Origin: Methanomassiliicoccales archaeon
GTDB taxonomy: Archaea; Thermoplasmatota; Thermoplasmata; Methanomassiliicoccales; UBA472
Direction: 5' to 3'
NCBI GenBank assembly: GCA_036504055.1
Contig: DASXVU010000039.1
Span: 1-51,319, forward strand
DNA length: 51,319 nt
Position numbers and translations under genes: made by a program. The notes under the pieces are model-generated. The model was not told the DNA's origin. It was given only the letters and a program-made list of their open reading frames with translations, and did no database searches. This document shows, in pieces, positions 1 to 51,319 of this stretch. Each line of letters starts with the position of its first letter. Positions within the stretch are counted from its first letter, which is position 1.

Positions 1-121
1 CGATGATTTCTATGTTGTCCAATCAAATCCTCATCTATCCTAAACTGTTGTCTTTTCAAGAAATGGACTCGAGACAAGATTCTCCATACTCGTCCATCTC
101 TTGGACATACGAATGACCTCT
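1..121. other. AT-rich left edge, no gene seen
   Basis: No credible coding frame is seen. The stretch lies downstream of the minus-strand basic protein, so it would hold that gene's 3' flank. No hairpin plus T-run was recognised. Confidence 0.4.
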
Positions 122-409
122 TTATTTGACAGAGTCAAGAATGGACATGAGCCCCGTCTTCAGCGATTTCTTTGGCTTAGCCTTCTTTCTTGGAATCTTC
201 GCTTTGGGCATCTTTACTTTTTGAGTTTTCTTGAGGGGGGTCTTCCTTTTGGGCTGGACCTTGGTGGTTTTACTCACGGGTCTCTTGACCTCCATTTGGT
301 CGAGCCTTTTTTCCAGATTGTTGATCCTCTCGATAATCTCGTTCATCTTCTCTGCTTTTAGCAGGTCTCCGACCTTGACTCTTTCCAAGGGTTTCGCCAT
401 ACGCACCAT
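122..409 (-). CDS. Small coiled-coil protein with lysine/proline-rich tail
   Basis: Not recognised. From the ATG chosen here (beginning MVRMAKPLERVK) the protein is about 95 residues. It has a predicted amphipathic helix or short coiled coil (about residues 10-42, with ERINNLEKRLDQME), followed by a very basic tail of repeated KxPxKK-like units. The tail resembles those of nucleic-acid-binding proteins. An upstream ATG at 457 would add a hydrophobic lead of 16 residues, and another ATG lies three codons downstream. The gene is divergent from the zinc-ribbon gene to its right. A nucleic-acid-binding role is inferred from charge alone. It could also be a non-expressed frame. Confidence 0.45.
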   Translation of the reverse strand: MVRMAKPLERVKVGDLLKAEKMNEIIERINNLEKRLDQMEVKRPVSKTTKVQPKRKTPLKKTQKVKMPKAKIPRKKAKPKKSLKTGLMSILDSVK

Positions 410-649
410 CCCTGGAATTGCTAGTAATTTGGAGAATATAAGGAATAGCCCTTTCATTCTATACCAGATATTTGGAGTAAGCCTCTTTCTGTTCGAAGAA
501 TCCCATTTGAATCAGTTTCCAGTTTAGAATAATAAAAATCGAATAGAGAGTCGTGACAATTATCAAATTAAGAAAAAGGATGCTAATAATATTTGGACAC
601 TGTTGTTTATATTCTTCATATTACTCCAAGGTTAAAGTGAGGCAATTCA

Positions 650-1453
650 ATGGTTGTTTCCAATTCTTACCAAACAAAGGGAACAATAATTTGCGGAGGT
701 TGTGGTGCCCATATTTCAGAAGAATCGACAACCTGCCAATGGTGTGGTAGATCAACTTCGATTCAGAATAGAACTCCTCGAGAGAATCAATATCAATCGC
801 CCAAGCAACCGACAGGTTTGCCTATTTGCCTCCAAGGGGTAATTATTTTTAGGCCTAGGGAAACCATGATTCGAATATGGCAATGTTCAAAACTAAACAC
901 TTCAAACTCACACGAAGGAGTCCCTGGATATCTACTGGCATCAAACCATAAGGTTTATTTTATTAAATCCAGCGGATTGTTTAATAAAGTATATACCGTC
1001 TCTGATATGGTAGCATACGAGAACATGGGTGGAGTCTCATTTAAAGAAGCCTTTTTTGAGAAATTTATTCTCATTAATAGCCAACTGGGAGGAGATTCCA
1101 TGTCCCTAAAGTTTATGGAACTTACAGAAGCGGATCCATTAACACTGAATCGAAAAGGTTCTCCATCACTTCAAGGCATTCAGCAGTTGTTAAATCAGAC
1201 CGCCCAAAAGAGACTTCAAGAGATTGAAGATGAAAAGAGGAAAGAAAAGATTCAATATGTTCTGGATTTCTCGTTTCTTAAAGCTGAAATGGAGAAGGGT
1301 GGACTGGTTATTCAGACCATAAAATGCCCATCTTGCCATGCCAATATTACATTACCTTCAAATGGCAGCGACATGAAATGCCAATATTGCGGAAGTATGG
1401 TTTATGCCAAGGACGTCTTTGAGAAAATGAAAGCTCTTATCGGTTCCGTCTGA
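650..1453 (+). CDS. Protein with zinc ribbons at both ends, unknown function
   Basis: 267 residues with a zinc-ribbon-like CGGCGAH...CQWCG pair near residues 15-33 and a second ribbon (CPSCHANI...CQYCG) close to the C terminus. The middle (about residues 60-190) is a beta-rich region without a recognised motif, followed by a charged helix (LQEIEDEKRKEK). A Shine-Dalgarno-like GTGAGG sits seven bases before the ATG, and a TATA-like TTTATATTC lies about 40 bases upstream. Codon use is clearly AT-rich compared with genes further right, which hints at recent acquisition or low expression. Double-ribbon proteins of this sort are common archaeal orphans and no function can be assigned. Confidence 0.75.
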   Translation: MVVSNSYQTKGTIICGGCGAHISEESTTCQWCGRSTSIQNRTPRENQYQSPKQPTGLPICLQGVIIFRPRETMIRIWQCSKLNTSNSHEGVPGYLLASNHKVYFIKSSGLFNKVYTVSDMVAYENMGGVSFKEAFFEKFILINSQLGGDSMSLKFMELTEADPLTLNRKGSPSLQGIQQLLNQTAQKRLQEIEDEKRKEKIQYVLDFSFLKAEMEKGGLVIQTIKCPSCHANITLPSNGSDMKCQYCGSMVYAKDVFEKMKALIGSV

Positions 1454-1612
1454 CTTGATATCCGCACTTCACTCAATATCATCAAGACCAACCAAAAATA
1501 GAATTGGTATTACTCAAAAATACGTTTATACTCTAGATCTTACTTTTGTCCCTTTTCTTGTTGAACAGACGTCCCAAATTAAGGTATTCTCATGACTCCC
1601 GTTCCAAAGTAT

Positions 1613-2044
1613 CTAGCGTTTTTTTGTCACCATTGTGTTTGCATATGTCACAGCCGTCCGAAGGCCGTTTAAAAGCAGGAAGCACGTATCGGCCGGGACG
1701 TCGTGCCTCTTCGACATCTCCAGATATACTTCGTCTGCGTTCTTTCCGATAAGCTCGTCGACCGAATGTATCCCATAGATGTACAGTGCCTGAGCTGTGA
1801 GCTCATTCATGCCGGGAATCTTCTTGAGGTCGCTTAAGATGCTATCCTTATCCATCGGTGGATGTCCAGGCAGCCCGATCTCAACATCCTTTACCATGGC
1901 CATGATCTGATCTTTGGTGGCCTTCATATCCGGATGTTTCATATCCTTATGCATCTGGACGAATTTCATCAGTTCTTCCGTTCCCGACGGGTCTGTGATA
2001 CTCCAGCCACAAGTTGGGCAGGTAAATTGCTTGGCAGTTGTCAT
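1613..2044 (-). CDS. DUF1059-Cdd1 fusion protein (zinc finger-like plus helix-hairpin-helix)
   Basis: 143 residues in two parts. Residues 1-45 have the DUF1059 pattern: FTCPTCGW, then an acidic helix and HKDMKHPD, a C2H2-like metal site. Residues 68-135 match the Cdd1 (pathogenicity locus) helix-hairpin-helix family: a KKIPGMNELTAQAL hairpin, IHSVDELIG, and a terminal helix following VPADTCFLLLNGL. Cdd1-type HhH domains are thought to contact DNA or other proteins, but function is unproven. A TATA-like TTATTAATAAAC lies about 35 bases upstream of the ATG. The gene is monocistronic. The domain calls are by pattern memory, and the fusion is the interesting point. Confidence 0.75.
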   Translation of the reverse strand: MTTAKQFTCPTCGWSITDPSGTEELMKFVQMHKDMKHPDMKATKDQIMAMVKDVEIGLPGHPPMDKDSILSDLKKIPGMNELTAQALYIYGIHSVDELIGKNADEVYLEMSKRHDVPADTCFLLLNGLRTAVTYANTMVTKKR

Positions 2045-2558
2045 ATCATCAAATGCTTTGCGAGCGCCGTTTATTAATAATCAACTCCGTTGACGCGTGC
2101 GTTTCAAAAACATCTTCCCGAAGTCCTCCAGATTTGATTGTCGATCAAGAATTTTCGGCCAGGGAAGATACCTCAGCACTGTTCATTATTTCAGATGGGA
2201 TAAAGAACCATTGATTCCCAGAATTCTGCCAAATTTCACTACCATCATGGGACAAGACTCGCCCAAGGGATCCAAATTTCCTTCCCCTGCACTATCTGTC
2301 TCTGCCCATTTCTCATAAGGGCCTGTTTTCCTTCCTTGACCGCTAAAGCACCAATGTGCAAATGAGGATGATCGGAACCATTAGGGCACTGACCTCAAGG
2401 ACGATTTGGTTCGTTCCTGTGGCCACGAAACCGTCACTAGTCGCAACATTCTTTGCCTTCATCCATGATAGCGGCGGATGGTTGGGCATATCATGAATTG
2501 CCATTCTTAGGATAGCTAGTAAATTCTGGAGAATTTAAGAATTTCAATTATTGACTCT
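2045..2558. other. Gap with one possible short ORF
   Basis: About 510 bases between two minus-strand genes. A plus-strand frame of 73 codons near 2097-2318 has no protein-like features. The only plausible coding stretch is a 53-codon minus-strand frame, listed separately. The left end holds the promoter of the DUF1059-Cdd1 gene. Confidence 0.5.
2343..2504 (-). CDS. Possible 53-residue tail-anchored small protein
   Basis: An ATG-to-TAG frame of 53 residues. The first 32 residues are polar, and the last 20 are strongly hydrophobic (IVLEVSALMVPIILICTLVL), the layout of a C-terminal tail anchor. No good ribosome site is visible. It lies just downstream of the FMN reductase gene on the same strand (gap 54 bases), so it could be co-transcribed. 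Nothing else supports it and it may be chance. Confidence 0.28.
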   Translation of the reverse strand: MAIHDMPNHPPLSWMKAKNVATSDGFVATGTNQIVLEVSALMVPIILICTLVL

Positions 2559-3119
2559 CTAGAAGGGGGATGAAAACTTCTTGGTCAGCTCAACAAGTGC
2601 CACCAGGAGTTCCTTTATCTTCTCTTTAGTGTGTTCATCGGTCAGGTTTCCTTTATCATCGATCTTCTGAGCTGCTAGCGTGACTATCACTTCTGGCCGA
2701 TTGACCGCATGCATGTCGAGATAGACGAAGCACTGCCTCAAATGGAGTTGGGCCCTTTCTCCGCCGATCAGGCCAGTCGAAGCGCTCATGATCGCCACAG
2801 GTTTTCCTTGCCATGAGTTTTCTCCCTCCGCCCTGGACACCCAATCTATCACGTTCTTCATAACTCCCGGGATTGAAAAATTGTACTCTGGTGTGGCAAA
2901 TAGTATCGCATCTGCAGATCTTACCTTTTCTTTTAGCTCCTTGATACGGTCTGGTGGACTGTTAACAAGATCCTGATTGAACGAGGGAATTCCTTCAATA
3001 TCGAATATCTCCGATTCGACATTTTCGGGAAGAAGCACAAAAGCTTCTCGAAGAAGCGATTTGTTGTAAGATGCTTTTCTGAGACTTCCTGCAATTCCAA
3101 GTATCTTAACTGATTTCAT
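2559..3119 (-). CDS. NADPH-dependent FMN reductase (flavodoxin-like fold)
   Basis: About 186 residues from the ATG at MKSVKILG, which fits the family length. A 32-residue upstream extension in the same frame is unlikely. Motifs of the NADPH-dependent FMN reductase family (PF03358, ArsH/ChrR/YieF-like) are clear: the phosphate loop GSLRKASYNKSL at about residues 8-19, then FATPEYNFSIPGVMKNVIDWVS (positions about 75-96), where PEYN contacts the flavin, and SASTGLIGGERAQLHLR. Such proteins reduce quinones, azo compounds or metals using NAD(P)H through bound FMN and are cytosolic. The physiological substrate cannot be deduced. The gene stands alone. Confidence 0.88.
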   Translation of the reverse strand: MKSVKILGIAGSLRKASYNKSLLREAFVLLPENVESEIFDIEGIPSFNQDLVNSPPDRIKELKEKVRSADAILFATPEYNFSIPGVMKNVIDWVSRAEGENSWQGKPVAIMSASTGLIGGERAQLHLRQCFVYLDMHAVNRPEVIVTLAAQKIDDKGNLTDEHTKEKIKELLVALVELTKKFSSPF

Positions 3120-3282
3120 AACTGCATCCCGATTCTCAAGAGAACATGAAGAACGAATAAGTAACTTGTTAGAAACATCCTGAGTGCTAATATTCTTGGG
3201 ATAAGACTCGTCCAACTCTCACATTCAAAGCATACAATCATTGCCCCATTAACAATAGTCAATTGTATTGGCCAGACAATGA

Positions 3283-3705
3283 TTATTTTATTCTGCCTGT
3301 ATTATTCTTAATTCTCTCAAAATCCTCCTGAGGGATTTCAACTAGACCGAACCGAAAGACCGATCCCCAATTTACCTTGTTCTTTATGAAGCTCAACTTA
3401 CAGATAAGAGGTCCTAATGGCAATTCCCCGGTCCAAATATATCGGACTCTTCTTCTGAAAGGTTTCCAATCGGGACCTTCATCGGCCTGAAAAATCTCAT
3501 CGTCGGCGATCTCCCCAATTGCGGTAATCGCATGGAGTGGTTCATTTCCTTCATATTCCATCTTGGGAGAGTAATATATGACCACGTCACCAGCATTCAT
3601 TCGTGCGATACCGGTTCGTTTACCATGGCCAGATTGGGCAAAACCTTTGGAAACGCCCATCATCACATGATCCTTCGATGCAACCGCAATCCAGTATTTT
3701 ACCAT
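3283..3705 (-). CDS. EVE domain protein
   Basis: 140 residues, nearly all one EVE domain (PUA-like superfamily, PF01878). The characteristic start is MVKYWIAVASKDHVMMG, followed by a lysine/arginine-containing HGKRTGIARMNAGDVVIYYSP segment (residues 27-47) and the late WKPFRRRVRYI (around 80-91). EVE domains bind modified bases in DNA or RNA, and in other genomes often sit beside restriction or RNA-modification genes. No such neighbour is present here, so the ligand is unknown. A TATA-like box lies close upstream (TATTTAGTC on the plus strand around 3730). Confidence 0.85.
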   Translation of the reverse strand: MVKYWIAVASKDHVMMGVSKGFAQSGHGKRTGIARMNAGDVVIYYSPKMEYEGNEPLHAITAIGEIADDEIFQADEGPDWKPFRRRVRYIWTGELPLGPLICKLSFIKNKVNWGSVFRFGLVEIPQEDFERIKNNTGRIK

Positions 3706-3906
3706 AGGCAGAATTTTCCCTATCCTTCGATATTTAGTCCTATCCTATCGAAACCATTTGGAGAAACGCATCGGCCAACTGGCCGATTGGCAGAAGGTCC
3801 GTCATAATTCGCACTGGAGCAGAATAAAGTTGGTGATATCGATCGGCAATCAACCGTTCAGGTCCAGCAGAATTATGTGAGCACTAAACCTTAGATCATT
3901 GGGAAA

Positions 3907-4454
3907 ATGATAGTCGCCGTAAATGCTTCCACGCACAAGAACGGGTCTGGCGAGGCCATAGTGAATGCAGTGGCCAAAGGTGCAAGGGAGAGCGGGTAAG
4001 AGGTCAAGATATACAATCTGAACGAGCTCGGCCCGTTAATGGAATGTCAGAATTGCGGCTCTTGCCGACAGACAGGTATGTGCCGGCTCAACGATCCCAT
4101 AACGGAGATAATGGGTGAGATACGCAACTGTGAGGGACTGATCCAATCGACGCCGATCAGTTTCAATATAGAGAACGGAATTTACAGGATATTCCAGAAC
4201 CGGTTCTTCAGTTTCATGGACATGAACTTCTCAACTACGATCCCCAAAGGCAAGAAACTGGTGATCATTGTGACCTGTGACTTGGACAAGGACATGGCCG
4301 AGAATGTCCCAAAGAGACTTGAAATGACCTAGAGCAGCACTTTTTCTTTGAGCCTGTCGGAAGGATCGTGTGCTGTACGTTCCTCGACCATGATATGGCG
4401 AAAAATGATGATGCCTTGATGAAGAATGCGAGGACTATGGGCCATAATTTGTGA
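3907..4454 (+). pseudogene. Broken flavodoxin / iron-sulfur flavoprotein-type NAD(P)H reductase
   Basis: Reading from the ATG gives a typical start (MIVAVNASTHKNGSGEA, the FMN phosphate loop), but a TAA stop at 3997-3999 follows 30 codons. The same frame continues after it with EVKIYNLNEL, the cysteine cluster CQNCGSCRQTGMC, and TPISFNIENGIYRIFQNRFFSFM. It stops again at TAG 4330-4332. A shift of frame at about 4321-4327 recovers the family C terminus (LEQHFFFEPVGRIVCCTF to NARTMGHNL) ending at TGA 4452-4454. One internal stop plus one frameshift makes this a decaying copy of the multimeric flavodoxin (WrbA-like/FMN_red) family. The last segment could not be rescued by reading TAG as pyrrolysine, because the frame still changes. 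Confidence 0.82.
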
Positions 4455-4575
4455 TTCTTTTTTTATCGGGAAATTGACTCGATAAAATGATCAAAGATCG
4501 CCTGAGATATAGGCGCCACAAAATGATGGTGCCATTGAAATGGAGGATGAAGAAAAATAATAGGCCCGGAGGGCC

Positions 4576-4986
4576 TCAGACCATCTTTCTTCCGGAATCC
4601 CAGGCCGGGCTCTCGTTGTATACCTCTTCAACCTTCAAAAGCCACAATCCTTTCAGGTCGAACTTCATCGCCTTGAAGGTCTCTTTCATCTTGTCGAACA
4701 TGGGGCCAGCGGTCACATGTTCCTTGACGCTGCACCGGACCTCATAGGACTCCGGGCCCTTGCTGACAAGCATCGAGGCGTGGGAGCCGTCCTTCTTTGA
4801 ATGTTCGAGGTTTTCGCTGGTTGCTTTCATGAATATCTGGCCAACGAAGATGGTTTCTGGGTCCAGGGCACCCGCACCACCGACATTGATCAGATGGACA
4901 TCGCCCTTGGCACTCTTGGTTCCTAGTATCTTGCTCGCTGAGCGTTCGTTCAACAGATTAAATACTGCGTCTGGTAGTTTTGCCAT
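4576..4986 (-). CDS. Pyridoxamine 5'-phosphate oxidase-like FMN-binding protein (copy 1)
   Basis: About 136 residues from the ATG at MAKLPDAV, chosen because GGTGG lies a few bases upstream. An in-frame extension of 28 residues runs into the promoter region. The sequence fits the FMN-binding split-barrel family: DVHLINVGGAGALDPETIFVGQIFMKATSENLEHSKK (residues about 27-63), then the beta-rich EVRCSVKEHVTAGPMFDKM. The C-terminal signature VEEVYNESPAWDSGRKMV resembles the end of the paralogue at 17158-17562. Function (FMN or F420-linked reduction, or flavin storage) is unknown. It is divergent from the ArsR-like regulator, with a perfect inverted repeat between them, suggesting control by that regulator. 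Confidence 0.8.
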   Translation of the reverse strand: MAKLPDAVFNLLNERSASKILGTKSAKGDVHLINVGGAGALDPETIFVGQIFMKATSENLEHSKKDGSHASMLVSKGPESYEVRCSVKEHVTAGPMFDKMKETFKAMKFDLKGLWLLKVEEVYNESPAWDSGRKMV

Positions 4987-5022
4987 GTTTCCACCACCAA
5001 ATAATAGATCATAAGAATATAT

Positions 5023-5043
5023 AAATATTCGTGATGAATATTT
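5023..5043. promoter_or_regulatory. Perfect inverted repeat between divergent genes (candidate operator)
   Basis: Arms AAATATTC and GAATATTT match perfectly around the spacer GTGAT. The repeat sits 37 bases upstream of the FMN split-barrel gene and 16 bases before the ArsR-like gene, and overlaps the only TATA-like stretch (ATATAAATATT) in the interval. This is the expected place for an autoregulatory winged-helix binding site. Confidence 0.6.
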
Positions 5044-5058
5044 TTCTATTCGTCCACC

Positions 5059-5829
5059 ATGACCGATCAAGACGTTCTATCAGAAATCAGGGCGCTAAAG
5101 AGCGACCTGAACCTTTTCAGCGACCAGATGATCCACCTGCGATATGTGGACCTCAAGTCCGTTTTCCTCGAACAAATGAGGATGGCGATGGGGACCGAGG
5201 GAAAGCGTTCGTTCCTGAACGATGCGAACATCCTGAGCAGCAGCTCAGAATGCGGTCTCAAGGGGGAATGCCTTCAAAAGCTGGAAGAGACCGTGGACAA
5301 TGCCACCAGATCGTTCATGAAGGATGATCTGGCCGGTGCAAGGGACATATTGGCCAGGGCAGAGGCCCTCATCAAGGGCGACTTCTCTTCTTGTCAGGAC
5401 AAGGGATGTTCCAGAACGGCGGAGGAGATATTGCGCCGCCTACAGGTCCTTCTGCAGATATATGAGGACCTGGCCAGTAGGATCGGTCCCGAAGTCGAGC
5501 TGAAGAATGGAGAGGGCCAGGATATCTATCGATACACTGCCGATGATATGCAATCGGTCCTGAATCCCTTGGCTAATGCCTGGCGCATCAGGGTTCTTAC
5601 CACATTGAAGCTTGGCGACCGAAGCCTGACAGAGCTGGGTCGGGCATTGGAGTTGAAGACCGGGCACCTACAGTTCCACTTGCGGGCGCTGGCGGAAGCT
5701 GGGTTCGTAGAGCTGGACCGACGGAGGCATCGCTACTCACTGACAGAAAGAGGGGCGGTGGCCCTGAGATGTACGGTAGAAATGGTATCAAAACTGGGTA
5801 TGCCTAGTTCAGATGACCGCATAGTGTAA
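5059..5829 (+). CDS. ArsR-like winged-helix regulator with a cysteine-containing N-terminal domain
   Basis: 256 residues. The C-terminal third (about 165-240) is a winged helix of the ArsR/HTH_20 type: LNPLANAWRIRVLTTLKLGDRSLTELG, then the recognition helix LKTGHLQFHLRALAEAGFVEL and the wing RRRHRYSLTERG. The N-terminal 140 residues are helical with four scattered cysteines (SECGLKGEC and SSCQDKGC), a spacing that could hold a metal or act as a redox switch. The domain is not one I recognise. The gene begins 72 bases from the divergent FMN-binding protein gene and probably regulates it and itself. The cysteine-switch idea is inference. Confidence 0.8.
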   Translation: MTDQDVLSEIRALKSDLNLFSDQMIHLRYVDLKSVFLEQMRMAMGTEGKRSFLNDANILSSSSECGLKGECLQKLEETVDNATRSFMKDDLAGARDILARAEALIKGDFSSCQDKGCSRTAEEILRRLQVLLQIYEDLASRIGPEVELKNGEGQDIYRYTADDMQSVLNPLANAWRIRVLTTLKLGDRSLTELGRALELKTGHLQFHLRALAEAGFVELDRRRHRYSLTERGAVALRCTVEMVSKLGMPSSDDRIV

Positions 5830-5883
5830 ATGACTAATCAGGTTCATGCTCTAAATTAGTAAACCATAGGATTGTGATGAAAG

Positions 5884-7017
5884 ATGAGTGAGAAAACCGA
5901 AAAGATAGTAGTACGCGGACTTAAGGACGTTGCCGCGGCAGAGACCAGGCTCAGTTTCGTCAACCCGATGGGCTCACTTTATTACTTGGGATATAACATC
6001 GACGATCTGGTGGGGCGGGTCACCTATGAAGAGATAGCCTATCTTCTGGTTTACAAAAGGCTACCCAACCAGCGGGAGAGAGATGCGTTCAGCACCGCCC
6101 TCATTTCTGAAATGAAACTACCTGATGCAATCGTCGAAAGCATAAGATGCGCTCCCAGACGCTGTCATCCAATGGACATATTGCGAACTGAGGTCTCCCA
6201 CCTGGGAGAATATGATCTTGACGCCCAGAACCTCTCTGAGAAACCGACCTTAAAGAGAGCTACTAAGCTGATGGCCCAAGTGCCCACCATCGTGGCCGCC
6301 CTCCATAGAACCCGTAATGACCAGCCAGTTCTCGCCCCGAGGATGGACTTCAGCTTCACTAAGAACTTCCTCTACATGTTCAGAGGAACCCCGCCAGGGG
6401 ACGACGAGACGGACGTCCTCCATCGCCTCATGGTACTTCATGCAGACCATGGGTTCAACGCTTCCACATTCGCTGCCCGGGTGACGGCGAGCACCAATTC
6501 GGACATGTACTCAGCCGTGACATCCGCGATCGGGACTCTCAGAGGCCCGCTTCATGGGGGAGCAAGCGAAAAGGTAATGGAAATGCTTGATGACATAGGT
6601 CTCGAGGAGCATGTGGAAGATTATATTCAAGGGCTTTTGGAGAACGATAGGAAGGTCATGGGTTTTGGCCATCGTGTCTATAAGGTCGAGGATCCGAGGA
6701 CGAAACATCTCCGTGGCATTGTTGAGAACCTCTGTCATCGCGAAAGGACGATGAGCCTGTACAACAGGTGCATGAAGATCGAGGCGATCGTTCATGAAAA
6801 GAAGAAGATATATCCAAACTTGGACTTCTATGCGGCGGTGGCCATGGACGCGTTGGAGATCCCGAAGGAATTCTTCACACCATTCTTCTCTTCCAGCAGA
6901 ATATCTGGCTGGGTGGCTCATGTGATCGAACAGTATGAGGATGCGGTCCTCCTTCGTCCATCATCGGAATATGTTGGCGAGTACGGAAAGGCCTTCGTCC
7001 CCATCGAACAACGATGA
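5884..7017 (+). CDS. gltA: Citrate synthase
   Basis: 377 residues, the length of the small archaeal/Gram-positive type I enzyme. It condenses oxaloacetate and acetyl-CoA to citrate in the cytosol. Active-site residues are in place: HADHG around His189, the GPLHGGA loop with His224, GFGHRVYK with His263, and the catalytic Asp314 in PNLDFYAA. The CoA-binding arginine region (SGWVAHVIEQ) is also present. It follows the ArsR-like gene by 54 bases in the same direction but has its own short leader. It could feed glutamate synthesis through a partial TCA pathway. No aconitase or isocitrate dehydrogenase is in the window. Citrate versus 2-methylcitrate specificity cannot be decided by eye. Confidence 0.93.
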   Translation: MSEKTEKIVVRGLKDVAAAETRLSFVNPMGSLYYLGYNIDDLVGRVTYEEIAYLLVYKRLPNQRERDAFSTALISEMKLPDAIVESIRCAPRRCHPMDILRTEVSHLGEYDLDAQNLSEKPTLKRATKLMAQVPTIVAALHRTRNDQPVLAPRMDFSFTKNFLYMFRGTPPGDDETDVLHRLMVLHADHGFNASTFAARVTASTNSDMYSAVTSAIGTLRGPLHGGASEKVMEMLDDIGLEEHVEDYIQGLLENDRKVMGFGHRVYKVEDPRTKHLRGIVENLCHRERTMSLYNRCMKIEAIVHEKKKIYPNLDFYAAVAMDALEIPKEFFTPFFSSSRISGWVAHVIEQYEDAVLLRPSSEYVGEYGKAFVPIEQR

Positions 7018-7168
7018 ACTGGGCCAGGCCATTTCGGGAATCCTCGCGGATATGTGCTTTCGGCCCTGATCGGCCTCAGGACGACTGTCAGTACGCAAGC
7101 ACTATGACAGCCCATTTAGAGAGCTCAATTGGAAAAGAAAGCACCGGTTATGCATTCTCCCGCGGCTG

Positions 7169-7300
7169 TTATCTAAATCTCAATATTCCCATCAAGACCA
7201 GAATTATGATCGCCAATATCACCGCACCCAAAAGCCCGAATAGAAACCAGCCTATGATAAATGCAATGACCGATCCAAGTCCGAGCGCCCCCCAATTCAT
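7169..7300 (-). CDS. 43-residue hydrophobic small protein
   Basis: An ATG-to-TAA frame starting MNWGALGLGSVIAFIIGW and ending GILRFR. Almost the whole chain is hydrophobic and could form one long or two short membrane helices, with glycines (GLGS, GLLGA) at the putative turn and a positively charged C terminus, expected to face the cytoplasm. Composition this regular is unlikely by chance in a frame of this length, and the opposite-strand frame is not protein-like. No clear ribosome site is seen. Function is unknown. Confidence 0.5.
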   Translation of the reverse strand: MNWGALGLGSVIAFIIGWFLFGLLGAVILAIIILVLMGILRFR

Positions 7301-7372
7301 TGTTATTGCCGTTTGAATTCACCACCTATGGTCTGTGAGCGCCCCCTTCATAATAGTATCCAGGTTTCCCCA

Positions 7373-7386
7373 ACCGATCGATCGGT
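7373..7386. promoter_or_regulatory. 14-bp perfect palindrome ACCGATCGATCGGT
   Basis: A perfect dyad about 70 bases upstream of the 43-residue membrane ORF on the minus strand. A second related half-dyad, GACC-gatt-GGTC, occurs about 30 bases further on (around 7410). It may be an operator for the small gene. No known factor can be named. Confidence 0.35.
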
Positions 7387-7619
7387 GGGAAGGCCATTAT
7401 TACAATAGACCGATTGGTCAATTGATCATACCAGACAATACCCGGGGTATATTGAAGAGGGGGTGAATGATGTGTGCTCGAATCGCCTAGCCAGAGGCTG
7501 GCAGGTGGTTGAATTTCCAGAAAACCGGAATATTGGAAGAACCGCAGATCGTCGGATGTTGGATTCTACAGGCACTTAATATTGGAATATCTTGCCTCGG
7601 TTTGCCCGCTGGTCTGCTC

Positions 7620-8636
7620 TCAAGTTATCGTGGAGCGGGCTAAGGCCTTGATGTTCTCGATCGGCGCATCGAACGGTATCTCCCCGGCAGAGGTAACGAT
7701 AAGGCCGCTTCCATCGCCCGAGGTACTGATCAGCTCTGATATCTTTTCCTTTATCTCTTCCGGCCTTGATCGGGCAATGAAATGGGGCAGTATGCCGGCG
7801 ACAAGGCAAGCCCTGCCCTTCAGCATGCTCACGGCACCCGGATAACCGTCCCAATCGAAGGAGGTGTGGATCGCGGTGGGTTTTACCGCATCGAATTGAG
7901 CCTCGAGATAGGCCCCCTTGGCACAATTGCTCAAAATCGTCATCAAACCCTCCTGATGAAATTTCTCCGCCATGGTCTGGGCATAGTCGATGTCGAAGGC
8001 CTTTGCAAGCTGGAACGCGTTCTGCTCCGAGTCTGCACTCCCATCTTCGATGAAAATGATCTCCACCCCGGAATGGTCCTTGAGCAGCCGTCCGTATTCG
8101 ATCAGCGAATCGGTGAGCACTTTTAGGAGATGATGTGTTCGGTCCGGCTCCATTATCTCATCCATGAGCAGGCCGTCGAAACCACGGACCGAAGCGGCCA
8201 AAGTGAACGGGTCGCTCACCTGACCGATGACCGCGACCTCCTTTCCCACCTTCCCGTTGATGATCTTTGCGGCTTCCAAGGAGGTCGACCATACCTGGTC
8301 TTTGATCGGATCGATGTATTCGAGTTTGTCCACGTCCTCTGGTGAGATCGGGGCGCCCCTGGGGTAATCGTCATCTTTAGGGAATGAGAGTTTGACCCCG
8401 AAGGCCTGTGCTTCATTGAGCAGGTCGCCCCAACCCACCATGATGTTATCGAAACCGAACTCCTGGGTAGCGAGACACATCCGGGCGAACTTATCTGGGT
8501 CAGAATACGCCTCCTTGATGGTCAGTCCGGTGACCTCCTGGATACGGTCCCCTCCGCCCAGTTGGATATGCATGGTCGGGATCCTATCTGGCATATCAAG
8601 GCGAAGGGCCGAGAGGAATCTTTCTTTGGGAGTCAT
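7620..8636 (-). CDS. UroD/MtaA-fold protein with atypical metal site
   Basis: 338 residues of the uroporphyrinogen decarboxylase fold (PF01208), in the branch holding corrinoid-dependent methyltransferases (MtaA, MtbA, CmuA). Visible landmarks: the start MTPKERFLSALR, IGQVSDPFTLAASVRGFDGLLMDE (about 137-160), IIFIEDGSADSEQ (193-205), and the C-terminal PIENIKAL. The zinc ligands of MtaA/MtbA, an H-x-C pair and a late Cys, are mostly absent: the H-x-C position reads SNC (236-238), and the late motif reads TSAGEIP (315-321) without Cys. It is therefore unlikely to be a standard methylcobamide:CoM methyltransferase. It has no corrinoid-protein neighbour. True HemE is also unlikely, as its N-terminal substrate-binding arginines are not obvious. 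Substrate unknown. Confidence 0.8.
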   Translation of the reverse strand: MTPKERFLSALRLDMPDRIPTMHIQLGGGDRIQEVTGLTIKEAYSDPDKFARMCLATQEFGFDNIMVGWGDLLNEAQAFGVKLSFPKDDDYPRGAPISPEDVDKLEYIDPIKDQVWSTSLEAAKIINGKVGKEVAVIGQVSDPFTLAASVRGFDGLLMDEIMEPDRTHHLLKVLTDSLIEYGRLLKDHSGVEIIFIEDGSADSEQNAFQLAKAFDIDYAQTMAEKFHQEGLMTILSNCAKGAYLEAQFDAVKPTAIHTSFDWDGYPGAVSMLKGRACLVAGILPHFIARSRPEEIKEKISELISTSGDGSGLIVTSAGEIPFDAPIENIKALARSTIT

Positions 8637-8716
8637 GACAGGACCATTGGATCGGCCATGGTATTAAACCTACATTAGGATCGATCGAGAAAATCCGCTT
8701 TCGAGATTGTTGGTCA

Positions 8717-9874
8717 TCATTCATCGCTTTTCTCATATGGTGAGCTTCCTTTCTTTTCCGGTGTCACGTTGATGTGGGCGATGACATCCTCGTCCAGCAT
8801 ATACCGTAGTCGAAGCCCGAACAGATAGATCTTTGAATAGCCGAAGATATCCTGCTCTATCAGGTCATAAATTGCGATCGAGTAATACTTGCTTTTCAGT
8901 TCATCCAACATTGCATCCTCAATTGCCCCTTCCCCTTCCGATGCCATTTCATTCGGTTTACTCAGCACCTCTCTGTCGAGCTCCAAGATCCGATTCTCCA
9001 GGCGTTTCACGGCCATTCTTCGGCTGATGATCCCTTGGAAGTGCCTCATTATGACCAGCTGGATAACGAAGACCAGGATGACGATTGGCAGGGTGATGTT
9101 GGGGAACAATCTCAGATCATCGTAAAGGAACGGTAGAAGGAAACCCGGAAGCACCATCGCCCCAAAGACCAGAACACCTGCTATGGATATCATTCCAACA
9201 AGGGTCAAAATGACTACTATATAGGCTGCCTTTCCTTTGGATCGGGCCATAGTTAACTTCAGCCTGAATGATCTTCCGATCTTGGTTATGCCCTGAGCCT
9301 GAGGTTTGATGATCAGCATCATTACATAGAACAGTATGATCAGCGTGATCTGGATCATGATCAGGTAAATGGTATTTTGAGCGAAGATGTGGGTAAAGAA
9401 CCCGAAGTAGACGGAGAAGAGAAAGGCCAGGCCGAAGATGATGGAAAAGCTCAGAGAAAGAGGGACCGCCCCCCCGAGCAGCAAAGTGAGTCCGATCTCG
9501 ATGGCCAGTTTTCTCTTCTTCAGCAACAGGCGCAGCGCGAACCATCTTCTCTCTTTGATCAGAGCAGGGGCAACGTCCTTCTCATCCGGGCGAATGCTCT
9601 CCATCGTCGTAGGAATGAAGAAGATGAGGTAATTGTAAGAATAGAGCAATATTGCGATGATCAGCCATAGTATGAACACCGATGTCTGCTGGAAGATGAT
9701 GGCGGCCATCAATATCACGAGGCCGATCGAGATCAGATGGCCATACTTGTCGCCCGGAACCGGCGTCTTGAGCCTATGGAGCATCCTCTTCTCGCTCTCT
9801 ATCTCCCCTGAGACCTCTTTCTTGAATGAAATAAGGTCTTTCCCAAGATACGCTGGTTTGTCTTGTGAACCCAT
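8717..9874 (-). CDS. Polytopic membrane protein, unknown family
   Basis: About 385 residues from the ATG beginning MGSQDKPAYLG. An in-frame GTG five codons upstream is the alternative start. A charged N-terminal cytoplasmic part (to about residue 45) is followed by two hydrophobic segments (about 48-90), a charged loop (ESIRPDEKDVAPALIKERRW), two or three segments (about 125-195), a basic loop (FRLKLTMARSKGK), two segments (about 215-280), and a soluble helical C terminus (about 285-385) with AVKRLENRILELDREV. About seven membrane helices in total. No motif of a known transporter was recognised. The gene is monocistronic, with TATA-like TTTTAATAA some 80 bases upstream. Confidence 0.75.
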   Translation of the reverse strand: MGSQDKPAYLGKDLISFKKEVSGEIESEKRMLHRLKTPVPGDKYGHLISIGLVILMAAIIFQQTSVFILWLIIAILLYSYNYLIFFIPTTMESIRPDEKDVAPALIKERRWFALRLLLKKRKLAIEIGLTLLLGGAVPLSLSFSIIFGLAFLFSVYFGFFTHIFAQNTIYLIMIQITLIILFYVMMLIIKPQAQGITKIGRSFRLKLTMARSKGKAAYIVVILTLVGMISIAGVLVFGAMVLPGFLLPFLYDDLRLFPNITLPIVILVFVIQLVIMRHFQGIISRRMAVKRLENRILELDREVLSKPNEMASEGEGAIEDAMLDELKSKYYSIAIYDLIEQDIFGYSKIYLFGLRLRYMLDEDVIAHINVTPEKKGSSPYEKSDE

Positions 9875-10033
9875 GATGATTGATCCCACGATTTTTCAAG
9901 ATCGGAGCTTGTAGCATTCTTATGCTGACCTATTGTCCATTGGAGCGTTCATTATTAAAAGGAAATCCGCTTTTCATGAAATCAAAAGGATGTGGGTAAT
10001 GCCCCCTGTATTTGAAGGCCGACTATCCTCCCA

Positions 10034-10450
10034 ATGCCCCATATCTTGGCCCAGATCCGATTCTTAGAGTGGGAGAAGAAATACTATTTCAATTGGGAAC
10101 AGAATCAACTTCATGTGGCCATTAAGGACAAAATCATCGAATTGATTCATGAATTGGAAGGAAATCTAGATGATTTAAGCGAAGTGAAAAAGAATCGGAG
10201 CGTTAACGAGTCCATTTTAAAGGACATCAGAATAATCATCGAGAAAATCGAATCAGAGATTAGCCAGCTGGACTCAAGTTCACTGAGCCAAGGGGCGAAA
10301 AAGGAGCTCTTTGACGATTTGAAGAACCTCGAGGAAATTTTGCACGACCACACCCCGACTTTGGATATGAAGAAGGGTTTGGATAATGAAACTGATGCTC
10401 TTAGAAATGAAATAATAAAATTAAAAGGATATCTGCAGAGAATATCATAA
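10034..10450 (+). CDS. Small AT-rich coiled-coil protein, unknown
   Basis: 138 residues, nearly all predicted helix: after MPHILAQIRFLEWEKK come two long charged heptad-like helices (about 28-90 and 95-135, for example IIIEKIESEISQLDSS and LKNLEEILHDH). No enzymatic motif. Codons are strongly A/T-ended compared with both neighbours, so acquisition from elsewhere is possible. The antisense frame of similar length is probably a shadow, since the plus frame gives the more natural charged-helix composition. Start is uncertain. Confidence 0.55.
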   Translation: MPHILAQIRFLEWEKKYYFNWEQNQLHVAIKDKIIELIHELEGNLDDLSEVKKNRSVNESILKDIRIIIEKIESEISQLDSSSLSQGAKKELFDDLKNLEEILHDHTPTLDMKKGLDNETDALRNEIIKLKGYLQRIS

Positions 10451-10770
10451 CGTACAGTGTATATAAATGCGTACAATGATTCATCCCATTGATGCTCGGA
10501 TCGCTTCGTCGACCGTGCTTCCCCATAGATATCGATATCTTTAGAACGGAATTCCTTCCCCGAAGTCCAATTTGACATTCCCCAAAACATAGCGGTTTGA
10601 GACCGAGCAAGAATACTTATAGCCAAGCCGAGCTAGGAATGAAGCAACAATAGACCGGTCCTTTCAGCTAACAACGATCAGCACATTGAGATTTCGCCTG
10701 GAACTATTTCCTTTGAAACTTAACCTTTATACCCACAGAACAGGACGGCAACCCTGGGACGAATCATCAA
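10451..10770. other. Gap with several TATA-like sequences, no gene
   Basis: No convincing frame. GTATATAAATGC right after the coiled-coil gene (about 10457-10468), ACTTATAGCC (about 10615) and CTTTATACCC (about 10726) look like archaeal TATA elements. The last would serve the winged-helix gene that follows. The first two have no visible coding product and could drive a non-coding transcript. Confidence 0.35.
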
Positions 10771-10794
10771 TTGTATATCTTCGAAAGAGCTAAA

Positions 10795-11205
10795 ATGGAT
10801 AACTGCAACATGACCAGCGAGGATGTCATCGTTCTTCTCATTTATAGGAACCGCTCACATTTGGAGGACCGCCGCTTACCTTTTGCAGTGTGCCGTCAAG
10901 GTATAAGGGCGATGATAGGCCTTTCCGCGGTTCAAGTCTCAACCGTAGTGCGTAACCTCGAATGCGATGGATTTGTATCCGGGGAAAAACGGTATGTGGA
11001 AACACGCCGCGGCCCATGCATGGCCTATTCTCTGACCCCTCTCGGGATGCTTAGAGCCAAGATCCTCGAGCTTTCAAACCAGGTACGCCCCACGTCGATC
11101 CGGATCGATGAGGATCGGGTCAAAGATGTCGCGATACTGAACCGACGATCGTTAGCATTGGTCACAAAGTCATTGTCATATAAGATCAGAAGAAGAGCCA
11201 GATAA
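10795..11205 (+). CDS. Winged-helix DNA-binding protein
   Basis: About 136 residues from the ATG at MDNCNMTSEDV. A TTG eight codons upstream is an alternative. Residues 8-85 look like a MarR/PadR-like winged helix: VIVLLIYRNRSHLEDRRLPF, then a turn and recognition helix (MIGLSAVQVSTVVRNLECDGFVSG), then a wing with RRGPCMAYSLTPLGMLRAKIL. The C-terminal 50 residues are basic (KSLSYKIRRRAR). Effector and targets are unknown. It faces the histidine kinase gene convergently. It may act in the same sensory locus, but nothing shows this directly. Confidence 0.7.
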   Translation: MDNCNMTSEDVIVLLIYRNRSHLEDRRLPFAVCRQGIRAMIGLSAVQVSTVVRNLECDGFVSGEKRYVETRRGPCMAYSLTPLGMLRAKILELSNQVRPTSIRIDEDRVKDVAILNRRSLALVTKSLSYKIRRRAR

Positions 11206-11270
11206 AATAAACCACATTAGCTGACCCTCCCCTAATATGAAATAGGATTTGTTTGTCTCGGATCTTAGAC

Positions 11271-12491
11271 TCAGACTTCAGTATTGGGGATGGTGAAGAA
11301 GAAAGTAGCCCCTTTTCCTTCTGTGGATTTGACCCATATGCGACCGCCATGACGTTCGACGATCTTCTTGGCTATTGCCAGACCTACCCCCGTTCCCGGA
11401 TATCTGTCCCCTCCGCTCAACCGCTGGAACATCTGGAAGATCTTTTCTGAATACTCCATGCTAAGGCCGATCCCGTTGTCCTCAACGACGAAGGTCCAAT
11501 ATTGTTCTCCTTTTTCTGCGCATATCCGAACATCTGGAGGATCAACCCCATGGAACTTTATGGCATTGCTGATCAGATTCTGCATCAGTTGTATCATCTG
11601 CTGCTCATCGGCCGAAACAGTCGGGAGACTGCCGGCTACGATTTTCGCCTGGTTCTCTTCGATCTGCACCTTTAGAATTGAGGTCGTCTTGGCCAACACA
11701 TCATTCATGTCTACTGGAAATGAGCTGTGTTTCGAATCCAGCCTGGAATACTCGAGCAGATCGTCGATTAGCAGGCGCATTCTGGTTCCGCCGTCCACAG
11801 CATATCGGATATAATCCAACCCTTCTTTGTCCATCTTATCCCGGTATCTCTTCTCTAACAATGACAGGTAACTGACCACCATGCGCAGCGGCTCCTGCAG
11901 GTCATGACTGGCTACGTAGGCGAACTGCTGCAGTTCGGCGTTGGCATCCTCGACCTTCTTTAGCTCGGTGACGTCTGTCAGGACCGACCGGAATCCTTTC
12001 TTCGATCCTTCTTCGAATCGATTGCTTTCGAATCTGACCTGAAGCTCTTCTCCGTCCTTTCTTCGGACCCGGAATGTGTGAGATCGCTTCGCACATCCCT
12101 GCTCAAGCTGCCTATAGTGGAGATATAACGATTCCTGTGAGTTCGGAGCGACAAAGGATGACAGCCCCTTGTTGATGAGATTCCTTCTTTCTGTTCCCAG
12201 AATCTTTGAGGCCGCCAAATTGGCTTCCTTTATAACCAGTTCTGGAGTTAGCATGACATATCCCACGGGCGCGAGATCGTACAGCTCAAAGTATCTGGCC
12301 CTTGATGCTTCCAGTTCGATCTGGACCCTCAGCAGCTCCTCGTTCTGAATTTTCAGCTCTTCTTCATGAATCGTGAGCTCTTGCACCAATTCTTGAATAT
12401 TTTCTGTTGTGCATTGATCGCCCAAACCCATTCCTTCGAGTCGCTTCACGGCGAGCTCTCTCAAGCCCGGCCTACCGAGTTCTTTTCCCAT
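11271..12491 (-). CDS. PAS-domain sensor histidine kinase (cytosolic)
   Basis: 406 residues without membrane segments. Order: N-terminal coiled coil (about 30-62), PAS domain with PAC tail (65-178, GYVMLTPELVIKEANLAASKILG to TDVTELKK), HisKA dimerisation helix with the phospho-acceptor His196 in ASHDLQEPLR, and HATPase_c with N box (LISNAIKFH), G1 (DNGIGL), F box (MFQRL) and G2 (GTGVGLAIAKKI). It should autophosphorylate in response to a cytosolic signal sensed by PAS. The PAS ligand is unknown. No response regulator with a receiver domain is encoded in the window. It is divergent from the CheB-CheR fusion gene with 207 bases between them, and a shared signalling role is likely. Confidence 0.92.
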   Translation of the reverse strand: MGKELGRPGLRELAVKRLEGMGLGDQCTTENIQELVQELTIHEEELKIQNEELLRVQIELEASRARYFELYDLAPVGYVMLTPELVIKEANLAASKILGTERRNLINKGLSSFVAPNSQESLYLHYRQLEQGCAKRSHTFRVRRKDGEELQVRFESNRFEEGSKKGFRSVLTDVTELKKVEDANAELQQFAYVASHDLQEPLRMVVSYLSLLEKRYRDKMDKEGLDYIRYAVDGGTRMRLLIDDLLEYSRLDSKHSSFPVDMNDVLAKTTSILKVQIEENQAKIVAGSLPTVSADEQQMIQLMQNLISNAIKFHGVDPPDVRICAEKGEQYWTFVVEDNGIGLSMEYSEKIFQMFQRLSGGDRYPGTGVGLAIAKKIVERHGGRIWVKSTEGKGATFFFTIPNTEV

Positions 12492-12698
12492 TTCAGACGG
12501 CCTATAGGTGTCCCCACTTCATTAATAAATATATTTACGAATCCATTGTCCTCGATTCATACGGAATCCTATCCCATAGTGTATGCTCGAGATTCGACAT
12601 GTTCGAGGGCCATAGGTGGAGGATGACAAAGTCTGTAAGTAAGGCCAGAATCATATGGTTGCTGCCAGGGCCGTGCAAAAGATAATTGGAGGGGCAAG

Positions 12699-15011
12699 AT
12701 GGCAAAGAGTGGTAAGAAAAAGAGCGAAATGGGAAGGGCAGATCCTCAGAAAGAGGATAGCCCATCGGATCTTGCATTCCCGATCGTAGCTCTAGGCTCC
12801 TCGGCTGGGGGCCTGGAGGGCATAGAGGCTTTTTTCAAGACCGTTCCCCCAGATTCAGACCTGGCATACATAGTTGTAACGCATCTTGAACCTCACCATC
12901 CAAGCATGCTGGCGGAAATAATCTCAAAGTCGACGACAATGGAAGCGCTCCAGGCAGTGAACGATATCCTCGTGCGAAAGAACAAGGTCTACGTGATCCC
13001 CCCCGGAAAGAACATGATAATCGTCGACGGGAAATTGCGTCTTTTCGACCGCAGCGGTGAGAGCGAACCGTTCATGCCCATCGATTACTTCTTGCGTTCA
13101 TTGGCCGAAGATCGAAAAGAGAACGCGATCGCTGTCATCCTCTCAGGTAATGGATCAGACGGTTCTTTCGGAGTTAGGGCGATTCACTCCAATCTGGGCA
13201 TGGTCATGGTGCAAAGTCCGGAAACAGCAAAGTACGACAGCATGCCTCGGAACGCGATCGAGACTGGACAGGTAGACTATGTCCTTCCTCCTATTGAAAT
13301 GCCCGGAATGATCCTGAAATACATCAAGGCCCTCGGGACAAGCGGGATTCCGCCCAAGGCAGAACCGGTGGGCGCAGTTGATGCCGTGCATAAGATATTG
13401 TCCATAGTCAAGAGCGGAACCGGCCACGATTTCTCTCAATACAAAACGAGCACCATAAACCGCCGGATCGAGCGACGCATGACTCTGCATCAGCTTAAGA
13501 GCAAAGAACAGTATGCGACCTACCTACTGGCCAACCCTCAAGAGATATATCAGTTGTTCGAAGATATGCTTATCGAGGTTACGAATTTCTTTAGAAACCC
13601 TGAGGCGTTCGAAACGTTAAAGGGAACCCTTAGGAAGACCATCTTCGCTCCTCATTCGAAAAAGGACGAGCTGCGGGTCTGGGTCACAGGCTGCTCCACC
13701 GGCGAGGAGGTCTACTCCCTCGGCATCATCCTGAGAGAGCTGATGGAAGAATCAGGAAGCAGCCCCCAGATCCAAATCTTCGGGTCGGACATCAACGAAA
13801 AGGCCATCAACATCGCCCGAAGCGGGGAATATCCGTTGGCCATAGTGGAAGACATTTCCTCGAACCGTCTAGGTCGGTTCTTTTTCAAGCAAGAAAACGG
13901 TTACAAAGTGAAAAAAGAAGTCAGGGAAATGATCGTTTTCGCTCCACATGACTTGATCCGCGACCCCCCGTTTATTCATCTCGACATCATATCCTGCAGA
14001 AACCTTCTTATCTATTTTGAGCCAGTGCTGCAAAGGAAAGTACTGGAAACATTCAGCTTGGCCCTTAACCCCGGTGGCATCCTCTTCCTTGGAGAATCGG
14101 AAACCATCACTGGTTTCGAAGACAATTTCACTGCCGTCGATTCAAAGCAGAAGATCTACAAGAGGAAGCCATACACCCCATCTCCGGCGGCTTTGGGAAT
14201 GAGTCTTCAACCAAGACACATGAAGGAAATAGCTCAGAAGAAGATCGGACCGGCGACCGGGCATGTCAGCAACGAAATGGCCGAAAAAATATTGCTCTCG
14301 GAGCATACGCCGCCCTGCCTGATCGTGAACGATAAAAACGAGATCACATATTTTCATGGCCGCACCAGCAAATATCTGGAACACTCCCCCGGGAAAGCCA
14401 GCTTGACCATTCAGGATCTGTTGCGAGACGACATCAGATCGGAGGTGATACTGACTCTGAATGAATCAAGGAACAGTGGCAGGATAGTCAAGAAGGAAGC
14501 GATCCAGATACATACAAATGGTGATTCATCCGTCCTCAATATCGTCGTCAGGCCAATAGACAACAACATGCCCGTTTCCGAGGTCATGGTCATATTCGAT
14601 GAGAAGATCATACCAGGCCGGATCCTGAAAGAGAAACAGGAACTTACCATATCGCCCAATCGGGAGACCAGGATCGATGAACTGGAAAGAGAGCTCGGGT
14701 TCACTAAAGAGAACCTGAGGAACACCATCGAAGAGCTGGAGACCTCCAACGAAGAGCTGACATCCACCAATGAAGAGCTTCAATCGAACAACGAGGAGCT
14801 GCAAAGCGTGGTGGAAGAATCGGAGACCGGAAAGGAAGAGCTTAACTCGTTGAACGAAGAACTTCTAACCGTCAATGTCGAACTGGAAAGGAAGAACCAG
14901 GAACTTTCAACGATCAACAGCGACACCAGGAACCTCCTTTACAGCGTCGATGAGGCGATAATCTTCCTTGAAGAATTAGGAGGTTCACACCCCAGACGGA
15001 AACGATCATGA
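12699..15011 (+). CDS. CheB-CheR fusion sensory protein, truncated by frameshift
   Basis: 770 residues. CheB methylesterase domain first (about 25-205): nucleophile Ser35 in GSSAGG, His62 in VTHLEPHHPS, Asp154 in SGNGSDG. It has no receiver domain. CheR methyltransferase domain next (about 225-490): EVTNFFRNPEAF, SAM loop GCSTGEEVYS (331-340), RNLLIYF (434-440). Then a degenerate PAS (about 535-640) and a long coiled coil of NEEL repeats (about 660-745). The reading frame shifts near 14966-14974, giving an unrelated tail (GGSHPRRKRS). In relatives the PAS domain continues as one chain, here found in the next frame at 15008. The start has a strong GGAGGGG site. No chemoreceptors or Che genes are nearby, so it may act in gene regulation rather than motility. 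Confidence 0.88.
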   Translation: MAKSGKKKSEMGRADPQKEDSPSDLAFPIVALGSSAGGLEGIEAFFKTVPPDSDLAYIVVTHLEPHHPSMLAEIISKSTTMEALQAVNDILVRKNKVYVIPPGKNMIIVDGKLRLFDRSGESEPFMPIDYFLRSLAEDRKENAIAVILSGNGSDGSFGVRAIHSNLGMVMVQSPETAKYDSMPRNAIETGQVDYVLPPIEMPGMILKYIKALGTSGIPPKAEPVGAVDAVHKILSIVKSGTGHDFSQYKTSTINRRIERRMTLHQLKSKEQYATYLLANPQEIYQLFEDMLIEVTNFFRNPEAFETLKGTLRKTIFAPHSKKDELRVWVTGCSTGEEVYSLGIILRELMEESGSSPQIQIFGSDINEKAINIARSGEYPLAIVEDISSNRLGRFFFKQENGYKVKKEVREMIVFAPHDLIRDPPFIHLDIISCRNLLIYFEPVLQRKVLETFSLALNPGGILFLGESETITGFEDNFTAVDSKQKIYKRKPYTPSPAALGMSLQPRHMKEIAQKKIGPATGHVSNEMAEKILLSEHTPPCLIVNDKNEITYFHGRTSKYLEHSPGKASLTIQDLLRDDIRSEVILTLNESRNSGRIVKKEAIQIHTNGDSSVLNIVVRPIDNNMPVSEVMVIFDEKIIPGRILKEKQELTISPNRETRIDELERELGFTKENLRNTIEELETSNEELTSTNEELQSNNEELQSVVEESETGKEELNSLNEELLTVNVELERKNQELSTINSDTRNLLYSVDEAIIFLEELGGSHPRRKRS

Positions 15012-15640
15012 ACCTTCTCCCGGGGGACGTAGGCCGCCCGATCCAGGACATCGCCATGAAGCTGCAATACGAGGACCTGCTCGCCGACAACAAAGAAGTG
15101 CTCGACACTCTCAACACAGTGAAAAAGGAAGTCCAGACGAAGGATGGCCGATGGTATCGATTGAAGATCCTTCCTTATCGAACTGTCGAAAACGTCATCG
15201 ATGGAATCGTGATGACATTTAGTGACATCGATGAGCAGAAACGGGCCCAAGCGAGGTTGAGGGAGCTGTCATCGGAAGCCCAGGGTTCTCAGGAGTATGC
15301 GGAGAGTATCGTGAACACCATAAGGGAACCGCTATTGATACTTGAACCGGACCTTGTGATCCGTTCCTCTAACACCACTTTTTATACCACATTTGACACT
15401 TCGCCGAGCGAAATCCAAGGCCTCCCCCTAGAAAGAATTCTAGGAGGCATGTGGAACATTCCTTCGATGATCGGGAGGCTCAAGGAACTGAGCTCAAACG
15501 AAACTGAGCTGGAGAACCTGAGCACGGAAATCGTCATGCCCAAATCGGGAGAGAAGATGGTGCACATCACCGCACGGAAACTGCGGATGCCGTCGAGGAA
15601 ATCGCCATTGATACTCCTCAGCATTCAAATGGGCGAATGA
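15008..15640 (+). CDS. Displaced C-terminal PAS part of the CheB-CheR fusion
   Basis: 210 residues. Upstream of its ATG the same frame still reads family sequence (RIRRFTPQTETIMNLLPGD), so this is the continuation of the preceding gene after a frameshift, not a separate ancestral gene. Content: end of a PAS domain (DVGRPIQDI, YEDLLADNKEVL, VQTKDGRWYRLKILPYRT, IVMTFSDIDEQKRAQ), a short coiled coil, then a second PAS (about 95-205, REPLLILEPDLVIRSSN). The ATG overlaps the upstream stop as ATGA, so translational coupling could still make it as a separate subunit. Confidence 0.8.
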   Translation: MNLLPGDVGRPIQDIAMKLQYEDLLADNKEVLDTLNTVKKEVQTKDGRWYRLKILPYRTVENVIDGIVMTFSDIDEQKRAQARLRELSSEAQGSQEYAESIVNTIREPLLILEPDLVIRSSNTTFYTTFDTSPSEIQGLPLERILGGMWNIPSMIGRLKELSSNETELENLSTEIVMPKSGEKMVHITARKLRMPSRKSPLILLSIQMGE

Positions 15641-15834
15641 AATCATGTGGCGAGGTCCTTCTCCTGCCCATGAGACCCACCAGGCCTTTTCTACTATTGA
15701 CTTTAGCAGATGTTCAGATTCCTCTAGGGCCTTTGCTTCCCTGGTGTAAGTTTTATTATTATTTTAACCCGGATAATTTTCATCGTTTTGCCGCATATTT
15801 TTATAACAGGCCTTATTAACTTCCATTAAGATTA

Positions 15835-16497
15835 ATGGCTGGTGATGTTTTGGATTTCCCCAGATGCGATAGATGCGGTGACGCCGGATGCAAGATCGGC
15901 GAACCAGGCAAGTTCAAGAGCTGCCCGACCAATGTTTCGGAGATCACGCGGGAAGAGATCATCGAGCGTTACCACGATCCGGAGACCCAAAGCCTGATGC
16001 AGACCGCTGCCAAGGTGGAACGGGGCACCCTCCAACCGGTGAACGGAGTCCTGACCCCCATCCGGCCTCGCATTTCAGAGATCATGGCATTCGCCGACCA
16101 GATGGGGTGGAAGAAGATCGGGGTGGCATTCTGCCTGGCTGCCCGGGACGAGGGCATCAAGCTAACCAAGGTACTGGAGGCAAGGGGTTTCGAGGTATGC
16201 TCGGTCATTTGCCGGAACTTCTCAATGAAAAAGGGAGAGTTCGATATTCCAAAGGAGGACTGCATAAAGAGCGAGAATGAGTCAGTATGCAACCCCGTCT
16301 ATCAAGCCGAGCTTCTCAACCAAGCTGGGACCGAGCTGAACATTGTCCTAGGTCTGTGCGTCGGTCATGATATGCTGTTCAACAAGAACTCCAAGGCATA
16401 TGTGACCACCCTGTCGGTCAAGGACCGCATGACAGGTAATAATGCCATCGCGCCTCTGTACTCAGGATTCTTTTCCGAGATCCTAAAGAAATACTAG
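15835..16497 (+). CDS. DUF1847 cysteine-rich metal-binding protein
   Basis: 220 residues of the DUF1847 family (PF08901). An N-terminal cluster C-x2-C-x4-C (RCDRCGDAGCKIGEPGKFKSC, residues about 11-31) suggests zinc or iron-sulfur binding. Later cysteines sit in FCLAARDEG, VCSVICRNF, KEDCIKSENESVCNPVYQA and GLCVGHDMLFNKNS. The KIGVAFCLAARDEGIK and LNIVLGLCVGHD segments look like alternating beta-alpha units. The family is widespread in anaerobes but has no known reaction. A TATA-like TTTTTATAAC about 35 bases before the ATG implies a very short leader, and an efficient hairpin terminator follows the gene. Confidence 0.88.
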   Translation: MAGDVLDFPRCDRCGDAGCKIGEPGKFKSCPTNVSEITREEIIERYHDPETQSLMQTAAKVERGTLQPVNGVLTPIRPRISEIMAFADQMGWKKIGVAFCLAARDEGIKLTKVLEARGFEVCSVICRNFSMKKGEFDIPKEDCIKSENESVCNPVYQAELLNQAGTELNIVLGLCVGHDMLFNKNSKAYVTTLSVKDRMTGNNAIAPLYSGFFSEILKKY

Positions 16498-16529
16498 GTT
16501 CGGGGCGTAGCCCCGGACTTCCCTTTTTG
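16498..16529 (+). terminator. Hairpin terminator after the DUF1847 gene
   Basis: A 9-bp stem (GTTCGGGGC pairing with GCCCCGGAC, one G-T pair) closes a 3-base loop and is followed by TTCCCTTTTT. It begins at the last base of the stop codon, a compact intrinsic-type terminator. Confidence 0.75.
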
Positions 16530-16762
16530 ATTGATTATATCTCTAAAGGCGTGATTCTTCCAGCCAGAAGTCTACCAACTAAATCGATGCTAGGGCTCGC
16601 GGGCCATATGCATCGGTGGCATCAGGATACTTATTCTTATTGGGCAGAACGACAGAACAACCGAAAGACCTCGTCTACACATGCCCCGCGTTCATCATGA
16701 ACAGATGTTTAGAATAATGTAATCCAGAAATGAATAATCATCGAATCTTCCAGATCGAATGA
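16530..16762. other. Non-coding gap
   Basis: Between the terminator and the operator of the next gene. No coding frame or RNA was recognised. AGAATAATGTAATCC and AATGAATAATCATC near 16710-16743 are AT-rich and may contain the promoter of the following small gene. Confidence 0.4.
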
Positions 16763-16779
16763 GCACTAATTATTAGTGC
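16763..16779. promoter_or_regulatory. 17-bp perfect palindrome GCACTAATTATTAGTGC (candidate operator)
   Basis: Eight-base arms match perfectly around a single central T. The element ends 22 bases before the ATG of the 99-residue protein, so a bound dimeric regulator would cover the transcription start. Related half-sites (ACTAAT/ATTAGT) occur before the citrate synthase gene (5833-5860). Confidence 0.55.
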
Positions 16780-16800
16780 CCTCTAGTTCGTTGCTCATAC

Positions 16801-17100
16801 ATGGTCGATAAGACAACCGCCATATTGGACATATTGAAGGATAAATATCGGCTTCGGGTCCAATTGAGCAGGGGAGTCACTGTAAGATTGATCGGTCCTG
16901 TTCACCGAGTATTCCTGACCGTGGGGAGGAAAGAGATAAGATACCATCTGGGAGACGAGGACCTCGAAAACCTGATTGCAAACATTGCTTGGGAGAAACT
17001 CGGAGTGGAACTCGATCCCAGCGATATGCGGGACCTCAAGAAAAGATTGAAAGCGATTACTGAAGAAACACCTGAGCCATCCCCAAAAAAAGGAGCTTGA
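16801..17100 (+). CDS. 99-residue hypothetical protein
   Basis: Not recognised. A compact alpha/beta protein: helix (TTAILDILKDKYRLRVQ), two beta strands (VTVRLIGPVHRVFLTVGRKEIRYHL), helix (LENLIANIAWEKLGV), a charged segment with DPSDMRDLKKRLKAI, then a disordered tail PEPSPKKGA. No cysteines, no membrane segment. The perfect palindrome just upstream suggests specific regulation. Start at ATG, probably with a very short leader. Confidence 0.65.
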   Translation: MVDKTTAILDILKDKYRLRVQLSRGVTVRLIGPVHRVFLTVGRKEIRYHLGDEDLENLIANIAWEKLGVELDPSDMRDLKKRLKAITEETPEPSPKKGA

Positions 17101-17157
17101 AGTTGGCCCTGGCGTATTTCAATCCTCTACTATTGCTGATTATTTCGGAATAGAATC

Positions 17158-17562
17158 CTAAAGCAGCTTACTTCCGGCACCTGGTCCGCTCTTACAATTA
17201 TAGACTTCTGTGATCTTGAACTCCAATAAGGCCTTGCATACCAGATCAGCCCTTCTTGCCTTGACCATGTCCTTCATCTTCTCATAGTCCGCACCGCTAG
17301 TATGGACCTTTACGTTCCCCTTTAGCTTCAGGCACCCTTTGGTTTCTGGCCCCCAGGCATAGAGACACGCCTTTGGGTTTTCCTGGAGATTGCTGAGGGT
17401 CTGCTTCATGAATTGATTGCCGATCCACACTGTTTCATCATCCACAAGGAACACAGAGCCCACTGGTACAACGTTCGGGTCACCATCTTTTGAAGAAGTT
17501 GCCAGTGGGAAAATCTTCGTCGCTTTGAAAATCTCGATCATCTCAGTCGTCAGTGCAACCAT
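17158..17562 (-). CDS. Pyridoxamine 5'-phosphate oxidase-like FMN-binding protein (copy 2)
   Basis: About 134 residues from the ATG at MVALTTEMIEIF, chosen because a TATA-like TTTTAAATA lies 25-32 bases upstream, implying a leaderless mRNA. FMN split-barrel features: FPLATSSKDGDPNVVPVGSVFLVDDETVWIG (about 17-47), NQFMKQTLSNLQENP (48-62), then LKLKGNVKVHTSGADYEKMKDMV. The end ITEVYNCKSGPGAGSKLL parallels copy 1 at 4576. Members bind FMN, haem or F420. Substrate unknown. The 26-residue upstream extension in the same frame is unlikely to be translated. Confidence 0.82.
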   Translation of the reverse strand: MVALTTEMIEIFKATKIFPLATSSKDGDPNVVPVGSVFLVDDETVWIGNQFMKQTLSNLQENPKACLYAWGPETKGCLKLKGNVKVHTSGADYEKMKDMVKARRADLVCKALLEFKITEVYNCKSGPGAGSKLL

Positions 17563-17938
17563 AATGATCGGATGGATATGGTGAATATTTAAAATGAAAG
17601 TGGGACCCCTTGGTTCTAGAGGATCGATTGAACATATCATTGTCCGAAATGTTTTCGCCGATACAGAAGCACATGGGAAAGATACCGATTCTAAATGAAT
17701 GCCGGCAGAATCTTTCTTTTCTATGGCTCCGATACTTGATAATGATTGCTTGAAAACCTGTTCAACGATGAAGAGACGCTACGAGTGAGCCTTCATTGGA
17801 GGAATCTCGTACAATGCATATTTTTCCAACAGAAGTATTTGTAGCGTTAATAAACGACGATGATACGATGAGGATTCCAGTGCTTGAACAATAATCTCTT
17901 TGTGGTAACTAGTCACCAAGCGTAAGGCAGCATCCTGA
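17563..17938. other. Non-coding gap of about 375 bases
   Basis: Contains the promoter of the leaderless FMN-binding protein gene at its left end (TATTTAAAA about 17586-17594 on the plus strand). The rest holds no convincing frame, hairpin or repeat. Confidence 0.4.
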
Positions 17939-18322
17939 CTATCCTATCACCACGAATCGGTCGCGATATCGTCCATCGCTCGATGTTCCGGTGATGATCT
18001 CGTGGATCAGGTCCAACAACCCTGACTCTCTGATGTTGGCACAGATCTGGCATATGACCGTTTGAACTTTGATTCCATTGAGCAGCTTAATGGCCCCGCC
18101 TTCGAATTCATATCTCAGATCAAAATACTCCTTTCCCTTCACCATGCCCTCCTCGCGGTTGTGTTTCCGGCAGCGGTAAGTGCTGATCACCGAATCAGTG
18201 ACCCCCAGAAGTTTCGCGACCTCGGTCTGTCTAAGGTGATGGCGATCGATCAATTCGTCTGCTAGACCTCTCCTGATCATCGGCAGAACATGCCAAACGA
18301 TGAGCTCACATGGTGTTTTCAT
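17939..18322 (-). CDS. HTH transcriptional regulator (COG2522-like)
   Basis: About 127 residues from the ATG at MKTPCELIVWHVLPMIRRG, the usual start of this archaeal family. The longer frame upstream is unlikely. The helix-turn-helix reads LRQTEVAKLLGVTDSVISTYRCRKH (about 30-54). The C-terminal half has a CQICANIRESG motif, which together with the early Cys may bind metal. Members are predicted XRE-like regulators. Targets are not known. AT-rich DNA (ATATATATTAC) about 85-100 bases upstream is the probable promoter. Confidence 0.8.
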   Translation of the reverse strand: MKTPCELIVWHVLPMIRRGLADELIDRHHLRQTEVAKLLGVTDSVISTYRCRKHNREEGMVKGKEYFDLRYEFEGGAIKLLNGIKVQTVICQICANIRESGLLDLIHEIITGTSSDGRYRDRFVVIG

Positions 18323-18673
18323 TGTAACCGAACTCTTGCATGGGCATGTAAACAAGCAACGGGGGTAATTCCATTGCACGGATGTAAGGCAGTTAATAAT
18401 AATCAAATGTAATATATATGATGATTCCGTTTTAACAATAGACAAGTAGCTATTAGAATGTTATACATGTTTTATCCATTCATTTTGAATTATTATGTCG
18501 TTTGTCATTAATGGAATCCTCGGATTATTGGAGACCCAGAAGGATTGCGATTTATGTCGTGATCAATAAGAAATGCCGCAGAACCGTATCCTCAGCAGCA
18601 GTAAGAATGGCATTAAAGCAACATAAGTGTTGATATATGGTCAGCGGGATACTAGATTCGATCTGGTGTTTAT
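18323..18673. other. Divergent promoter region between the HTH regulator and tbp
   Basis: About 350 AT-rich bases with no coding frame. TTGATATATGG near 18628-18638 is a good TATA box for tbp (about 40 bases before its ATG). ATGTAATATATATG near 18404-18420 faces the other gene. Confidence 0.5.
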
Positions 18674-19222
18674 ATGTCCAAGTATAAAATCGAGAATGTC
18701 GTAGCTTCCGCATTTCTTGGAACGGAATTGAACCTTCAAGAACTGGCAATTTCGTTGGACGGCGCAGATTACGAACCGGATCGGTTCCCTGGCCTCATTT
18801 ATCGAATGAAGGAGCCGAAAACGGCGACCCTGTTGTTCCATAGCGGTAAGGTTGTCTGCACCGGAGCGAAGTGCTATGACCAAGTAAAGCAGGCAATAGG
18901 TAATTTGACCGGACAGCTCAGCAAGCTCGGCATCAAACTGGACAAAGAACCGCAGATCACCGTCCAGAATATCGTGGCATCATCTGATCTTGGACAGAAA
19001 ATCAATTTGAACATAATCGCCATCTCACTGGGACTGGAACGGGTCGAATACGAGCCGGAGCAGTTCCCCGGTCTTGTGTATCGCCTGGACGATCCGAAGG
19101 TCGTGCTTTTGCTGTTCGGGTCCGGAAAACTCGTGTGTACCGGTGCAAAGGTACCCCAGGATGTTGAGAAAGCGGTCGATAAGATCACCAAGGAGCTAAC
19201 CGCTGCTGGGCTGCTTTCGTAG
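18674..19222 (+). CDS. tbp: TATA-box-binding protein
   Basis: 182 residues, the full length of an archaeal TBP. It binds the promoter TATA element and recruits TFB and RNA polymerase. Two direct repeats of about 90 residues form the saddle: first IENVVASAFLGTELNLQELAISL with FPGLIYRMKEPKTATLLFHSGKVVCTGAK, then VQNIVASSDLGQKINLNIIAISL with FPGLVYRLDDPKVVLLLFGSGKLVCTGAK. Both stirrup loops and the phenylalanines before PG, expected to kink DNA, are present. The gene is monocistronic. Confidence 0.97.
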   Translation: MSKYKIENVVASAFLGTELNLQELAISLDGADYEPDRFPGLIYRMKEPKTATLLFHSGKVVCTGAKCYDQVKQAIGNLTGQLSKLGIKLDKEPQITVQNIVASSDLGQKINLNIIAISLGLERVEYEPEQFPGLVYRLDDPKVVLLLFGSGKLVCTGAKVPQDVEKAVDKITKELTAAGLLS

Positions 19223-19417
19223 GCCTGCCGTCATCCTACCGATAGCTAAGGGTGACGACCTCGATCCTTAAGTGAGATAGCCTTTGAGATGCTGATCCCA
19301 CAACTCAGGGACGAATCGCTATCCTGCAGTCGAACGGTTGAACGTATCTTCGACTGAACGAGCTTATGGACGGCGAAAGCCCGACCGGATCATAAAGGGT
19401 ACTGAAAGGGTGACCTC

Positions 19418-19933
19418 TCAATCCGTATTGACTTGCAGATGCCTTAGTAATTTCATTAGCTTGTCATCGAGTTCAATGCCAACTTTTGTGATCTCAGGTC
19501 TATCGAGGCTTGACAGTACCGATGACGGCCGATCCATTACCAGACGGTTCTTCTGACCATGGTCAGAACAGATTACCAGGCGGAGAGGGACATAAAGCAT
19601 CACGGATGGATCAAAACGGAACATGCGTTCTGCTATCGTGTGGTTGCCCATGAGGTAAATGGTGCACTTATCCGAGTGGCCTGCAAGACCCATTATGGGA
19701 GACGTGTCCAATTTCCAGTAGATGAAAAATCCGTGAGGGGCAGAGGCTTGGGCATCGGCAACGACCTCCTCCCAGGTCGCTCGTCGGCGTACAAGATTCC
19801 CCGATCTATTGGGATCGAACATGGGCACAGCCCTCTCGAACCTCTGGCAGAACTCATTATAGTCATGGCCGATTTCGAAGGAGAGCCTTTCGACATCATG
19901 TTTTGACGCTGAACCGCTACTTTCTGAGAGCAT
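19418..19933 (-). CDS. DUF302 family protein
   Basis: 171 residues. The C-terminal half matches DUF302 (PF03625): GNHTIAERMFRFDPSVMLYVPLRLVI (about 95-120) followed by LVMDRPSSVLSSLDRPEITKVGIELDDKLMKLL (about 130-162). The N-terminal half (RLSFEIGHDYNEFCQRFERAVP) is the usual lead-in of the longer members. Function is unknown. Some relatives occur near redox or metal genes. The minus-strand gene is convergent with tbp across a 195-base gap without coding potential. Confidence 0.75.
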   Translation of the reverse strand: MLSESSGSASKHDVERLSFEIGHDYNEFCQRFERAVPMFDPNRSGNLVRRRATWEEVVADAQASAPHGFFIYWKLDTSPIMGLAGHSDKCTIYLMGNHTIAERMFRFDPSVMLYVPLRLVICSDHGQKNRLVMDRPSSVLSSLDRPEITKVGIELDDKLMKLLRHLQVNTD

Positions 19934-20345
19934 GATGGGATTTCATACCGGCTTGGCTTAAGCCTATGGTAAGGACCCTACCCATGGAAAAGGAATGTTC
20001 CTTTCCCTATTCGTTTTCAACATGGTCAATCGATCGCAAGAATCGGAAGAAGAACCTTGTTCCAGCCCAGGAACAAAATGATAAAATGAAACTCGCATTC
20101 ACTTATCACCATGATCGAGCGGGTTACGGAGGAAGACCTGCCACAGATCCCAATGCTTCATCGAGTATTTGCCGTTCCTGACCGAGAAAGTGAGCGAGTC
20201 GGTTACCTTCGTGTTCCTGGAGAAATGGAATAACCGTTGAGGCTGCATTGAGACGCGTCCACGGTGTTCAGAAGACAGAACCGCAAACATCCGCTGAACA
20301 TCAGAACAGATTGAATAAGGGATGAACACGTTTCACTTGGCGACC
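19934..20345. other. Gap of about 410 bases, possibly holding degraded coding sequence
   Basis: No intact gene. A 10-bp palindrome GGCTTAAGCC lies at 19955-19964, and a hairpin (AGGAA-tg-TTCCT, extended by GGAAA/TTCC) at 19986-20006. Two short overlapping frames near 20110-20240 look protein-like (MIERVTEEDLPQIPML in one, FIEYLPFLTEKVSESVTFVF in another) and could be remains of a decayed gene, but neither is long enough to assign. Confidence 0.35.
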
Positions 20346-21005
20346 ATGTACAAGCTTTTCCTGTTCGACATGGACGGAGTGCTGCTGCAGCACAAGTCAT
20401 CATGGGGGTATTGCCAGGAAGCCATAGGTTGCGATCTCAGGCACTTCTATGATGAGTTCGGGCAGGAAGCTCGAGACGGAAAGGACCTCATCGAGCTGGT
20501 GATGCGCAAAATGGCGAAACATGGACTTACAGAGGAGAAATTGATGGAGCTTGCCAGGAAGGCGCCACAGACGAAAGGAGTGGAGAAAGTGTTGAAAACG
20601 ATTCATGCCAACGGGGGCGTAGTGATGATAATATCCGGCGGTATCGGGGCGTTCGCCCATGAGCTGTCCGATCAATATCCTATGACCTCGTTCGTTTGTA
20701 ACGAGCTGCATTATGTTGGGAACGATCCCGTCCCGACCTGCGAGATCAAAGTAGGCCATGAAGACAAGGGGAAAGTGGCAAGGAGGATGATGGCTTCCAT
20801 GGGCGTATCCAAGGAAGAAACGGTAGCGATCGGTGACTACAGCAATGACTGTGCCATGTTCGCCGAGGCAGGATTGAGCATAGCCTTCAATGGCGACGAG
20901 GAGGCCAAAGCAGCAGCCACGGAAAGCATCGACAGCGATGACCTATCCGACATCCTGCCGATCATCTATGGGAACAACGGGCAGAAGATCGTGAATGGTT
21001 GTTAG
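20346..21005 (+). CDS. HAD-superfamily phosphatase, SerB-like
   Basis: About 219 residues from the ATG at MYKLFLFDMDG, where family sequence begins. HAD motif I is FDMDGVLL (nucleophile Asp and acid/base Asp), motif II ISGG (about residue 96), a lysine in KGKVARRMM, and motif III/IV GDYSNDCAMF (GDxxND). The cap is helical (about 15-80), as in phosphoserine phosphatase-type enzymes. It hydrolyses a small phosphorylated metabolite. The VMIISGGIGAFAHEL and IGDYSND pattern is SerB-like, but the substrate-specific residues cannot be assigned here. Monocistronic. Confidence 0.87.
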   Translation: MYKLFLFDMDGVLLQHKSSWGYCQEAIGCDLRHFYDEFGQEARDGKDLIELVMRKMAKHGLTEEKLMELARKAPQTKGVEKVLKTIHANGGVVMIISGGIGAFAHELSDQYPMTSFVCNELHYVGNDPVPTCEIKVGHEDKGKVARRMMASMGVSKEETVAIGDYSNDCAMFAEAGLSIAFNGDEEAKAAATESIDSDDLSDILPIIYGNNGQKIVNGC

Positions 21006-21130
21006 TTCATCACCCATCCAAATTATCTTGGCCTTCCCTTTTGGCAATTAACACTGGATCCGTGAATTGCCTATTCTGGATCGCATGCTCTTCGAGGCCC
21101 TTCTGTCATTATTATTTGAGAGAGAAGTAA

Positions 21131-21207
21131 ATTCTTTATAGAAGAACTAACAATTTCATTCATGGGTTGTAAACCCTTGGTTGTCTAGATTTGAAAGGAG
21201 GTCAATA
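21131..21207 (+). promoter_or_regulatory. hsp20 promoter and structured leader
   Basis: TATA-like TTCTTTATAGAA is followed by a leader of about 45 bases holding a small hairpin (GGGTT-gta-AACCC at 21164-21176), and then a near-consensus ribosome site (AAAGGAGGT) seven bases before the ATG. CCTT at 21175-21178 could alternatively pair with the AAGG of the ribosome site. Confidence 0.5.
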
Positions 21208-21672
21208 ATGGCAATAACAAGGAGAGAGGACAGATTGGTTCCAGTAGGCTTTTGGAGCCCGAGCGGCATGATGCAGGAAATGGAGAAAATGTTAGATGAC
21301 TTCAGAACTGGATTCGGAGATATGCCGATCAAGTCATCAGGCGCCCGATTACCTTCGATCGACGTTAGGGATGAGGACGATCAGTATGTTTTGGAGGCGG
21401 AACTCCCCGGTATCAAGAAGGATGAGGTTTCGGTGGAGATAGGAGAAGAAGCCGTGATCATCAAGGCGCAGAAGGAAAAAAACGTCCAGGAACAGGGAAA
21501 GGGATATGTGCGCAGAGAGAGGGGATACATCTCCTTTTACCGCCAGATACCCCTGCCGGCGGATGTTGACAATTCCGAAGCCAGAGCCAAATTGGAGGAT
21601 GGCCTGTTGATCGTGACCTTACCAAAGAAGGCCGAGAAGGAAGGCGGCAAGAAGAAGCTGGATATCCAGTAG
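21208..21672 (+). CDS. hsp20: Small heat-shock protein, Hsp20/alpha-crystallin family
   Basis: 154 residues from the ATG at MAITRREDR, fixed by the near-consensus AAAGGAGGT upstream. An ATP-independent holdase that forms cytosolic oligomers. The N-terminal arm (about 1-45) carries GFWSPSGMMQEMEKMLDDF. The alpha-crystallin domain (about 48-140) has PSIDVRDEDDQYVLEAELPGIKKDEVSVEI, VRRERGYISFYRQIPLPADVD, and the closing A-x-x-x-n-G-L motif AKLEDGLLIVTLPK. The short tail KKLDIQ lacks a classical I-x-I but ends in I. Likely heat-induced. Confidence 0.95.
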   Translation: MAITRREDRLVPVGFWSPSGMMQEMEKMLDDFRTGFGDMPIKSSGARLPSIDVRDEDDQYVLEAELPGIKKDEVSVEIGEEAVIIKAQKEKNVQEQGKGYVRRERGYISFYRQIPLPADVDNSEARAKLEDGLLIVTLPKKAEKEGGKKKLDIQ

Positions 21673-21773
21673 CTCGATCTCCCCTCCTTCTTTTTCTATA
21701 CGGTTTCTGCTGGATCCTGAAACCGGCAAGTTTTATTCGGACCTGTTTTCATAATGTACCCGTGTGAGGGAGA

Positions 21774-22268
21774 ATGAGCGATGATCCATGGGGGGACAAT
21801 CATACAAAAATGAGCAGAGAACTGGAGATAAATGATGACATCCTATGTCGTATAGAGCTGTTGAAATCACTTCAGGAAACATTTATGTGTGAACGCTGCG
21901 GCGAATGCTGCAGGCAAGAGTCCATAGCCTTCACTGAAAGAGATGTTCAGAGAGCATCCGAAAAGAAGAATATTTCCCCTCATGAGTTCATAGAAAGATA
22001 TGGGCTAACTCTGGCGGACCATTCGGTAGAACTGGTTTATTACAGATTGTTCACCGGAACAGGGGAAATTTGTCCATTCAATCATGATCGTGATTGCACC
22101 ATCTATGATGCCAGACCACAAGTGTGCCGCGGTTTTCCGTTCTTGACCCCGGAAAATGTAGAGAACGCCTTCCATCTGAACAATGAGATATCGCTCTGCG
22201 GCAAATGTAAAGCGGCTATTAGCCAGGCGGAAAAGATCTTTAGTGTGATATCCATCCGAACGGATTGA
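21774..22268 (+). CDS. YkgJ-type CxxCxxCC cluster protein
   Basis: 164 residues with the PF03692 signature: CERCGECCRQE (about residues 39-49), then the downstream CPFNHDRDCTIYDARPQVCRGFPF (about 101-124) and CGKCK near 142. The conserved cysteines bind zinc or an Fe-S cluster. The family is annotated as zinc/iron-chelating and its cellular role is unproven. The start is supported by GTGAGGG just before the ATG. A TATA-like TTTTATTC sits about 40 bases upstream. Monocistronic. Confidence 0.87.
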   Translation: MSDDPWGDNHTKMSRELEINDDILCRIELLKSLQETFMCERCGECCRQESIAFTERDVQRASEKKNISPHEFIERYGLTLADHSVELVYYRLFTGTGEICPFNHDRDCTIYDARPQVCRGFPFLTPENVENAFHLNNEISLCGKCKAAISQAEKIFSVISIRTD

Positions 22269-22400
22269 GGATCTGGGATCTATTTCGTTTATGTGCTTTC
22301 CTGATCGTTTTTTCGGATTTCAAAAGTGTGCAGAACATAATCGTACGATGGCGCAGGGTATAATCCAAGATCGCCCTTAACGATCTGAACGTCGACTAGT

Positions 22401-22901
22401 CTATGATGCTGAGACCAATGCCAATATCAAGGCAACGAACATCACAATTCCCGCAGCTCCCCGCACCGCAGTCCATTTTGCGAAACGGTCCAATAATCCA
22501 GATATTGTCCTTTCATCCATTTCGGCCTCGCGCACCCTGAATGCTGTGGGCGCAGCCCGACTGGTCCCGAACGCATGCACGATGGCGGCTCCTGCTGCGA
22601 GCAGCAACAATGCCATTGTGAAGGATCCTTCGGCTTGAAGGTATCCTCCTATCGCTGCGATGAGCGCCAGCAGGTATGAAAGGATCCCGATCGAACCATA
22701 CCAATACCTGCCATTAGCTAGATCAGCCGCCTTGAAATAATTCGAATAGGCCATCGCGCCGATTCGTTTCCGAGCTGGGAGCTGCTTGATCACCTGATCC
22801 ATCCCCGCTCCGGCCAGAATGCCGGTGATGGAGGTCGTAATCGTTACCAGCCCGATGAAAAGAACATCCAATTCCATACCCTTGATATTTGAGTCGACCA
22901 T
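22401..22901 (-). CDS. Four-helix membrane protein, DUF1772-like
   Basis: About 166 residues with four hydrophobic segments (about 13-35, 68-90, 93-112, 142-165). Between the first two lies a conserved-looking loop (QLPARKRIGAMAYSNYFKAADLANGRYWYG). This layout and the Y-x-x-Y-F/A-x-D loop resemble DUF1772/anthrone-oxygenase-like small membrane proteins. That assignment is by pattern only. An internal ATG at MELDVLFIG (22877) is an alternative start. Function unknown. Confidence 0.6.
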   Translation of the reverse strand: MVDSNIKGMELDVLFIGLVTITTSITGILAGAGMDQVIKQLPARKRIGAMAYSNYFKAADLANGRYWYGSIGILSYLLALIAAIGGYLQAEGSFTMALLLLAAGAAIVHAFGTSRAAPTAFRVREAEMDERTISGLLDRFAKWTAVRGAAGIVMFVALILALVSAS

Positions 22902-23075
22902 CACCGTTATGAAAGTTGTGTCGTTGACCGATCTAAGGCCGCGTTTTGATGAGGAGATAACGAATTGGATCTGCGAACAATCGCAAACTTAGCATTCTGG
23001 GATTAACAAACATTGATCGAATAATCCATACTTTACGACGAGTATTAGTATGGGGAGCAGAAATAAACATTAAAC

Positions 23076-23492
23076 ATGACCGAACCCACTCTTTACGAAC
23101 GACTAGGTGGGATATATGCGATCACCTTGGTCGTAAACCGTTTCAGCGATATGGTTGTCGAGAACCCGAAGGTCGGCAAGGGCTCGCAGAACCAGGCATT
23201 GAACGAATGGTCCACCGACAAGCTGGATAGATTACCGGGCCTAAAGTACATGAGGTCGCTTTGGGTGGCAGATGTCTCTGGCGGTCCGTTCGAATACACC
23301 GGTAAAAAACTGGATGAGGCGCACGCAAATTTCCGCATAAAACCGGATGAATTCGACGAGGTTGCCGCGGAGCTCAGGCGGGCTCTTGAATATTACAATG
23401 TGCCAGAACGAGAAAAGGAAGAGGCGATGGCCGCCTTCATTGCGCACAAGGATGAGGTAACTTCTGGATCAAGAATTGTGATGAAAGCGTAA
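23076..23492 (+). CDS. Truncated haemoglobin (group 1-like)
   Basis: 138 residues, the length of a single-domain trHb. Typical start LYERLGGIYAITLVVNRFSD. The E-helix region reads GLKYMRSLWVADVSGGPFEYTGKKL, the proximal (F8) histidine lies in EAHANFRIKPDEF (His about residue 89), and the H helix holds VPEREKEEAMAAFIAHK. It binds haem and probably O2 or NO. In other prokaryotes such proteins detoxify NO or protect from oxygen. The glycine motifs GG after the A helix and SGG in the E-F loop are present. Alone, with a hairpin following it. Confidence 0.9.
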   Translation: MTEPTLYERLGGIYAITLVVNRFSDMVVENPKVGKGSQNQALNEWSTDKLDRLPGLKYMRSLWVADVSGGPFEYTGKKLDEAHANFRIKPDEFDEVAAELRRALEYYNVPEREKEEAMAAFIAHKDEVTSGSRIVMKA

Positions 23493-23507
23493 GACAGTGT
23501 TCCATGA

Positions 23508-23526
23508 AGGACGCCCAGGGCGTCCT
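23508..23526 (+). terminator. Hairpin after the truncated haemoglobin gene
   Basis: A perfect stem AGGACGCC/GGCGTCCT with loop CAG, starting 15 bases after the stop codon. There is no T-run, so it may stabilise the 3' end rather than terminate transcription. Confidence 0.45.
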
Positions 23527-23979
23527 GGTATCGAATCGTGTCGATAGTGTTAACGCGCTTCCTAAGTCCACGGAACTCGGATGACCGTTTCAGAACCGAT
23601 GGTCATGATTTCAGACCACATATTGAGTCAACGAAGATAGAAGAAGATTGTGCCGACTCGCCTGTGTGAACTATGTGTGGGGGAGAAGGGGAGTTTCAAT
23701 CGACGAGTCGGTATAGATCAAGATGCCCCTTGACCTTTGATTGAACTTCCTTTCTAATTACGAATCTACATCCGCGGATTATAAACCTCAGCCTGTCATT
23801 ATCATTATTGATTCCGGTTCGGGTCCGAATGGCTAAGTCATTGGGCAGCATTAGAAAACAAGAATTCGCGCGTTTCCGGAATTCTCCACTCCAATCGATC
23901 GAACTGATTTTGATGAACAGAAGATCTTCTTATAGGCAAAATGAATAAGGGCTTCGAATCTGCAATCGGGTGATTAGTG

Positions 23980-24001
23980 TTAGTGTATAAATATATACTA
24001 A
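23980..24001. promoter_or_regulatory. AT-rich near-palindrome containing a TATA core
   Basis: Arms TTAGTGTATA and TATATACTAA differ from perfect symmetry at one base pair, with AA between them. An extra direct copy of TTAGTG-like sequence precedes the left arm (ATTAGT at 23973). The TATA-like core suggests a promoter that a repressor could cover. It is about 130 bases upstream of the next ATG. Confidence 0.4.
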
Positions 24002-24134
24002 AACTTAATATTCGGTAAATATTTCATAGAATTAGTTGTTCTGAAGTAAGGCGCCTCCATACATTTTTTCAATTTTGATAATAATAACCATAACATTAAG
24101 AAATCAATCGACTAATTTTGATGGTCGTAATAAC

Positions 24135-24269
24135 ATGATCATCGACCTGAACAGTTTGAGTGAAGACTACCACAAAGTCCACAAATTGCTCTATTCGATT
24201 TCTGGAAAAAACAAGATGCCATACAAGGGATCCTATCCGAAAGGTGACCTGATAACGGCCATGGGGTAG
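24135..24269 (+). CDS. 44-residue hypothetical protein
   Basis: A short frame starting MIIDLNSLSEDYHKVHKLLY and ending with KGDLITAMG. It precedes the next small gene by only nine bases, whose ribosome site (GGGGTAGGG) lies over its stop codon, so the pair could be translationally coupled. No family recognised. A 20-codon upstream extension in the same frame is possible. Confidence 0.4.
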   Translation: MIIDLNSLSEDYHKVHKLLYSISGKNKMPYKGSYPKGDLITAMG

Positions 24270-24278
24270 GGATTGATC

Positions 24279-24569
24279 ATGGCTGTCCGCAAGAAGTTGG
24301 TTGACAGGGTGGCCGAACAGATCGCGGAAATGACGACGGACCAGTTCATCGTTTTGGACGTTACGAACGCCCTTGTGAGTTGCAGCGGCAAACCCCTCGC
24401 CACTAATGCCGAGGTCAGCTCGATCATGAGATGCTATGGGCTCGCCCGGAACACCGGCGTCATGATCAAACGCGGTGATGCCACCTTCACCCTTTGGGAA
24501 AAGTCCATCGACCATTCCCGGCTCAAAGGGAACAAGAAGAACGATGATGGAAATGGAGTCAGAGCATAG
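24279..24569 (+). CDS. 96-residue hypothetical protein, possibly winged-helix-like
   Basis: Not recognised. Residues 1-75 show helix (KKLVDRVAEQIAEM), helix (TDQFIVLDVTNALVSCSG), turn, helix (TNAEVSSIMRCYGLAR), and a beta pair (GVMIKRGDATFTLWEK), the order of a small winged helix. The tail is charged and disordered (KGNKKNDDGNG). It lies directly behind the 44-residue frame. A DNA-binding role is a guess from secondary structure only. Confidence 0.6.
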   Translation: MAVRKKLVDRVAEQIAEMTTDQFIVLDVTNALVSCSGKPLATNAEVSSIMRCYGLARNTGVMIKRGDATFTLWEKSIDHSRLKGNKKNDDGNGVRA

Positions 24570-24795
24570 TGACGGATAGCCGTTCTCTCATCGATCAAGA
24601 TGGAATGGCTCACATACTCTTCTTCACACTCTAGATGCTCAACTCAAATCAGCTATTGGGCTCATACTGCCTGATGATACGAGCTGGAGCGCTGTGGTTA
24701 ACTGTGCTTGAATACCACGACGATGATGGTGTCAACTGAACCGATGGATCCTCCTAGGTTCACGGTCCCAGCAACGAAAGCAACGATGGTGCTAC

Positions 24796-25155
24796 CTACA
24801 CCGATACGTTGGCCGCCATCCTTGTAGATGGCCACTCTCTAGGTATTATCTCCATTCCGACAACGACCCGCTCTTTGTTGGAGAGCTCGCTGATCAGCTT
24901 CTTGAGTGGAGAAGGCAATTTTCTGACCGAGGTGGATACTTCCGCCTTTTCTGCCTTGGCAAGGTCCGACCCCTCGTAGACAATCTCCAGCTCGTAAAAA
25001 CCGTGGAGCTCCTGTTCGCAGATATCCTTCACCTTCCTGATCGCATCCTGAGATCGCAACGTTATCCCGTTGACGTACAGTCTCAGTATGTATTTCAGGC
25101 CGTTTTCATAAACGTATTCCGTGCCGATTTCCTTCATAGATAGCACTGATCCCAT
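24796..25155 (-). CDS. kaiB: KaiB-like thioredoxin-fold protein
   Basis: About 119 residues matching KaiB: YILRLYVNGITLRSQDAIRKVKDICEQEL, then YELEIVYEGSDLAKAEKAEV, the VRKLPSPLKKLISELSNKERVVVGMEI segment equivalent to the LPPPVRRIIGDLS region of cyanobacterial KaiB, and a short extra tail. In cyanobacteria KaiB binds KaiC in the circadian oscillator. Archaeal KaiB proteins often occur with KaiC-like ATPases or histidine kinases, but none is in this window. The usual A-T-P-T before the K-x-L-P loop reads V-S-T-S here. Start uncertain (ATG at 25155 or 25137, TTG at 25164). Confidence 0.85.
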   Translation of the reverse strand: MGSVLSMKEIGTEYVYENGLKYILRLYVNGITLRSQDAIRKVKDICEQELHGFYELEIVYEGSDLAKAEKAEVSTSVRKLPSPLKKLISELSNKERVVVGMEIIPREWPSTRMAANVSV

Positions 25156-25613
25156 CCCTATCAACGGCTTTGCCCTCGAGACTACTTGTACTTTTTGGAG
25201 GTATAACCGAGTGGCAAATTAATGGACGAATTCCTTCATTCTCTTGACAAATAAAAGTGTCTCCCCGATCGGAAGAGGAAGCAGAAGGAAAAGTTGAAAA
25301 ACCATTGGAGCGCTTCTATGCCGGTTCAGAGAATCTGACTTTTTGTGCATGCTTCTGGCCGCCCCATCGAATCCTTTGATCCGACCTGATCGATTGGCCG
25401 TCGGAATAAGGAACTCGCTGTCATCCGTGAGGTCATCCATTCCCAAGGCTTCCCCCCAATGTTTCGTGCCCTTTACTCATGGATCGTTCTCCATTGAATC
25501 TCCGCAGCGAACGAGAGCAGTTTTGTCGATTGAGGTGCATTGAAGCCCTATTCTGGAAGAAGGGCTCCAAATAATATATCTGCAAGGAGATGAAGTGTCA
25601 GGTCCGCGATCTC
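25156..25613. other. Divergent gap of about 450 bases
   Basis: Between the KaiB gene and the methyltransferase. Frames of 66-75 codons on both strands overlap each other and look like chance. AATAATATATCTGC at 25570-25583 is a good TATA box for the methyltransferase. A short tRNA-like D-arm sequence near 25200 was rejected. Confidence 0.4.
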
Positions 25614-26180
25614 ATGAGCATCACCAGTCCAACCAAGTTCCAGATATCTATCATACTGTTCTTTTCCCGGATCGGCCGGAGGTTCATCTATCCCCGTTTC
25701 GTGGAAGAGATGGGGCTGAAGGGTGGAGAAAATGTTTTGGATTTTGGGTCAGGTTGGGGGGACAATGAATACTATATCGCCCCAAAGCTGAACACTGGCG
25801 GAAGGGTGACCGCTATGGACGTCTCTGAGGAGTGGCAAGAGGTGGCTAAAAACAGGCTAAGGATGTTCCATAACGTCGATTTCATGCTTTCGGACGTAAG
25901 GACCTCGTCCTTGAAGGACGGCTCGTTCGATGTAATCGTGGTAAGTTATGTGCTTCACGACATCCCGCAGGAAGAAAGAGCGGAAATCGTCACGAACCTG
26001 GTCAGGAAAATGAGGCCGGATGGCTTCCTTCAGCTCAGGGAACCGACCGGAAAGCATCACGGGATGCCCGTGGATGAGATCAGGTCGTTGATGAGAAAGG
26101 CAGGCATGAGGGAAACCTTTTCAAAGTTTAAGAGGAAAGAATTCAGAGCCCGTTATGCCCTGACCGATCGCTCTTCCTGA
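25614..26180 (+). CDS. Class I SAM-dependent methyltransferase
   Basis: About 188 residues from MSITSPTKF. This ATG is about 35 bases from a TATA box, whereas the upstream ATG at 25590 is too close to it. The Rossmann SAM site is clear: motif I ENVLDFGSGWGDNEYYI (about 40-56), post-I acidic AMDVSEEW, motif II FDVIVVSYVLHDIP, motif III MRPDGFLQLREP. An N-terminal hydrophobic helix (ISIILFFSRIGRRFIYPRF) could touch the membrane or a lipid substrate. Methyltransf_11/25-like. The acceptor is unknown. It precedes the alpha/beta hydrolase gene by about 45-95 bases, but that gene has its own TATA box. Confidence 0.85.
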   Translation: MSITSPTKFQISIILFFSRIGRRFIYPRFVEEMGLKGGENVLDFGSGWGDNEYYIAPKLNTGGRVTAMDVSEEWQEVAKNRLRMFHNVDFMLSDVRTSSLKDGSFDVIVVSYVLHDIPQEERAEIVTNLVRKMRPDGFLQLREPTGKHHGMPVDEIRSLMRKAGMRETFSKFKRKEFRARYALTDRSS

Positions 26181-26274
26181 GACGAAAAAAGGGAATGAAG
26201 CATCTCTTAATAAATATTCAAGAATGCTAAGAATGGGCAACGCGGAACCGTCCGATGGTTACCGAAAGAACCAT

Positions 26275-27168
26275 ATGATGACCGACCCAAGTTATCCCAG
26301 GGCTCTGAAAATGTTACTAATTGATGTGGATGGCATCAAATTGAACTACCAAGAGAAAGGGAATGGACCCATTGTTATCATGGTCCATGGAATACCGACC
26401 GATTATCGTGTATGGGGAGAACAGGTCGAGGCCTTATCGCCGTCATTCCGGACCGTCTCCTATAGTCGTCGGTGCGCCTTCCCCAACCGGAACAAGGATT
26501 GTGCGAACAGCACAGTTGAGAACAACGCGAAGGACCTGCAAGGACTGATCGACAGCCTTGGAGGGGGACCAGTACATCTTATCGGCCATTCCTATGGTGC
26601 AGCCGCAGCGGCATATTGTGCCTTGAAAAATCCATCCCTGGTCCGCAGCATGGTGCTGATAGAACCATACCTGCCGACCATGGTCCTGAAGGACCCGGAC
26701 AGTAGTATCCAAGGGTTCTCATTGTTATTGAGGAAGCCCTCGGTGGCGTTGTCGGCGCGAAAAGCAACCAAGAACAACCGGGCGATGTTCAAGGAACTCG
26801 ACCGGAAGAACTACGACAGGGTGCTGCAGATGTTCCTCGACGGCCTGCAGGACCGGCCGGATATGATTAAGCAATACTCGGCAGGGAACATTGAGATGAT
26901 GAGAGCTAACGTCACGACCGTGGGTGAGCTGAGGACCGGCTACGCCCAATTCACCAAGGAAGATGCGATACGTGTGACCCACCCAACCCTATTGCTCACA
27001 GGAGAACGATCCATAAAGGCCTTGCAGGCGATAGTGGAGGCACTGCATGATTCGATGCCGAACAATCTCATGATAAAGGTCAAGGATGCCGGGCATCTGC
27101 CGCACATCGAGAACCCTGAGGAATGCAATAAGCTGATCTTGAAATTCCTCACGGAGCACAACGATTGA
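26275..27168 (+). CDS. Alpha/beta hydrolase
   Basis: About 297 residues from MMTDPSYPRALK. An earlier ATG at 26224 lies almost on top of a TATA-like TTAATAAATATT, so the later start is preferred. Fold landmarks: oxyanion HGIPTDYRVW (about residues 38-47), nucleophile elbow GHSYGAAAA (about 102-110), cap domain about 130-215, late His in AGHLPHIENPEE. The usual acid position after strand 6 reads LLTGERSIKAL, so the acid could be the glutamate. Soluble esterase, lipase or epoxide-hydrolase class. Substrate not predictable. Confidence 0.87.
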   Translation: MMTDPSYPRALKMLLIDVDGIKLNYQEKGNGPIVIMVHGIPTDYRVWGEQVEALSPSFRTVSYSRRCAFPNRNKDCANSTVENNAKDLQGLIDSLGGGPVHLIGHSYGAAAAAYCALKNPSLVRSMVLIEPYLPTMVLKDPDSSIQGFSLLLRKPSVALSARKATKNNRAMFKELDRKNYDRVLQMFLDGLQDRPDMIKQYSAGNIEMMRANVTTVGELRTGYAQFTKEDAIRVTHPTLLLTGERSIKALQAIVEALHDSMPNNLMIKVKDAGHLPHIENPEECNKLILKFLTEHND

Positions 27169-27517
27169 TGTTGGGCTCAAACATGACAGGGACGGGATAG
27201 GCGCGTTCATCGATGGGAAGAAGCTCGCTCTCAGGATCTGCTCGTTATCACCTTGATGGGATACCATGTCTCCTGGCAGAGCGGCCCTCATATCGATGTT
27301 AGTCGTTCTTCCCGGATCGATATCCTTCCTTACTTTGATGAGGGGAAAGGATGGATGACCTACCAGACCCGCCTATGATGGTCGGACGGACCATCTTACA
27401 AATGCCTTGGTATGCATCCTTGCCATCTCGCAGGCCACAAACCCAGCACCTGGCATCTGCGAAACCTTATCTGCGGGACGAAGCGTTCCGTTTACATCTC
27501 ACGGGAAAACGGATCTC
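27169..27517. other. 350-base gap, no gene seen
   Basis: Separates the hydrolase from the YgbA-family gene. Frames crossing it belong to shadows of the YgbA gene. No hairpin or promoter of note, except that the region just before 27518 lacks a strong ribosome site. Confidence 0.35.
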
Positions 27518-27853
27518 ATGTCATCCAGGATTCAGCGGGAAAAGGAAACCATTACTGTCATGGTCAAGATCTACTGCCGGGCACACCATGGGAAGGGAGG
27601 GCACTGCAGGGAGTGTAGTGAGCTCGTCGACTATGCCACGAACCGCTTGTCCAAATGCCCGTTCCAGGAAGATAAGCCGACCTGTTCAAGATGCACGGTC
27701 CATTGCTACCGTCCTGACATGCGGGAAAGCGTAAGGGAGGTCATGCGCTATTCCGGCCCAAGGATGATCGTATACCATCCCATCATGGCGGTCGTGCACA
27801 TGGTGGACGGCAGGATGGTCCGGAGGAGTCCGAAAAAGAACCAACTAGGATGA
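27518..27853 (+). CDS. YgbA family (nitrous oxide-stimulated promoter) protein
   Basis: About 111 residues from MSSRIQREKETI, where family similarity starts. The family (PF11756) is recognised by its cysteine/histidine pattern: MVKIYCRAHHGKGGHCRECSELVDYA (about 15-40), LSKCPFQEDKPTCSRCTVHCYRPDMRE (about 44-70), and VMRYSGPRMIVYHPIMAVVHM near the end. The Cys/His set probably binds metal or an iron-sulfur cluster. In enterobacteria ygbA is induced by nitric oxide and aids recovery from nitrosative stress. The archaeal role is inferred. Followed by a hairpin shared with the convergent TerB gene. Confidence 0.87.
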   Translation: MSSRIQREKETITVMVKIYCRAHHGKGGHCRECSELVDYATNRLSKCPFQEDKPTCSRCTVHCYRPDMRESVREVMRYSGPRMIVYHPIMAVVHMVDGRMVRRSPKKNQLG

Positions 27854-27904
27854 AATTGCCAAAATGCGAACCACGCAAGATATGTGCATGTTAAAAAATG
27901 TGAA

Positions 27905-27925
27905 GTCAGCCGATCCGCGGCTGAC
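27905..27925. terminator. Bidirectional hairpin between convergent genes
   Basis: A perfect 8-bp stem GTCAGCCG/CGGCTGAC with a 5-base loop. On the minus strand it is followed by TTCACATTTTTTAAC, a good T-run for the TerB gene. On the plus strand the T-run is missing. Confidence 0.65.
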
Positions 27926-27950
27926 CTATGCGAAAAAAGGTGAGCTGTGT

Positions 27951-28394
27951 TCAGCCCTTGTTCTTGATCATGATGACTTCGATGATCTTCATTGCCTGAG
28001 CCTCTGGGATACCCATTAGCTGCTGGACCTTGGTCAGGATGTCCCTCTCGGTCTGGTCAACGTCCCCGTCAGCGAATGCCAGATCGGTTGCGACGGCGAA
28101 GGCGGTCTGCTTCATGTCCTCTGGTAGTGACTCGTTCGCCATCTTGACCAAGCCATCCAGCCCGTTCTTCTTGATGGTGTTCACGAGCTTGTTTAGCATC
28201 GCATTCATGTCCTTGTCGCTGAAGTTGGCGAATATCTTCATCCTGGACAATCCCACGATGAAACCGCGTGCCTCCTCCTCGGTGATGACACCGTCAGCGG
28301 CGATTGCTGCAAAACCTACGGCGGCGAATGCCTCTTCCTTGCTCAGCTTTGCCTTGTCCTCTTTCGGTCCCATTACTTTGTCGAACAGTCCCAT
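27951..28394 (-). CDS. TerB-like (tellurite-resistance/acidic metal-binding) protein
   Basis: 147 residues from MGLFDKVMGPKEDK, fixed by AGAGGT upstream. The 74-residue frame extension is not protein-like. TerB/DjlA-type all-helical fold: KEEAFAAVGFAAIAADGVITEEEARGFIVGLS (about 20-51), then a second AFAVATDLAFADGDVDQTERDILTKVQQLMGI (about 100-131). The two AADG-x-x-x-x-E-E / ADGDVDQTE repeats hold acidic residues expected to bind divalent metal. TerB proteins take part in stress and phage-related systems in bacteria. No other ter genes are nearby. Confidence 0.87.
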   Translation of the reverse strand: MGLFDKVMGPKEDKAKLSKEEAFAAVGFAAIAADGVITEEEARGFIVGLSRMKIFANFSDKDMNAMLNKLVNTIKKNGLDGLVKMANESLPEDMKQTAFAVATDLAFADGDVDQTERDILTKVQQLMGIPEAQAMKIIEVIMIKNKG

Positions 28395-28623
28395 GTTGAT
28401 ACCTCTGAATTCCTTTGTTGAGGCTCGAACATGACCGGAGCTAGCTACCCAGTTCCGATCGATGTTCCAATCGAGTCTTCGGCCAGATTCCCAATTCCTT
28501 GAATAAGGTTTTCGATTCAACAATGCATCTTTGAAATAATGGCGAAAGTGTTTTAACCTGAGCCAGGTAAGCCGTCGACCATACTCATGGGCATGACGGA
28601 TGTTAAGGATGGCCAAAGGCCAC

Positions 28624-28896
28624 TCAATAATTCCGGTTCAGCATCTTCTGGTATTCCGATTCGGCCATCCTTTCAAAATAGTTGGAATGGCGGAAGAGGG
28701 TGAGGCCGTTCGCCGCTACACCCAGGCCCCAGAACAACAGCACGAACAGGAACCAGGGAAATCCTCCGCCATCGGCATACCACATCCCGAAGAGTATCGT
28801 GTTCACGATCGCATACGCGCCCAGGTCCGTGTAGAACCGGATCTTGGCTTCCACCCTTTTCCTCGCCCGCACCACAAGCTCCTCGTCCAGGGTCAT
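28624..28896 (-). CDS. 2TM-domain protein
   Basis: 90 residues matching the 2TM domain (PF13239): charged lead ARKRVEAKIRFYTDLGAYAIVNTILFGMW, a short GGGFPWF turn, FVLLFWGLGVAANGLTLF, and a basic tail FERMAESEYQKML. Two membrane helices with both ends cytoplasmic. In bacteria the domain is often fused to histidine kinases or regulators; here it is free. Its ATG overlaps the stop of the upstream small gene (ATGA), so translation is coupled. Confidence 0.85.
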   Translation of the reverse strand: MTLDEELVVRARKRVEAKIRFYTDLGAYAIVNTILFGMWYADGGGFPWFLFVLLFWGLGVAANGLTLFRHSNYFERMAESEYQKMLNRNY

Positions 28897-29078
28897 TGAG
28901 GCTCCTCCACGTTGCGGACCGCGGTCTTATCTGCATGACGATTCCTCAACCAGCAGACAGTATGGTTGAATGGACACGCCCCTGAGTAGTGGAATCTTCC
29001 ATCTGCATCCTTGCGCCACCTGCTCTTGCGGACCGCCTTTCCCTTTTCGCTTCGTACCAATCTGTTCTCAGTCTTCAT
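28893..29078 (-). CDS. Small basic protein with Cys/His motif, upstream of the 2TM protein
   Basis: About 61 residues from MKTENRLVRSEKGKAV, chosen because GGAAGGAGAG stands seven bases upstream. It is basic (KSRWRKDADGRF), followed by HYSGACPFNHTVCWLRNRH, a C-x6-C with flanking histidines that may bind metal. No family recognised. The four-base ATGA overlap with the 2TM gene makes a real two-gene operon likely. Confidence 0.6.
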   Translation of the reverse strand: MKTENRLVRSEKGKAVRKSRWRKDADGRFHYSGACPFNHTVCWLRNRHADKTAVRNVEEPQ

Positions 29079-29263
29079 TTTTCTCTCTCCTTCCAAGGCG
29101 TGCTCAACACGCTGAGGAAGGATTCAGCACCAGGAGATTTGAGGTCATGTTTACCTGGTCCGCTGTGGAAGTGGAAAAAGAACAACGACAATGACCGTTT
29201 TCTCCATCATGCCCTGCTAGAAATGGTAGTCCGAACACCGCCTTCAGATATCTAGATGTCCAG

Positions 29264-30199
29264 CTAGGCTTCCCTCTTTAGGGCCGCCCTCTCCTTAAGA
29301 AGCCTGTCCCGCCAAGTCTCGAACTGCCATTCTTTATGCACCATCGATGTCCTGACATCGACGACGCGCTGGTCCCCTCTCACCGCTTCGATGAATTCCT
29401 GTTGCTTAGCGATGGTCGGTGCCCAACAGTAACCGCACACATAGTCAAGCATGTTGCTGTGGATCAAGGTAAGTATGACCCGTGACCCGAATCTCTGGTT
29501 GAGCGTTGAAATATACTGCGCCTTGTCCACGCCTGGTTTCAGATCGATCCTTAGGACGAAATCGGCCCCTCCTGAGTAGGCCGGATTCCAGACCAGCGTG
29601 TATTCTATCGCGCTTTCTTTCTCCATCTGTTCGATGTGATTCCTGATGGTCTTCGGGGTGATCCCCGTCTCCTCTGCAATATCGACCACCAGTTTGCGGG
29701 AGTTGTGGTGAAGGGCGTTGATGATCCGATAGTCGATCCGAGATAGCTCCCGGTTACCGGTATACTCCTTTTCGAATAATTCGTTCCCAACGAACACCCT
29801 TGCAGATATGGTCACCTTAGGCTGCTGCATCTGGAGGGCGGTCCTGATATGCTCGACGGTCGGACCGAGGTCGGAGATCTCACGAAGAAGGAGGGACGCT
29901 GTGGTCAGGTTGGCGGAGGAAACGAGGATGCTGACGATGGATCCGCTCTTCTCCAGCTTTCCTGCCACAGCATCAACGGATCTGCATTCGCATATTCCTT
30001 CGACCTGGGCGGTCATGGCCTTGAGATATCCATTGGATATGTTCGCGGTGAATTCCTTGATGATACCCTCTTCGATGAGGGACTCGACCCGCCGATGGAC
30101 CGCGGCGACAGTGAGGCCGAGGGCATCAGCGAGATCTCTCTGCGATAGCCTGGAGTTGTTGAACAATTGCTTGCAGATTAGCAGGTCGGTATCGTCCAT
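29264..30199 (-). CDS. Tandem Lrp/AsnC-type regulator
   Basis: 311 residues made of two AsnC-like units. The first has an HTH at about 15-42 (LSQRDLADALGLTVAAVHRRVESLIEEGII) and a RAM-like region to about 140. The second has ISRIDYRIINALHHNSR-like sequence (about 150-166), an HTH (LVVDIAEETGITPKTIRNHIEQM), and a RAM-like region (about 205-290) with YVCGYCWAPTIAKQQEF. The CGYC pair could be redox or metal active. Such double regulators are common in Thermoplasmata-type archaea. Ligand unknown. Monocistronic and divergent from the beta-propeller gene. Confidence 0.85.
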   Translation of the reverse strand: MDDTDLLICKQLFNNSRLSQRDLADALGLTVAAVHRRVESLIEEGIIKEFTANISNGYLKAMTAQVEGICECRSVDAVAGKLEKSGSIVSILVSSANLTTASLLLREISDLGPTVEHIRTALQMQQPKVTISARVFVGNELFEKEYTGNRELSRIDYRIINALHHNSRKLVVDIAEETGITPKTIRNHIEQMEKESAIEYTLVWNPAYSGGADFVLRIDLKPGVDKAQYISTLNQRFGSRVILTLIHSNMLDYVCGYCWAPTIAKQQEFIEAVRGDQRVVDVRTSMVHKEWQFETWRDRLLKERAALKREA

Positions 30200-30361
30200 C
30201 TCTTCAATATAAAGAAGGTCTAGTGAGTAAATAGTTGTGTTCTCATCGATCGGGGGGACTTCAATTCCCTCAATCGCCCATCGATCAGAAATAAGATCCT
30301 GAATTCAATGGAATAAAACATGGCAATCTTTATGATTCTGCAACAAAGTAACATCTGATTA

Positions 30362-31768
30362 ATGGGGAAATGGAGGGGTAAAGCCGTGGGACTGATCATC
30401 ATTTTGATGATCTGTCTACTCTCGATATCGTCGGTTGGAAATGTCGTCTTGGAGGATATCTTATCGTCCCAAGCGAATGAGGATGCCCTATCACTAAGCG
30501 GATCTGAAGGAAGTCTATCCTCCAGCGCCATGAACATTACAGGATCTGGAATAATCTGGAGGACCAATCTGGAAGGCCCATATGGTTTGGCGATCGCACC
30601 TGACGGGACCAATTATGTGACTAACTTTAGGGATAGATACTTTACAGATCCCTATCTCGAGGCCAGGACCTGGGATGGCAAGATGAAATGGTCGACCCAC
30701 ATCGGTGATTATAGGGCTGGCAGTCCAGTCATCGGTCCGGATGGCAATGTGCGCATAATAACGTCGAACCTGACCACCAGTGCCGTCCTGATGGATCTAG
30801 ATCGGAACGGAACTCTCCTATGGAAATATGTGTTCGAAGGCAGCCCTGAGCACAACTATTTCTTGTCTGACCATCCAGTCATCGATAACAGCAATACCTC
30901 TTATATTGCAGTATCAGAATATACTTTAAGTTCGTATTACCAAAATAATTCTCAAACCCAAGTCGTTAACGTATCTAGTTATCTTTGTGCGATCTCGTCA
31001 AACGGCGAGGTGAAATGGAAACATACATTCAATTCCATCGATCCGAGCGGATATAGCCAAACCGTTGCGGCCGACATAAGTGGGAACCTGATATATGCGC
31101 TAGCCGACAATGATCATCTATACGCTTTGGACAAGAACGGTATCGAGTCTTGGAACGTGACCTTCCCCTCGAGTTTCTCATATGGCTCAACCCACGGGAT
31201 ATTCGTTTCACCTGATGACGCTATCTATGTGACCTCGGATTATTCGGTCTGGGCAGTGGATCCCCAAGGCAGCCTTTCATGGAATCGAACATTCGTGGCC
31301 AGTATCGGTCAGGGCATAGGGACAGGAGGTCGGGGCGAGTTGTATGTTTATGTGAACACCAACGATTTCGCATCGCCAGCAGCTCTCTATTCATTCGATG
31401 CCAATGGGACCCGGCTTTGGAAGGTGGAGAGCGGCTCTTACTCCTCCAGCCCGATCATCGTTGATAAGGCAGGAACAGTGATCTACGGGGTCAACGGGAT
31501 CCTTCATGCGGTGGACCGGAATGGAACCAAGCTCTGGTCCTATGACGCGGGAGAAAATGTTAGGAGCACTGGCCTGGATGGAGAGGGAAGGTTGTTCATT
31601 CTGACCTACTCGTCCCTAGCGGTTTCCAATGGCATTCCGAAGGTTACCTGGATCGACTGGATCGTAAGGAACCCGATATGGGACCTTGTCATAGTGATCG
31701 TGTTGCTTGCGATCGTCTATGTTGGGGTTGTCTATCGCCGTCGTAAGAAGAATCCACCAAAAGAGTGA
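30362..31768 (+). CDS. Membrane-anchored PQQ-like beta-propeller protein
   Basis: 468 residues. N-terminal signal or anchor helix (AVGLIIILMICLLSI, about 9-24), then repeated PQQ-like blades about every 40-45 residues, each with W/L-x-x-D/N-x-x-G-x-x-x-W (for example GSGIIWRTNLEG, DRNGTLLWKYVFEG, SSNGEVKWKHTFN, DKNGIESWNVTF, DPQGSLSWNRTF, DANGTRLWKVE, DRNGTKLWSYDAG). It ends in a membrane helix (WDLVIVIVLLAIVYVGVVY) and basic tail RRRKKNPPKE. The propeller should face outside, with several N-x-T/S sites for glycosylation. Probably structural or binding rather than a quinoprotein enzyme. TATA at about 30329-30336 implies a leaderless start. Confidence 0.85.
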   Translation: MGKWRGKAVGLIIILMICLLSISSVGNVVLEDILSSQANEDALSLSGSEGSLSSSAMNITGSGIIWRTNLEGPYGLAIAPDGTNYVTNFRDRYFTDPYLEARTWDGKMKWSTHIGDYRAGSPVIGPDGNVRIITSNLTTSAVLMDLDRNGTLLWKYVFEGSPEHNYFLSDHPVIDNSNTSYIAVSEYTLSSYYQNNSQTQVVNVSSYLCAISSNGEVKWKHTFNSIDPSGYSQTVAADISGNLIYALADNDHLYALDKNGIESWNVTFPSSFSYGSTHGIFVSPDDAIYVTSDYSVWAVDPQGSLSWNRTFVASIGQGIGTGGRGELYVYVNTNDFASPAALYSFDANGTRLWKVESGSYSSSPIIVDKAGTVIYGVNGILHAVDRNGTKLWSYDAGENVRSTGLDGEGRLFILTYSSLAVSNGIPKVTWIDWIVRNPIWDLVIVIVLLAIVYVGVVYRRRKKNPPKE

Positions 31769-31851
31769 ACGCCTTAAGGCGGGTCTGAACGATCGAGGAC
31801 CTTTTTCTGCCCATTTTCACCCATCTTAGGTCTATTTTTCACCAATACCAA

Positions 31852-31872
31852 GTTACATATACTCTATGTAAC
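31852..31872. promoter_or_regulatory. Perfect inverted repeat over a TATA-like core
   Basis: Arms GTTACATA and TATGTAAC are perfect complements around TACTC. The core reads ACATATAC, a plausible TATA element. A bound dimer would block the promoter of the overlapping gene pair downstream. A weaker relative (GTTAC...GTAAC) is at 44399-44416. Confidence 0.55.
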
Positions 31873-31877
31873 CTTAT

Positions 31878-31901
31878 GGTGATTATGGTGATATAGGTGA
31901 T
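31878..31901 (+). repeat. Three tandem GGTGAT (Shine-Dalgarno-like) units, 9-bp period
   Basis: GGTGAT occurs at 31878, 31887 and 31896 with exact 9-base spacing. The hexamer is complementary to the conserved 3' end of 16S rRNA. The last copy contains the GTG that opens the following frame. Confidence 0.55.
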
Positions 31902-32289
31902 AATTACACCGGCAAGCGTGGACCCAGAATATGTTTGGCTGAGGAAGGGAGAGGCAAAAGGCTATCCATCGGTGGGTGCGGACCGTGAGGATGAAAACGC
32001 AGAACGAAAGCGGACCTCTTCATGTGTTTATGGTGCCAATGGCGATGCAATGGGCAGGGTGAAGAGTGCAGAAAAGTCCGTTCCTCTAGGTTCCATCGGT
32101 GTTGCCATGCAGTCTCTAGGGCTCATTTGGCTCCTGTCGGCCTTAGGTTTCAACATCCCATGGTATTCTGTGTTCCCCGCGGCCACCATGATAGCCGGAG
32201 GAGTTTTAATTCTCAGAGCTATTATCCATGACCGGAAAAGGATCAAAACGGAGGCTTTCAGTGACCGACGTAACCATACGAGGAATTGA
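31897..32289 (+). CDS. Two-helix membrane protein overlapping a regulator gene
   Basis: Up to 130 residues from a GTG within the tandem GGTGAT repeat. A shorter form could begin at MGRVKSAEKSVPL (32050). The N-terminal 50 residues are polar and low in character. Two hydrophobic segments follow (SIGVAMQSLGLIWLLSALGF and YSVFPAATMIAGGVLILRAII), then a basic tail (HDRKRIKTEAFSDRRNH). The last 62 bases overlap the next gene in another frame. Unknown family. The start is the uncertain part. Confidence 0.5.
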   Translation: MIITPASVDPEYVWLRKGEAKGYPSVGADREDENAERKRTSSCVYGANGDAMGRVKSAEKSVPLGSIGVAMQSLGLIWLLSALGFNIPWYSVFPAATMIAGGVLILRAIIHDRKRIKTEAFSDRRNHTRN

Positions 32290-32641
32290 AGATGATACGT
32301 ATTCTCAGTTCGCGGCCGAGGCCAAGAAGCGTGGCATACCGATCGGGGAGTATACCACGATCGCCATGAAGGCGATGATAGCCACCTCCGCCGCGCCGGT
32401 CTATCATATTGGCAACATGGAACATTTGTCAGTGTCCAAGGGAGACCTTGAATCCATAGAACTGCCGGTGATCCTAAGCAACATCGAGGTCCTAGAATTC
32501 GATGACACTGTAGACTGGCCAACCTTCAACAGACAGGTCAAGGAGATAAACAACGTGGAACTGATCCGGGTGCACAGATCCCTGTCGAAGTTTCAGGTTC
32601 TTACGAAGGCCAAGAATGTGGAAACCATAGAATCCAGATAA
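32228..32641 (+). CDS. Ribbon-helix-helix-like DNA-binding protein with C-terminal domain
   Basis: 137 residues. Residues 12-50 read VTDVTIRGIEDDTYSQFAAEAKKRGIPIGEYTTIAMKAMIA, the strand-helix-helix layout of CopG/Arc-type (RHH) proteins. The C-terminal 80 residues (SVSKGDLESIELPVILSNIEVLEFDDTVDWPTFNRQVKEINNVELIRVH) form an alpha/beta domain not recognised. The 5' end overlaps the membrane-protein gene by 62 bases. The pair behind a perfect inverted repeat suggests autoregulation. A toxin-antitoxin pair is a possible but unproven reading. Confidence 0.68.
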   Translation: MTGKGSKRRLSVTDVTIRGIEDDTYSQFAAEAKKRGIPIGEYTTIAMKAMIATSAAPVYHIGNMEHLSVSKGDLESIELPVILSNIEVLEFDDTVDWPTFNRQVKEINNVELIRVHRSLSKFQVLTKAKNVETIESR

Positions 32642-33117
32642 TGGTGATAAGAGGAATGGATGGGAATGGGTCTCATGTCCGGGGACTTTCACGGCCATTC
32701 TGTCATGATAACATTGAAGAACCGCCCATCTCACCTGATCCTGTTATTCATGGAATATGTGGGAGCCTTTCCTTCATCCCCGTTGGATACAACATGACGG
32801 TGGCTCCTTCTTCGCGCAGGCCAAGGTGCATGACCGTTAACGAGTCTTGAGAACCACGAAGCCCCTTCCCGATTCCATTCGGAAAGAAAATAGATACTGA
32901 GTTCGTGGTCTTTGGCGGTGCTATATTTGGACTGCTCCATGATCAGCGGATTTGGAATCATGATTCATTGGCAGCAACTTGCAGACGATGAGCTATGCGC
33001 CGCCCGAGGACGGCACATCCCATGCATGATGTTAATGAAACCGCGTTCTGCTGGAGACCGCACGAACCGCCCTCGGGCGGCGTAACAAGTATATCCTCAC
33101 ACGCGAAATGGACACTC
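32642..33117. other. 475-base gap with a widely spaced GC-rich inverted repeat
   Basis: No convincing gene. A frame on the plus strand from 32995 is an upstream extension of the HTH_10 gene. The right third holds the inverted repeat listed separately and a TATA-like AAGTATATCC (33087-33096) about 25-30 bases before the HTH_10 ATG. Confidence 0.5.
32998..33082. promoter_or_regulatory. 12-bp GC-rich inverted repeat with arms 73 bp apart
   Basis: CGCCGCCCGAGG (32998-33009) and its exact complement CCTCGGGCGGCG (33071-33082) flank 61 bases. The right arm ends directly before the TATA-like element of the HTH_10 gene. The arm-to-arm distance is close to seven helical turns, so paired regulator sites with DNA looping are possible. 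If transcribed, it would instead make a long-range stem. Confidence 0.55.
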
Positions 33118-33831
33118 ATGCAGATCATCGATGCAAAGCTCAGGATCAGGCACGATTCCACCATGTGCAAGATCTCGAACGAATATCCTGACACCCGAAT
33201 GTTGGTGTGGTGCAACGGTTCAAGCGACGTCCTACAGCTCTCCTCCGGAAAGGACTCCCTGGACGAGGTCATGGAGTCCTTGAAGAAGGTAACCTGCATC
33301 CAGGAATTGATGAAGGAGAAGGGCTCCGCTGTGACCATGGTGACGACATGCGCCTGCGACGGGGTGAGTCTTCCAGGAATAGCAGAAAAGGCAGGCTGCC
33401 TTTCCATCGGACCTTCCACCTATTCCGGAGGATGGGAGATGCTGCGTCTGTTCGCGCCGAACAAATCCGCCCTTAGGGACTGCATATCCCAGCTGAAGCT
33501 ATACGGCGAGGTGGAGGTCGCTTCCATGAAGGTCCGCAGCGAATCAGGCGCCCTGATCGACATGGGGATCGCCCCACTACCGTTCTTTGGAGGATTGACC
33601 GAAAAACAGATCGAGGTCCTAGTATCGGCGTATGAACATGGCCTGCTGAGCGTTCCTGCCCGGAATAAGATGGACCACGTGGCAGAGAAGATGGGCCTCT
33701 CTAGGTCGACCTATGGGGAACATCTGCGCAAGGCGGTGCAGACCCTGGTGGAGAACTCGTACCCGGTGCTGAAGCTTTACGCCCACCCATACGCCAACCC
33801 GGGTGGGATGGAAGCGGACGATGGAAAGTGA
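33118..33831 (+). CDS. HTH_10 (bacterio-opsin activator-like) regulator
   Basis: 237 residues from the ATG at MQIIDAKLRIRHDST, placed about 25-30 bases after a TATA-like element (leaderless). The C-terminal HTH_10 domain (PF04967) is clear: LTEKQIEVLVSAYEHGLLSVPARNKMDHVAEKMGLSRSTYGEHLRKAVQTLV (about 161-212). The N-terminal 155 residues are an alpha/beta sensor-like domain without recognised motif, with cysteines in TTCACDGVSLPG and AEKAGCLSIGP. It activates or represses unknown genes, and the paired GC-rich repeats before it may be its own sites. The 41-residue upstream extension is unlikely. Confidence 0.85.
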   Translation: MQIIDAKLRIRHDSTMCKISNEYPDTRMLVWCNGSSDVLQLSSGKDSLDEVMESLKKVTCIQELMKEKGSAVTMVTTCACDGVSLPGIAEKAGCLSIGPSTYSGGWEMLRLFAPNKSALRDCISQLKLYGEVEVASMKVRSESGALIDMGIAPLPFFGGLTEKQIEVLVSAYEHGLLSVPARNKMDHVAEKMGLSRSTYGEHLRKAVQTLVENSYPVLKLYAHPYANPGGMEADDGK

Positions 33832-33864
33832 TCGTCAATACCTCTACATCAATGAACGGCCAAC

Positions 33865-34467
33865 TTAGGCGGGCGATGGGCAGTCCCTGCTTTCCTTTCC
33901 CATCAGATATCCGCCGAAGACCATCAGCCAGAGGATGGATGGATAGACGATCATCCTTTCTGTTCCGCCGTGACCGATGGAGCCGAAAAGATCGATGATC
34001 CCCGAGTCGCTCACGAACATGACGGCGATATAGACCAGTCCGATCAACCCTAAGATGATGGAAAGGTGCTTCAGAGGCCAGCTGAGCATACCCGCCACGG
34101 CGATGGCCTGCAGGTTGAAGAACAGGAACGCCACCAACGCGAATATGCCATGAAGACCGGGGGTGTTCAGGGTGAATATGCCGACGCCCATGGCCCCGAT
34201 TCCGGCGATGGTGAACATGGCCAGGACATAGCGCCGCCGGTGGGATTGGTAATAGAGATATCCACCGGCGATGTTCAAGATGCCGACAACGAATATTGAC
34301 GCATTGAACAAGAGACTGGACTGGCTGATGATTCCGAGATCGCTTATGGCGTTGGCGTTCATGCTATACCCGGGGGCGATCGCCTCACAGATCATCAGGA
34401 TGGTCATGAACCAGGCCGCGCTAACGAAGAACAGTATTCCGGCCAGGCTCTTGTTGCTGAGGTTCAT
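33865..34467 (-). CDS. DUF998 six-helix membrane protein
   Basis: About 200 residues from MNLSNKSLAGIL (ATG). A TTG five codons upstream is the alternative. Six hydrophobic segments are spread evenly (about 6-28, 47-66, 78-96, 101-122, 133-153, 174-192). DUF998 landmarks: the loop APGYSMNANAISDLG after helix 1, NASIFVVGILNIAGGYLYY, and GIFTLNTPGLHGIFALVAFLFF. Function unknown. Convergent with the HTH_10 gene, 33 bases apart. Confidence 0.82.
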   Translation of the reverse strand: MNLSNKSLAGILFFVSAAWFMTILMICEAIAPGYSMNANAISDLGIISQSSLLFNASIFVVGILNIAGGYLYYQSHRRRYVLAMFTIAGIGAMGVGIFTLNTPGLHGIFALVAFLFFNLQAIAVAGMLSWPLKHLSIILGLIGLVYIAVMFVSDSGIIDLFGSIGHGGTERMIVYPSILWLMVFGGYLMGKESRDCPSPA

Positions 34468-34666
34468 GACCGCTAAATTCAAAAATGAATTATTAAATCT
34501 ACTGACGGGCGAACTTCTGATCCTACCTAGGAGATATTTTGCCCTTCAGTCCTCTACTGGCATGGCTTAGAATCGTATCAAGGTCGAAGGTCCTTCTTCA
34601 AATCAGTGTTTCAAAGGGATAGCTTTAATATCCCACCAGTTCAAATTCTATTGCGAGTACCAAAAA

Positions 34667-35053
34667 ATGAACGAGAACAACAACATAAGCCGCTTTACGC
34701 TGCTGGAAAAGACGCTGGAATCAAGAGCAGGGTTCAATGAGGAGACCGCACAGGAGGTATCCCTTAGGATCCTGAACTACTTCGGGTATCATGATGAGAT
34801 AATCGACAATGCATTGAGCCAAGAGGACCGAAAGCTGTTCTACTATCTCCAGGACATAGACCTGCTGCAGACGCATTGGGAGGAGACACAGCTAGCCAGC
34901 GGAAGGAACTGGCGCATATTCTATTGGGGGCTCAACCTGGAACGGCTCAGGGAATGCGAGATCAAGCTGAGCAAGAAGGTGGAAGACTCAGACGTCTACA
35001 TGTCGCTTCCGGAAACGGCATGGAACAAAGAGCATTTTCCCGCCCAGACCTGA
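34667..35053 (+). CDS. 128-residue soluble protein, DUF6015-like
   Basis: Helical protein: LLEKTLESRAGFNEETAQEVSLRILNYFGYHDEIIDNALSQEDRKLFYYLQDIDLLQT followed by WEETQLASGRNWRIFYWGLNLERLRECE. The FGY-D-x-I-I-D-N and G-R-x-W-R-I-x-Y-W patterns match a small euryarchaeal family I recall as DUF6015; its function is not known. The FYWGLN segment fits a winged-helix wing. TATA-like CTTTAATATCC about 40 bases upstream. The next gene begins 43 bases downstream and could be co-transcribed. Confidence 0.7.
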   Translation: MNENNNISRFTLLEKTLESRAGFNEETAQEVSLRILNYFGYHDEIIDNALSQEDRKLFYYLQDIDLLQTHWEETQLASGRNWRIFYWGLNLERLRECEIKLSKKVEDSDVYMSLPETAWNKEHFPAQT

Positions 35054-35096
35054 AGGTCTCAAAACCAATTTATTCCGGGTCCTGCATCATTGGACC

Positions 35097-35411
35097 GTGA
35101 AGTTCTGTTATTGTCCAGAATGCAAGGAGCTGCACCCCAAGAACTGGTATAGCGGGCGCTCGTGCGAAAGGTGCGACGGGACATGTACCGTTATCATCAT
35201 CCCCCCATCCCTGGCCGGTTATCTGATGTATGTGTTTAGCGCCCTGGCGGTCGTTCTCATCGTAGTCTTCCTGCTGGACACCAAGTGGGCCCTGTCTGAC
35301 CTTTCCGTTCCACTCATCTTTGCAGCCATCATCGCCGGGTTCGCATGCTCGTTCATCGAGATCGGTCGGGGCACTCGGCTGGCATATGAGCGGGTCCAGA
35401 AGAAGGTCTAA
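35097..35411 (+). CDS. Zinc-ribbon membrane protein
   Basis: 104 residues with a GTG start. N-terminal ribbon YCPECKELHP...SCERCDG (about 5-28), then two membrane helices (LAGYLMYVFSALAVVLIVVFLL and VPLIFAAIIAGFACSFIEIG) and a basic end. Unknown family. Follows the 128-residue protein gene and converges with the pilin-like genes, ending four bases past their stop (overlap 35408-35411). Confidence 0.65.
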   Translation: MKFCYCPECKELHPKNWYSGRSCERCDGTCTVIIIPPSLAGYLMYVFSALAVVLIVVFLLDTKWALSDLSVPLIFAAIIAGFACSFIEIGRGTRLAYERVQKKV

Positions 35412-35884
35412 GCATACCGGACCGTCAGCACGTAGCTGCATGGACCCGAAGGAGAGGCGACCGATAGGCTGGAGACAAAGATGTCGTCACCTACCGCACT
35501 CTGGTTTCCGCTCCCGAAAACATAACGGTACTCCCCTGACGAACACCTCCACTCCGCCGTGAACTGGGGTTGGAACAGACCCTGGAGCGTCGATTCGATC
35601 TCGGAATGGATCCTATCGGGGAGCGGTTTCTTGATGAACAGCAGGGTGCCGATGGCGTCCGAGACCGGCATGAACCGTTCCGATGATTCCGACCAGGAGC
35701 GAAGGGTCGTGCTCAGCAGGACGGCGTGACATTTCTCCACATACGCCTGCACATCCTGATCGATGCCGTGGACAGGAGTGAAGGCGACCAGGACGGTCAC
35801 GGACACGACCGACATCACCGTCAGGAACATGAGCGCGTCGAAGAGCGCTGCCATGCCGGACCTGCCCGGTCGTCTCATCGCCAT
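35408..35884 (-). CDS. Pilin-like protein 2
   Basis: 158 residues. The N terminus MAMRRPGRSGMAALFDALMF is followed by a hydrophobic helix (to about residue 37). The basic stretch, glycine, five residues, acidic residue and hydrophobic helix resemble class III (prepilin) signal sequences cleaved after Gly. The rest (about 40-158) is a soluble beta-rich domain with a C-x3-x-Y pattern (WRCSSGEYRYVFGSG) and a final PCSYVLTVRY strand. It overlaps the upstream pilin-like gene by ten bases. Probably exported and assembled or membrane-retained by the ATPase/TadC machinery encoded 3 kb away. Confidence 0.65.
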   Translation of the reverse strand: MAMRRPGRSGMAALFDALMFLTVMSVVSVTVLVAFTPVHGIDQDVQAYVEKCHAVLLSTTLRSWSESSERFMPVSDAIGTLLFIKKPLPDRIHSEIESTLQGLFQPQFTAEWRCSSGEYRYVFGSGNQSAVGDDIFVSSLSVASPSGPCSYVLTVRYA

Positions 35885-36345
35885 ACCATCACCGTGGCCT
35901 TGGCGGCGTGAACCGTCCGATCGGTCATGGAAAGCGTCAACGGGACCGAAATAGAGCAGGTCTCGTTCTCAGGGCTCAGCTCTCCCATTCGCACCAGGAC
36001 CTTGGAAGCTGCGCCCATGGTGATGTCCTGAAGCAGGATGGAATAGCCGTTGATCTTTGGACCGGCATGCAAGAGCGATGGATTGAGCGATCCAAGGGAT
36101 GAGTTCTGAAGGACATCCCCTTCGAAGAAAGGGGGTCCGAGCGAGAACACCTGGTCGGCAAGCGACCTGCAACCGTCATGGAGGGAGTTCTGTCCTGAAT
36201 CGCGCCTCAGGTCGATCCCGACGAATGCCAGCGAGGTGGTCACCAGGATCACTCCGCAGATGACCACCATCATCGCCAGGACCGACTCCATGAATCCTCC
36301 AATACCGGTCCGGCCGGGACGCCGACCTCCGGTCCGCTTGACCAT
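35875..36345 (-). CDS. Pilin-like protein 1
   Basis: 156 residues. It starts MVKRTGGRRPGRTGIGGFME with a following hydrophobic helix (SVLAMMVVICGVILVTTSLAFVG). The same RRPGR-x-G-x5-acidic pattern occurs in pilin-like protein 2, so the two are related N-terminally. The soluble domain (about 50-156) holds CRSLADQVFSLGPPFFEGDVL and a late C in ENETCSISVPLTLSM. First gene of a two-gene unit. A minor pilin or pseudopilin role is inferred from the signal and context. Confidence 0.65.
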   Translation of the reverse strand: MVKRTGGRRPGRTGIGGFMESVLAMMVVICGVILVTTSLAFVGIDLRRDSGQNSLHDGCRSLADQVFSLGPPFFEGDVLQNSSLGSLNPSLLHAGPKINGYSILLQDITMGAASKVLVRMGELSPENETCSISVPLTLSMTDRTVHAAKATVMVWR

Positions 36346-36401
36346 GGACGAGCGATCTGATGAGATCCTCTAGATTGTAGCGACTACAATGAACCTACCT
36401 T

Positions 36402-38330
36402 TCACGGTACGCCGTTCTGATAGTGGGCGGAGGTTATCGGTCCGCACTTCTTCCTCAGGACCGCCTTGCTGTCCAGGTCCCTCCCCTGGAACACTTTGGC
36501 GGCCAGCTCGGCCAGGTCCGGATGCCTGCGGCGCAGGTCCAGGGCGAAAGAATCGATGCCCATGTCCTCCATCTCCTGCAGATAGTCCAGGAGGAACAGG
36601 TCCGATGAGTTCGTTATGTGGGCATAGCCGTCCGTGTCACGGTAGACCTGGAAACGCTTGCCCAGATGGTCCATCAGGAAACCTTCTTTCAAAGACGGGT
36701 CCTTGGTGATCATCAGTTCCACCCTGCCGAAAGCCAGCACCTCCAAACGGCCGTCGTAATGCTGTACCGTCTCCCAGATGTCATCATGCGACAGTTCCAC
36801 CGACATAGTCTGCTGGAAGAGCCTGGGGATCGTCATCGAGTTGAAGAAGTTCATCGAGTGGTGGCCGTACAGACGCCGGTCTCCGTATTGATGGGCCTGG
36901 CCTACATTGCATACCATTATGGAGCTGTCCTCCAGCAACGGCATCTCCACCGACACCCGGGGCATGATCGGGACGAACTCCTGGCCGGCGTCCGTACACA
37001 TGGCCCGGGCCTCGTCGATCTGTTTGTTCCGCTCGAAATAGATGCGGTCGGAGAACGGCAGGACCTTCTCCAGCACCTTGAGGCTCGATGCGTACACGGA
37101 CATCTCCGCCTGCCTCGGCTGGCGCCGGTGCTTCGCCGGGCGGAGCTGGACCGGACGTCTCGTGGCGGTGAGCTCGGGGAACTGCATGGTATCGATCATC
37201 TTTCGCATGGAGTCGAACTCCCGGTCCTTCGTCTTGTATACGGTGAACTCGCCCACCTCCATCTTGAACGGGGAGCGCAGGTACACCGTTCCATCCCTGG
37301 TGCTGCTCTGCTCTTTGACCTCGAAACCGGCCAGCTTCTCGCTGCCCCGGTACATGGTGATCCCGTCGCCAGGAAGGACCTTGTCGGTCTTCAGCGCCAG
37401 CCTTGTTCCGTCGGAGACGGCCTTGCCCAGAGGAAGGCCGCGTGAATCCGCGTACTCCCGGGCCATGACATTCGTGTCCATCAGGTAACCGCGCGAGAAG
37501 CCCCGGTTGAACACCGTTTCCAGCAGTTCGCGTTCCCGCGGCGTGATCAGCTCGCGGTCGCCCGCCTGGGCCCTTTTGATGACCGACTTGTATATCTTGG
37601 TGGCCACGTAGACGTACAGCGGATTGCGCATCCGGCCTTCGATCTTGATCGATTTCACGCCGATGCGCAACAGCTCTGGGATCGCCTCGATGCCGAACGT
37701 GTCCGCAGTGCTGAGGAGGTAGCCGCGCTCATCCCCGAGCTCGTACTCCTTGCGGCAGGGCTGGGCGCACAGCCCGCGGTTACCGCTCCTGCCCCCGAGC
37801 ATGCTGGAGAACAGGCATTGTCCGGAGACGCAGTAACACAGCGCCCCGTGGACGAAAACCTCGAGGCCGACCTTGCTTCCCTCCTTGATCTTACGGATCT
37901 GGGCCAGGGACAGTTCCCGGGCCAGGATGACCCGCTCGATGCCCTCTTCCTGGGCCCATAGCGCCCCTTCGATAGAATCGATCCCCATCTGGGTCGATGC
38001 GTGCACCGGCATCTTGATGCTCTCTTTGATGAGGCGGAGAAGACCGCGGTCCTGGACGATGACCGCGTCCGCGTTTATGGAACGCAGCATGTCCACGTAC
38101 GAGGCGGCCGTTTCCAGCTCGCTCTCCTTGATCAACGTGTTGACGGTGACGTACACCTTGACGTGATGGTCATGGGCGAGCTTGATCGCAGAGCGCATCT
38201 CCCCATCATCAAAATTCTCGGCCAAACGCCGGGCGCCGAAGTCCTTCCCGCCCAGGTAGACCGCGTCCGCTCCTCCGATGATGGCCGCCTTCAGGGCGTC
38301 CTTGTATCCTACCGGCGCTAACAGCTCCAC
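36402..38330 (-). CDS. Peptidase U32-family RNA hydroxylation protein
   Basis: 642 residues, GTG start, the long U32 form. A TIM-barrel-like N-terminal half (MELLAPVGYKDALKAAIIGGADAVYLGG) carries the family cysteines C165, C167, C172, C188 and C192 in HGALCYCVSGQCLF and NRGLCAQPCRK, expected to hold an Fe-S cluster. DTFGIEAIPELLRIGVKSIKIEGRMR follows, then C-terminal extensions. Relatives TrhP and RlhA hydroxylate tRNA uridine-34 or 23S rRNA cytidine. Peptidase activity is doubtful for most members. It lies between the pilin-like genes and the pilus ATPase operon, probably by chance. Confidence 0.9.
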   Translation of the reverse strand: MELLAPVGYKDALKAAIIGGADAVYLGGKDFGARRLAENFDDGEMRSAIKLAHDHHVKVYVTVNTLIKESELETAASYVDMLRSINADAVIVQDRGLLRLIKESIKMPVHASTQMGIDSIEGALWAQEEGIERVILARELSLAQIRKIKEGSKVGLEVFVHGALCYCVSGQCLFSSMLGGRSGNRGLCAQPCRKEYELGDERGYLLSTADTFGIEAIPELLRIGVKSIKIEGRMRNPLYVYVATKIYKSVIKRAQAGDRELITPRERELLETVFNRGFSRGYLMDTNVMAREYADSRGLPLGKAVSDGTRLALKTDKVLPGDGITMYRGSEKLAGFEVKEQSSTRDGTVYLRSPFKMEVGEFTVYKTKDREFDSMRKMIDTMQFPELTATRRPVQLRPAKHRRQPRQAEMSVYASSLKVLEKVLPFSDRIYFERNKQIDEARAMCTDAGQEFVPIMPRVSVEMPLLEDSSIMVCNVGQAHQYGDRRLYGHHSMNFFNSMTIPRLFQQTMSVELSHDDIWETVQHYDGRLEVLAFGRVELMITKDPSLKEGFLMDHLGKRFQVYRDTDGYAHITNSSDLFLLDYLQEMEDMGIDSFALDLRRRHPDLAELAAKVFQGRDLDSKAVLRKKCGPITSAHYQNGVP

Positions 38331-38445
38331 GTTGTCGGCTATGCACTTCTTGGCTTAAATGCACGGCAATATCCGAACGTAGGCGTAGCTTACAGTTAAT
38401 TGTTAATGGGATTACCCCGGACGCTGCTCATCCGCATCAGATAGA

Positions 38446-39000
38446 ATGAGGGCAAAGCGAGTATTGGTTGCAAAGAGGCCGGCCGTCCAGACGTTGGAGC
38501 CGAAGAGGACCGAATGTGTTTTTACGCGGTCAGAGGACGGCCTTCTGTTCGATTGCCGTGGCTGTCCCCAGGGAAAGGACCTGAACGACGTCGTCTGCCT
38601 GAAACGGGTCATCTCTGTCCTCGCCGATCAGACTGAAGTGAACGAGGTCGTTCTTTCCGGCGATTGGGAATCGCTTTACCGCGAGGGCTGCGTCCGGGTC
38701 CTGAACGCCTATGCGGAACTGGTCCGGGCCTGCCGCTGCGGCAGCCTGGCGGTCCAGGGCGGTGAGCAATGCCAATCCTGCCCGAACGACCCGAGGAAGC
38801 TTGTGGCCGCGATCGCCGACCGGGCACCGCTGCCCTGGGATGACCTCCGCCGCCGGGCTTCGTCGGCCGCCGTCCGTCCGGGCTGCTATGCCTGTGCCGC
38901 TTCCGCCGCTTCTCTGATGACCCGCCTGGAAGCCATCTCCAAAGGGATCGACCGCATCGTCGCAAAAGAGGCCTTCCGCATCGTGGGGGTCTCGGAATGA
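38446..39000 (+). CDS. Cysteine-rich protein coupled to the pilus ATPase
   Basis: 184 residues with eleven cysteines, several in pairs: CRGC (37-40), C51, C96-x-C98, CQSC (109-112), CYAC (147-150). They could hold one or two zinc ions or Fe-S clusters. No known domain is recognised. The stop overlaps the ATPase ATG as ATGA, so the two are translationally coupled, and the three-gene order cysteine-rich protein, ATPase, TadC is tight. It may be a detached regulatory or N-terminal domain of the ATPase. That is inference. Confidence 0.75.
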   Translation: MRAKRVLVAKRPAVQTLEPKRTECVFTRSEDGLLFDCRGCPQGKDLNDVVCLKRVISVLADQTEVNEVVLSGDWESLYREGCVRVLNAYAELVRACRCGSLAVQGGEQCQSCPNDPRKLVAAIADRAPLPWDDLRRRASSAAVRPGCYACAASAASLMTRLEAISKGIDRIVAKEAFRIVGVSE

Positions 39001-40718
39001 TGCCCCGGATCATAGCCGAGCAGGTCACCGTCCGTCAGCCGAACGAGGTTCCGCGGGGAGTACGCCAGTTGCTCAACCGTGACCGGATGAAGCGCCCGCG
39101 CTTTTCCCAATGCTGGACCCTTCCCTCGCAGGCCAATGGTCTGACGGCCATCGATGCCTACGCCGTCTCGGATTCGCAGGTCCAGATACTTACGAAGGGC
39201 ACTCAGACATTCTACCATGTCTCTCCCTGGGAGTACAACATCCCCAAGGAATGGTCGCTAGCGGTGCAGGAGACCATAGATGCGGTTTCGAACTGCCCCC
39301 CTGCCGACATCTCACGCTCCTATGAAGAGCTGCGCAGATACGTCCGCGAGACCGCCACCCGTACCATCAGCAGGATCGCCCAGAGGGATCGTGTCGATCT
39401 TGGTTCTGATGAGAAGGAAAGGACCTCGATCATCGATAAGCTGGCCAACGTCACCGCCAGATACACCATCGGACTGGGGCTGTTCGAGGTCCTTCTGGGC
39501 GATGACCGGATCGAGGACATCTACGTCGACGCTCCGAGCCAGGACAACCCGATCCATGTGACGGTGGGCGGGATTAAGGGCAGCGGTACGGTGGTCCGCT
39601 GCCAGACGAACATCGTGGCCTCGGGCAACGAGATCGAGGGACTGGTCTCGCGTTTCCGGCAATACAGCAGAAGGCCGTTCTCCGAGGCCTTCCCGGTCCT
39701 CGAGACCGACGCGGTCGGGTTCGACGCCCGGGCCACGTTCATCGGCAAGCCCCTGTCGCCCAACGGTACGGCCCTGGCGCTGAGGAGACATGCGCGCAGC
39801 GTATGGACCCTGCCCAGGTTCATGTACAACGGAACGATCGACGCCATGACCGCCGGTCTCATCTCCTTCCTCATCGACGGCCGGAGCACCATTCTTTTCT
39901 GCGGTCCGCGAGGCTCAGGCAAGTCCTCCCTGCTTTCCGCATCGCTGTTCGAGTTCCCTGTCAGCCAGAGGATCCTGACCATCGAGGATACCATGGAACT
40001 TCCCTGCCGCCAGATGCAACGCCTGGGATTCAAGGTGCAATCGATGCTGGTGGAGAACCGGATGGGTCAAGACCGGGCGGACCGAACGGACGAGGCTTTG
40101 AGGGTGTCGTTGCGATTGGGCGAATCGGCCATAGTGCTCGGGGAGGTTCGCGGCAAGGAGGCGATGACCCTGTACGAGAGCATGCGGACCGGCAAGGCCG
40201 GCTCGTCAGTGCTGGGAACCATCCATGGCGACTCCGCGCGATCGGTCTTCGAGCGCGTGGTCCACGACCTGGGCATCTCCGGTGAGGCGTTCAGCGCCAC
40301 GGACATGGTGATCACCCTTGGTCTTAACCGGATCGCCGGGGGTCAGCGCCAGGAGCGCAAGGTCGTGGAAGTGGCGGAATGCGCCAGGAGCCGCGGCGTC
40401 GGGGAGTTCAACAGATTGGTGGTCTATGACAACAACTCCGCAACTCCGGTGTTCGACCGTTCGTTCACGTCGGAGTGCATTTCCCGGATAGCCTCCTCAT
40501 GGAACATCAGTTACGAGGAGGCGATGCTCAACATCGAGAGCCGGGCACGGATGAGGCAGGCCCTGGTCGACGCGGCCTTTGCGGGACGGACCGATTTCCT
40601 GGGACCGGAATGGACCTGCAAATGCAACGAGTTCTTCTGGAGCCGAGTGGACTCGAAGGAAAGGGACTACGACGCCATGGTCAGGGATTTCACCCAGCTG
40701 ATCTCAAGGGGAATGTGA
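38997..40718 (+). CDS. Type II/IV secretion (archaeal pilus) ATPase, GspE/TadA/VirB11-like
   Basis: 573 residues. N-terminal domain to about 155, then the catalytic part: arginine-rich linker region, Walker A CGPRGSGKSS (302-311), Asp box TIEDTMELP (328-336), Walker B IVLGEVRGKE (379-388), His box TIHGDSA (408-414). It should form a cytosolic hexamer that powers pilin polymerisation or export. The C-terminal 90 residues contain CKCNEFFW. Coupled upstream to the cysteine-rich protein by ATGA and downstream to the membrane partner by a 2-base gap. The two pilin-like genes nearby are the likely substrates. Confidence 0.92.
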   Translation: MMPRIIAEQVTVRQPNEVPRGVRQLLNRDRMKRPRFSQCWTLPSQANGLTAIDAYAVSDSQVQILTKGTQTFYHVSPWEYNIPKEWSLAVQETIDAVSNCPPADISRSYEELRRYVRETATRTISRIAQRDRVDLGSDEKERTSIIDKLANVTARYTIGLGLFEVLLGDDRIEDIYVDAPSQDNPIHVTVGGIKGSGTVVRCQTNIVASGNEIEGLVSRFRQYSRRPFSEAFPVLETDAVGFDARATFIGKPLSPNGTALALRRHARSVWTLPRFMYNGTIDAMTAGLISFLIDGRSTILFCGPRGSGKSSLLSASLFEFPVSQRILTIEDTMELPCRQMQRLGFKVQSMLVENRMGQDRADRTDEALRVSLRLGESAIVLGEVRGKEAMTLYESMRTGKAGSSVLGTIHGDSARSVFERVVHDLGISGEAFSATDMVITLGLNRIAGGQRQERKVVEVAECARSRGVGEFNRLVVYDNNSATPVFDRSFTSECISRIASSWNISYEEAMLNIESRARMRQALVDAAFAGRTDFLGPEWTCKCNEFFWSRVDSKERDYDAMVRDFTQLISRGM

Positions 40719-40720
40719 GG

Positions 40721-42472
40721 ATGTCTCCCCTGGTCCGAACGGAACGGAGAACGCCGTCGTGGTTCTGTTCGATGTTCAAGTCGAAGCGGACCGATGCCCA
40801 GCTTGATTGGATGAGGAGGCATAGGGTGACCGAGGAAGCCCTGCGCACCCGGGCATATACCGCTTTCATCACGGTCGCGGCCGTCGGCATGGTCTTACTC
40901 GCTTCGATGGGCATCATGTTCGGGCCTACCATCCTTTCCTACCTCGTGATCCCCTTCCTGCTGACCATGGTCATCATTCCTTCGTTGATCATCGGTTCTC
41001 CCTCCAACGGTACAAAGCGGGAGGAGCTGGATATGCTTCGTGAGTCACCGAACGTCATAGGGGCGATGTCGATGAGCATGCAGCTCCAGCCCTCCCTCGA
41101 TCGGGCGGTGGCCTTTGCGTCGCAATATGAGGACGGATCGTTGAACCAACGTCTCAGGATCCTGCTATGGCAGGTGCTCACCCGAGTACGCTATGACCTG
41201 CCCACTTCCATGATGGAGTTCGCCGCCACCCTGACCGAGGAGAACGAAAGTCTACGCCAGTCCATCCACCTTTTCATCTCGGCCACCCACGAATCGACAC
41301 GTGAAGGAATGGACCGCCTGCTGGACAAGGCGAACGCTCTGGTCATCGACGGGGTGAAGGACCGGGTCGAGCGCTACGTGGCCTCGCTGGCCCTGCCCAC
41401 CATGGTGTTCTTCGCGTTCGGGATCCTGCTGCCGGTGATGATGTTCTCGCTGGTGCCATTGCTCACCCTCGGCAGCGTATCGTCCATCGGCTCCGGGGCC
41501 AATGCGGCCCCGATCGTCTCCGACGCAGAACTGGCACTGCTCCTCCTGGTGGTGTTCCCGGCCGCCTCCTTCCTATATTCCCGGTCCACACTGTCCCGAA
41601 ATCCATTGCAGGCGGTCGGGCGGCCGACGCTGTCCCTAGACCCGAAAGCGGTCGCGGGGATCGTCCTTTACATCGCATCGATGATCGTTCTCTCCATCGC
41701 GTTGGTCGGTGATCGCCCCGAGATCGTCCTGATCATCGGCGTGTGCCTGCCTTCCGGCTATTTCTACGTCCGCTTCAGAGGAGAGCACGCCCGCACCACC
41801 CGCATACCAGGGATCGAGAAGGAATTCGTCAACGCGTTGTACCAGATGGGGAACCGGATGACCACCGGAATCAGCTTTGATGTCGCCTTCGAGGAAGTGG
41901 CCCGTTCCCGGTCGTCATCCCCGTTCGGAGAGTTCGTCCGGAGGACCAGGTACAGGTGCCTGACCACCAAGCAGGACCTTCCGACGATCATCGCCGATGA
42001 CAAGGAGCTGATGGGCCTTTCACCGCTGATAAGGAACGCGATCATCACCGTGGCCGAATGCGCCGCCTCTGACCCGCAGGCCGCGGGCAAGGTCGCGCTG
42101 AACCTGGCCCAGTACCTCTCCGACCTGCGCTCCTGCCAGGCCAAGATAAGAGAGAAGCTGCAGAGCGTGGTCGACATGATGACCTCGACCAGCGCCATCT
42201 TCGCCCCGATCGTCCTGGGGATCACCGGCAGTTTGTTCTCCCTGGTGGGGGCGGTTTCCCCCGGGTCGGGTTCGGTACAGAACATGACCCTGATCGGCGG
42301 CATCTACGTGGTCGAGCTGACCTTCATCGTTTCCTTCTTCACCGTGTTCCTGCTCGGCGGCAAGAACTGGACCGAGGTCGCCTACCGGTTCTTCACCAAG
42401 GCGCCGGTGGCGGTGGTCGTGTTCATTTCAGTTTCACTAGCCGCTCGGGGAGGCCTGACGCAACTTCTGTGA
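40721..42472 (+). CDS. TadC/GspF-type membrane protein of the pilus system
   Basis: 583 residues from the ATG two bases after the ATPase stop. A longer in-frame reading overlaps the ATPase and is rejected. Two T2SSF domains: the first about residues 90-270 (LRESPNVIGAMSMSMQLQPSLDRAVAFAS) and the second about 345-510 (FVNALYQMGNRMTTGISFDVAFEEVARS). Each is followed by paired membrane helices, with a further pair near the N terminus and at the C terminus (about eight in all). It anchors the ATPase to the membrane in type IV pilus, archaellum and Tad systems. Its 3' end overlaps the convergent FmdE gene by 50 bases. Confidence 0.9.
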   Translation: MSPLVRTERRTPSWFCSMFKSKRTDAQLDWMRRHRVTEEALRTRAYTAFITVAAVGMVLLASMGIMFGPTILSYLVIPFLLTMVIIPSLIIGSPSNGTKREELDMLRESPNVIGAMSMSMQLQPSLDRAVAFASQYEDGSLNQRLRILLWQVLTRVRYDLPTSMMEFAATLTEENESLRQSIHLFISATHESTREGMDRLLDKANALVIDGVKDRVERYVASLALPTMVFFAFGILLPVMMFSLVPLLTLGSVSSIGSGANAAPIVSDAELALLLLVVFPAASFLYSRSTLSRNPLQAVGRPTLSLDPKAVAGIVLYIASMIVLSIALVGDRPEIVLIIGVCLPSGYFYVRFRGEHARTTRIPGIEKEFVNALYQMGNRMTTGISFDVAFEEVARSRSSSPFGEFVRRTRYRCLTTKQDLPTIIADDKELMGLSPLIRNAIITVAECAASDPQAAGKVALNLAQYLSDLRSCQAKIREKLQSVVDMMTSTSAIFAPIVLGITGSLFSLVGAVSPGSGSVQNMTLIGGIYVVELTFIVSFFTVFLLGGKNWTEVAYRFFTKAPVAVVVFISVSLAARGGLTQLL

Positions 42473-42860
42473 CCTGGAAAATGCCCCTCTCGTCGGCGTT
42501 CAGCACCTGGACCGACAGCTCCTCCTCGTTCTCCTTGGTCATGGTCCGGTCGATCCTCTCCCGCTCCGAGTCCACCAGGCGCACCTCGACAGTCTTCGTG
42601 GAATCCATGAAATGGACCACCGGCAGGTGCCCATCCCGGACCGCGATGTTGTTCTTTCCCATGGTGCATCCGGTGCTGAGCTGTATGCCGTCGATCAGGC
42701 AGGACATAGGAGGGTGCCTGCCGGTGAAGACCACCGCCTGCAGCTTATGCCCGAAACGGGGTCGGGCGATCATGCCCATACGGTAACCGACAACGACATA
42801 AGGACCGAGGTGGCCATGGAAACGCTTCAGGGAGACCAGTTCATCCGGCAGCTCTTTCAT
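42423..42860 (-). CDS. FmdE-family protein
   Basis: 145 residues matching the FmdE domain (PF02663). FHGHLGPYVVVGYRMG (about 14-29) and CLIDGIQLSTGCTMGKNNIAV (about 54-74) hold the His and Cys metal ligands. The protein then ends without the C-terminal zinc finger of some FmdE proteins. FmdE copurifies with molybdenum formylmethanofuran dehydrogenase, but many free-standing homologues have unknown roles. No fmd/fwd genes are in the window. Its stop lies inside the TadC gene end (50-base convergent overlap). Confidence 0.9.
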   Translation of the reverse strand: MKELPDELVSLKRFHGHLGPYVVVGYRMGMIARPRFGHKLQAVVFTGRHPPMSCLIDGIQLSTGCTMGKNNIAVRDGHLPVVHFMDSTKTVEVRLVDSERERIDRTMTKENEEELSVQVLNADERGIFQVTEVASGLPERLVKLK

Positions 42861-42927
42861 GGGTGGGCAATCCCATCACGGGATAGATGAACGTTGGGTT
42901 AGTAACGGAACGGCAATGAGGTCCGCC

Positions 42928-43404
42928 TCACCGCCTGACCACATCAGGTCCGTTCTGGGGGACCATACGGTGAAAGATCCCTCCTCCTGACGAGGGACCT
43001 GTCAGCCTGCAGAGTATGACCTCGACGTGCTCCACCTGATCGATGCGCTGGACCCGGGAGACGATATCGAAGAGGTCGTCGACGTCCCTGGTCAGGGCGA
43101 AGGCCATGATGTCGTGCTCCCCAATGGTCCGATTGACCGCAATGACGTTGCTGGTGACGCGCAGACCGTCAAGGGTCTTGGTGACGTCCCGGCTCAGTAT
43201 CATGAGGACCGCCAGGCCCTCGAACCCCAATTTCCGGAAGTCCATCGAGATGGAGCTCTGCAGTATCATCCCGCCCTCCTTCATGCGATCGTAGCGTTTC
43301 CGCACCGTCTCTGCCGATGTGCCTATACGCTCAGCGATCTTGACGTAGGGCAGCTGGGCATCGAGCATCAGCTCCTTCATGATCCTGCGATCGAGCTCAT
43401 CCAT
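42928..43404 (-). CDS. Lrp/AsnC-family regulator (second of pair)
   Basis: About 158 residues from MDELDRRIMKELML, fixed by GGGGGTGTGCAGG just upstream. HTH at about 17-43 (LPYVKIAERIGTSAETVRKRYDRMKEGGMI), RAM domain about 60-145 (AVLMILSRDVTKTLDGLR, IGEHDIMAFALTRDVDDLFDIV, VEHVEVILCRLTG). The start overlaps the end of the preceding Lrp gene by eight bases, so both are co-expressed. They may form hetero-oligomers. Ligand (amino acid or other) unknown. Confidence 0.88.
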   Translation of the reverse strand: MDELDRRIMKELMLDAQLPYVKIAERIGTSAETVRKRYDRMKEGGMILQSSISMDFRKLGFEGLAVLMILSRDVTKTLDGLRVTSNVIAVNRTIGEHDIMAFALTRDVDDLFDIVSRVQRIDQVEHVEVILCRLTGPSSGGGIFHRMVPQNGPDVVRR

Positions 43405-43882
43405 CCTGCACACCCCCGATCGGTCCGATGTCAAGATTGTCATAGAGGAACTCCAGCTCATCCACGCGCATCGCTACTGCGATCTTCCTGACCCCACGTT
43501 TCTGCCTTATCTCCTCCTTGACCGCGTCAAGATCACTGACCGACCGGGCGCCTATCAGGGCGAACACGTTGCAGCGCCCGATACACTCAAAGCAGAGCAG
43601 TACGTTGGGGTGTCCCCTCAGGGACTCAACCACGTTCTCTATGTCTGTGAAGTCGACCGTCATCTCCACGGTCGCCGCCATCAATTCATGGATGGCCTTC
43701 GGATTGAAGATCGTCGCGGAGCCTACTATGATCCCGTTGGACCTCAGCTTCTCGATGCGTTTGAAGACCGCATTGGTCGATACCCCGTTCGCCTCTGCCA
43801 TATCCTTGAGGTTGGTCCTGGCATCCCTGAGAAGCGTCTTGATTATGGCTGCATCCGTTTCATCGAGCTCGGTGTTGCTCAT
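43397..43882 (-). CDS. Lrp/AsnC-family regulator (first of pair)
   Basis: 161 residues. HTH at about 22-50 (TNLKDMAEANGVSTNAVFKRIEKLRSNGII), RAM domain about 65-145 (AATVEMTVDFTDIENVVESLRGHPNVLLCFECIGRCNVFALIGARSVSDLDAV). Cysteines in LLCFECIGRC are unusual for this position and could act as a redox or metal site. Ribosome site GAGGT lies six bases upstream of the ATG. First gene of the two-gene unit. A long AT-rich gap upstream is the probable control region. Confidence 0.9.
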   Translation of the reverse strand: MSNTELDETDAAIIKTLLRDARTNLKDMAEANGVSTNAVFKRIEKLRSNGIIVGSATIFNPKAIHELMAATVEMTVDFTDIENVVESLRGHPNVLLCFECIGRCNVFALIGARSVSDLDAVKEEIRQKRGVRKIAVAMRVDELEFLYDNLDIGPIGGVQDG

Positions 43883-44502
43883 TTGATACCTCGTTAACGT
43901 TCAATCCCCGGCCTCGAATCTTCGAGAGGAACGATCGCGGAAACTACATTGCCGATCGATTGATTGGCTAATAAAATCAACTCATCTGCTGATATTTCTT
44001 GTTTTTCTAATGAGAATAAGTAATATGCCCAAAAACACAACGAACGTCGCTTATGATGCGAGTGACTGAGGAGATCGAATCAGAATATCGGCCAGAGATA
44101 ATCTGAACGTCCTAAGGATATACGTTCCCGATCTTTAATGGACCGGGGCCTGGGTGACAGATTGTCGGAGAGACGAATTGTTCGATCCAGACCCCGTAAG
44201 GATGTCTTACTCGATTTTCCTGGAACCAATATTCCTGTTGGCTAAGCACCTCCTTTCTGGCAAGGATTTCCCGGTCATGACCTTAGGTGTCTACGACAGT
44301 CCCTACTATTTATTCATTGATGAGATTTTGTTCTAAAAAACATGTATTGAACTCTAATTAGTTGTTATTATTAGATAATATTCCAATAAATGCTAATAGT
44401 TACATATTATGGTAACCGCGTTTGTATCGACTAGATCACTTAGTCGCAATCGCCTCTTTCGACGGCCTTTCGATACCAAGAAAGCGAGGGATTATCTACC
44501 CG
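43883..44502. other. 620-base divergent gap, no gene seen
   Basis: AT-rich in its middle and right part. A 60-codon plus-strand frame (44154-44336) and a shorter one near 44054 look like chance. Inverted half-sites GTTAC/GTAAC at 44399-44416 and TTATTATTAGATAATATT (about 44365-44382) lie in the probable promoter of the DUF2085 gene. Confidence 0.45.
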
Positions 44503-45078
44503 ATGCGGACTGCTTGGGACCGAATGAGCGGCCGAAGGACCCCGTTCCAGAAGTGGAAGTTGACCATGCTGGCGATATTCGTAGCGTGGCTGACGATAAT
44601 ACTGGTGGCCCCTTTTTCCCTTCCGGCCGGGAGCGTGAAAGACCTCTCTGGAGCAGTGGGAAGACTGGACAATCCGGGACAAGAGGCGAGGATGAACCTA
44701 TTCGCGCAGGCCGTGTACACCATGGGCGACATCGAGTGCCACCAGATCGCCGAGCGCTCATACTATCTTAATGGCAACGAACTGCCTATCTGTTCAAGGG
44801 ATGTGGGGCTATCGATCGGGTTGCTGGCGGGCATGGTGGTGGGTCTGCTTTACGTAAGGCGGATCAACCCTTTCTTGCTCGCCGTCGGTATTCTGCCCAT
44901 CCTCCTGGACGGCGGGCTGCAAACGGTGTCCAGTTACCAATCCAACAACACCCTCCGTATCCTGACCGGGATCGTGGCAGGAGTGGCAGTGGCATTACTG
45001 CTGTGTGAGTTTGCCGCGAGATACCTGGAAGTCGGTCCCGGGAAGTCCAATAACAATGATGGGCCAGACAAGGTTTGA
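44503..45078 (+). CDS. DUF2085 membrane protein
   Basis: About 191 residues from MRTAWDRMSGRRTPF. The upstream 27-codon extension is polar and unlikely. Family pattern (PF09858): a first helix (LTMLAIFVAWLTIILVAPF), DIECHQIAERSYYLNGNELPICSRDVGLSIG (about 72-102, the conserved C-H-Q and C-x-R), then helices GLLAGMVVGLLYV, FLLAVGILPILLDGGLQTVS, and ILTGIVAGVAVALLLCEF. The C-H-Q...C-x-R residues suggest metal or cofactor binding at the membrane. Reaction unknown. Precedes psmB by about 135 bases, with a separate promoter between. Confidence 0.85.
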   Translation: MRTAWDRMSGRRTPFQKWKLTMLAIFVAWLTIILVAPFSLPAGSVKDLSGAVGRLDNPGQEARMNLFAQAVYTMGDIECHQIAERSYYLNGNELPICSRDVGLSIGLLAGMVVGLLYVRRINPFLLAVGILPILLDGGLQTVSSYQSNNTLRILTGIVAGVAVALLLCEFAARYLEVGPGKSNNNDGPDKV

Positions 45079-45130
45079 AAGAGAGGGGCTAAATCTTTTC
45101 CAGCGTTCTAGGAACGGGCCGAATTGACAA

Positions 45131-45143
45131 AATCTATATATAG
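45131..45143 (+). promoter_or_regulatory. psmB promoter (TATA box)
   Basis: AATCTATATATAG is a strong archaeal TATA element followed by a leader of about 45 bases with the ribosome site GGAAGGTGTGAT before the psmB ATG. Confidence 0.65.
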
Positions 45144-45213
45144 AGTAGTCCCAATTGGAGTCGTGACAGAATTTGTCTGTTCATCCTTTTACCAATTCTG
45201 GAAGGTGTGATGT

Positions 45214-45867
45214 ATGGTAGAGGCTACAAAGACGGGTACGACCACCATAGGAATCGTCAACAGTGACGGAGTAGTGCTAGCTTCGGAGCACCGCGCGACA
45301 ATGGGCAACTTCATCGCCCATAAGGAAACGCAGAAGGTCTTCAAGATCGACGATAACCTTGGACTTACCACGGCTGGATTGGTCGGCGACGCGCAAGTGC
45401 TCGCCCGCTATGTCAAAGCCGAGGTCGAGCTTTACAAGCTCAGGCGCCAGGCGCCCATGTCAGTCAAGGCTGCGGCCACATTGATGTCCAACATCCTCAG
45501 GAGAGGTGGGGGGTCCCAGGGATTCTTCTATGTCGGACTGATCGTCGGCGGCCACGACAGCGAGGGAGGTCACGTATACTCCCTGGACGCTGCAGGCGGA
45601 TCGATACCGGACAACTACATCTCCGTCGGTTCCGGTTCACCTTACGCATACGGTGTCCTTGAGGACCACTACAAGAAGGACCTGCCCCTCAGCGACAGCA
45701 TCGACCTGGCCATCAGGGCGCTGAATGCCGCAATGAAGAGGGACTCGGCCAGCGGCGATGGCATGGCCATCATCACCATAACCAAAGATGGTTATGTGGA
45801 GGTCTCCGACGAGGAGATCTCGAAGCGTGCTTCGCGCATGGGCATCAACGTGCCCAAGCCGAACTAA
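45214..45867 (+). CDS. psmB: Proteasome beta subunit
   Basis: 217 residues. The propeptide MVEATKTG is removed to expose the catalytic Thr9 ([23 protein letters not shown]). The other active-site elements are present: Asp in NSDGVVLA, the base Lys in [15 protein letters not shown] in [16 protein letters not shown], and [18 protein letters not shown]. Two heptamers of this subunit form the inner rings of the 20S core, cytosolic. No alpha subunit in the window. A T-rich stretch (CCCCTTTTTT) directly after the stop fits an archaeal U-tract terminator before fttA. Confidence 0.97.
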
Positions 45868-45892
45868 ACCCCTTTTTTAAAAATTTTCCTGT
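45868..45892 (+). terminator. U-tract terminator after psmB
   Basis: CCCCTTTTTTAAAAATTTTCC directly follows the stop. Two T-runs without a hairpin, the form expected for archaeal U-tract termination. A TATA-like TTAATAACC follows and would serve fttA as a near-leaderless start. Confidence 0.5.
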
Positions 45893-45916
45893 TGTTAATA
45901 ACCAAAAGTTGATTTC

Positions 45917-47824
45917 ATGAGCGCCGAGAGAATTCTGGAAGATGCCCGAGAACAGGTACGCAAGATAGTACCGTCGCACATCAATATCACCTCGATAGAC
46001 TTCGAGGGCCCGGTAGTGGTCATCTACACCAAAGACATGGATGCATTCGCCTCCAACAATGATATAGTTCGTCAGCTGGCCCAAGGTCTGCGGCGCCGCG
46101 TCGCCATACGACCGGACGCCTCATTGCTGGCCGACCCGGACCTGGTGGAGAAAAGGATCCGGGAGATCATTCCGGACGAAGCGCAGATCACCGACATCTT
46201 CTTCGAACCGGAGACCGGAGAGGTGACGATCGAGGCGATCGCACCGGGGCTGGTCATCGGAAAGCAGGGCGCTATCCTGAACGAGATCAAGAAAGAGGTC
46301 GGCTGGGCTCCCAAAGTTGTCCGCGCACCGCCGATACCGTCAAAGACAGTCTCCGAGATACGTTCCTACCTAAGGCATATCCAGACCGAGCGCAAGGATT
46401 TCCTTCGGAAGACCGGCAGGAAGCTGGCCCGGCAGAAGTACGAAGGGGAGTCATGGATCCGCCTGACCGCTCTGGGCGGCTTCCGCGAGGTCGGACGATC
46501 CGCATCGCTCCTGTCGACCCGGGACTCCAAGATCCTGATCGACTGCGGACTGGACGTCGGCGCCGATGGTGCTACGCCATACTTCAGCGCCCCGGAGATC
46601 CAGCCGCTGGATCAGATCGACTGCGTGGTCATTACCCACGCCCACCTGGACCACTGCGGCCTCCTTCCAGCATTATACAAGTACGGCTATGAAGGGCCAG
46701 TCTATTGTACCGCACCGACCAGGGATCTGATGTCCCTGCTTCAGCTGGACTATATCAAGGTGGCCAATTCGGAAGGCAAGAAGAGCCCGTACGAGTCGGC
46801 CCAGGTCCGCGATGTGGTCAAGCATTGCATACCCTTGAAGTATGGAGAGACCACCGATGTGGCTCCAGACATCCGTTTGACCTTCCAGAACGCCGGGCAC
46901 ATCCTCGGTTCCGCTGTATGCCATTTCCATATTGGCGACGGCCTGTACAACATCGCCTTCACCGGCGACATGAAGTTCGAGAGGACCTGGCTGTTCAACG
47001 CCACCGTGAACAAGTTCCCCCGTCTGGAGACTCTGATCATCGAGTCCACATATGGTGGATATCATGACATCCAGCCAAGCCGGGTGGAGGCTTCCACCCA
47101 GCTCCGCGACATCATCGTCCGAACGCTGGAAAGGAAGGGAAAGGTCGTCGTGCCGGTGTTCGCCGTCGGACGTTCCCAGGAAGTGATGCTGGTCATAGAG
47201 GAGCTGGTCCGCACCGGAAAGATCGACAAGCTGCCGGTCTACCTGGATGGGATGATATGGGAGGCTACCGCGATACACACCGCCTACCCTGAGTTCCTCA
47301 ACTCGCAGCTGCGCACCCAGATCTTCCAGATGAACCAGAACCCGTTCCTATCGGACATATTCAAGCGGGTCGACTCCCAGGACATGAGGGAGAAGATATT
47401 GCATGATCCGGACCCGTGCATCGTTCTTGCCACCGGTGGTATGATGAACGGCGGACCGGTCCTAGAGTATGTGAAGAACTGGGCGGACGACCCGAACTCG
47501 ACGCTCGTGTTCGTCGGTTACCAGGCGGAAGGGACCATCGGACGGAAGATCCAGAAAGGGGTCAAGGATCTGTCCATGATGGAGAAGGGCAAGCCGATCA
47601 CCGTCGAGTTCAAGATGGACTCGGAGACGATCGACGGTTTCTCCGGTCACTCGGACCGGCGCCAGCTGATCAATTACATCGCCACGCTGGAACCGAAGCC
47701 GGAGAGGATAATCATCGGGCATGGGGAAGAGCACAAATGCTTGGACCTGGCGTCGGCGTTGTACAAGAAGTTCAACATCGAGACGCGCGCACCGATGAAC
47801 CTGGAGACCATCCGGATGAAGTGA
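45917..47824 (+). CDS. fttA: Beta-CASP RNase / transcription termination factor aCPSF1 (FttA)
   Basis: 635 residues, full length. Order: N-terminal KH-like region (about 1-70), canonical KH with GKQG (115-118), metallo-beta-lactamase part with HAHLDH (241-246), later motifs NAGHILGS and FTGDMKFE, beta-CASP segments (IIESTYG, VFAVGRSQE, ATGGMMNGGP), and GFSGHSDRRQLINYI and IGHGEEHKC near the C terminus. It cuts nascent RNA after U-rich tracts and releases RNA polymerase in euryarchaea. It directly follows psmB, an order I recall as conserved in several euryarchaea. Confidence 0.95.
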   Translation: MSAERILEDAREQVRKIVPSHINITSIDFEGPVVVIYTKDMDAFASNNDIVRQLAQGLRRRVAIRPDASLLADPDLVEKRIREIIPDEAQITDIFFEPETGEVTIEAIAPGLVIGKQGAILNEIKKEVGWAPKVVRAPPIPSKTVSEIRSYLRHIQTERKDFLRKTGRKLARQKYEGESWIRLTALGGFREVGRSASLLSTRDSKILIDCGLDVGADGATPYFSAPEIQPLDQIDCVVITHAHLDHCGLLPALYKYGYEGPVYCTAPTRDLMSLLQLDYIKVANSEGKKSPYESAQVRDVVKHCIPLKYGETTDVAPDIRLTFQNAGHILGSAVCHFHIGDGLYNIAFTGDMKFERTWLFNATVNKFPRLETLIIESTYGGYHDIQPSRVEASTQLRDIIVRTLERKGKVVVPVFAVGRSQEVMLVIEELVRTGKIDKLPVYLDGMIWEATAIHTAYPEFLNSQLRTQIFQMNQNPFLSDIFKRVDSQDMREKILHDPDPCIVLATGGMMNGGPVLEYVKNWADDPNSTLVFVGYQAEGTIGRKIQKGVKDLSMMEKGKPITVEFKMDSETIDGFSGHSDRRQLINYIATLEPKPERIIIGHGEEHKCLDLASALYKKFNIETRAPMNLETIRMK

Positions 47825-47839
47825 TCCGGACGCTTCCCG

Positions 47840-48220
47840 TCATTTCTTACCAATGGTCGTTTCATAACTTGCGATATAGTCAATGAACAAGAGGACCAGG
47901 GACGGGACCAAAGCATACAGCGATATCGTGATCAGATCCCCAAGCAGGTAGTTGGGGTCTGTTCTGCCTTTCAACACCATGCCTTCTGCACTAAGGAATG
48001 CTATGACGGCAATGAACGACAGAAGGAAGAGCAGGATGAACTTGAAAGGACGGCCGAGCCCCGAGATGGTCCTTTGGGTCGGCGGTGCACTACTGTCTTC
48101 TACAACCTTGTTTTCCGATGGCGCCCCCAGCGGAAATGGATGGCTGCAGTTCGGGCAGGTAACCGTGCCAATGTCCACCCATACCCAGCAATTCTCGCAA
48201 CGCTTCCTCTCCCCCGCCAT
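47840..48220 (-). CDS. Zinc-ribbon protein with two membrane helices
   Basis: 126 residues. N-terminal ribbon RCENCWVWVDIGTVTCPNCSHPFP (about 7-30), a polar linker, then membrane helices FILLFLLSFIAVIAFLSAEG and ISLYALVPSLVLLFIDYIAS. Unknown family, a frequent archaeal arrangement. Convergent with fttA, 15 bases apart. Confidence 0.7.
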   Translation of the reverse strand: MAGERKRCENCWVWVDIGTVTCPNCSHPFPLGAPSENKVVEDSSAPPTQRTISGLGRPFKFILLFLLSFIAVIAFLSAEGMVLKGRTDPNYLLGDLITISLYALVPSLVLLFIDYIASYETTIGKK

Positions 48221-48413
48221 GCTCTCAGATACGTTGGACCATGATCATAATCTCATGCCAAACTGGTAGAAGAAATGAAATCATCGTCATGAATTGATAA
48301 GCACCAGGTGAACGTCCACTCCCATATCCATTCCAAAATAATGGGATCGAACCGTTCAAGATATTGAACCACAAGGGTTAGATTTTCATACTAACAACAC
48401 CTCGAATCCACGA

Positions 48414-48836
48414 ATGAAAGATGGTACGAGGACCGCGATTGCCGCCCTTTCCATTATCGTCTATGTGATCTGTTTCATCATATCGATAGGGCTGACCAAA
48501 GGAGCGGCTGGATCGTGGGTGCCAATGGCATTCCTCAGCGTGTTGTTCATCTTCCTGTTCTCGATCGGGGCGGCGATGATCTCAGGGCGGGGAGGTTTCA
48601 TGTTGGCCGGATGGAACACGATGACACCGGAAGAGAGGACCCATTACGATGAGAAGTTAATCCTCCGGTCTGCTGGAATAATGATCATCCTATTCACCGT
48701 GGGTATCGTTTTCTCGATGCTGAGCTTCACCAATGATCTGCCATGGCTCGGATGGATATTGGTCATCCTATCCCTGGTGGGGCTGTTCGTGGGAGCGGTC
48801 AGAATGGGCAGGAAAGGAAAGATCTATTCCGTCTAG
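48414..48836 (+). CDS. DUF3784-like four-helix membrane protein
   Basis: 140 residues with four hydrophobic segments (about 8-28, 34-56, 85-105, 110-130). Between the second and third lies GRGGFMLAGWNTMTPEERTHYDEKLILRSAG, which matches the DUF3784 pattern (G-x-N-T-M-x-x-E-E-x-x-x-Y-D). Function unknown. Single gene with an AT-rich leader. Confidence 0.75.
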   Translation: MKDGTRTAIAALSIIVYVICFIISIGLTKGAAGSWVPMAFLSVLFIFLFSIGAAMISGRGGFMLAGWNTMTPEERTHYDEKLILRSAGIMIILFTVGIVFSMLSFTNDLPWLGWILVILSLVGLFVGAVRMGRKGKIYSV

Positions 48837-48976
48837 ATCAAGAATTTGAGGATGAGCCCCGGCCTTTTTGGGTCAGAAATGACGATCTTCGGTCCAGAAA
48901 TGAGATGATCGAAGATGCTGCTGTTCCTACCATCATGCCTTGAGAATATCGGGGAGGTTTCGATCGTTGATGGTAT

Positions 48977-49906
48977 TTAGAGTCCCGGGATCTTGGTTTC
49001 CTTACCTTCCTCGCCCAAAAGGATCACCCGGCTGTCGTCCTTCTTTCTAACGACCGCCATACCCAGTTCCTGACCGACCTTCTCCCCGAACTGGACCACA
49101 TCTCCGATGGAGGGCATGTTGTCCATGCTCATCCTGCGCCGGGAATCACCGACGAAGACATACCCTTTAGGTTCAATGAAAAGAGGGTCGGCGATGGCGT
49201 CGAGCTTGGCATACTCCTTCTCCCAGCCCAGATTCCAGTCCTTGACCAGCGTGTGTCGGATCACCGTTCTGGTGTTCAGCGATGGGAACAGCTCCAACGT
49301 CCGCATCAGCTTCTGCCACCCGTCCTCGATCCGGGGCACGCACAGCCTCTTGTAAAGCTCCTCGTTCGGTGCCGCCACCGTCACATACAACTGGGTGGGC
49401 AATGAGTCCATCCCCTCCAGCACCTCCGGGAACGTTCCGTTTGTCACCAAAAAGGTGGTCATTCCCCGGCGCTTGCAGAGCGCAATGAAGCCGGACAGGT
49501 AAGGGTACATGGTGGGCTCGCCGGCCAGCGATATCGCCACCTGCTTCGGTTCCCGGCATTCATCCCACATCTGCTTGGTGCAACGGGGGTCACCCTTGAA
49601 CCCCGAGACCAGCTTGCGCTGCTGTTCGATCAGCGCGTCCAACATCTCCTCCGGTTCCTTCCATTCATGAACTGTGGACTCGAAGCCGCGCACCCTCCAG
49701 CAGAAAAGACAATTGTGGGTGCAATCATTGACGGCCGGGGTCATCTGCAGGCAGCGGTGCGATCTTATTCCATAGAAGTCCTGCTTGTAGCACTGCCGAC
49801 CGTGGAGCATGCTCTCCTTCATCCAGTGGCAGACCTTGACCGCTGCATGCCCGCCATAGGTACGGTAGCCCTGCTTGTCGAGTATGGACCTGAGGTCATC
49901 CTTCAT
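48977..49906 (-). CDS. taw1: 4-demethylwyosine synthase Taw1 (TYW1), radical SAM
   Basis: 309 residues. Makes the tricyclic wyosine base at position 37 of tRNA-Phe from 1-methylguanosine and pyruvate. Radical-SAM cysteines C62, C66 and C69 (CTHNCLFC), and a second cluster by C26, C39 and C52, the same spacing as in the characterised archaeal Taw1. SLAGEPTMYPYL (about 135-146), VTNGTFPEVLEGM and LYVTVAAPNEELY complete the barrel. A C-terminal substrate region follows. It starts two bases after the stop of rfcL on the same strand, so the two are co-transcribed. Confidence 0.95.
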   Translation of the reverse strand: MKDDLRSILDKQGYRTYGGHAAVKVCHWMKESMLHGRQCYKQDFYGIRSHRCLQMTPAVNDCTHNCLFCWRVRGFESTVHEWKEPEEMLDALIEQQRKLVSGFKGDPRCTKQMWDECREPKQVAISLAGEPTMYPYLSGFIALCKRRGMTTFLVTNGTFPEVLEGMDSLPTQLYVTVAAPNEELYKRLCVPRIEDGWQKLMRTLELFPSLNTRTVIRHTLVKDWNLGWEKEYAKLDAIADPLFIEPKGYVFVGDSRRRMSMDNMPSIGDVVQFGEKVGQELGMAVVRKKDDSRVILLGEEGKETKIPGL

Positions 49907-49908
49907 GC

Positions 49909-51319
49909 CTATGCCTCAAAATCGAACAGGGACTTCTGTCTGGTCTTCTCTTCCGGTGCCGGTTCCGTCCTCTCCGGTTCAGGTTCCTTCTTCGGCTCTT
50001 CCTTCGGAACGACCCTTGGCGGTTCCGGCTTCGGCTCGGGGACCTTCTCTGCCGCCTCCAGCAGCGGCTCGGACTTCTTACGTCCCCTCTTCTTCTTTTC
50101 CACGGACTTCGGGCGGCTTTCATCCTCTCCTTTGATCGAGCCGGCCGCTGCTCCCTGGAGGACGGCGATCTCCTGCATCAGGTGCTTGACGGCGGCAGAA
50201 TCGACCTTCTGGTCCAATAGGTACGCCGCTTCCTCCTGCTGCACGTTCAGCTTCAAGGTCATGCTCAACCGGAACTCCTTGTTGGCCTGATACAGGGTCT
50301 GGAAATAGGGAAGGATGTCCGTCTGCGTCTGGGCCTTTGACGCATGGCATTCCCTTCCTATCTTAAGGATGACGTCCCCTTCCACCCCCCGGGCGTTCTT
50401 GGAGGATGCCATCCGCATGATCGTGAAGGGGAACCGGTATTGCACCCAAGCGTGGTAGAGCTTGTTCTTGGCCAGGGTCACGCCTAAGGCCATGTTGTCC
50501 GTGGCGTATGACCAGAAGCCATAGTATTGGCGCCGTTGCACTCGTCCGAGGAAGATGTCAGCCCTGGAGAGGCGGTCGAAGGCCCTTTCCAGGTCGCCAT
50601 GGTCCTTGTACTCCATTGGCACGTTCTCATCCAGCCATTTCAGCACAAAATCGGGGGTTTCCCCGATGTCCATCATTGTGCGCTTTGCCTTCTGTGCATT
50701 GCTCCCATGAAGGATCTCCCCCATCAGGTCGTACATCGATTTGGTGGACAGCCTGGAATCCATGACATTGGCGTCGTCATCACCGACACTGAGCGCGCCA
50801 AGCGAGACCGCCTGCAGGTCCCGCACCGCCGCCCGCATGTCCCCGTTCGCGTTCTCGGCGATGTGCTCCAGGGCCTTTTCCGATATCTCCACGCCTTGAT
50901 CTTCGGCGATGCGGCGGAGCAGAGCCTTCATGGTGTTCGAGTTGATCTTATTGAAAGATATCGCTCTGGCTGACTTTATCGCAGAGCTCCGTCTGCTCAG
51001 TGCGTACAGGTCATTAACGATCAGGATGACCGGTTGTTTGGTGGTCTGGATGAGCTCTGCGATCGCCGGTATGCCTCCATGGTCCTCCCGGCCGAACACG
51101 TTGTCCGCCTCGTCCAGTATGATGAGCTTGTGCCTTCCGTCCTTGGTCGATAGGAACTCCCCAGTATCGCTGAAGGTCTCGCCCACGGCGCCTCGGATCG
51201 CTATTCTGTGGATGGAATCGGCATTGCGGTGGTCGGAAGCATTCATCTCCACCACGCCCCAGCCCATATCCCTTGCCAGTGCCAGGGCCGTACTGGTCTT
51301 GCCGATGCCTGGAGGTCCC
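49909..51319 (-). CDS. rfcL: Replication factor C large subunit (5' end outside the window)
   Basis: At least 469 residues; the N terminus lies beyond the right edge. The Walker A (GPPGIGKTSTALAL) is at the very edge, then IILDEADNVFGREDHGG (Walker B), NDLYALSRR and ISFNKINSNTMKALLRRIAEDQGVEIS, and the lid GDMRAAVRDLQAV. The C-terminal extension has a lysine/proline-rich disordered part and ends with QKSLFDF, a PCNA-interacting (PIP) box. With RfcS it loads the PCNA clamp onto primed DNA using ATP. Followed by taw1 at two bases. Confidence 0.95.
   Translation of the reverse strand, partial: GPPGIGKTSTALALARDMGWGVVEMNASDHRNADSIHRIAIRGAVGETFSDTGEFLSTKDGRHKLIILDEADNVFGREDHGGIPAIAELIQTTKQPVILIVNDLYALSRRSSAIKSARAISFNKINSNTMKALLRRIAEDQGVEISEKALEHIAENANGDMRAAVRDLQAVSLGALSVGDDDANVMDSRLSTKSMYDLMGEILHGSNAQKAKRTMMDIGETPDFVLKWLDENVPMEYKDHGDLERAFDRLSRADIFLGRVQRRQYYGFWSYATDNMALGVTLAKNKLYHAWVQYRFPFTIMRMASSKNARGVEGDVILKIGRECHASKAQTQTDILPYFQTLYQANKEFRLSMTLKLNVQQEEAAYLLDQKVDSAAVKHLMQEIAVLQGAAAGSIKGEDESRPKSVEKKKRGRKKSEPLLEAAEKVPEPKPEPPRVVPKEEPKKEPEPERTEPAPEEKTRQKSLFDFEA

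Follow-up and report, generated by a model that had tools for sequence, protein, structure and literature searches.

Cysteine-rich domains on secretion ATPases of this kind have precedent in Makarova et al. (2016; PMC4858521), and the element described here, which the original prediction called unusual, is less so in that light. That paper describes variable Cys-rich N-termini on the ATPases of archaeal subclade 4F and proposes, in section 12, that disulfides stabilize them; in the accompanying census Methanomassiliicoccus is listed as one of the exceptions that have no ATPase of this type. It also links three predicted metal-binding Zn-ribbon or Cys-rich cytoplasmic proteins (arCOG05056, arCOG06883, and arCOG07264) to archaeal type IV pilus loci. 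Among GspE/PilB-type ATPases, zinc is held by a CxxC-x21-40-CxxC motif (the CM domain), and the zinc at CxxC-x29-CxxC in EpsE has been shown to be essential for activity (PMC5061722). We describe here a predicted two-site tetracysteine domain, previously undescribed, that many Thermoplasmatota lineages share, either as a subunit of its own or in fused form, and that is tied to a single kind of pilus-type motor in archaea.

The window, meaning the whole stretch of 51,319 nucleotides (nt) that was analyzed, carries the locus with the following features:

35408..35884, minus strand: pilin-like protein with N-terminus RSGMAALFDALMFLT, conserved in the neighborhood
35875..36345, minus strand: pilin-like protein with N-terminus GIGGFMESVLAMMVV (class III-like), also conserved in the neighborhood
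38446..39000, plus strand: Cys-rich, predicted two-site accessory protein of 184 aa (orthologues; AlphaFold2 model)
38997..40718, plus strand: type II/IV secretion ATPase (archaeal GspE/FlaI/TadA-like) of 573 aa (PF00437; PDB 2oap)
40721..42472, plus strand: polytopic membrane protein of 583 aa, probable TadC/GspF-like platform

As originally predicted, the open reading frame (ORF) at 38446 to 39000 encodes 184 residues with 11 cysteines (at 24, 37, 40, 51, 82, 96, 98, 109, 112, 147, and 150), here called the Cys protein, and the junction sequence GAATGATG bears out the overlap with the GspE/TadA-type gene, the ATPase ATG and the TGA stop of the Cys gene sharing the letters ATGA. The ATPase start ATG is followed by a second ATG 3 nt on. 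The junction ranges from an overlap to a gap of a few bases among relatives, so close coupling is general and the exact ATGA is not. The third gene does begin two bases past the ATPase stop; the TadC label given to it is weak, as the window protein has no match to Pfam T2SSF. It has about 9 to 11 hydrophobic segments, three of its relatives touch T2SSF at E 0.1 to 0.7, below the curated cutoff, and of the genome's own two T2SSF proteins, one aligned to it in hhalign at 11.5% probability and the other gave no match. The gene comes after that of the ATPase in almost every locus, and by position its product behaves as a platform protein; TadC homology is plausible.

The ATPase itself was compared by sequence, matching PF00437 at 73.8 bits (curated cutoff, 24.9) and PDB 2oap at E 1e-20. 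The P-loop and the conserved boxes are present, and invariant in 22 relatives are G303, R305, G308, K309, E330-D331-T332, G382-E383-V384-R385-G386, and H410. For the fold comparison we used the model of a relative in which the Cys domain and the ATPase are naturally fused (L132; 769 aa, pTM 0.64), and this has the two-domain ring-ATPase fold, matching archaeal GspE 2oap at E 1.5e-28 and TMt 0.82, with FlaI and then CpaF as the next matches (∼543 columns). The 2oap, FlaI, and CpaF structures are ∼500 residues long, and the Cys domain of L132 therefore appears, in this model, to be an extra N-terminal module.

The Cys protein had been noted as containing no recognizable domain, and this holds against Pfam, NCBIfam, and PDB, where searches with the single sequence, a 29-row profile, and a 60-row profile gave nothing significant. 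When 60 members were scanned against the zinc-ribbon and Fe-S families of Pfam and NCBIfam, no match passed the curated cutoff or was shared across the family, and there were isolated low-significance matches of one or two members. An AlphaFold2 model built on a 60-row alignment (md9b03629ef1e; pLDDT 85.4, pTM 0.77) has strands at residues 25 to 28, 32 to 36, 67 to 71, and 75 to 79 and helices at 49 to 61, 81 to 102, 116 to 126, 132 to 139, and 148 to 177. In the separately modeled L132, the strands and helices of residues 22 to 186 come in the same succession. A Foldseek search of the Cys protein model against PDB and BFVD returned no match at E ≤ 1e-3.

The cysteines fall into two candidate sites, designated I (C24 or C54, C37, C40, and C51) and II (C109, C112, C147, and C150), with counts given for 116 distinct sequences:

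38515..38517, plus strand: Cys24 codon, fourth predicted site I ligand; other lineages have Cys at 54 instead
38554..38565, plus strand: C37xxC40, site I (C37 in 116/116, C40 in 112/116)
38596..38598, plus strand: Cys51, site I (116/116)
38770..38781, plus strand: C109xxC112, site II (C109 in 116/116, C112 in 113/116)
38884..38895, plus strand: C147xxC150, site II (both in 116/116)

The original prediction depended on the cysteines being conserved in homologues, and C37, C51, C109, C147, and C150 are present throughout. With alternative positions counted, exactly four plus four cysteines are found in 104 of the 116 sequences; site II has all four in every sequence, and site I has just two or three in 12. 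These counts come from a profile that rewards cysteines and missed degenerate members such as the fused L095, so degenerate members are undercounted and the conclusion concerns the typical form. Most ligands are lost in L095 and in a Haloterrigena homologue. Conserved cysteines are limited to eight positions, with C24 and C54 as alternatives for one of them, and the remaining columns average 0.9% Cys. The paired motifs originally described are conserved as CxxC pairs, whereas C82, C96, and C98, and hence CxC, are unconserved.

Among 84 sequences scored at the eighth position, 57 have C24 only, 22 have C54 only, 5 have neither, and none has both. C54 changed about three times independently on the tree, and C24 changed in the opposite direction in nearly all pairings and never in the same one; an independent-pairs sign test gives p 0.25, there being too few events for significance. 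A different clade shows a second swap, in which four relatives have lost C112 and have a new Cys ∼8 residues before C147; each of the three sequences without C112 among the 116 likewise has a new Cys preceding C147. Because C24 and C54 substitute for each other and never co-occur, two tetracysteine metal sites are indicated, and the two conserved four-Cys clusters of the Cys protein are very probably metal (zinc) sites.

Relatives of the Cys protein are widespread. The single-sequence query found protein-level relatives in 31 of the 61 kin genomes searched. The ATPase is directly downstream in every fetched kin locus that had enough downstream sequence (one ends at a contig end). The 29-row profile matched 163 of the 400 genomes searched at class level and 63 of the 196 searched at phylum level. 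A profile search also gave matches in 68 of the 76 genomes of the same order that are ≥90% complete, at one place in each. With relatives in 31/61 and 68/76 genomes, the Cys gene is no chance ORF. We gauged linkage in 80 loci chosen in named genomes by the ATPase profile alone, not by the Cys feature; all but one are labeled as Thermoplasmatota/Thermoplasmata, a member or group thereof, or Euryarchaeota, and one as "bacterium." The Cys gene is adjacent upstream in 64, precedes an ATPase that has a long N-terminus in 3, and is fused in 5; 5 loci are without it and 3 are at contig ends. The Cys domain thus adjoins or is fused to the ATPase in 72 of the 77 loci uncut by a contig end, and the gene does lie next to the ATPase elsewhere, a point on which the original prediction also depended. 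A scan of viral contigs with this profile brought up remote ATPases only.

The association is specific to one motor. The genome encodes four T2SSE ATPases and one Cys gene, which is beside the window ATPase; the archaellum-type ATPase and the two ATPases on another contig have no Cys partner. Eight near-complete genomes of the order are without the Cys gene, and five of these also have no orthologue of the ATPase, only remote paralogues or none. The other three, all of one genus, keep the orthologue (E ∼1e-180), so the Cys gene is dispensable there. In the one of these that is a one-contig genome, ∼97 bp separate the ATPase gene from a U32 gene, the pilin-like pair is kept, and the Cys gene is cleanly gone. 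In three of the five ATPase-selected loci that are without the gene, the loss is clean; in the other two, the N-terminus of the ATPase instead bears short Cys motifs, one being CPYC-x10-CRTC. The Cys partner is therefore normally kept, yet can be lost.

Fusions, for which a search had been proposed, were found in 21 ORFs, mostly outside the order, each a single chain in which the Cys domain is N-terminal to the ATPase. An ATPase tree calls for three or more changes of the fused state, by a quick method that gives an approximate count.

We consider it probable that the Cys protein is a detachable, two-zinc N-terminal accessory module of the type IV filament assembly ATPase that docks or stabilizes the motor. 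In the model it is predicted to form a beta-hairpin/helix/beta-hairpin/long-helix unit and, after this, a helical part, and the two tetracysteine sites would hold this fold, most likely with one Zn2+ each. Its gene overlaps that of the ATPase, and it would presumably be made in step with the motor and bind its N-terminal face. By analogy with what N-terminal and zinc modules do for the GspE/PilB motors, it may then stabilize the motor or dock it beneath the membrane platform protein.

The original prediction envisaged a metal- or Fe-S-containing partner that controls the motor, perhaps by sensing redox state. The first part, a metal-binding partner of the ATPase, is well supported at the sequence level by the conserved cysteines, the adjacency elsewhere, and the fusions; a redox control element is not. 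That an Fe-S cluster or Zn-thiolate switch turns the pilus ATPase on and off in response to redox or metal status is unlikely, although the ligand sets are Cys only, strict anaerobes are numerous in the lineage, a chain of its own would be able to dissociate, and Hsp33 is a precedent for a zinc redox switch (considered in PMC5061722). Most members keep the two sites complete even though ligand positions are exchanged, fused forms are common, and similarity to known Fe-S families is no better than chance-level matches. Complete four-Cys sites that persist through ligand exchange, together with fusion into the motor, fit a structural or docking metal module better than redox sensing, and with relatives so often having the domain fused to the motor, it is most likely a part of the motor that can detach and not a redox switch in its own right. 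A more elaborate version, in which a dissociable metal- or redox-responsive subunit gates the pilus motor in trans, with the split having made control reversible and the fused lineages being locked, seems to us rather improbable.

It is quite improbable that the Cys protein is an operon passenger, that is, a zinc-ribbon-like protein with a separate job, such as nucleic acid binding, that merely shares a promoter. The site I region does resemble the RPB9 zinc ribbon weakly and nonsignificantly (E 0.04), and the gene has been lost alone in one genus, but against this reading stand the repeated fusion to the ATPase, the joint loss of the two, the pairing with a single one of the four paralogues, and phylum-wide linkage. 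Least credible is a disulfide-stabilized domain of the type proposed for subclade 4F N-termini, since the Cys protein lacks a transmembrane segment, the ATPase with which it is paired belongs to a cytoplasmic family, the methanogen cytoplasm is reducing, and the CxxC pairs come in fours with one-for-one replacement of positions, as tetrahedral metal sites predict.

The accessory module that we favor invites comparison with several known systems. It is like the subclade 4F ATPases in that a Cys-rich region lies directly N-terminal to a VirB11/TadA-like ATPase with a TadC-like partner, as in the 21 fused ORFs and, as a separate gene directly upstream, in the window. It differs in that the region is often a separate gene and has two defined four-Cys sites, in contrast to the variable domains and disulfides of 4F, for which the available portion of PMC4858521 names no separate Cys subunit. 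What had been a vague, variable Cys-rich N-terminus thereby becomes a testable metal module with named candidate ligands. Methanomassiliicoccales, an exception in the 2016 census, also mostly have a secretion ATPase of the superfamily (the Cys partner is present in 68 of 76 near-complete genomes, and three more have the ATPase only). The domain probably extends to Halobacteria as well, judging from the ATPase WP_012945992.1 of Haloterrigena plasmid pHTUR04, one haloarchaeal ATPase with a colinear, Cys-poor homologue (E 5e-4 against a broad profile, with the search space set to 1000). The gene upstream of this ATPase was considered as a split partner and rejected, having no cysteines.

The three arCOG families resemble the Cys protein as predicted metal-binding proteins associated with type IV pilus loci, and they are reported for other clades (PMC4858521). 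The N1D/MshEN domains of PilB and GspE are similar as N-terminal accessory modules that dock or regulate pilus motors (PMC11656802), and they have no sequence or fold match to the Cys protein in the family and fold searches. The CM domain of GspE/PilB is a tetracysteine module in the same motor superfamily, and its spacing resembles that of site II, which is C109xxC112-x34-C147xxC150 in the window (within x21-40) and CxxC-x29-54-CxxC, with a mode of 36, in the family. However, CM is located C-terminally in its ATPase, whereas the Cys module is N-terminal or separate and has a second tetracysteine site. The likeness is drawn on function, and by this analogy the Cys protein may work much as the zinc module of GspE/PilB does.

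The Cys gene, whose product has two predicted tetracysteine sites, is divergent from a U32 peptidase family gene, beyond which lie two pilin-like genes that overlap each other:

36402-38330, (-), U32 peptidase family gene
35875-36345, (-), pilin-like protein with a hydrophobic class III-like N-terminus
35408-35884, (-), pilin-like protein with a hydrophobic class III-like N-terminus

Neither pilin-like protein was matched by Pfam. Many Methanomassiliicoccales retain the U32 peptidase gene, with the pilin-like pair on one side and the motor genes (T2SSE-type ATPase and membrane protein) on the other. The pair, kept in relatives beyond the U32 peptidase gene, is also present in one genome that has lost the Cys gene.

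Among relatives, the L144 Cys protein (L144:2220-3044) carries an extra zinc-ribbon-like C-terminal stretch, CRTCGYPLLNGQQACNNCG. The Cys gene of locus L207 (genome G060) has an in-frame TAG located after the likely start and before C37, a conserved site I cysteine; TAG is readable as pyrrolysine in Methanomassiliicoccales relatives, and this codon may therefore reflect either readthrough or a broken gene.

Two ATPases without a Cys partner have short N-terminal Cys motifs, zinc-ribbon-like CPYC-x10-CRTC at the ORF N-terminus in L130 and CCPHC in L135, and these perhaps replace the partner. The haloarchaeal Haloterrigena plasmids L189 and L188, typed as non-mobilizable, code for an ATPase and membrane-protein pair with a probable degenerate version of the Cys-protein-type N-terminal domain.
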